Shown here: one piece after another, positions 1 to 36,804 of the stretch
Layout: every line of letters starts with the position of its first letter
Numbering within the stretch: the first letter of the stretch is position 1
Source: Ignavibacteria bacterium
GTDB lineage: Bacteria > Bacteroidota > Ignavibacteria > Ignavibacteriales > Melioribacteraceae
Length of the DNA stretch: 36,804 nucleotides
Assembly: GCA_012719345.1 (NCBI GenBank)
Contig: JAAYAN010000174.1
Span: 1 to 36,804 of the forward strand
Reading direction: 5' to 3'
The notes under the pieces: model-generated
Seen by the model: only the letters and a program-made list of their open reading frames with translations
Told to the model about the DNA's origin: nothing
Database searches by the model: none
Translations under genes and position numbers: made by a program

Positions 1-11
1 AAACTTTTTAG

Positions 12-34
12 AATGTATACCCAATACATTTTTT
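12..34 (+). terminator. Possible intrinsic terminator
   Basis: A perfect 7-bp inverted repeat (AATGTAT / ATACATT, loop ACCCA) is followed on the plus strand by a run of six T. This is the layout of a rho-independent terminator for a rightward transcript entering from left of the window. Read on the minus strand, the stem follows tRNA-Cys but lacks a clean U-run, so it would serve that direction less well. The stem is AT-rich and therefore weak. Confidence 0.4.
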
Positions 35-49
35 CAAACTATTTTTTCG

Positions 50-123
50 AGGCGGCGGTCGGATTTGAACCGACGAATAAAGGTTTTGCAGACCTTCGCC
101 TTAGACCACTTGGCCACACCGCC
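50..123 (-). tRNA. tRNA-Cys (anticodon GCA)
   Basis: The minus strand folds as a cloverleaf: the acceptor arm GGCGGTG pairs with CGCCGCC with one G-U pair, a T-arm with the GTTCAAATC loop is present, and the anticodon loop carries GCA. The discriminator base is U, as is usual for tRNA-Cys. The 3' CCA is not encoded (CGA follows), so it must be added by a CCA-adding enzyme. It lies 65 bases downstream of tRNA-Gly and is probably co-transcribed with it. Confidence 0.95.
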
Positions 124-157
124 ATAAAACAATTAAATAACCGCTATAAACAATAAA

Positions 158-174
158 ATCCACAAACTGTGGAT
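158..174 (-). other. Hairpin in the spacer between two tRNA genes
   Basis: A perfect 7-bp inverted repeat (ATCCACA / TGTGGAT) with a 3-base loop sits between tRNA-Gly and tRNA-Cys. On the minus strand it is followed by TTTTATTG. It could be a weak attenuator that reduces read-through to tRNA-Cys, or a processing hairpin in the dicistronic precursor. The function is inferred; only the palindrome is seen. Confidence 0.35.
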
Positions 175-188
175 CCGCTTCTTTATTG

Positions 189-261
<73 letters not shown>

Positions 262-296
262 ATTAATTTTTCAAAAAGCATTAAAATTAGATTTCA

Positions 297-325
297 AATA
301 TAGAAGAGAAAAGAGCTATATGCAA
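297..325 (-). promoter_or_regulatory. Promoter of the tRNA-Gly/tRNA-Cys operon
   Basis: On the minus strand TTGCAT (-35, positions 320-325) is separated by exactly 17 bases from TATATT (-10, positions 297-302). The predicted start site near 290 would give a ~30-base leader before tRNA-Gly at 261. The placement between the end of the preceding protein gene and the tRNA is right. Chance matches occur in AT-rich DNA, so this remains a prediction. Confidence 0.55.
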
Positions 326-360
326 GTATTTTTATTGCCACTATTAATTTTTATCCTCAA

Positions 361-570
361 TTAATTCATCTGCCTTAAAGTATTAATAGAATCTGTAAAT
401 CTTAATACGGACTTTGCCGGCAGTTTAACAGATTGCGCTAAACTACCTTCCATCAGATCAAATATTTCGAGGAATATTTCATCCTTTTCAATATTGTATT
501 CAAAATGAATTCTTACCGGAAAATCTTTTACAGAGCTGTCTATCACATCCATTTCTAAATTATCGTTCAA
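361..570 (-). CDS. Small hypothetical protein (69 aa)
   Basis: The function is not recognised. The predicted product is a small acidic protein with alternating hydrophobic residues in its first two thirds (compatible with beta-strands) and a short C-terminal helix, without cysteines or membrane segments. It starts with TTG at 568-570. The choice is supported by AGGAG five bases upstream, which overlaps the TAG stop codon of the acyl-CoA ligase gene, so translation is probably coupled to that gene. An internal ATG at codon 8 has no comparable ribosome-binding site. It is the last protein gene before the tRNA pair. It could be a regulatory or accessory subunit for the ligase, but nothing in the sequence proves that. 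Confidence 0.6.
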   Translation of the reverse strand: MNDNLEMDVIDSSVKDFPVRIHFEYNIEKDEIFLEIFDLMEGSLAQSVKLPAKSVLRFTDSINTLRQMN

Positions 571-575
571 TTTTT

Positions 576-580
576 CTCCT
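576..580 (-). promoter_or_regulatory. Ribosome-binding site overlapping a stop codon
   Basis: AGGAG on the minus strand sits five bases before the TTG start of the 69-residue protein and shares bases with the TAG stop of the upstream ligase (TAGGAG). It decides the start of the small gene and implies coupled translation. Confidence 0.55.
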
Positions 581-2291
581 AAATTTTTCTGTCCGCTGCC
601 GCAACATGGCGCTTTATTTTTTGCGTAGTAGTTTTTTCAAATTCATTTTTTCGTATGGAATATTTTAAGATGCGTTTATATGAAGCCAAATTACTATTAA
701 CCTTTTCAATTTCATCCGAAATTACTTTTTCAATAATCTCATCCGTAATTTTAATACCCGAAGCTTCGCAATAGAGAATAAATGCTTCCGTATCGGGCAC
801 AACCTGAGCAGCAACAATTTCATCCTGTTTTTGATCTTTTGCTCCATAAACAACAGATTCAAGGATGAATTCACTTTTATTAAGCAAGTCCTCTATCTCT
901 TCGGGAAAAACGTTTTTTCCGCTTTTCGAAATAATTACATTTTTTGCCCGTCCTTTTATATGCAAAAAACCGTCTTTATCAATAAATCCGAGATCGCCTG
1001 TTCTAAACCATCCGTTTTCAAATGCTTCAGCAGTAAGTTCAGGATTTTTATAATAACCGAGCATTACGTTTGGTGCTTTTGCAAGTATTTCACCAGTTCC
1101 ATCTTCATCAGGATTTTTTATAAGTAATTCTACATTTGGCAAAGGCAAGCCCGCTGAGTTATCTTTAAAATTATTCAGTCTGTTTAATGCCAAAATAGGC
1201 GATGTTTCTGTTAATCCGTATCCTTGAAGAAACGAAAAACCAAATTCTCTTAAACCTTTGGCAACCTCCGGATCGGGAGCAGCGCCACCAGCAATGAATA
1301 TTCGTACTGAACCGCCAAATTTTTTATGCATCTCTGCAAAAACTTTTTTTCTGAGATCGATTCCTGTTTTTTTAAGCAAACCTATTATTGTTTTAAGTGC
1401 CGGAACAATTATTCTTTTTACTTTATCTTCTTTTATTGCAGCGCTAATCCGCTTAAACATTTTATCGTACAGCAAAGGAACGCCAAGCAGCATTGTTGCT
1501 TTAACTTTTAAAAGATCATCTACAATGGTTTTAAGCGAACGTGCAAAATGAACTGATGACCCCGAATAAAGCGGACATAATAAACCGCATGTGCATTCGT
1601 AAGTATGATGAATAGGCAGGACAGAAAGAAATTTATCTTCGGGATACATAAAAAGCATGCTTACCATATCCATTAAATTTGAGGCAAGGTTTCCCTGGCT
1701 TAACATCACACCTTTGGCTCTTCCTAAGGAACCTGATGTGAATATTATTTCTGCCAAATCATCTGGATTAATTTTAGGCAAAAGATATTTTGGGAAAGGT
1801 TCGCTTCCTTCAATCATCTTTTTCATTTCGTAAAAACCGTTTTCCGAAACAACATCCATACATATATAATGCGTGATTTTTTTCAGGGAAATGTGTGTAT
1901 CATCCATTAATTCCTTAAAGGAATCTGCAAAAATAATAACAGTTGAATCTGATTCGTAAATTATATTTACTATTTCACCGGAAGTAAGATTTTTATCGAT
2001 AGGAACAACAACATAGTTAAAACACATACAAGTTAAATAAGCAACAGCCCATTGTACCCTGTTTTCGCCAATAACAGAAATATGAGTCCTTTCATCAATT
2101 CCCAGTTTTTTAAGTGCATTGCCGAACCTTAAAATATTATCAAGCAAATCGGTATAAGATAAATAAGAAATCGGTGTTGAACGCAGATCTTCCAGTGCCG
2201 GTTTATTCTTGTAAACATCGGCGGATCTTAATATCATTTCCTGAATATTGGCAATTTTAGGAACATCATATAAATCTTTATACTTTTTCAT
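579..2291 (-). CDS. fadD: Long-chain acyl-CoA synthetase (AMP-forming)
   Basis: Activates a carboxylic acid, probably a fatty acid, with ATP to acyl-AMP and then acyl-CoA at the cytoplasmic side of the membrane. The 570 residues carry the ANL-superfamily motifs in order: a P-loop-like FTSGSLGRAKG (184-194), GYGLTETSP (357-365), GWFRTGD (427-433), the hinge region KGRAKNVII (446-454) and a C-terminal TTTQKIKR with the likely catalytic lysine at 558. The P-loop differs from the usual TSGTTGxPKG at two places (L for T and A for P). GGAG six bases before ATG supports the start. It lies 15 bases after pepD and directly before a small coupled gene. The exact substrate cannot be read from sequence. 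A second ligase domain occurs in the large fusion at 20429-25216. Confidence 0.9.
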   Translation of the reverse strand: MKKYKDLYDVPKIANIQEMILRSADVYKNKPALEDLRSTPISYLSYTDLLDNILRFGNALKKLGIDERTHISVIGENRVQWAVAYLTCMCFNYVVVPIDKNLTSGEIVNIIYESDSTVIIFADSFKELMDDTHISLKKITHYICMDVVSENGFYEMKKMIEGSEPFPKYLLPKINPDDLAEIIFTSGSLGRAKGVMLSQGNLASNLMDMVSMLFMYPEDKFLSVLPIHHTYECTCGLLCPLYSGSSVHFARSLKTIVDDLLKVKATMLLGVPLLYDKMFKRISAAIKEDKVKRIIVPALKTIIGLLKKTGIDLRKKVFAEMHKKFGGSVRIFIAGGAAPDPEVAKGLREFGFSFLQGYGLTETSPILALNRLNNFKDNSAGLPLPNVELLIKNPDEDGTGEILAKAPNVMLGYYKNPELTAEAFENGWFRTGDLGFIDKDGFLHIKGRAKNVIISKSGKNVFPEEIEDLLNKSEFILESVVYGAKDQKQDEIVAAQVVPDTEAFILYCEASGIKITDEIIEKVISDEIEKVNSNLASYKRILKYSIRKNEFEKTTTQKIKRHVAAADRKI

Positions 2292-2306
2292 CTGCGTCTC
2301 CGTTAT

Positions 2307-3773
2307 TTATTTTTTACCGGCTATTTCAGCAACTATACCTTTTAATAATTTATAGAATTTTTCTACGTCTTCAATATTTATTCTTTCATCAGGCGAATGC
2401 GCACCCATAATTGTCGGTCCAAAAGAAATCATTTGCAGTCCAGGATATTTTGAGCCTAAAATCCCAGTTTCTAATCCGGCATGAATAGCTTTAATTTCCG
2501 GTTCGCTTCCAAACAGTTTTTTATAAACACCGGTTGATATTTTAAGAAGCTCCGCATCCATATCCGGCTGCCACCCGGGATATCCATCTCCTTCGGTGAT
2601 ATCTGCACCGGCTAAATTAAAACACGATTTAACGCTTTGCGCAATATTCTTTTTAGAACTTTCTATTGAACTTCTCTGACTTGTAGAAATTCTTAATTTA
2701 TCTGCTTCCATTGCCAAAACAGCAAGATTTGATGAAGTTTCCACAAGACCTTCCAAATCCGGGTTCATTGCCGAAACTCCGTGCGGAAGAGCAAAAATAA
2801 GATCTATTATTTTATTTGAGGTTTCTTCATTAAAAACTTTTTGGGGTCTGTTTGGGAATATTTCAAATTTTACATTTACTCCCGGGTCTGTTTTCTTATA
2901 TTCCAGCAAGACTTTTTGAATAAACGATTGAATACGGGTTTGTAATTCGTACTCGTTTTTTTTATCTGTTATAATCAAAACTTCTGCTTCGCGCGGAATG
3001 GCATTGCGCAAAGAACCGCCTTTTATTTCGGCAATTTCAAAATTAATTCCCTCAAATTCTTTTAGAAGTCTGGCAAGCATTTTTATAGCGTTTGCTCTGC
3101 CGCGGTGAATATCAAGTCCCGAATGACCTCCGAGCAATCCGGTTATCATCACTTCAAAACATTCGTGCGAGGGATTTGCATTCTTAAATTTTAGAGGAAG
3201 CAACCCGGCTGTATCCTGTCCGCCGGAGCATCCTACGTAAAAAGTGCCGTCTTCTTCCGAATCCATATTAAGCAGATATTTACCTGTAATAAATCCAGGT
3301 TGTAAATTATTAACCCCTGTCATTCCAGTTTCTTCATCGACAGTGCATAAAATTTCAATCGGTCCGTGAACAGCTGTTTCATCGTTAACAACAGCAAAAG
3401 CAGCTGCAACCCCGATACCGTTATCAGCGCCAAGTGTGGTTCCTGTAGCTTTAATCCAATCACCTTCACGACGAATATTAAGCGGATCAGTTTCAAAATT
3501 ATGATTTGTGCCCTTGTTCTTTTCGCAAACCATATCAACGTGTCCCTGCAGAACCACGCATGGTGCATTTTCGAAACCTTTGGTTGCAGGAAGTTTTATT
3601 ACAATATTTCCGGCAGAATCTTCATTAAATTCGAGTTTATTTTTTTTTGCAAAATCCCTTACATATTCGCGCACTTTTTCTTCTTTCTTTGAAGGACGCG
3701 GAATTTGTGTAAGCTCATAAAATCGTTCCCAAACAAATTTGGGTAATAATCCATTAATTGCTTCGTACGACAT
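2307..3773 (-). CDS. pepD: Aminoacyl-histidine dipeptidase (M20 family)
   Basis: Cytosolic metallopeptidase that splits dipeptides such as Xaa-His, finishing peptide breakdown. The 488 residues match the usual length of the PepD/M20C family. Visible di-zinc motifs are QGHVDMV (H78, D80), LGADNGIG (D117), the catalytic-base motif VDEETG (E147/E148) and a C-terminal GAHSPDE segment. AAGGAG five bases before ATG supports the start. It is read after the YchF-like gene with a 12-base gap and before fadD with 15 bases, so the four genes clpS to fadD look like one transcript. The neighbouring ClpS adaptor feeds proteins to Clp protease, so dipeptide recycling would fit, but that link is inference. 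Confidence 0.93.
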   Translation of the reverse strand: MSYEAINGLLPKFVWERFYELTQIPRPSKKEEKVREYVRDFAKKNKLEFNEDSAGNIVIKLPATKGFENAPCVVLQGHVDMVCEKNKGTNHNFETDPLNIRREGDWIKATGTTLGADNGIGVAAAFAVVNDETAVHGPIEILCTVDEETGMTGVNNLQPGFITGKYLLNMDSEEDGTFYVGCSGGQDTAGLLPLKFKNANPSHECFEVMITGLLGGHSGLDIHRGRANAIKMLARLLKEFEGINFEIAEIKGGSLRNAIPREAEVLIITDKKNEYELQTRIQSFIQKVLLEYKKTDPGVNVKFEIFPNRPQKVFNEETSNKIIDLIFALPHGVSAMNPDLEGLVETSSNLAVLAMEADKLRISTSQRSSIESSKKNIAQSVKSCFNLAGADITEGDGYPGWQPDMDAELLKISTGVYKKLFGSEPEIKAIHAGLETGILGSKYPGLQMISFGPTIMGAHSPDERINIEDVEKFYKLLKGIVAEIAGKK

Positions 3774-3785
3774 TTTTACTCCTTT

Positions 3786-4868
3786 TTAATTGTGACGGAT
3801 ATTCAGAATATCACCGTCTTTTACAACATAATCTTTTCCTTCAAGTCTCCACACTCCTGCATCTTTGCAAGCGGGAAACGAACCATATTTTAAGTAGTCA
3901 TCATAATGAACAACTTCGGCGCGGATAAATTTATTATAAAAATCTGTATGAATTACTCCGGCAGAATCTTGCGCTGTATAATTCTTTTTGATTGTCCAAG
4001 CACGGCATTCATCTTCGCCTACGGTAAAAAATGATTGAAGTCCTAAAAGATAATACGATGTTTTAAGTATTTTTGAAAGAGCCGATTCTTTTATTCCGTA
4101 ATCTTCCATAAAAATACGGGCATCTTCTTCTTCCAGCGACGACATTTCGTATTCTATTTTTGCAAAAAACGGAATTACGGTAGCTCCCTTGTCTTTTATT
4201 TCTTTATCAATTTTGCTGATTACAGAGTCCATATCCGCTATGGAATTTTCGTCCATATTTACAGCAACGGAAAGCGGTTTTAATGTAAGAAGCTGATAAC
4301 CGGAAAGGGCTTTAATTTCATTTTCGTCAAGATTGAGCGTCCGCAGCGGAAATTCTTTTTCGCAATGTTCGTAGCATTTTTGAATTATAGGCATTTCTTT
4401 TTTTAATTTTTCGTCGCCGCTTTTTTTAATATCTTTTTCCAACTTTTCAATTCTGTTTTCTAAAAACGAAAGATCTGTTAAAAGAAATTCTGTTTCGAGG
4501 AAAAGGATATCTCGCACAGGGTCGATATTATTCAACGGATGCGCAACCGAATCACTTTCGAACTGGCGGACAACATAGAATAATGCATCATTATTTTTTA
4601 CATAATTCAGAAACTGGCTAGTAATTTTAACTTTCCCGTCATCGGACATTCTTAAACCGGGCGTATCATAAACTTCTATTGTAGCGTTTACTTTCTTTTT
4701 CGGATTAAACATTTCCGTTAGTTTATCCAGCCGCTCGTCCGGAACTTTTACAACTTCCAATTTTGCTTCTTCCTTTGCTGCCAAAACCAAGTCTTCCTGA
4801 ATTTTAGCAAGCGTGTTAAAGAGTGTTGTTTTCCCCGAATACTGTAATCCTACTAATCCTATTTGCAT
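3786..4868 (-). CDS. YchF/Obg-family GTPase-like protein, divergent
   Basis: A relative of YchF (Ola1), a translation-associated P-loop NTPase that tends to prefer ATP. The 360 residues align with the whole YchF layout: P-loop GLQYSGKT (7-14), DTPG (68-71), NMDE (204-207) matching the YchF-specific NxxE in place of NKxD, and a well kept C-terminal TGS domain (about 280-360, with AGVIHTDF and RLEGKDY). It differs from ordinary YchF in three places: the P-loop reads YSGKT instead of NVGKS, the switch II segment DIAGLVKGAS-KGEGLGN is shortened and lacks the KGEG stretch, and the NxxE position reads NMDE. It may be a paralogue with altered nucleotide handling. AAGGA before ATG supports the start. 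Read after clpS with a 23-base gap. Confidence 0.85.
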   Translation of the reverse strand: MQIGLVGLQYSGKTTLFNTLAKIQEDLVLAAKEEAKLEVVKVPDERLDKLTEMFNPKKKVNATIEVYDTPGLRMSDDGKVKITSQFLNYVKNNDALFYVVRQFESDSVAHPLNNIDPVRDILFLETEFLLTDLSFLENRIEKLEKDIKKSGDEKLKKEMPIIQKCYEHCEKEFPLRTLNLDENEIKALSGYQLLTLKPLSVAVNMDENSIADMDSVISKIDKEIKDKGATVIPFFAKIEYEMSSLEEEDARIFMEDYGIKESALSKILKTSYYLLGLQSFFTVGEDECRAWTIKKNYTAQDSAGVIHTDFYNKFIRAEVVHYDDYLKYGSFPACKDAGVWRLEGKDYVVKDGDILNIRHN

Positions 4869-4891
4869 ATCTTTCCTTAATTATTTTAAAA

Positions 4892-5182
4892 TTATTCTGC
4901 TGTAACTTGTGTATGTAGTCCGATTTCCTCGAGTATTGATGAAACCTTCAAACAGTTTTGTAAATCGCCTTTAAAAACAACAGCCTTCCCTTTTACGTGG
5001 ACTTCGAAAGCATATGACCTTGCTTGCGTAAAGGAGCAATTGATTGCTTTAATAAGCTGGTCGATAACCTCATTAAAAGTATGTATATCGTCATTAAACA
5101 AAGTAACGTTGAAAGGAAGAGCAATTGCTGTGTCTTCTTCAATTACCGGTTCGTACTTTTCGAAAGTTTTTGTTTGCGACAT
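4892..5182 (-). CDS. clpS: ATP-dependent Clp protease adaptor ClpS
   Basis: Small adaptor that binds proteins with destabilising N-terminal residues and delivers them to ClpAP or ClpCP. The 96 residues have a flexible N-terminal tail (1-24), then the ClpS core: LFNDD (28-32, whose N and DD contact the substrate amino group) and VHVKGKA (61-67, with the conserved histidine at 62). The C-terminal half is divergent but of normal length. It is the first gene of the leftward group ychF-like/pepD/fadD and is divergent from the BFN gene. No clpA or clpC is present in the window. Confidence 0.9.
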   Translation of the reverse strand: MSQTKTFEKYEPVIEEDTAIALPFNVTLFNDDIHTFNEVIDQLIKAINCSFTQARSYAFEVHVKGKAVVFKGDLQNCLKVSSILEEIGLHTQVTAE

Positions 5183-5250
5183 TTTACAATAAATTCTATT
5201 TAACTAGCTTTAATATAAAAAAATATAAAATTTATTTTTAGATTTATACT

Positions 5251-5279
5251 TTGAAATTTGAATATTGGATAGTTATATT
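5251..5279 (+). promoter_or_regulatory. Promoter of the BFN/MFS gene pair
   Basis: TTGAAA (5251-5256) and TATATT (5274-5279) are separated by exactly 17 bases in the 148-base divergent gap between clpS and the BFN gene. The predicted start near 5286 leaves a ~45-base leader. The rest of this gap is AT-rich and shows no other clear element; a clpS promoter must lie here on the other strand but was not resolved. Confidence 0.5.
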
Positions 5280-5330
5280 TTAATTGTGATTAGACGATAA
5301 TAAAATCGGAAATTAAATAAGAGATAAATT

Positions 5331-5972
5331 TTGAGCAAAGTACAAGTTGAAATATTAGGATTATCATCAAGCCCGTCAGCCGGCGGAGCCTATGCGCTGC
5401 TTCTTAAAGAATCTTTCGGACAGAGAAGACTGCCTATAATAATCGGTTCGTTTGAAGCGCAGGCCATTGCTTTGGAAATTGAAGGAATAAAACCTCCACG
5501 CCCTTTAACTCACGATCTTATCAAGCATATTTTGGATAATGTAGGCGCCACCCTTACCGAAGTTATTATTGATGAACTCCGCGATAATACTTTTTTTGCC
5601 AAACTTATAATTGAAATATCTTCAATTACAAATACTATTGACAGCCGTCCCAGCGATGCAATTGCCTTAGCCGTAAGAACAAATGCAAGCATCTATGTTA
5701 CGGAAGATGTAATGCGCGCAGCATCTTTTATTCCCTCCGGAAAAGAACCCGAAGAAAAATTTGAGGAAAATTTCGATTTGGACGATGAAGATGAAGATTT
5801 TGAGGATGATGATAAATTCACCGAAGGACATTCCTCGGCTATGGCATCCGAAGAAGAAACAAAAATTGCCCAGCTTCAGGCAATGCTTCGCGAAGCAATT
5901 GAAAAGGAAGATTACGAAAAAGCCGCAAAACTGCGCGATCAAATAAACAAAATTCAAGGGACTAATAATTAA
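5331..5972 (+). CDS. Bifunctional nuclease (BFN/DUF151) domain protein with UVR motif
   Basis: Residues 1-135 form the BFN (DUF151) domain: LPIIIGSFEAQAIA (34-47) and SRPSDAIALAVR (105-116) are its hallmark segments. Members have been reported as DNase/RNase in plants and as a redox or stress-linked protein in bacteria, but the enzymatic role in bacteria is unsettled. A strongly acidic linker (about 138-162, with D/E runs) connects to a C-terminal UvrB/UvrC-type UVR helix pair (about 175-208). Start is TTG at 5331, since no in-frame ATG fits the conserved N-terminus; the ribosome-binding site is weak. The domain pairing BFN-UVR is typical of Bacteroidota/Chlorobiota-type proteins. It is followed after 33 bases by an MFS gene. 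Confidence 0.87.
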   Translation: MSKVQVEILGLSSSPSAGGAYALLLKESFGQRRLPIIIGSFEAQAIALEIEGIKPPRPLTHDLIKHILDNVGATLTEVIIDELRDNTFFAKLIIEISSITNTIDSRPSDAIALAVRTNASIYVTEDVMRAASFIPSGKEPEEKFEENFDLDDEDEDFEDDDKFTEGHSSAMASEEETKIAQLQAMLREAIEKEDYEKAAKLRDQINKIQGTNN

Positions 5973-6005
5973 TATATCTTCTCATTTTTTTTCATTTATG
6001 GTTTA

Positions 6006-7175
6006 ATGCAATCTTTCAGATACAGACTCTTTATCCTTTCGGCATTAAGTTTTTTACTATTCTTCAGTCTCGCAACATGGCAGGCATTCTTTAATCTTTA
6101 TTTCGAATCGGCAGGATATTCTGGAATCCAGATTGGAATTCTCGGAGGAATACTTCAGGCGGCTATTTTTTTCTCTTCACCTTTTTGGGGAATTGCCGGA
6201 GACCGTTTTGGAATTAAAAAAGCAGCTTCAATTTCAATTATCGGATCTTCCATACTTTTATTTTTTATGCCGCATATTGCAGGTTTTATTGCTGTACTTA
6301 TTTATACTGTAATTCTATCTGCATTCATACAACCTTTAGGTTCATTAATTGACAGTCTGATAATTGCCTTTGCAAAAAATGAGATAAAAGTTTCCTACGG
6401 ACAATTGCGTCTCTGGGGTTCAATCGGCTGGTCAATATCCTCTTATTTTATGGGCTGGATATTAACATTTGCAGATATAGGAATAATTTTTCCTATAGCT
6501 GCTTTTTTTACATTTTTGATGTTTGTATTGCTAATTTTTTACAAAAACGATTCGGGCAGTACAGTTAAATCCCGCGTTTCATTAAATCATTTCAATTTTG
6601 TTTTTAAAAACCGGCGGCTTATGCTGTTCTACATTCTTCTTACTTTTTCAGGTATTTGCCTTTCCCCGGTTTATTTATTTATAAATCTTTATTTCAAAGA
6701 ATCCGGCGGAAATTTTGATATAGTTGGCGCAGCTTTTTCCTTGATGGCATTATGTGAAATCCCTCTGTTTTTTTACGGCAGAAGAATAGTGAAAAAATTC
6801 GGAGCTGTTAACTCGGTAATGATTTCAATCTTAATTACAAGTTTAAGATTATTTCTCTATTGGATTATTCAGGATCCGTTAGCAGCTGTATTTTTAGGAC
6901 TATTACATGGATTGACTTTTACTTTGTTTTTTGTAGCTTCAGTTGAATATGTTCATAAAATCGTTCCCGATAATCTTACAGCAACCGGTCAGTCACTTAT
7001 CTGGGCAGCTCATTACGGTATAGGCGTTACTTTAGGAAATATAATTATAGGAAATGTTTACGATACAATAGGCGTTCGTACTATAATGCTTTACGATTCA
7101 GTCTTTGCACTTTTAATTTTTGTTTTGTTCTATATTTTTAAGAAAAGATATCCCGATACTTCTCTACTTGATTAA
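6006..7175 (+). CDS. MFS transporter (MFS_1-like/nucleoside:H+ symporter type)
   Basis: Inner-membrane permease of 389 residues with about twelve hydrophobic helices and the MFS motif A between helices 2 and 3 (GIAGDRFGIKK, 62-72). The opening segment (SLATWQAFFNLYFESAGYS) and the C-terminal AAHYGIGVTLGNIIIG resemble the MFS_1-like group that includes LacY/PucC-like and 3-phenylpropionate permeases. The substrate cannot be inferred. No Shine-Dalgarno sequence precedes ATG; instead a two-codon frame (ATG GTT TAA) ends in TAATG overlapping the start. Probably co-transcribed with the BFN gene and convergent with the DUF2851 gene, with only 6 bases between their stops. Confidence 0.82.
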   Translation: MQSFRYRLFILSALSFLLFFSLATWQAFFNLYFESAGYSGIQIGILGGILQAAIFFSSPFWGIAGDRFGIKKAASISIIGSSILLFFMPHIAGFIAVLIYTVILSAFIQPLGSLIDSLIIAFAKNEIKVSYGQLRLWGSIGWSISSYFMGWILTFADIGIIFPIAAFFTFLMFVLLIFYKNDSGSTVKSRVSLNHFNFVFKNRRLMLFYILLTFSGICLSPVYLFINLYFKESGGNFDIVGAAFSLMALCEIPLFFYGRRIVKKFGAVNSVMISILITSLRLFLYWIIQDPLAAVFLGLLHGLTFTLFFVASVEYVHKIVPDNLTATGQSLIWAAHYGIGVTLGNIIIGNVYDTIGVRTIMLYDSVFALLIFVLFYIFKKRYPDTSLLD

Positions 7176-7181
7176 GCTTTA

Positions 7182-8657
7182 TCAAAAGACCATTTTTCCT
7201 ATTTCACATTCCAAGCATCTGTTTTTTGAACAGTAGTTTCGGAACAGTTCTATCATTCCCTGAGAATATAAAGTTTTTTTTGCCAGAAATTCCAACCCAA
7301 GATTTTTCGATACATCGTGAACAATCTTGTTTTCAGTCTTTTGCTCGAACATCCCGTATATTTGTAACACTTTACGCGAAAGATCTTTTTTGCCGAAAAC
7401 ATCGAAATAAACCGATAAAAAAGGGAATACCACATTTGCTAATATTTCATCAGCACGCGAAATCCCAACGAAAAAATTTATTTCCGAGTTAGCAGGCTGA
7501 TTGAACGCGTAATGATATTTCCAAAATCCTTCTGATTTTATAACAAACATCGAACGCAAAATATTTACAAGAACTTTAGGATTATTTACTTCAGAAAACA
7601 CTTTTAAAATTTTCGATACAAAGTCGTTTTCGTCCAGTATCATTTTTGCCAGACGCGCGCCTCCGGCAATTCTTATTGTTGGGAAATTCTGCGGACGCAG
7701 CTTAAAAAAATACCATTCAATTTCGTTAATTTGCTCGCCGTCGTAAATACGTTTTATATTGTCCCAGTAACTGTTAATTTCATTAATGTAGTTGTTTATT
7801 TCTTCGTCATTTATCAACTTTTTAGGAATAATCCCCGCAACATTAAAAAGTGTAGATTCAATTATGTTTAAGAAATCTTTTTCGTGGCAGAATTTCTTAA
7901 GGAACTCCAAATTTACGAATTGAGCTAGTTTCATCATCGGATTTTTATTTTGCGAGTAGCCTAATGCTTCAAAAATCATTTCATAAATTTGTTGCTGCCA
8001 TATTATGCTGTCATTAAAATCATCAGCGGTAAAATTTTTCTTATTAAAATTTTCATTTAAATCGTAGCTTATTTTCGGTTCGTTTATTTGTAATTCTTTA
8101 ATAAAAGCTAATTCTTTAAGCCGCTCGAAAAGTCTTTTGCACTTTTTATTATAACGTAAAAGACCTTTTTCCTTAAGGATATTTTCTTTAATTTTTATAG
8201 CAATACTGCTGTTGTAATCGGAACATTTAAAAACTAGATTCCCGTTATCTTTTTCGAATGTTTCTTCGGTAAGCTGCTTTATTTTATCGTTTTTAAGATA
8301 AGAAGACAAACATAAAGTCGGTATTTTCCGGCCTTCCTTGCTGTAAACATAAGACTGATTCAGTTTATTAAAAAGACAGATATGAAGAATAACTCCGTTA
8401 TATTTCGAATTGATATTGTGACCGTGAGTTTTCCAGTTGCTGAAATCTTTATCGATTTCAATATCCCCTGCAAGATTAAAATTGCCGATTTTTAGTTTCG
8501 CATTTTTATAATCGGGACCGGCTAAATCGTTAAATCGTTCACCTTTGTCATAAACAGTTACCTTTTCTCCGGATACAGTAAAAAGCTCGTGCTCAAACTG
8601 CTGAAGCTCCCATATTTCGTAGAGTCCTTTTTCGGTATTCAATGCCGGACTACTCAT
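7182..8657 (-). CDS. DUF2851 family protein
   Basis: The function of this family is unknown. The 491 residues match DUF2851 through the N-terminus (YEIWELQQFEHELFTVSGE, then FNDLAGPDYKNAKLKIGN), which resembles the start of a nuclease-like fold, followed by DIEID and HGHNINSKYNGVILHICLF. The remainder is helical and ends in a cysteine cluster CSKNRCLECEIG (C476, C481, C484) that could bind a metal. DUF2851 proteins are typical of Bacteroidota and related phyla. No signal peptide or membrane helix is seen. It stands alone, convergent with the MFS gene and 92 bases downstream of pyrF. Confidence 0.85.
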   Translation of the reverse strand: MSSPALNTEKGLYEIWELQQFEHELFTVSGEKVTVYDKGERFNDLAGPDYKNAKLKIGNFNLAGDIEIDKDFSNWKTHGHNINSKYNGVILHICLFNKLNQSYVYSKEGRKIPTLCLSSYLKNDKIKQLTEETFEKDNGNLVFKCSDYNSSIAIKIKENILKEKGLLRYNKKCKRLFERLKELAFIKELQINEPKISYDLNENFNKKNFTADDFNDSIIWQQQIYEMIFEALGYSQNKNPMMKLAQFVNLEFLKKFCHEKDFLNIIESTLFNVAGIIPKKLINDEEINNYINEINSYWDNIKRIYDGEQINEIEWYFFKLRPQNFPTIRIAGGARLAKMILDENDFVSKILKVFSEVNNPKVLVNILRSMFVIKSEGFWKYHYAFNQPANSEINFFVGISRADEILANVVFPFLSVYFDVFGKKDLSRKVLQIYGMFEQKTENKIVHDVSKNLGLEFLAKKTLYSQGMIELFRNYCSKNRCLECEIGKMVF

Positions 8658-8749
8658 TAAAGGTTTCCTATTTTCTTTAAATGATAAATTTCAATCAAAC
8701 CAGCAAATACTAAAATAAACCTTTATGTATTAAAAAATCAAAAGAAATT

Positions 8750-9559
8750 TTATTTTTTTAACTGTTCAATCTCATTATTCAGCTCAACAAGTTTTTTCCT
8801 CGCGGTTTTCCCGAATTGTTCAGTGCTGTCAGCATAAATTATTCCGCGGCTAACGTTTATTATAAAAGAATTATTCTCTGATCTGTTAAAAATCTTAACA
8901 ACTTCTTCCAAACTTCCGCCCTGAGCTCCTACACCGGGCAAAAGGACAGGCATTTTGCCGAAAGAATTTACATTTTCTTCAAGTTCAGAGCTGTTAGTAG
9001 CTCCAAATACTAAACCGCAATTTTTTTGTTTGTTCCAATATTTAACTTTTTCTATCACTTTCTGAAAAACAAATCTGCCATCATGCAGTACAAGTTTTTC
9101 AATATCTTTATTGCTTTTGTTTGATGTAAGAGCCAAAATAAAATTCAACTTGTTTTCGTATTCAAGAAAAGGTTCAACAGAATCGTAACCCATATATGGA
9201 TTAAGTGTAGAAGCATCAAAACCGAAATGATCGAAAAGCGATTTTGCATACATCTGCGAAGTGTTTCCTATATCGCCTCTTTTGGCATCGCCTATAGTTA
9301 ATATTTCAGTCGGAATAAGAGCAAGTGTTTCCTGCAAACATTCCATTCCCGGAATTCCTTCTGCCTCGTAAAAAGCCAGATTCAGCTTGTAGGAAGCAGC
9401 TATATCGTAAGTATTTTCAATTATTCTTTTATTGAATTCCAATAAGGGATTTTTCGTTTTTTTTATATTTTCGGGCAACTTATTTAAATCTGTATCCAGC
9501 CCAACGCAAATATGATATCCCTTATCAATTCGATTCTGTAACTTTTGGTTTGCTTTCAT
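8750..9559 (-). CDS. pyrF: Orotidine 5'-phosphate decarboxylase
   Basis: Last step of UMP synthesis: decarboxylates OMP to UMP. The 269 residues fit the longer type-2 OMP decarboxylases. Visible motifs are VGLDTD (19-24), the catalytic DAKRGDIGNT (91-100, with D91, K93 and D96), NPYMGYDSVEPF and the phosphate-binding LLPGVGAQGG. It is the last gene of the run from purN, 15 bases after rodA, so UMP synthesis is tied to the cell-shape genes and, upstream, to purine genes. A pyrG gene for the next pyrimidine stage lies at 18678-20303. Confidence 0.95.
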   Translation of the reverse strand: MKANQKLQNRIDKGYHICVGLDTDLNKLPENIKKTKNPLLEFNKRIIENTYDIAASYKLNLAFYEAEGIPGMECLQETLALIPTEILTIGDAKRGDIGNTSQMYAKSLFDHFGFDASTLNPYMGYDSVEPFLEYENKLNFILALTSNKSNKDIEKLVLHDGRFVFQKVIEKVKYWNKQKNCGLVFGATNSSELEENVNSFGKMPVLLPGVGAQGGSLEEVVKIFNRSENNSFIINVSRGIIYADSTEQFGKTARKKLVELNNEIEQLKK

Positions 9560-9574
9560 AATTTTTTCATTTTA

Positions 9575-10804
9575 TTAAACATTTTGTTTTCTGTTTTTAT
9601 ATATATTCATAACTATTCCAATCAAAATCATATTTTGTAAAAGTGAACTGCCCCCGTAGCTTAAAAAAGGCAAAGGAAGTCCGATAACAGGAATCAGCCC
9701 TACATTCATACCAATATTTATAGCAAAGTGTGTAAATAAAAGAGTAAGTATTCCAACTATTATCAGGCTGTAAAATGCATCTTTTACCTGCGATAGAATG
9801 TGAAGCAGCCGTATAAAAATAACAAGGAATAAAATTAGAACAGCAATTCCGCCTAAAAATCCAAATTCTTCGCCGATAACGCAATATATAAAATCCGTCC
9901 ATTGTTCAGGAATAAATCTTAACTGTGTTTGATTACCATGAAGAAATCCTTTTCCGAATAACCCCCCGCTGCCAATTGCAACTTTTGCCTGCATCGCATT
10001 ATAGCCCGATCCAAGCGGATCGGCAGCCGGATCAAGAAATGCTTCTATTCGTTTTTGCTGATGCGGTTTAAGAATTTTAAATAAAAAATCGAACAAAAAC
10101 CCGGCCGATATATTTATTACAAATATAGTTATACTAAAAAAAAGATCTCGTTTAAAAAAGAATAACAAGCCGGCTACAATAACAAGCGATATAAGAAAAT
10201 ATACTGTCCCAAACAACGACGAAAACGCAACAAATCCCGGACTTAAAACAACAAATACGCTGAAAAGACTAATACCAGCCCAAAAAATCATAGTCAATGT
10301 AACAACAATAAAAACAATAGCTGTTCCCATATCAGGTTCAAGAAGTATTAAAATTATGGGTATACCGCTAATAATCAACGCAATGCCAATATCTTTTATT
10401 GAGTTAATATCCCTTTGCCTGTTTCCAAACCAATAAGCAATACTTAAAATCAATCCGATTTTTGCAAATTCGCTTGGCTGGAAACCAAAAGGACCGAAAC
10501 TCAGCCAGCTTTTTGCCCCGTAAACTGTTTTTCCTGCAAATAAAACAACCAAAAGCATTGCAATTGAGATAACATATAACGGCACAACCGAAAGACGAAG
10601 TATTTGTTTTGGAAGAAAAACAACAGTAATAAGAAAAATAAATGAGCCGACTGCCCAATAAAGCTGTTTCTCAAAATTACCATATGCAGTCGGGTGATTT
10701 AAGGTAGAGCTGTAAATTGCCATCAAACCAAAAGTAATGAGCGCAATGATTGAACCTAAAACCCAGAAGTCGAATTTATCCTTTATATTATAATCTATTC
10801 TCAC
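9575..10804 (-). CDS. rodA: Rod-shape peptidoglycan glycosyltransferase RodA
   Basis: SEDS-family glycosyltransferase that polymerises lipid II during cell elongation, together with PBP2 (the preceding gene). About 409 residues with roughly ten membrane helices; conserved SEDS segments include [47 protein letters not shown] and [13 protein letters not shown]. The open frame extends to 10855, but the likely start is GTG at 10802-10804: AGAGG lies six bases upstream and the mrdA stop immediately precedes it. A longer start would overlap mrdA by 50 bases and add 17 residues that are not SEDS-like. Confidence 0.93.
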
Positions 10805-10805
10805 A

Positions 10806-12602
10806 TCAATCCTCTGTAACCTGAGCAATTGTGCTTGTCGATCCCGAAACGTCATCGTCAGTTACTTTTAAGTATGTTTTCATTACTTCTTTTGCAACAG
10901 GGGCGGCGTGAGTTCCGCCATAACCTGCATTTTCAACAATTACTGCTACTGCAATTTTTGGGTCTTCGTAGGGTGCAAAGCCTACAAACAAAGCGTGCTC
11001 TTTCCCAAAAGGATTTTGCGCCGTACCGGTTTTTCCTGCAATGGAAAGATTTTTCATTCTTATATGTCCGGCAGTTCCGTTTCCGTTAACCACAAGGTAC
11101 ATTGCTTTTTTTACAATTTCAAAAGTATGTTCGCGTAAGCCCAGATTTATATTTTTATAATCGAAAGCGTGAAAAGCACCTTTTTTATCTATGTATCCCT
11201 TAACCAAGTGAGGTGTTCCGGTTGTGCCGTTATTTGCAATCAGCGAAACATAATGCGCCAGCTGAAGCGGTGTTACTCCAAGCTCTCCCTGCCCTATTCC
11301 AAGATTAATTACTAAACCTTCCGACCATTTTCCTTTTCCAAAAACTCTGTCGTAATATTTTCTATCGGGACAAATTCCGCTCATTTCTTCACCGATATCA
11401 AGTCCTAACTTTTGCCCGAACCCAAACTTATGCGCATATTTCGACCACTTATCAACTCCCAAGCTTAGTGCAAGTCTGTAAAAAAAAGTGTTGCAGCTAT
11501 GTTCAATTGCTCTTTCTACTTTTATGTTTCCGTCAACATGCAAACACTTAAAAAATCTTCCGCCGTAATTTAATCCGCCGCCGCAAAAAAGCGTTGAATT
11601 TTCATCAATAATTCCTTCTTCAAGAGCTGCAATAGCTCCAACCATTTTATGAGTTGAACCCGGAGAATAAATTGACGCAGTAGCTCTGTTAAACAGCGGT
11701 TTGGAAGGATCTGTTGTAAGTTTGTTAAAGACATCGCGTGTAGTAACTGTTGCAAAATCAGCAAGATTATATTCCGGAGCGCTGACCAAAGCAAGCACTT
11801 CACCGGTTTTGGGATCTAAAGCAACAACGGCTCCTCTTTTACCTTCCATCAGCTTTTCTGCAATTTTTTGTGTTTCGGCATCTATCGATAAAATAAGATC
11901 ATAACCTTTAACCGGAACTTTATCGCTTTTCCCTTCATCATATCTGCCAACCATTTTCTGGCGGGCATCAACAACATAATATTTAACGCCTTTTTCACCG
12001 CGTAAATATTTTTCGTAATATTTCTCAATTCCGCTGAATCCTATTAAATCTCCCGGAACATATCTTCCTTTTTCTTCATTAAGTTTATCCGGCGGAACTT
12101 CTTTGATATAACCGAAAATGTGTGAGCCGTTTACTCCGTAGCTATAATCGCGTTGCAGTTGTATTTTGTAGGATAGTCCTTTCAGATATTCCTCATGTTC
12201 TTCAATCCAGGCTATAGTCTGAAAATCAATATCTCGTTTAATATTTCGCGGTGAGTATTTTGAATAATATCTGTTCAAATATAAAATTCTGCTTACATAA
12301 CCCGGTTGTTCGTTTAATATTTTCTCAATCATCGGATTAAAAGAAGTATCGTAATATGCAGGGGTAATTTGCAGAGTAAATGCTGGTTTGTTGCTGACAA
12401 GTACATTTAAATTGCGGTCGAAATATGTACCTCTCGGAGCATCTGTTTCATATCCTTTTATGCTGTTGTCTCTCGATTTCAGATCGTATTGTTCTGTTTG
12501 CAGAATTTGCATTGTAAAAAGCTGAATAACCAAGAGAGAGAAAAAGCCAATTATTACAGTTGTAAGAATTCTTTTTCTAACTAAAGACCCAAAAGCATCC
12601 AT
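10806..12602 (-). CDS. mrdA: Penicillin-binding protein 2 (elongation transpeptidase)
   Basis: Membrane-anchored transpeptidase that cross-links peptidoglycan in the elongasome. One N-terminal helix (about 11-32) is followed by the PBP dimerisation region (PRGTYFDRN, 56-64; [14 protein letters not shown]) and the transpeptidase domain with SxxK (S316-T-H-K319), SxN (S369-C-N371) and KTG (524-526). The 598 residues are of normal length. It starts on the last base of the mreD stop (TAATG) and is followed directly by rodA, its SEDS partner. The short C-terminal tail after the domain is serine/threonine-rich. Confidence 0.96.
10811..10815 (-). promoter_or_regulatory. Ribosome-binding site selecting the GTG start of rodA
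   Basis: AGAGG on the minus strand lies inside the last codons of mrdA, six bases before GTG. The mrdA stop TGA sits between them, which suggests termination-reinitiation coupling. Confidence 0.5.
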
Positions 12603-13090
12603 TATATTTCCAACCGATTTTTAGGTGTAAAAATTATTATCGGCACGCTTAAAGCTGATGTGTAAACAGCTGGAATTAGTCCGTATTCGATTATTAAACT
12701 AACAATATTTAACGGAAGTTTATTGCTTTCGAGCAACGACTTAAAAAAGGATGATATCAATGCGCTTATAAGTACAATTAAAACAAATTTGTAAGAACTA
12801 AAAAAAAGACTTTTTTTATTCTGATTATAAAATAAACCCGAAATAAAAGATGCCAGAGTAAGCGAAAACATTGATATTCCCAAAATTCCGCCAGAAACAA
12901 TATCATATATAAAACCAAAAATAAACGCCAAAATACTTCCTTTTATTAAACCGCTGCTTAATGTTATATACACAACCATAATCAAAATTAAATCTGGTCC
13001 GATATAATTAAAAGTCAAAAATCTGTCAGTTAAAATCTGAAGTATTAAAACTGGAATAAATAAAACTAAAAGAAAAAGATAATTTTTCAT
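12602..13090 (-). CDS. mreD: Rod shape-determining protein MreD
   Basis: Small integral membrane protein of the elongasome. The 162 residues are almost wholly hydrophobic with about five helices; YDIVSGGILGISMFSLTLASF is preceded by a helix and is typical of MreD. Sequence conservation in this family is low, so the call also rests on position: it overlaps mreC by 4 bases (ATGA) and mrdA by 1 base. Confidence 0.9.
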   Translation of the reverse strand: MKNYLFLLVLFIPVLILQILTDRFLTFNYIGPDLILIMVVYITLSSGLIKGSILAFIFGFIYDIVSGGILGISMFSLTLASFISGLFYNQNKKSLFFSSYKFVLIVLISALISSFFKSLLESNKLPLNIVSLIIEYGLIPAVYTSALSVPIIIFTPKNRLEI

Positions 13091-13929
13091 TTATCATCCC
13101 TTTTTATCATAAGATTGAATTCTAGGCTGTCAATCTCTTTACTGCGAATGAAAGGATAAACAAAAACATTCTGTGCCCTGGAAAGATCTGCGAACGTGGA
13201 AACAATAACATTGCTTACTAAACCAGATTGATCAGTTTCCTTTTTCACAATCAAACCTACAGGTATTGAAGGTGGAATAAGCGTGCTGAAATCGGAGGTA
13301 ACAATTCTGTCTCCCAATTCCATATCGTATGTTGAGGGTATATTTTTAATAATAAGATTTTTACCATTCCAATTTAAAACCCCGTTCACCAAAGAACGTT
13401 GATTTGTAACTGCAATATTCAAATCCACATTCCGCAAAGTACGAACAACAGAAAAACTTCCGGAACAGCTATAAACTATCCCGACCAGCCCTGTCTCGGT
13501 TAAAACCGGCATCCCTTCTTTAACCCCGTCATTCTTTCCGGAATTTATAATAAAATTCCATCTGGGCATTGTTATTTTTTTTGAAACAATTTCTGCCGGA
13601 ATAAGATCTTTCGGAATACTTTTTTTGAAATTCAAGAGAGTTTTCAATTCTTCGTTTTCTTTTTTGTAATTTCTAAGATTATTTACTTCAAGCATCAATT
13701 TAGCATTGATTTTTTTCTGGTTTTGCAATTCCTCATCATCTTTCAGAAAATCAGAGGCAGAACTTAATGAGCTTTTTAGAAAGGCCACTGCTGCAAACGA
13801 AATAGTCTTAAATCTTTTAATTTCACTTTTATCGTTTTGCGAGATTACAACAAGACTTACTAAAAGTAATATTATTGTAATTATATACTCTTTTGCATTA
13901 AAAAAAAAATTGCGGATATAATTAAACAT
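13087..13929 (-). CDS. mreC: Rod shape-determining protein MreC
   Basis: Periplasmic scaffold that links MreB to PBP2. The 280 residues have one N-terminal membrane helix (about 14-30), a coiled coil (about 65-105, ending in ENEELKTLL) and a beta-rich domain with NSGKNDGVKEGMPVLT and LVGIVYSCS, the hallmark segment of MreC. The start overlaps the mreB stop by one base (TGATG). Confidence 0.95.
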   Translation of the reverse strand: MFNYIRNFFFNAKEYIITIILLLVSLVVISQNDKSEIKRFKTISFAAVAFLKSSLSSASDFLKDDEELQNQKKINAKLMLEVNNLRNYKKENEELKTLLNFKKSIPKDLIPAEIVSKKITMPRWNFIINSGKNDGVKEGMPVLTETGLVGIVYSCSGSFSVVRTLRNVDLNIAVTNQRSLVNGVLNWNGKNLIIKNIPSTYDMELGDRIVTSDFSTLIPPSIPVGLIVKKETDQSGLVSNVIVSTFADLSRAQNVFVYPFIRSKEIDSLEFNLMIKRDDK

Positions 13930-14954
13930 CAGTATTGTCTGTTTCGGATAAATACTTTTGAATATTTGTTTATCTGATCGATGGCTTTGCCTGCACCGCG
14001 GACAACTGCAGTTAAAGGATCGTCTGCAACGTGGACAGGAAGATTTGTTTCCATTCGGATACGTTCATCCAAACCTTTTAATAAAGCTCCTCCGCCGGAA
14101 AGCATAACACCTCTGTCAAGAATATCTGCCGAAAGTTCAGGCGGCGTTCTTTCGAGGGTCTGTTTAACTGCTTCAACTATCTGACTGATATTTTCATTCA
14201 AAGCTTCTCTTATTTCAACGGAACTTACTTCACTTGTTTTAGGAATTCCGCCTACAAGGTCGCGTCCTTTAACTTGAATAGTGATTTCCTCTTTAAGCGG
14301 CACTGCTGAACCGACTTCGCATTTTATCGATTCGGCTGTTCTTTCGCCAATAAGAAGATTATAGTTTTTCTTAAAAAACTGCATTATAGCATTGTTCATT
14401 TCATCGCCGGCAATACGGATAGATTCTTCGTTTACAATTCCGGATAAAGCAATTACAGCAATTTCAGTTGTACCGCCGCCGATATCGATAATCATATTTC
14501 CAACAGGCGCATCAACATCAATTCCAACGCCTATAGCAGCAGCCATAGGTTCGGCAATAAGATGGACTTCTTTTGCGCCGGCATGCTCGGCACTGTCGCG
14601 AACAGCTCGTTTTTCTACCTCGGTAACTCCGCTGGGAACAGCAACTACAATCCTTCTTGCCGAAAGAAAACCTGTACTTACTTTTTTTATAAATGCTCTT
14701 ATCATTCCTTCTGCAATTTCAAAATCGGCAATTACGCCATCGCGCATCGGTCGCGAAACACGAATTTCTCTGTGTTCTCTTCCCTGCATTTCTTTTGCCT
14801 GGTTACCCAAAGCTATTATTCTTTTAGTGTTGCGGTCGAATGCAACAATTGAAGGTTCGTTAAGAACAATTCCTTTGCCTTTTATATGGATTAAGGTATT
14901 TGCAGTACCCAGATCCATTGCTATATCATTCGAAAAAAAATCAAAGATTCCCAT
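13929..14954 (-). CDS. mreB: Actin-like cell shape protein MreB
   Basis: Bacterial actin that forms membrane filaments directing lateral wall synthesis. The 341 residues have the actin-fold ATP motifs (DLGTANTLI near the N-terminus, IDIGGGTTEIAVIA in the middle, LSGGGALLKG near the end) at normal length. AAGGT before ATG supports the start. It follows purH after 8 bases, which is unusual company for mreB, and leads the mreBCD-mrdA-rodA series. Confidence 0.97.
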   Translation of the reverse strand: MGIFDFFSNDIAMDLGTANTLIHIKGKGIVLNEPSIVAFDRNTKRIIALGNQAKEMQGREHREIRVSRPMRDGVIADFEIAEGMIRAFIKKVSTGFLSARRIVVAVPSGVTEVEKRAVRDSAEHAGAKEVHLIAEPMAAAIGVGIDVDAPVGNMIIDIGGGTTEIAVIALSGIVNEESIRIAGDEMNNAIMQFFKKNYNLLIGERTAESIKCEVGSAVPLKEEITIQVKGRDLVGGIPKTSEVSSVEIREALNENISQIVEAVKQTLERTPPELSADILDRGVMLSGGGALLKGLDERIRMETNLPVHVADDPLTAVVRGAGKAIDQINKYSKVFIRNRQY

Positions 14955-14962
14955 CTGTCACC

Positions 14963-16489
14963 TTAATGTTTGAAGTTTCTAATTCCGGTAAATATCATTG
15001 CTAAATTATGTTTGTCAGCCGCTGCTATAACTTCTTCGTCCCTTACAGATCCGCCTGGCTGAATTATAGCGGTAATTCCATTCGAAGCAATTTCCTCAAC
15101 ACCGTCGGCAAAAGGAAAGAATGCATCCGAAGCAGCAACTGCACCGTTAAGATCGAACCCTTGTTCTTTTGCTTTACGCGCTGCAGTTTTTGTTGAATCT
15201 ACGCGCGACATTTGTCCGGCGCCCACACCTACAGCTCTGTTGTTTTTTACATAAATAATGGCATTCGACTTCGTATGTTTGCAAATTACCCAAGCCAAAC
15301 GTAAATCTGATAATTCCGAAGGAGTAAAATTCCTCTTTGTAACAACTTTCAGGTTTTCTTCCTTCAGCTTCGAAAAATCTTTATCCTGAAGAATTATTCC
15401 GCCTGGAACCGATTTAAATAGATATTTTTTTTCATCTTTGTTTTTAATTTTCAATAATCTTCTGTTTTTCTTTTTTAACAGCTCGGTTAATGCATCCTCA
15501 TCATAATCGGGAGCAACAATTATTTCCAAAAATATCTCGTTCAATTTTTGTGCGGTTTTAAGATCTACTTTGCTGTTAAAAGCTACAATTCCTCCAAAAG
15601 CCGAAACTGGATCGCAGCTTAAAGCAGCTTCGTAAGCATCAAAAATATTTTGCGCTACTGCTGCGCCGCAAGGATTTGTATGCTTTATTATTGCGCACGA
15701 TATTCCTTCCATATCAAGTACAATTTCGGCTGCAGCATTCAAATCGATAATATTATTATACGATAGTTCCTTTCCGTGAAGAATTTCGTAATAATCATAA
15801 AAATTTCCGTACAATGCTGCGCTTTGATGTGGATTTTCTCCATATCTTAATTCGGAAGAAACAGGAAGATTTAATCTGAAATTTTTCTTAGGCAGATTAA
15901 ACTCATCTTCAAAAAAGTCGGCAATAAGAGTATCGTAAAATGATGTATGCGAAAAAGCAGCCGAAGCAAGTTTTTCGCGCGTGGAAAGTTTAATTTCGCC
16001 GGATTCAAGTTCCGTTAAAAAATCTTCATATTGTTCAGGATTAGTTAATATGCTCACATATTTATAATTTTTTGCGGCAGCCCTTATTAAACTTGGTCCT
16101 CCGATATCAATATTTTCAATTTTTGTATCAAGCCCTATATCTTTTCTTTTTACAACTTCAGGAAACGGATAAAGGTTAACACAAACTATATCAATTGGGA
16201 AGATATTGTTTTCTTTAGCTTCGCGGATATCATTTTCTTCACCGCGTCTCATCAAAATTCCGCCAAAGATGCGGGGCTGTAAAGTTTTTACTCGTCCGTT
16301 AAATACTTCCGGGAACGATGCGTAATTCTCAACCAAGACACAAGGAATTCCGGCTTCTTTAAGCATTTTAGCGGTTTTACCAGTTGCAAGAATCTCGTAT
16401 CCAGCTTTAACAGTTCTTTCTGCAAAAGTCTCTATATTTTTCTTATCTGAAACACTCAGCAATGCATATTTTTTCAATTTAGACCTCAT
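14963..16489 (-). CDS. purH: Bifunctional AICAR formyltransferase/IMP cyclohydrolase
   Basis: Last two steps of IMP synthesis. The N-terminal IMP cyclohydrolase (MGS-like) domain shows [11 protein letters not shown] and [16 protein letters not shown]; the C-terminal formyltransferase domain shows [34 protein letters not shown] and the terminal [17 protein letters not shown]. The 508 residues are of normal length. It overlaps the purN stop by one base and precedes mreB by 8 bases. Confidence 0.97.
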
Positions 16490-17112
16490 TATTCCGCAAT
16501 ATATACGCGGTTATTTTTAATACTTATTTTATTTTCAGAAATTTTTTTAATTACAAACGGTAAAAGGATATGTTCTATTTTCAATACTCTTTCAGCAATT
16601 TCATCTGGAGTTTTAACATCCGAAATATCAACTGCTTTTTGAGCGATTATTTTTCCGTTATCATAAATTTTATCAACAAAATGAACTGTTGGCCCGGATA
16701 TTTGGCAGGAATTTTCGAAAACTGCTTTATGAACATTCATTCCATACATTCCTTTTCCTCCGAACGACGGCAAAAGAGCAGGATGGATATTGATTATTTT
16801 ATTCGGAAAATTTTCAATCATTTCATCGGGTATTTTTTTCAGAAATCCCGCAAGAACAATTAAATCTGTTTTAAGTCCGCATAATATTTGTATCAAATTT
16901 TCATAATTAATGCTTTGAGGATCTTTTTCCGATACAAATAATGTTTTTATTCCCAATCCTTCAGCATAATCTAATGCAGGACAATCCTTTTTATCGCTGA
17001 TTACAGCGGAAATCTCTACATTTTCAAGCTGATGAGGAATTGAATTAATTATTGCTTTCAGGTTCGATCCCCTGCCTGAAACAAATACAGCTATTTTTAA
17101 CATAACCTTCAA
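16489..17112 (-). CDS. purN: Phosphoribosylglycinamide formyltransferase
   Basis: Transfers a formyl group from 10-formyl-tetrahydrofolate to GAR in purine synthesis. The 207 residues carry GRGSNLKAII (P-site), the catalytic NIHPALLPSF with N and H, a GMYG loop (GKGMYGMNVH) and HFVDKIYDNG with the catalytic aspartate. ATG at 17112 is preceded by AAGG; an ATG four codons later is also possible. It is the first gene of the purN-to-pyrF run, with a possible promoter just upstream. Confidence 0.95.
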   Translation of the reverse strand: MKVMLKIAVFVSGRGSNLKAIINSIPHQLENVEISAVISDKKDCPALDYAEGLGIKTLFVSEKDPQSINYENLIQILCGLKTDLIVLAGFLKKIPDEMIENFPNKIINIHPALLPSFGGKGMYGMNVHKAVFENSCQISGPTVHFVDKIYDNGKIIAQKAVDISDVKTPDEIAERVLKIEHILLPFVIKKISENKISIKNNRVYIAE

Positions 17113-17125
17113 ATTTTAAATGTTA

Positions 17126-17154
17126 AAACTACCTAAATATTTAAGAAATATCAA
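17126..17154 (-). promoter_or_regulatory. Candidate promoter of the purN-pyrF run
   Basis: On the minus strand TTGATA (17149-17154) and TAGTTT (17126-17131) are 17 bases apart, with the purN start about 14 bases downstream of the -10. The -10 is poor. It is the best-placed candidate in the 81-base gap. Confidence 0.35.
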
Positions 17155-17166
17155 TCCGGTAAAAGG

Positions 17167-17186
17167 GTTAAATAAAAGAATTTAAC
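17167..17186 (-). terminator. Weak terminator-like hairpin after the TPR gene
   Basis: A perfect 7-bp inverted repeat (GTTAAAT / ATTTAAC, 6-base loop) lies 8 bases past the TPR gene stop and is followed on the minus strand by CCCTTTT. It could end the pyrG/TPR transcript before purN. Nearly all base pairs are A-T, so it would be weak. Confidence 0.3.
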
Positions 17187-17193
17187 AAATAAT

Positions 17194-20318
<3,125 letters not shown>

Positions 20319-20356
20319 TTATTATTTAAAATAATTCCGCTTAAAAAAATACAAAA

Positions 20357-20390
20357 AATCTCTTAAAGCTTTTAAAAATATTTAAGGATT
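20357..20390 (-). terminator. Possible AT-rich terminator after the fusion gene
   Basis: On the minus strand AATCCTTAAA pairs with TTTAAGAGATT with one bulged base and a 13-base loop, followed by TTTTTTG. It lies about 40 bases after the stop of the large fusion gene and before pyrG. The stem is nearly all A-T, so it is a weak candidate. Confidence 0.3.
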
Positions 20391-20428
20391 TTAAACTTTT
20401 TTTTATAAATCTATTTTGAGTAATAAAC

Positions 20429-23400
20429 TTAGTTATTAAGGTTTTTTACCAATCCCGAATATTTTTTTTCGATTTTAAAGCCGAATCTGTAAAAATATTC
20501 AGGTCGGAAAAATCCGGTTGTTATTGTATCAAAATGCTCATCTTTCATCCGGTTGAAAAACTCGCTCATTAGTTTTTCGCTTATTCCTTTCTTCCGGTAT
20601 TTATTTGCAACAACAATTTTTTCAATATGAACTACATGGGAATCGACAATAAAATAATAAAGTCCGCCAATAATATAACCTCTTTCCGAAATTGCAACAA
20701 GAAACTGATGCTCCGGACGGAATTGAATTATCAGATTCGATTCCGTAAAAAGCTGATGAAGCTTCGAAATTTCGCGCGGACTTATCGGTTTGCGGATGCG
20801 GTATTCCGCTCCGTCTGAATCTTCAAAATTAACAACAAGATTGGCAGATTGAAATCCTTCTGCTTTCGGCTTAATAAGAACAGCTGTATCGGTAGGCTTA
20901 ATGTGCGGATAACTCAATCTTATCAAGAAGAATGACTCTCTTTCCGAAATTTCACATTCACTTTGTATTAAAGAAATTTCGGATAAAAACTCTTCATTGG
21001 CAACAATACTGTTTTTTTGTTTTTGCACAAGTTCGTATAGCATCAATTTAAGTTTCTCATTGGATTTTTCGAAAACTGTTTCCACAAAAAATTTCGTTCT
21101 GGTTTCAGGAAAAGCTTTCTCTAATTCGTACAAATTATATGTTTCAAATAATTCTGCCAGCATTTGAGCTTGAGCATTTAACGAAGCATTCTGATTAAGC
21201 AAAAACCATCTGTGAAATCTTTTTATAGCAAAATACGATTGCTTGGGAATGAATCCTTTTGTTTTTACATATTCAATAAAGTTGTTATTAGTATCTTTAA
21301 TTTCTCTGTAAAAATCTTCATTATCAGTTTTTTCAAGTTCGTTATTAAATTGATAAAGGATTTCAAGTCCTGCTTTTTCTCCAAATGTATTTATCACGCC
21401 TGAAAATATGAAATTCCAAATGCCTTTAATTCTGATATGCGAATACTTCTTTTCGCAAGGTTCAATAAATTTAAAATATAAATTCAGGAACAAATCTTTA
21501 AGCGATTCTACTTTTGTCATTTCGGCAAAGGATACAAATCTGGTTCCTGTTTGATAATCGTGCAGAGGGATTAAAATATTTCCCGGAGTGGCGTCCGATA
21601 TTTTAAGACTTTTCCCAGTAAGTTTCCAAAAATTCATATAAGCGGCAGAAGCATTCCAAACAAAAAATGGCCATAAATTATACATCCGCTTATTCGATGC
21701 TTCTTCGTTTTTGCGGTATTCGCTCCTGAAAAATTTATCTACAGTCATTCCAGGTATAAACTTCTGGCTCCACAAATCATATTCTTCCCAATAGCCTCCG
21801 AAATCCTCAACCATTTCTTGTACATAATTACGGGAACCTGCTAAAATAAGCCAGTTAATTTTATCTCGGATTATTTGTTTATCGTAGTTTTGGTTTAAAT
21901 TCAGAATTAAATCGAAAGAACCTTGAAGTCTGGTTTGAACAGAAATTCTGTAAACAGTTTTATAACTGTTGCCGTTATAAAAACTTATATAAACTCCGCC
22001 TGGCAAAATGTTGTTAAGTCTTATCAATGTCCCTTTCGAAAATAAAAATATGGATTCGCGTATAACTGCAGTATAAGTAAGCGCGTTTCTTATTCTTTCT
22101 TTATCTTCAGTGTCAATCCCTTCCTCAAATATCATCACATCATCCCAAGTATACTCTTCTCCGGTTTCTATATCCACTGCTATAGTCTGGTTTACACCCA
22201 GCCACTTCCTGAAACCTTCGCGAATATTAGTACGGGTTATTGTTGCAATCTTAACAATATTTTTTAAATCGTGTTCCACCTGATACTTAACAAGAAAAAT
22301 TCTAACTGCCTCATATTTAGCCGGGTGAAATATTCCAAACCATTCAACCAATTGAAACAAATTATAAATAAGGCTTCCTTCGTTTACAACAATATTTCCG
22401 GCATCCCTTATTTCGGATTCTACAACAGTTTTAATAGCGTCGAAAGTATCTTGGTTGTCTTTAAGATTTACTATCTGCTCAATTATAATTTCATCCAATA
22501 TCTTATGGTCGTAACTGAGATAAATTTTAAGTAGTTTTACCAACCCTATTTCACTTACAGCTTTTAAAGCAACTTTAAGCATTTCTCTGCGCACCATAAA
22601 GCATTCAGTAAGATTAGGAGTTTGAATAATATCTATAACGTATTTATAAACCGGAAGAGTGTTATCGCGCAAAATCAATTCGAGATAACGGGCTGCAATT
22701 ATGGCGCTGGCTTCATCGCAATGATGCATTATAAGCACAGCAATGTGCAAACCGGCAAGTGATTTTTCATTTGAAACGATAAGGAAATTAAGTTTTTTAA
22801 TTAAATCGTGATCTGTTTCGCGGACAAGATTAATAGAATGAAAAGATATTCTTGGATCTTTTTTGGATTGTCTGTACCATTGAAATATCATATCATTTGT
22901 AAAATCAAGCAACTCTTTATTGCCTAACCAGTATATCGGATTTGTTAAAAATGTCTGCAAATCAATATAATCAGATGAAATCACATAATTGAAATCGCCA
23001 ATCCGAAAAATTTTCTTTTCTTTATCAACAAGACGGATTGTAAGCTGTAAATCAAGTTTTGGAATGCAAAGTGAATTGTATTTTACAGCAATATCTCGTG
23101 AAAGGCTACCCACTTCACGTAAAAACCAGTTGGGTATTCTAACATCATACTCATCAACAGCAAGTTCAATATATTCCTTCAAATACATTTCTTCAATAAC
23201 AGAATTGAAGTTTTTCTCGATGTTTCTTCTTTTATAAGTCCCCTTAGGTGTCAATTCTCCGGCTTCAAGCGAAAACGGACGGTCAATAATTCTGAAATTT
23301 AAAATCCTTTCAAACGGCGCCAGAAAATTATTCACGGTAACAACCACAGAAGCAAAATATTCTCTCTGCTGCGAAGTATCCATTCCTGCAAGATGTGCCT

Positions 23401-25216
23401 GATTGGATTCGTAATCGGGATAAATTAATACAGTGTTATAAGGACGGTGATCGCCTACGAGGAAAACCTGTTTAACAAAATCAAAATCGAGAAAATAATT
23501 CTCAATTTTCTGAGGAGCAATGGTTTCGCCTTTTATGTTTTTGTAAATTTCTTTTTTTCTGTCGATTATTTCAATGTAGCCAAATTCATCAATTTTCATT
23601 ATATCGCCGGTGGGAAACCATCCGTCCGCATCAAAAGTCTCTTCGTACAGCTGATCAAAATATCCTTTCATCACATACGGACCTTTAATCAGCAATTCAC
23701 CGTCTTCGGCTACTTTAATCTTTATTCCGGGCAACGGTCCGCCCAGAGAATTCTGTATATAATTACCCGGAGTTGTCATTGTAATTCCGCCGGTGGCTTC
23801 AGTCATTCCGAAGCCGCTCATAAGTTCTATTCCGTAACGCTGAAAAAATTGGAAAATCTCTGGAGATAAAAATCCTGCTGCCGATAATCCTCTTTTTAAT
23901 TCACCTCCGGTTACTTCTTTTATTTTATTAATTATATCATTTTCCTCGCCGAATTCAATATCAACGCGATGACTGATATATTCGTAAATTTGAAGCCATT
24001 TTTTCGGGATGCTTATAAATACGGTCGGTTTAACCAACTGCATGCTTGCAACCATTGTTTCAACAGAAGGATTTTCCATAAAAATATATTCCGAAGCCCA
24101 AAAAACAGCGCCTGTTAATTCTAAATATCTTCCAAATGTATGATAAAGCGGAAGATAGCATAAAAATCTGTCGTTCTCCCCTATTTCGGGTATAGCCATT
24201 GCCCGGCAAAATCTTTTATAAACAATGTTATGATACGAAAAAACTATACCTTTAGGTTCGCCGGTTGTACCCGAAGTGTACATTATTGTAGCAGTATCCA
24301 GAACATTGATATTTTTCTCTTTTTGTAAATTCCTTTTTATTTCCTTTTCAGGTGCTGATTTCAGGAATTCTTCAAATGAAATCACATATTCTTCGGCACT
24401 GGTTCCTTCCAATAAAATTACTTTTTTCAGGCTTTTAACATCGTTTTTAATTGTTTTAATTTTTGCCAGCTGTTTTTCGTCATCTACAATTATTACAGGC
24501 GATTTTGTTTCATCCAAAATCATCCCTGCATGCTTTGCAACAGAATTTGCAGGAATCATAATATTGATTATTCCGCTGTAAAGACATCCCAAATCGAAAA
24601 AAGCCATTTCGGGACTGTTCTCAAGCAGAAAAGATACATATCCGTCGGGCTGCCCTATCGATTCGAGCAATGATTTTAAATTTGAGGAATATTTTTTTAT
24701 TATCTGGTCTGTTTCTTCCCAACTGTAAGATATTTCTCTTTTCCCTTTTAAAACCCGCAGAAGGTTTTTCTTTTGATAATCATTAACTCTTTGTTCAAAC
24801 AATCTGCTAAAAGTAAAGTTGCTTGCAACTATAAGCTTGTCAATTAAATCATCCCATCTTCTTTCGTTTCGTATCTTGGTTAAAAACTGAGGTAAACGAA
24901 AAAGATTAAGATACGAATAAATAAAGTGATTAAGCATTTCGCTATAATCGGGTTTGATTTTTAAGAGGTATTCGCCAAGCTGGTAATAGGTTTCAACATT
25001 AGCTTTTTCCATCACTGGATAAGCGAGATGCGAAGGAATTGCAAATGAGAAAATATCTATTGCTGTTATAAAAGAATCGTTTTTTTCCTTAAAAAGATTT
25101 TTTGTAATTATTTCTTTTAAAAACTCATCAAAGCAGAAAACAATTTCACTTATTTGTTCTTTTTTATGAGAAGCGCTGCTCCATAAAAAAGCCTCGCGTA
25201 GCTTTGTCTCATCCAT
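20429..25216 (-). CDS. Acyl-CoA ligase / kinase-like region / GNAT acyltransferase fusion
   Basis: A ~1,595-residue protein not recognised as a named gene; numbering below counts from the ATG at 25225. Residues 150-680 form an ANL adenylating domain: MYTSGTTGEPKG (315-326), GFGMTEATGG (471-480), GWFPTGD (535-541), hinge DRKKEIYKNIKGE (555-567) and GELTPKGTYKRR (656-667), whose A10 lysine is probably K661. Residues 1440-1598 form a GNAT acyltransferase with the acyl-CoA-binding YRKKGISEKLM (1543-1553) and YRFGF (1579-1583). Between them, about 690-1440, helix-rich sequence includes a segment (about 1060-1240) shaped like a phosphotransferase/kinase fold: FIPGMT hinge (1156-1161) and SDATPGNILIP (1210-1220). 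No membrane helix or signal peptide is seen. The preferred start is the ATG at 25216, because AAGGA abuts the first ATG directly but lies nine bases before this one. It follows gltA in one transcript. Likely role, inferred: activates an acyl group and acylates a protein or metabolite amine. Confidence 0.8.
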   Translation of the reverse strand: MDETKLREAFLWSSASHKKEQISEIVFCFDEFLKEIITKNLFKEKNDSFITAIDIFSFAIPSHLAYPVMEKANVETYYQLGEYLLKIKPDYSEMLNHFIYSYLNLFRLPQFLTKIRNERRWDDLIDKLIVASNFTFSRLFEQRVNDYQKKNLLRVLKGKREISYSWEETDQIIKKYSSNLKSLLESIGQPDGYVSFLLENSPEMAFFDLGCLYSGIINIMIPANSVAKHAGMILDETKSPVIIVDDEKQLAKIKTIKNDVKSLKKVILLEGTSAEEYVISFEEFLKSAPEKEIKRNLQKEKNINVLDTATIMYTSGTTGEPKGIVFSYHNIVYKRFCRAMAIPEIGENDRFLCYLPLYHTFGRYLELTGAVFWASEYIFMENPSVETMVASMQLVKPTVFISIPKKWLQIYEYISHRVDIEFGEENDIINKIKEVTGGELKRGLSAAGFLSPEIFQFFQRYGIELMSGFGMTEATGGITMTTPGNYIQNSLGGPLPGIKIKVAEDGELLIKGPYVMKGYFDQLYEETFDADGWFPTGDIMKIDEFGYIEIIDRKKEIYKNIKGETIAPQKIENYFLDFDFVKQVFLVGDHRPYNTVLIYPDYESNQAHLAGMDTSQQREYFASVVVTVNNFLAPFERILNFRIIDRPFSLEAGELTPKGTYKRRNIEKNFNSVIEEMYLKEYIELAVDEYDVRIPNWFLREVGSLSRDIAVKYNSLCIPKLDLQLTIRLVDKEKKIFRIGDFNYVISSDYIDLQTFLTNPIYWLGNKELLDFTNDMIFQWYRQSKKDPRISFHSINLVRETDHDLIKKLNFLIVSNEKSLAGLHIAVLIMHHCDEASAIIAARYLELILRDNTLPVYKYVIDIIQTPNLTECFMVRREMLKVALKAVSEIGLVKLLKIYLSYDHKILDEIIIEQIVNLKDNQDTFDAIKTVVESEIRDAGNIVVNEGSLIYNLFQLVEWFGIFHPAKYEAVRIFLVKYQVEHDLKNIVKIATITRTNIREGFRKWLGVNQTIAVDIETGEEYTWDDVMIFEEGIDTEDKERIRNALTYTAVIRESIFLFSKGTLIRLNNILPGGVYISFYNGNSYKTVYRISVQTRLQGSFDLILNLNQNYDKQIIRDKINWLILAGSRNYVQEMVEDFGGYWEEYDLWSQKFIPGMTVDKFFRSEYRKNEEASNKRMYNLWPFFVWNASAAYMNFWKLTGKSLKISDATPGNILIPLHDYQTGTRFVSFAEMTKVESLKDLFLNLYFKFIEPCEKKYSHIRIKGIWNFIFSGVINTFGEKAGLEILYQFNNELEKTDNEDFYREIKDTNNNFIEYVKTKGFIPKQSYFAIKRFHRWFLLNQNASLNAQAQMLAELFETYNLYELEKAFPETRTKFFVETVFEKSNEKLKLMLYELVQKQKNSIVANEEFLSEISLIQSECEISERESFFLIRLSYPHIKPTDTAVLIKPKAEGFQSANLVVNFEDSDGAEYRIRKPISPREISKLHQLFTESNLIIQFRPEHQFLVAISERGYIIGGLYYFIVDSHVVHIEKIVVANKYRKKGISEKLMSEFFNRMKDEHFDTITTGFFRPEYFYRFGFKIEKKYSGLVKNLNN

Positions 25217-25225
25217 CAATTGCAT

Positions 25226-25230
25226 TCCTT
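25226..25230 (-). promoter_or_regulatory. Ribosome-binding site deciding the fusion gene start
   Basis: AAGGA is directly adjacent to the ATG at 25223-25225, leaving no spacing, but is nine bases from the ATG at 25214-25216. The second start is therefore preferred. Confidence 0.45.
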
Positions 25231-25243
25231 TTTTTGCAAGAAT

Positions 25244-26551
25244 TTATTTTTTGATTCCTGCAATTTCTTCAAGCATATCAGTAGTAAGCGATTTCGGTCT
25301 CTCGAGTGGATAACCCAAAGCACGTGCCCAAATTATGTTGGCACACACACCAAGGGCTCTTCCTACACCGAAAAGCACTGTATAAAAATCGTATTCTTTA
25401 ACCCCATAATGCCATTGTATTACCCCGGACTGAGAATCTACATTTGGCCATGGATTTTTCGCTTTTCCTTGTTCAAGTAAAATAGGAGGAACAACTTTGT
25501 AAAGCATATCCACATATTTGAATATGGGGTCTTCATGTAAATGTTTAAGACTGAATTCCCTCTGAGCCATGTACCTTGGATCAGTTTTGCGAAGCACAGC
25601 ATGCCCGAATCCCGGAATTACGTGTCCGGATTTCAGTGTATCCCACACGAATTTTTTCATTTCATCTTCGGTAGGAATTTTTCCGCCCATTTTATTCATA
25701 ACATCTTGAATCCAGCGAAGCACTTCCTGATTTGCCAATCCGTGCAAAGGACCAGCCAGTCCGTTAAGCATTGCAGAAATTGAATAATATATATCGGATA
25801 AAGCGCTTGCAACGAGATGTCCTGTATGAGCACTTACATTTCCGCTTTCGTGATCGCTATGCAAAATAAAATATAACCGTGAAACATCATCGTAAGGTTC
25901 CGAAACGCCCATCATATGAGCAAAATTTTCGCCCCAATCGGCATTATTTAAAGACGGAATTACACTTCCGTTTTTATATTTTAGGCGATAAATAAATGCA
26001 GCTATTTCCGGCAATTTTGCCATAAGATTTAAAGAGTCTTCGTATGTAGGATCCCAATAATCATTTTTATTTAATCCGTTTTCGTATCTCTTAACAAACA
26101 CAGATTCGCGCTGCATTGTAATTATTGCGGCCGAAAGCATTGTCATTGGATGAGAATCAATAGGAATTGCACGTATAACATCAAAAACATATTCGGGTAC
26201 TTTTTTGCGGCTTTCAAATTCGTTAACAACAAGCTGAATATCTTTTTCATCAGGGATATCTCCAGTAAGTAAAAAGAAAAAGAATCCTTCAACATAGGGC
26301 ATTTCCGATCCGGGAACTTTTGGAAGTTTTTCAAGCACTTCAGGAATTGTCAATCCTCTGAATCTTATTCCCTCCTGCGGATCGAGGTATGAAATATCAG
26401 TTGTCATAGATTTAATATCGCGCATTCCGCCGATTATCTGCCCGATATTAACTTCATCAACTTTAACTTCGCTGAATTCTTTTAATAATCTAGCTGTTCT
26501 CGGACGCCAGGCTACAATTTTTTCAAAAAGCTTTTCTTTCAATGCGGTCAT
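25244..26551 (-). CDS. gltA: Citrate synthase
   Basis: Condenses acetyl-CoA and oxaloacetate to citrate, the entry to the TCA cycle. About 435 residues resembling the eukaryotic/mitochondrial-like class: GGMRDIKSMTTDISYLDP, GIRFRGLTIPE, HSDHESGNVSAHTGHLVAS, GLAGPLHGLANQEVLRWI (catalytic histidine), VIPGFGHAVLRKTDPR (second histidine) and a C-terminal ERPKS. The frame opens at a TTG (26563), but ATG at 26549-26551 has GGGGG five bases upstream and is the better start. A strong promoter lies just upstream, and the ligase/GNAT fusion gene follows after a short gap. Confidence 0.95.
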   Translation of the reverse strand: MTALKEKLFEKIVAWRPRTARLLKEFSEVKVDEVNIGQIIGGMRDIKSMTTDISYLDPQEGIRFRGLTIPEVLEKLPKVPGSEMPYVEGFFFFLLTGDIPDEKDIQLVVNEFESRKKVPEYVFDVIRAIPIDSHPMTMLSAAIITMQRESVFVKRYENGLNKNDYWDPTYEDSLNLMAKLPEIAAFIYRLKYKNGSVIPSLNNADWGENFAHMMGVSEPYDDVSRLYFILHSDHESGNVSAHTGHLVASALSDIYYSISAMLNGLAGPLHGLANQEVLRWIQDVMNKMGGKIPTEDEMKKFVWDTLKSGHVIPGFGHAVLRKTDPRYMAQREFSLKHLHEDPIFKYVDMLYKVVPPILLEQGKAKNPWPNVDSQSGVIQWHYGVKEYDFYTVLFGVGRALGVCANIIWARALGYPLERPKSLTTDMLEEIAGIKK

Positions 26552-26556
26552 GGTGT

Positions 26557-26561
26557 CCCCC
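26557..26561 (-). promoter_or_regulatory. Ribosome-binding site of gltA
   Basis: GGGGG on the minus strand, five bases before the ATG at 26551. It overlaps the alternative upstream TTG codon, which argues against initiation there. Confidence 0.4.
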
Positions 26562-26611
26562 AATTTTTAATTTAGGATTTTAAATTCTTTCAATAAACAA
26601 AAATAATTCTA

Positions 26612-26639
26612 AATATAATCAGCATAAAAACATTGTCAA
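26612..26639 (-). promoter_or_regulatory. Strong sigma-70-type promoter of gltA and the fusion gene
   Basis: A perfect TTGACA (26634-26639) and TATATT (26612-26617) are separated by 16 bases on the minus strand. The -35 begins 5 bases after the hpnE stop codon. The predicted start near 26605 leaves a ~54-base leader. This separates gltA and the downstream ligase/GNAT fusion from the squalene genes. Confidence 0.65.
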
Positions 26640-26644
26640 GTTTT

Positions 26645-27916
26645 TTATATTTTTCCAGCTGAATTTCTTCCGCTTTTTACAGCACTTTCAATTGTTGACG
26701 GCAAATCTGTATTTGTCCAATCTCCTGCTATAAATAAATTTCCAATATTTTCTTTTATTTTTTCTCTTATTACAGAAGATTCCTCAGTAGACATAAATGC
26801 GGCTCTTTTTTCTTTAATCACAATAAAGTCTGTAATAAGGCTTTTGCAAAAACAAGGAAAATAATCTTGAAGTTCATTTGTTGCAAAATTAGATATTTCC
26901 TCATCATTCATTTTCAGAAATTCATTTCCGGCGCTTATTACAAGATTTAGATGAGTTTTTTTATTAAAAACCCAATGAATTTTCGAACCCATTAAAGCAT
27001 AAATATCTTTATTAAATCCATTTTCTTTTAATTTAAAATGAATATTTATTATCGGGGCTGTTTCAAGCTCATTAATATTAAGTTCTTCAACAATATGCTC
27101 CGGTAAAATTTTCTGCAACGCAGGTATCGGAACAGCGCAGAATACATAATCAAATTCCGGATATTTATTTTTATTTGTTACAATTCTTACTGCTTTATCC
27201 TTTTCAAAATTTACTGAAATAACTTTTTCGGAACTTTCTATTCTACATCCTTTTTCAATCAAATACTTTTTACATCCCACAGAGAAAACTTCATCCAAAG
27301 GCTGCGAAGGCAAAAGAAAAAGATAATTATCTTTTTTCATAAATACTGTTTTCAGAATTTTTAAAAATATTCCTGCCGAAGCTTTCTTTATTGGCGTGTT
27401 CAGCATACTAACAGCTAATATTTCCCAAAAATTTGAAATGATTTTATCCGATTGGTTATTCTTTTTTAGCCAGTTGTAAATGTTTATTTCTTTAAGTTTT
27501 TCTGGATTTATTACAGGCAGTTTTACAAATAATGCTAATATTTTAATTCTTTCGCGGAGATTAAATCCGTTAAATCTCAGCAGCGAATACAAAAGATTAA
27601 AAGGATAAAATTTTTCGGTAATCCGAAGAAAGGCTATTCTGCCGCCGCGGCTTACAAAGGGAATTTCCAGAATATTTTTTAATTCGGTTTTTTCTATTCC
27701 GCCAGTAATATTTAAAAAATTCAGAGTATCTTTATAACAATTCAACATTAAGTGCTGACCATTATCAATCTTTAATCCGTTCCACTTAAAAGAATATGTT
27801 CTGCCGCCAAGCTTTGGCGATGCTTCCAGAACTGTAACTTTATGCCCCGATTCTGCCAGGTTTGCGGCAGCTGATAAACCGGAAATTCCTGCTCCTATTA
27901 CTATACAATCAGCCAT
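26645..27916 (-). CDS. hpnE: Hydroxysqualene dehydroxylase (HpnE)
   Basis: FAD-dependent amine-oxidase-fold enzyme that reduces hydroxysqualene to squalene, third step of the bacterial HpnCDE route. The 423 residues start with the FAD-binding VIGAGISGLSAAANLAESG (5-23) and EASPKLGGRT, and end with the HpnE-type LFIAGDWTNTDLPSTIESA. The start overlaps the hpnD stop by one base (TGATG). A carotenoid desaturase is an alternative for this fold, but the partner genes favour HpnE. Confidence 0.9.
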   Translation of the reverse strand: MADCIVIGAGISGLSAAANLAESGHKVTVLEASPKLGGRTYSFKWNGLKIDNGQHLMLNCYKDTLNFLNITGGIEKTELKNILEIPFVSRGGRIAFLRITEKFYPFNLLYSLLRFNGFNLRERIKILALFVKLPVINPEKLKEINIYNWLKKNNQSDKIISNFWEILAVSMLNTPIKKASAGIFLKILKTVFMKKDNYLFLLPSQPLDEVFSVGCKKYLIEKGCRIESSEKVISVNFEKDKAVRIVTNKNKYPEFDYVFCAVPIPALQKILPEHIVEELNINELETAPIINIHFKLKENGFNKDIYALMGSKIHWVFNKKTHLNLVISAGNEFLKMNDEEISNFATNELQDYFPCFCKSLITDFIVIKEKRAAFMSTEESSVIREKIKENIGNLFIAGDWTNTDLPSTIESAVKSGRNSAGKI

Positions 27917-28755
27917 CAGTAAATAAACTTATATTTTGCCCATACCCCTAAAGCGATAAACAGTTTTTCTGCTTTCGAAACATTTATTTTTTCTTCAAAT
28001 ATCCTGAACTTTTGTTTTTCAAGTTTATTTAAAAGATTAAAATAAATGTGCTGCATTGCTCTTGCAGCAAACATACTTTGTTTATCTTCAAACATAAGGT
28101 TACGGTCTGCATTATTGAAAAAAAATCTTGCCCTATCGGCTTCGTACTTCATCAACAAATAAAAATTATCGTTATATACCCTGTTAAAAACATCTTCTTC
28201 TGTATAATTAAATTTTTTTAAATCCTCTAGAGGTAAATATATTCTTCCGATTTTAGAATCGGTATAAACATCGCGTAAAATATTTGTAAGCTGCATTGCT
28301 TTGCCGAGATCAGTTGCAAATTGTTTTGCCTTTTCATTTTTATATCCGAAAATTTCGATAGACATTAACCCGACAGTGGATGCAGCTCTGTAACAATATA
28401 ATTCAAGCTCATCAAAAGTCTGATACCGGCTTTTTGTTAAATCCATCTCCATCCCTTTTATCAAATCGAAAAACGGCTCAACAGGAATGGAATATTTTCT
28501 TATTGCGGCTGCAACTTCTGCCAGCAAAGGATTACCAGAACTGCCATTAAGAGCTTTTTCAAAGTCATTTTTCCAATTAATAAGGTTTATCAGCTTAATT
28601 TCATCCGAATCAGAATTTTCATCCACAATGTCGTCTGTCTTACGACAGAAAGCATAAACAGTATTCATTGCCGCGCTTTTTTCTTTGGGCAGTAAATTGA
28701 ATGCATGATAAAAGCTGCTTTTGCTTTCTTTTGCTATTTTCTTCGCCTGACTCAT
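27916..28755 (-). CDS. hpnD: Presqualene diphosphate synthase (HpnD)
   Basis: Condenses two farnesyl diphosphates to presqualene diphosphate. The 279 residues carry the two aspartate-rich Mg-binding motifs of squalene/phytoene synthases: DDIVD (41-45) and LRDVYTD (160-166), with YRAASTVGL between. One base separates its ATG from the hpnC stop. No Shine-Dalgarno sequence is visible, so translation is probably coupled. A phytoene synthase is the main alternative; the hpnC-hpnD-hpnE trio argues for squalene. Confidence 0.9.
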   Translation of the reverse strand: MSQAKKIAKESKSSFYHAFNLLPKEKSAAMNTVYAFCRKTDDIVDENSDSDEIKLINLINWKNDFEKALNGSSGNPLLAEVAAAIRKYSIPVEPFFDLIKGMEMDLTKSRYQTFDELELYCYRAASTVGLMSIEIFGYKNEKAKQFATDLGKAMQLTNILRDVYTDSKIGRIYLPLEDLKKFNYTEEDVFNRVYNDNFYLLMKYEADRARFFFNNADRNLMFEDKQSMFAARAMQHIYFNLLNKLEKQKFRIFEEKINVSKAEKLFIALGVWAKYKFIY

Positions 28756-28756
28756 T

Positions 28757-29626
28757 TTAACTAGTTATTGTTTTTAAAAATAGAATCAAATAATCTTTTT
28801 TTGATAATTTAAGATGCTCTTTAAAAACATCGTAATCCGAATGCTTTATTTTTTGCAGAATTTTCTTTCCTCCGAAAATTGTCATTTTTATCTGAAACTT
28901 AAACCTCCCCGAAAGATATGGAACAAGCTTTTCTCCTTCGTCAAACATTTTTTCAGTTCTTTCGCATTGATATTTTAATAAATCCTTGAAATTTTTTGAA
29001 TAAGATGAATTTAAAATTTGCTGTTCACTTACATTGAATTTTTTAATTTCGTCTAGCGGAATGTAAATTCTGTTCTTTTTAATATCAACCGAAATATCCT
29101 GCCAAAAATTTACAAGCTGCAATGCACTGCAAATTAAATTGGAATATTCGAATGCTTTTTCATCTCGGATATTGAAAAGTTCAAGCATTATTCTTCCTAC
29201 GGGATTTGCCGAATTTGAACAATACCCTGAAAGCTCGCCGAAATTTTCATATCGTATTTTCGATACATCCTGTTTAAAAGCTTTTAATAAATCAAAAAAA
29301 TTATCTCTGCTAAGATTGAATTTTTTTATTGTATCATTAAGAACAAACCAAAAACCATTTTTAAAAATGTTTTTTTCACATTTTTTTAAATCATTTTCAA
29401 ATTCATTAAGTAAATTAATACGTTCATCAACTGTTAATTTACCTTCATCGGCAAAATCATCGGCAGTTCGGGCAAATTGGTAAATAACAGCAACATTACT
29501 GCGAAACTTTTTAGGCAGGAAATACGAAATAACGGGAAAATTTTCGTAATGGATGGCAGCTAAATTTTCAGCCTCCTTATAGCATTTTTTCAGATCGAAT
29601 TTTGGTGAAGCAGAACTTGAAATCAT
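28757..29626 (-). CDS. hpnC: Hydroxysqualene synthase (HpnC)
   Basis: Converts presqualene diphosphate to hydroxysqualene. The 289 residues have the first aspartate motif DDFAD (56-60), the HpnC-type NSANPVGRIMLELF (138-151) and the second motif QDISVD (176-181) followed by KKNRIYIP. The start lies 25 bases after the 3' end of tRNA-Leu, with no obvious promoter, terminator or Shine-Dalgarno sequence between, so the mRNA may begin as the trailer of a tRNA precursor. Confidence 0.9.
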   Translation of the reverse strand: MISSSASPKFDLKKCYKEAENLAAIHYENFPVISYFLPKKFRSNVAVIYQFARTADDFADEGKLTVDERINLLNEFENDLKKCEKNIFKNGFWFVLNDTIKKFNLSRDNFFDLLKAFKQDVSKIRYENFGELSGYCSNSANPVGRIMLELFNIRDEKAFEYSNLICSALQLVNFWQDISVDIKKNRIYIPLDEIKKFNVSEQQILNSSYSKNFKDLLKYQCERTEKMFDEGEKLVPYLSGRFKFQIKMTIFGGKKILQKIKHSDYDVFKEHLKLSKKDYLILFLKTITS

Positions 29627-29651
29627 AAAATAATATTCGGGGGATTTTTTG

Positions 29652-29735
29652 TGCCCGGAGGGGGACTCGAACCCCCATCCACGTAAATGGACTAGACCCT
29701 GAACCTAGCGTGTCTACCAATTTCACCATCCGGGC
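29652..29735 (-). tRNA. tRNA-Leu (anticodon CAG)
   Basis: A class II tRNA with a long variable arm on the minus strand. The acceptor arm GCCCGGA pairs with TCCGGGC; the anticodon stem CTAGG/TCTAG holds loop TTCAGGG with CAG; the T-arm has GGTTCGAGTC. The discriminator is A, as required for leucine. CCA is not encoded. It lies between the PBP1A gene and hpnC on the same strand; no clear promoter was resolved in the 67-base gap before it. Confidence 0.95.
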
Positions 29736-29802
29736 AATTTTTCAATGCACAAAAATAATAACAATTACTTTTAAAAACTAATATCAAATCTTTTAAATAT
29801 AT

Positions 29803-32100
29803 TTAATATCCGCCATAATCATCATCGTCATCGTTATATTCTAAAGCTTCGTGGCTGTTTGGATTATGATTGCTGCCGGTATTACTTTCTCTGCTGTCGT
29901 ATGATTTTGGTACATCTTTTAATTTTATAATATCGGTTATGGCTTCGCCGCTGCAATCGGGCGAATAAAGCCGGGGTTCACCGTCTTCTGTAATTGATGA
30001 TTTACAAAATTGAACTGATACTACATTTCCGTTTTCCGGCATCTTAAAATACTCTATCGGCATTTCAATAGAATCGTATACAAATTTCATAAATCTGCCC
30101 CATATAGGCAAAGCTGCTTTCGATCCTTGTCCGTAATTACCAGTAAAACTGACCCTTCGGTCATCGAAACCAACCCATGCTCCTGCTACTATTTGGGGAG
30201 TGTAACCAATAAACCAGGCATCTCCAAATTCCTGAGTAGTACCCGTTTTACCTGCCGCAGGTCTACCCAAATAACTTCTTGCCCGTAATCCGGTTCCATG
30301 ATCTATTACCGAAGTCAGCATATCTGTTATAATATATGCTGTTTCTTCCGATACTCCTTCGCTGGATTCGGGCTTGAAATTTGCGATCAGAATTCCATCT
30401 TTATCTTCTATTCTTGTTATTGCAAAAGGTTCGTTGTGAATTCCTTTATTTGCTAACGTACCGAAAGCACTTACCATTTCGAGAGGAGTAACCTCAGCGG
30501 CTCCAAGAGATATAGCTGGATATAAAGCCAGTTTGCTTTTAATTCCCAAGTTCTGTGCATATTTGCCAATCTGCCAAAGCGGAGCATGATCTTCTACAAC
30601 TAATCTGGCTGCAACAATATTTTCCGAACGGCGCAATGCGTCTCTCAGAGTCATATAACCACTGGTGGACATATCAAAATTGTGAGGACTCCAACCGTTG
30701 AAATCGAATGGCTGGTTTAATATCGGATATGCAGGATAAAGCCCGTTATCAATAGCAACAGTGTAAATAATAGGCTTGAAAGAAGACCCCGGCTGACGCT
30801 TAATTTGTGTTACATGATTCAGCCCGTATGCAAAATTAAAATTGCGTCCGCCAACCATGGCTTTTATTTCACCAGTCTTTACATCCAACGCAACAAATCC
30901 AACTTCAATCGTCTGAGCAACTTTTTGAACTGAATCTATTAAAGCAATATTTCCTCTTAATCTGTTGTAAACATCTTTCTTTTCCTGCTTTGTTTTTGCT
31001 TTAAGATATTCTGGTCTGCCTTTTATGGCTTTATCTAATAATTCGGATAACAGCTTTGGATAATCTTTCCACTTCCAGAATTTATCAAAAAGCGGCTGGT
31101 ATTCATCCAGATGTTCCTTTACTGCTCTGTTTGCTAATTTCTGCATTCTCGAATCGAGTGTAGTATAAATAGTTAACCCGTCTTCATAAAGATTAAATCC
31201 GTATTTAGCAGAAAGATCAGAAAGCTGGCGTCTTACATGCTCAACAAAATGAGGAGCCTCTTTACTTCGGAAACCGATTTCGGCTGATTCGGCTGATAAT
31301 GTAATAGGCATTTCCTTGTATCTTTCGAAAGCTTTTTCTTCAAGACAATCATTATCATACATATTATAGAGAACGATATTTCGTCTTTGCAGCGAATTAT
31401 TATATTTTGTAAAAGGATCGTAATACACAGAAGATTTCAGAACTGCAACAAGAACAGCAGCTTCGGGAATTGTAATCTGTGTTGCTTTTTTATTAAAGTA
31501 AATTTTGGAAGCCATCGATATTCCGTAAGCTCCCCTTCCGAAATAGGAAACGTTTAAATACATTTCGAGAATTTCGCGTTTTGTATATGTTTTTTCTATT
31601 TGAACTGCAGTAATCCACTCTCTTACTTTTCGTACAATTGTATCAAAAATATTTTCATCAGGTATTTTCAATTCATAAAGATTTTTTGAAAGCTGTTGTG
31701 TTATAGTGCTGGCGCCTTCTTTTTTCCCCAGAAAAATCGTTTTAACCATTGCCTTTATAAATCTTTCTACATCAACTCCCCAATGATTATAAAAATCCCG
31801 GTCCTCTGTAGAAATTAAAGCATCTATTATATAAGGAGGGATACTATCAATATCGATATTTACGCGGTTCTCACGAAAATACTGCCCGATAAGAACTCCA
31901 TCGGCACTGTAAACATTACTTGCTAATATCGGCTTGGGATTTTCAAGCTGCTCAAGCGAAGGAAGTCCTTCGGTAACATACTGAAGGAAAAAATATCCTA
32001 AAATCAGAAAAAGAAGAAAAGATATTCCGGTTGTCCACCAGAAAATTTCTTTAATTCCTTTTTTCATCTTTGTGTTTTTCAGCAGATCTTTTTTAATCAT
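29803..32100 (-). CDS. mrcA: Penicillin-binding protein 1A (bifunctional)
   Basis: Membrane-anchored enzyme that polymerises and cross-links peptidoglycan. Order: short cytoplasmic tail, one membrane helix (about 21-41), GT51 glycosyltransferase (TEDRDFYNHWGVD, 98-110, with catalytic E99; GASTITQQLSKN, 129-140), then the transpeptidase with SxxK (S439-S-F-K442), SEN (492-494) and KTG (618-620). The 765 residues are normal for this class. The tail ends in an unusual acidic run (five aspartates) and GGY. It starts 3 bases after the lpxH stop with no clear Shine-Dalgarno; a second ATG at codon 12 is possible. Confidence 0.93.
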   Translation of the reverse strand: MIKKDLLKNTKMKKGIKEIFWWTTGISFLLFLILGYFFLQYVTEGLPSLEQLENPKPILASNVYSADGVLIGQYFRENRVNIDIDSIPPYIIDALISTEDRDFYNHWGVDVERFIKAMVKTIFLGKKEGASTITQQLSKNLYELKIPDENIFDTIVRKVREWITAVQIEKTYTKREILEMYLNVSYFGRGAYGISMASKIYFNKKATQITIPEAAVLVAVLKSSVYYDPFTKYNNSLQRRNIVLYNMYDNDCLEEKAFERYKEMPITLSAESAEIGFRSKEAPHFVEHVRRQLSDLSAKYGFNLYEDGLTIYTTLDSRMQKLANRAVKEHLDEYQPLFDKFWKWKDYPKLLSELLDKAIKGRPEYLKAKTKQEKKDVYNRLRGNIALIDSVQKVAQTIEVGFVALDVKTGEIKAMVGGRNFNFAYGLNHVTQIKRQPGSSFKPIIYTVAIDNGLYPAYPILNQPFDFNGWSPHNFDMSTSGYMTLRDALRRSENIVAARLVVEDHAPLWQIGKYAQNLGIKSKLALYPAISLGAAEVTPLEMVSAFGTLANKGIHNEPFAITRIEDKDGILIANFKPESSEGVSEETAYIITDMLTSVIDHGTGLRARSYLGRPAAGKTGTTQEFGDAWFIGYTPQIVAGAWVGFDDRRVSFTGNYGQGSKAALPIWGRFMKFVYDSIEMPIEYFKMPENGNVVSVQFCKSSITEDGEPRLYSPDCSGEAITDIIKLKDVPKSYDSRESNTGSNHNPNSHEALEYNDDDDDYGGY

Positions 32101-32103
32101 TTT

Positions 32104-32826
32104 TTACCAGTCTATTATCTCAAAAATATTTCCATTAAATTTTCCATAACACGGTTTGTTTAGCCAGCTTCCAAGATTTATGTAGTAACCGTTTTTATAT
32201 TTTTCGTTTCTTCGCTTATGAGTATGACCTAAAATTACATAATCAAAACCTTCATCAATTTTACCGCATGCTGCTTCAAATAATCCGTCCGATTCACCAT
32301 AATCTTTTTCTGCAGTATAATCGCGGCTTGTTTTGCTTGTTTTACTTGCAAGTGCAATTCCCAAATCAGGATGAATTACTGAATACATTTTCTGAAACGT
32401 TTTATTTCTTAAAATTTTTTTCAGAATCTTATACCCGTTATCGTTTTTAACCAAACCATCACCATGTCCAAGAAAAAATTTCTTTTCATTTAGAACAATG
32501 CTAAAAGCATCTTCTTTTAGTTCTGCACCTATTTCTTTTTCAAAAAAATCGCGATGCATAAAATCGTGATTGCCGATTAAATATTTAACTCTCACACCTT
32601 TTTCTGTCATTTCTTTTAATGCAGAAAATGTTTTAAAATATCCTTTTTGAATTACCCTTTTATATTCAAACCAATAATCAAAAAGATCTCCTAAAATAAA
32701 AAGTTCATCGCAGTTCAAAGATGCAAAACTAATGAATTCCACTAATCTTTTTTCTTTGATTTTTTCTGTCTGCTCATTCTGAAGTCCTAAATGAACATCC
32801 GATATAAAAAAATAATTTTTACTCAA
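32104..32826 (-). CDS. lpxH: UDP-2,3-diacylglucosamine diphosphatase (LpxH-type)
   Basis: Calcineurin-fold metallophosphoesterase of lipid A synthesis, splitting UDP-diacylglucosamine to lipid X. The 240 residues carry the five metal-binding blocks in order: DVHLG (9-13), GDLFDYWFEY, GNHDF, GHGDG and GHTH. The length fits LpxH. Start is TTG with AAGGA four bases upstream. It indicates an LPS-type outer membrane. A general phosphoesterase is the alternative, but the block pattern and size favour LpxH. Confidence 0.88.
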   Translation of the reverse strand: MSKNYFFISDVHLGLQNEQTEKIKEKRLVEFISFASLNCDELFILGDLFDYWFEYKRVIQKGYFKTFSALKEMTEKGVRVKYLIGNHDFMHRDFFEKEIGAELKEDAFSIVLNEKKFFLGHGDGLVKNDNGYKILKKILRNKTFQKMYSVIHPDLGIALASKTSKTSRDYTAEKDYGESDGLFEAACGKIDEGFDYVILGHTHKRRNEKYKNGYYINLGSWLNKPCYGKFNGNIFEIIDW

Positions 32827-32895
32827 GTTATCCTTTAATTAACTCCGAAACTTAACAAGAATAGCATAATTATTACAGGAAATTAAATTAACATT

Positions 32896-34596
32896 TTATT
32901 TTTTTACAATTTTTGCAAAAAGCCAGCTGTTTTCGTCCAACATTATTTTTTTCACCGGATTTTCCGAATAGAATACAAGTTTATTGTTTCTGCTATCCAA
33001 AAAGTATTTCTTTTTAATTTTTTCGTTTGTTCCGGTTTCAAAACTTACATCAATGTTTAATTTGTAAACATTGTATTCTTTCTGATTTTGATTAATAATC
33101 AATTCGGTTTCATAAGAATTTTCCTGCTTTTTACAATCCCATTTGTATTCCAGTTTCAATAATCCTTCACCTTTATAAATCCATTGTTTAAAAAACCAAC
33201 CGAGTTCTTTACCGGACACTTCTTCGCAGACATTTTTAAAATCTTTTATTGATGCATTCTTATATTTATATTTATTAAAATATTCTTTCAATGTTTTAAA
33301 AAAGACAGAATCTCCCATTTCATAACGCAGCATATGAAGCACCCAAGCGCCTTTGTTATAAATAGTGTGGCTGAACAGATCTCTTCCGGGATTACCGAGT
33401 ACTCCTTCAAAATTATCATCATCTAAAAAGGCTCTCATTTTTGCCTGCAAACCTCTGGCTCCTCCATTTTGCTCGAAGTAAAGGGCTTCGCTGTAAGTTG
33501 CAAATCCCTCGCTAAGCCAGATATCATCCCAGCTTTTTGGTCCCACTGCATTTCCCCACCAGTGATGTGCAAGTTCGTGTATATAATAATTGGTGTATAA
33601 TTTTCTTCCGCTGATTAAATTCGTCGATATCCCTGTTATAGTCTGGTGTTCCATTGCTCCGTACTGCCAGGCAAACTCGGCTACTGCATATTTTTCTTTA
33701 ATGAAAGGATATTTCCCGAACAGATCCGAAAATATTTGGAGCATTTTGGGATGATCTTCCACATCTGTTTTTGCATTTTCATAACTTTCGGGATAAAAAT
33801 AATAATCTATTTTCATTGTATCGGACTGATAAACAAATTTATCGCTAAAACTTTTATAAGGCGAGGAATAAAGAGAGATAAGATAAGTAGAAATAGGATA
33901 ATCCGTCTGCCAATAATAAGTTTTCTTATCTTTACTTTTTTCAATTTTTTTTAACACACCGTTTGAAAGAGAAACAAAATTACTGTCATTTGTAATCTGC
34001 ATACTCATTTTAACCTTGTCGTCTGGTCTGTCGCTGCAAGGAAACCATGTTGAAGAATAAACCGGTTCGCTTAAAGAATAAACAGAGGAAACTTTTCCGC
34101 TATCGTCTTTTGCAAAATTAAAAGATGAGAACCCCATCATTAAAGGCTTCCCCGAATATTCTATTATTACTTCAGATGTATCTGATATTTCCTTCTCACA
34201 CATTATTTTAAGATGATAATCATCGTGCACGTAATCTGTATTTTTCCCGTTTAATTTTAAGTTTTTCACTTTCATATTATCATAAAAATTCAATACAAAA
34301 GTGTCAATCGGTTTTTTGGGATAAAAAGTAATTATAATTCTTCCTTTAATTTTTTCTTCATTGTTTAAAAGTTCAACAGAAATATCGTAATAAAGAAAAT
34401 CAATATTGTATTGCGATGGATGAATATAGCTGTCTGAAGCAGTTATTCTGTAAGTCTGTTCATTTAAATATGCTTTAATAATATTTATATCCAAATTATA
34501 GTAATGAAAAATGAAAATGATTGTTATTATTGAAAAAAAAACCAATATTGCAGGTAAAGCAATTAAAAATATTATTTTTTTTGATTTGTTTGTCAT
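32896..34596 (-). CDS. M1-family membrane-anchored aminopeptidase
   Basis: Zinc metallopeptidase that removes N-terminal residues from peptides. The 566 residues begin with a membrane helix (about 9-31), then a beta-sandwich domain and the thermolysin-like domain: GAMEH (313-317, in place of the usual GAMEN), HELAHHWWG (340-348) with the third zinc ligand E363 in LSEGFATY, and a probable catalytic tyrosine at 413 (TIYNKG). It lacks the long C-terminal helical domain of PepN, so it is the short form. The topology suggests a periplasmic enzyme tethered to the inner membrane. Divergent from glgC and 69 bases before lpxH. Confidence 0.88.
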   Translation of the reverse strand: MTNKSKKIIFLIALPAILVFFSIITIIFIFHYYNLDINIIKAYLNEQTYRITASDSYIHPSQYNIDFLYYDISVELLNNEEKIKGRIIITFYPKKPIDTFVLNFYDNMKVKNLKLNGKNTDYVHDDYHLKIMCEKEISDTSEVIIEYSGKPLMMGFSSFNFAKDDSGKVSSVYSLSEPVYSSTWFPCSDRPDDKVKMSMQITNDSNFVSLSNGVLKKIEKSKDKKTYYWQTDYPISTYLISLYSSPYKSFSDKFVYQSDTMKIDYYFYPESYENAKTDVEDHPKMLQIFSDLFGKYPFIKEKYAVAEFAWQYGAMEHQTITGISTNLISGRKLYTNYYIHELAHHWWGNAVGPKSWDDIWLSEGFATYSEALYFEQNGGARGLQAKMRAFLDDDNFEGVLGNPGRDLFSHTIYNKGAWVLHMLRYEMGDSVFFKTLKEYFNKYKYKNASIKDFKNVCEEVSGKELGWFFKQWIYKGEGLLKLEYKWDCKKQENSYETELIINQNQKEYNVYKLNIDVSFETGTNEKIKKKYFLDSRNNKLVFYSENPVKKIMLDENSWLFAKIVKK

Positions 34597-34622
34597 AATT
34601 TTGAAATACTTTAATTTTATAT

Positions 34623-34651
34623 TTGCAACATAATAAATAATTGAATATTTT
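34623..34651 (+). promoter_or_regulatory. Candidate promoter of glgC
   Basis: TTGCAA (34623-34628) and TATTTT (34646-34651) are 17 bases apart on the plus strand; each matches the consensus at four of six positions. The predicted start near 34658 would leave ~20 bases with GGGG before the ATG. It overlaps the candidate M1 promoter on the other strand. Confidence 0.3.
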
Positions 34652-34658
34652 TTGTAAA
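34630..34658 (-). promoter_or_regulatory. Candidate promoter of the M1 peptidase gene
   Basis: On the minus strand TTTACA (34653-34658) and TATTAT (34630-34635) are separated by 17 bases, with the M1 start about 34 bases downstream of the -10. The AT-rich divergent gap to glgC is 81 bases, so the two promoters would overlap and may exclude each other. Confidence 0.4.
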
Positions 34659-34677
34659 CAATAAACTTGGGGACAAA

Positions 34678-35919
34678 ATGACATTTACTGGTTCGGAATT
34701 ACAAAGAGGGACGCTGACTATGATTCTTGCCGGAGGACAAGGAGAAAGACTTTATCCTCTTACAAAAGAAAGAACAAAACCCTCAGTTCCTTTCGGAGGG
34801 AAATACAGGATTATCGATTTTGCTCTTTCTAACTGTTTAAATTCTGGTTTAAGAAAAATTTATATCCTTACCCAATACAAATCTGATTCTCTCAATGTTC
34901 ATCTTTATGAAGCCTGGAATATTTTTAATCCCGATTTAGGTGAATTTATTTATTCCGTCCCTCCTCAGCATAAAATTAATACAAATTGGTATCAAGGTAC
35001 TGCCGATGCTATCTATCAGAATTTAAATCTTGTGGGTTCAGGAAGCAGCAACAAATGGGTGCTTATGCTTTCGGGTGATCACATTTATAAAATGGACTAC
35101 TTGAAAATGCTGCAATACCATGTTAAAAAAGATGCCGATCTTACAATTGCAAGCATTTACATTCCTGTTTCACTTGCATCGCGTTTCGGTGTTATAGGGA
35201 TTGATCAAAATTATAAAGTAACTTCGTTTATTGAAAAACCGGATGAGCCTGCTGAAGCTCCTGATAAACCAGGTTTTTCTTTTGTAAATATGGGTATTTA
35301 TATTTTTAATGCGGTAGTGTTAAAAGACGTTTTGCAAAATACTGAAAGAGAAAATATACCAAATAAAGATTTCGGAAAAGATATAATTCCATATATGCTA
35401 AAACAAGGTTATAATGTTCAGGCTTATCGTTTTGAAGATGAAAATAAAAAAATTGAACCGTATTGGATGGATATTGGAACTATTGATAGTTATTACGCTG
35501 CAAGTATGGATTTAATACAACCCTCACCGGAATTTAATCTATACGATCAGCATTGGCCGATTAGAACCCGCCAGTGGCAGTTTCCGCCGGCAAAAACTCT
35601 TTCGCACGAAGGAGAAAGAGTTGGACGTGCTTTTAATTCTTTAATAACAGACGGAACAATTATTTCGGGCGGACTTGTTGAAAGATCCATAATCGGTCCT
35701 AATGTGAGGGTTAACAGTTATTCTTATATAACAGATTCAATTGTTTTTAATAACTGCAATATCGGCAGGCATTCCAAAATCCGGAGAGCAATAATTGATA
35801 AGAATGTTGTTGTTCCTGAAGGCACAGAAATAGGTTTTGATCCTGAAGAAGATAAAAAACGATTTACAGTATCGGAAACTGGAATAGTAGTAATTCCCAA
35901 AGCGTATAAATTTAAATAA
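34678..35919 (+). CDS. glgC: Glucose-1-phosphate adenylyltransferase
   Basis: Makes ADP-glucose for glycogen synthesis. The 413 residues have the nucleotidyltransferase core (ILAGGQGERLYPLTKERTKP, PFGGKYRIIDFALSNC, GTADAIYQN, LSGDHIYKMDY, FVNMGIYIF, YWMDIGTIDSY) and a C-terminal left-handed beta-helix (NVRVNSYSYI, NCNIGRHSKIRRAIIDKNVV). GGGG eight bases before ATG supports the start. Divergent from the M1 peptidase and terminated by the hairpin shared with the kinase. No other glycogen gene is in the window. Confidence 0.96.
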   Translation: MTFTGSELQRGTLTMILAGGQGERLYPLTKERTKPSVPFGGKYRIIDFALSNCLNSGLRKIYILTQYKSDSLNVHLYEAWNIFNPDLGEFIYSVPPQHKINTNWYQGTADAIYQNLNLVGSGSSNKWVLMLSGDHIYKMDYLKMLQYHVKKDADLTIASIYIPVSLASRFGVIGIDQNYKVTSFIEKPDEPAEAPDKPGFSFVNMGIYIFNAVVLKDVLQNTERENIPNKDFGKDIIPYMLKQGYNVQAYRFEDENKKIEPYWMDIGTIDSYYAASMDLIQPSPEFNLYDQHWPIRTRQWQFPPAKTLSHEGERVGRAFNSLITDGTIISGGLVERSIIGPNVRVNSYSYITDSIVFNNCNIGRHSKIRRAIIDKNVVVPEGTEIGFDPEEDKKRFTVSETGIVVIPKAYKFK

Positions 35920-35920
35920 T

Positions 35921-35953
35921 AAAAAAAATCCTGCCTGAGCGGGATTTTTTTTT
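35921..35953. terminator. Bidirectional terminator between glgC and the histidine kinase
   Basis: A stem TCCTGC/GCGGGA (one T-G pair, loop CTGA) is extended by A-runs on the left and T-runs on the right (eight A, ten T). It works in both directions because the A-run is a T-run on the other strand. It overlaps the kinase stop codon and sits two bases after the glgC stop. Confidence 0.8.
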
Positions 35954-36804
35954 ATTTATCTATCACTTTTTCAGTGTAATTTGATAAAGGCAGTTCAACA
36001 ATAAAAGCAGCACCTTTCATTTCTTCGCTTTCCACGTATGTTCTGCCTCCAAGGATTTCAGCATATCGTCTTACAATTGTAAGTCCCAAACCCGTACCTT
36101 GGTAAGTTCTTGTAGTGCCCTCACTTGCCTGCCTGAATTCTTCCCATATCAAATCTTGTTTATCTTTTGGAATACCTATGCCTGTGTCCGTAACTTTAAG
36201 TTCCAATATATCTTTTTTTTCTTTTATTATAATCTGGGCAGATATTTCAATGCTTCCTTTTTCGGTAAATTTAAGAGAATTATTAACCAAATTATTCAAT
36301 ATTTCGGAAACAAGATTTCCATCTGTGTGCATAACTAATTCATCGAATTTAATATTCTTAAGCAACTTTACATTTTTTCTTGCGGCAGCAACTGAAAACT
36401 GTCGATATATATCTTCAATAAGCCTTATCATATCCACTTCACTTTGTAAAGCAGTTTCTTTTTCAAATTCGCTTTTTGTTAGATTTAGTATCTTTGTAAG
36501 GGTAGCAAGCATTCTATTAGAAGTGTTCATTATTCCTTCGGCCATTTCTTTGTGCTCAGGATTTTCCAGAGTTTCGTACAGCAGTTCCGAAAAACCCATT
36601 ATTGCAACAAACGGTGTACGTAATTCGTGACTCATATTTGCAAAGAACAATGATTTTACTCTGTTCATTTCTTCAGCTTTATCGCGTGCAGTTATCAATT
36701 CTTCAAGCATTTTTTTCTTTTCGGTTATGTCTTCCTTAACTGCAACAAAATGCGTAATATTATTTTCGTTATCGAAAAGAGGAGAAATAAAAGCATTTTC
36801 CCAA
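35952..36804 (-). CDS. PAS-containing sensor histidine kinase (5' end outside window)
   Basis: The visible 283 codons start inside a PAS/PAC domain: the segment at 36711-36803 reads WENAFISPLFDNENNI and then FVAVKEDITEKKK, the typical PAC ending before a kinase. It continues as HisKA (FFANMSHELRTPF with the phospho-accepting histidine) and HATPase (N-box NNLVNNSLKF, DTGIGIP, GTGLGL). The ATG at 36710 is therefore not the start; the frame is open to the window edge. No receiver domain or response regulator is in view. The ligand cannot be inferred. Confidence 0.9.
   Translation of the reverse strand, partial: WENAFISPLFDNENNITHFVAVKEDITEKKKMLEELITARDKAEEMNRVKSLFFANMSHELRTPFVAIMGFSELLYETLENPEHKEMAEGIMNTSNRMLATLTKILNLTKSEFEKETALQSEVDMIRLIEDIYRQFSVAAARKNVKLLKNIKFDELVMHTDGNLVSEILNNLVNNSLKFTEKGSIEISAQIIIKEKKDILELKVTDTGIGIPKDKQDLIWEEFRQASEGTTRTYQGTGLGLTIVRRYAEILGGRTYVESEEMKGAAFIVELPLSNYTEKVIDK

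Follow-up and report, generated by a model that had tools for sequence, protein, structure and literature searches.

The locus raises two questions: what a single polypeptide with an acyl-CoA ligase at one end and a GNAT acyltransferase at the other might do, and what occupies the long stretch between them. An earlier note, made from the letters of this DNA alone, had reported both domains and had put that stretch at about 750 residues matching no nameable family. The window (the whole stretch of DNA analysed, 36,804 nucleotides from an Ignavibacteria bacterium) carries the fusion gene on its minus strand as one unbroken open frame, 20429..25225, of 1,598 codons, giving 1,598 amino acids from an ATG; position 25216, where the gene had previously been ended, is codon 4 and likewise an ATG. 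According to sequence or model, the order along the chain is ANL ligase, beta subdomain, helical solenoid, kinase-like fold and GNAT, and the features are as follows:

20429..25225, minus strand: fusion gene, 1,598 aa plus stop (open frame; full-length relatives)
24836..25225, minus strand: N-terminal extension, residues 1-130 (weak conservation; without Pfam match)
23177..24796, minus strand: ANL (AMP-forming acyl-CoA ligase) domain, residues 144-683 (Pfam PF00501 and PF23562; PDB relatives)
23225..23257, minus strand: A10 segment, residues 657-667, with Lys at 661 and Thr at the usual lysine column, 663
22901..23170, minus strand: beta-rich subdomain, residues 686-775 (AlphaFold models)
22196..22900, minus strand: helical region suggestive of a HEAT/ARM/TOG-like solenoid, residues 776-1010 (AlphaFold model; fold searches)
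21302..22120, minus strand: protein-kinase-like domain, probable pseudokinase, residues 1036-1308 (model, fold searches, alignment columns)
20831..21301, minus strand: C-terminal helical region from the kinase-like domain to the GNAT, residues 1309-1465 (secondary structure of the model)
20474..20785, minus strand: GNAT domain, residues 1481-1584, P-loop R1544..G1547 (Pfam; conserved columns)
25244..26563, minus strand (the same strand): citrate synthase (PRK09569 type), 18 bp upstream of the fusion

The fusion is one gene, as the earlier note had taken it to be, and its origin as an artefact joining two genes was rejected because the full chain recurs across many genomes. Residues 690-1480 have a homologue in 52 of 97 genomes, a count that includes the window's own; in 44 of these it lies in an open frame of 1,515-1,654 aa and in 8 in shorter frames, several of which stop at contig ends (not each was checked). 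Eight of the 52 genomes stand apart as a divergent group, the middle of their chains being 22-24% identical. A pattern scan across genomes yielded 124 relatives, the best 80 of which are 32-51% identical and belong, as judged from record titles, to Ignavibacteria/Melioribacteraceae, Calditrichota, Gemmatimonadota, Acidobacteria, KSB1, Planctomycetota and others. The window and these best 80 constitute the 81 loci referred to below. The 69 of 81 whose frame reaches 1,500 aa or more were aligned, and the 12 omitted were cut by a contig end, broken, or without a frame that could be found; alignments A4 and A5 hold 67 of the 69 rows, the near copies L106 and L108 being left out. A 33-row alignment (A1), which includes the eight divergent members, shares some genomes with the 69 rows, and the two sets of counts are thus not independent.

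A profile of the middle matched 23 of 395 genomes of the phylum, namely 21 long-frame fusions and two weak matches of about 100 residues in frames of 371-374 aa. The GNAT domain was found in 50 of the 97 genomes, all of them among the 52 with the fusion, and it lies in the long frame or its fragment; the same search left the 45 fusion-less genomes without a match, and one further GNAT match outside the long frame is weak (157 aa). The parts of the fusion travel together in the genomes searched. Locus L085 was considered as a natural split of the chain and rejected, because a single in-frame TAA, in a lone metagenome-assembled genome, is what parts its two frames.

The ligase part is well defined. 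In Pfam, AMP-binding (PF00501) covers residues 144-523 (2.6e-54, 184.9 bits against a curated cut-off of 29.9) and AMP-binding_C_3 (PF23562) residues 564-683 (3.9e-12), and this AMP-forming pair is the sole synthetase-type match in the chain. Sequence matches in the PDB are headed by carboxylic acid reductases, luciferases and CoA ligases. The closest relatives are long-chain-type acyl-CoA synthetases of about 610 aa, which are the nearest stand-alone ligases (36-40% identity), and the adenylation domain of carboxylic acid reductases; unlike the fusion, both kinds are without a GNAT or kinase-like part. The ANL motifs had been described as complete, which holds for A3, A5, A7 and A8, near-invariant in the 69-row alignment (A8 Lys562 in 69/69 rows), but not for A10, where the lysine column is Thr in 68 rows and Ser in one (T 30/S 3 in the 33-row alignment) and a Lys, Lys661, stands two residues upstream in 69/69 rows. 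The A10 column is Lys in a carboxylic acid reductase, in the acetyl-CoA synthetases of four relatives and in the window's other ANL gene.

As a control, 15 stand-alone ligases of about 610 aa were fetched from relatives without the fusion and 13 were used in the A10 comparison, the remaining two likewise having Lys. The lysine occupies its usual column in 11 of the 13, and the other two, L234 (G077) and L236 (G034), show the same shift, with Lys two residues upstream and Ser at A10; both are otherwise ordinary-looking acyl-CoA ligases of about 610 aa. Membership of the fusion in the ANL fold family is not in doubt despite the missing A10-column lysine and, as judged from these sequences, the shift may be a tolerated relocation and not a loss of function. 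Because two of 13 stand-alone ligases share it, the shift is no argument on its own for a sensor domain, and the idea of the ANL domain as a dead sensor is weakened by this control.

At the other end of the chain, Acetyltransf_1 (PF00583) matches residues 1501-1583 (1.5e-8, 35.4 bits against a cut-off of 20.7), and with the AMP-binding match it bears out the reported presence of a ligase and a GNAT in one chain, a combination that is real and conserved. The best PDB relatives in a profile search were Tetrahymena GCN5 histone acetyltransferase (4.3e-7). In the P-loop (R/Q-x-x-G-x-G/A-like), R1544 is kept in 69/69 and G1547 in 68/69 rows, the third position being mostly Ser (58) or Ala (11), and an acidic residue at 1535, on the strand before the P-loop, is present in 69/69 rows. 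All three (R1544, G1547 and the acidic 1535) are retained in 33/33 rows of the alignment including the eight divergent members; Tyr1579 is found in 69/69 rows, but in 0/8 divergent members. With its CoA-binding P-loop kept, the GNAT domain looks competent.

Between these two assigned parts, Pfam gave no family at E<=1 with its best stretch within residues 684-1480, in agreement with the earlier description of this region, and profile searches of the middle by sequence alone against the PDB and Pfam made no assignment. AlphaFold modelling, which had been proposed as a way to assign the middle, produced a model of residues 686-1462 (69 aligned rows; pLDDT 90.4, pTM 0.81) with a beta-rich subdomain, a suggestive solenoid and a kinase-like fold, so that folds can be named for most of a stretch of about 800 residues, between ligase and GNAT, which is outside Pfam's recognition. 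Residues 686-1018 modelled alone reached a pLDDT of 93.0. Foldseek returned no match to that model at E<=0.001 (best E 0.033), and structure comparison with designed helical repeats, TOG, PP2A-scaffold and similar solenoids gave Z 7.6-9.9, the best of which, 9.9, is under the level trusted for helical repeats; the fold searches scarcely covered the first ~90 residues, i.e. the beta-rich subdomain. The model of residues 776-1010 is suggestive of a HEAT/ARM-like solenoid.

The second half of the middle gave a clearer result. Foldseek with the middle model found 48 matches at E<=0.001, with Vps34 (helical plus kinase domain) at the top (2.0e-5), followed by PsiK and varied protein kinases. In VIA, 610 of 999 chains scored at a Z of at least 8 against the same model, among them Bud32 (4ww7; Z 12.0, 4.0 A over 217 residues, fusion residues 1036-1308), PRPK (11.6), Rio1 (10.7) and JAK2 (10.6). 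The kinase-like domain is 9-13% identical in the Bud32, PRPK and Rio1 rows, and no kinase was detected in the middle by sequence-only profile searches. By its model, the stretch 1036-1308 is a protein-kinase-like fold. The motif columns were located by following the succession of secondary-structure elements along the model, without residue alignment to a kinase, and on this mapping the DFG-Asp column is S 67/T 2 in the 69 rows and S 31/T 2 in the 33 rows that include the eight divergent members. The HRD-Asp column is D 34, N 20 and E 10 of 69 rows, the catalytic-loop Asn1216 is present in 54/69 rows and in all eight divergent members, and along the expected beta3 strand (1103-1111) Lys is absent from the four commonest residues at every column of the 69 rows. 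Since the DFG-Asp column is Ser or Thr in 69/69 rows, the domain, although like Bud32/PRPK, RIO and related folds (Z 12.0 to 10.6), is unlike them in missing the DFG aspartate and is a probable pseudokinase, with the columns inferred from the model. The alpha-C Glu column (residue 1122, 21860-21862) is Glu in 66/69 rows and Lys in the window protein.

The architecture found in the window recurs in several phyla (as given by record titles), and its genomic context recurs with it in part. Citrate synthase was found in 41 of the 81 loci (the window and the best 80 of 124 relatives) and lies within 700 bp of the fusion in 33 of the 81. The adjacent gene is upstream on the same strand in 26 cases, convergent in five (L123 from KSB1, L124 and L140 from Gemmatimonadales, L129, L132 from Acidobacteria) and downstream on the same strand in two (L127 and L141, Gemmatimonadota); genome coordinates place an additional convergent citrate synthase at L134. 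The citrate synthase next to the KSB1 fusion is of the TIGR01800 type, scoring 470.1 bits (cut-off 421.3), and is about 29% identical to that of the window. Adjacency was not seen at the Calditrichota-titled loci, in the eight divergent members, or at L126, L128, L130, L133, L135 and L142, and some loci without an adjacent citrate synthase stop at contig edges. Convergent genes, moreover, form no operon. Of the fusion genomes, 32 were tested: 28 carry the close citrate synthase type, one carries only a distant type, and three gave no match; the close type is present in 42 of the 44 close-fusion genomes among the 97 and also in many genomes without the fusion. What supports the link is adjacency in rearranged order rather than strict co-occurrence.

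Other neighbours were less telling. CTP synthase adjoins the fusion in the window and is its neighbour in 19 loci, always downstream and on the same strand, which fits inherited gene order, as expected. A Pfam search of ten genes beside fusions lacking an adjacent citrate synthase gave no recurring partner, and no biosynthetic gene recurs beside the fusion in the loci examined.

The fusion matches neither type I/II GNATs nor the AcuA-AcsA pair, the nearest described kinds. A review (PMC8556138) lists bacterial protein acetyltransferases whose GNAT is accompanied by an NDP-forming synthetase domain or by a small ligand-binding domain, stands without any extra domain, or is present in tandem; in type I/II enzymes an inactive acyl-CoA synthetase domain serves as a sensor. 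Like type I/II Pat (Salmonella Pat, E. coli PatZ, Streptomyces PatA), the fusion unites an acyl-CoA-synthetase-like domain and a GNAT in a large chain and has altered synthetase residues, and its GNAT is C-terminal, as in type I; however, the synthetase of those enzymes is NDP-forming and inactive, whereas that of the fusion is an AMP-forming ANL domain with its core motifs kept, and the fusion adds a solenoid and a kinase-like fold (compare PMC8556138). In Bacillus subtilis, AcsA is acetylated on its A10 lysine by AcuA, with which it forms a complex (PMC11255334). The fusion likewise pairs a GNAT with an AMP-forming acyl-CoA synthetase, but AcuA and AcsA are separate proteins with the A10 lysine at its usual column and no kinase-like domain. 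Full-text searches of open-licence papers turned up no title or abstract opening that describes such a fusion, which is weak evidence of absence.

Our favoured reading, possible rather than probable, is that the fusion is a large, regulated acyltransferase working where acetyl-CoA meets citrate synthase, and that its targets are citrate synthase, its own ligase domain, or both. This reading combines an apparently intact GNAT, an apparently defective kinase fold, a scaffold, a shifted catalytic lysine in the ligase and a recurrent citrate synthase neighbour; as a known parallel, the inactive synthetase sensor of type I/II GNATs was counted in its favour. Points against it are the loci and genomes in which citrate synthase is not adjacent or gave no match, the same citrate synthase in many relatives lacking the fusion, the fact that convergent genes form no operon, and the absence of Tyr1579 from the GNAT of the divergent members. 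The GNAT would draw on acyl-CoA that the ANL domain either makes or senses, and its targets would be lysines on a metabolic enzyme, with citrate synthase, the ANL domain or both as the likeliest candidates, while the solenoid and pseudokinase might dock the target and report nucleotide or metabolite state. The kinase-like fold without its DFG aspartate and the recurrent citrate synthase neighbour change the picture given by the earlier note, which had offered either transfer of an activated carboxylate to an amine or acylation and control of the chain's own ligase; the latter would need a shifted site, because the A10 lysine is off its usual column and the invariant Lys lies two residues upstream. 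If the proposal is true, a GNAT acylating citrate synthase would set carbon entry into the citric acid cycle, and the adjacency hints at an undescribed control point on the entry of acetyl-CoA. The fusion would then be a separate solution to protein acetylation, built on an AMP-forming ligase and a pseudokinase, with citrate synthase as a concrete testable target. That it represents an undescribed class of metabolic control enzyme in several phyla, in which the ANL domain and the pseudokinase regulate a GNAT acylating citrate synthase, we consider unlikely.

A somewhat unlikely alternative is that the chain is an active acyl-CoA ligase feeding citrate synthase with acetyl-CoA, or a methylcitrate-type reaction with propionyl-CoA, and that the GNAT is only a built-in brake acylating Lys661 or its surroundings, i.e. 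AcuA-AcsA in one chain. The near-invariant core motifs, the invariance of Lys562 and Lys661 and the same lysine shift in two stand-alone ligases, suggesting relocation over loss, all agree with it, as does the acetylation of the A10 lysine within the AcuA-AcsA complex (PMC11255334). In Geobacter, the AMP ligase GSU1103, whose number is near that of citrate synthase (GSU1106), increases on propionate, which it is inferred to activate (PMC13274346, PMC2825233). The idea that GSU1103-GSU1106 is a simple split version of the fusion is not supported, GSU1105 being listed as a prolidase (PMC5585712). Against the active ligase, its nearest stand-alone relatives are of long-chain type and not acetyl- or propionyl-CoA synthetases, and acetyl-CoA synthetases above the curated cut-off already occur in 73 of the 97 genomes. 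These, and sirtuins (89 of 97), are by inspection common both with and without the fusion; internal stops were reported in many acetyl-CoA synthetase matches and proved to be the natural gene end in all four genes fetched.

It is quite unlikely that the chain is a biosynthetic enzyme, in which the ANL domain would activate a carboxylate and the GNAT would move the acyl group from CoA to a small amine, yielding an N-acyl metabolite. Such logic exists in insect Ebony, which has adenylating and GNAT-like domains in one chain together with a carrier domain and makes amides, and in the genomes searched the ligase and the GNAT of the fusion are always in one chain. Unlike Ebony-type enzymes, the fusion contains no phosphopantetheine carrier-domain family at E<=1 in Pfam; no biosynthetic neighbour recurs, the recurrent one in several phyla being citrate synthase, and the pseudokinase and solenoid would be left unexplained. 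A very improbable reading makes the kinase-like domain an unusual active phosphotransferase on acyl-CoA or a small molecule and the chain a three-step catabolic enzyme. The better conservation of the kinase-like stretch (mean column identity 54% versus 40% for residues 686-1018) and the retention of Asn1216 are in its favour, but the DFG-Asp column is never Asp in either alignment, the HRD-Asp column is divided among D, N and E, and the beta3 strand has no common Lys.

Returning to citrate synthase, we noted a C-terminal AGIK or similar ending in most of the genomes that have the fusion and a different tail in a clade that lacks it. Gly at column 436 and Ile at 437 were present in 42 of 45 fusion-positive and 6 of 23 fusion-negative sequences, several of the latter being cut short at these columns. 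Where citrate synthase ends are longer, most fusion-negatives are one clade; the tail is kept in the fusion-negative G021, G023, G042, G043, G090 and G096 and absent from the fusion-positive L083, L119 and L138. This difference is a lead only, confounded by kinship. In G093, citrate synthase (G093:C1:3127426-3128715) is in pieces with internal stops, and the frame of its fusion measures 1,431 aa; sequencing errors or decay may be the cause. In the window, the squalene genes HpnC, HpnD and HpnE (26645-29626) lie upstream of citrate synthase and run in the same direction, an arrangement found again in related loci. Finally, a gene family (c26) lies upstream of the fusion in L121, L124, L127, L134 and L140; its member in L121 is TIGR03545-like, slightly below the cut-off.
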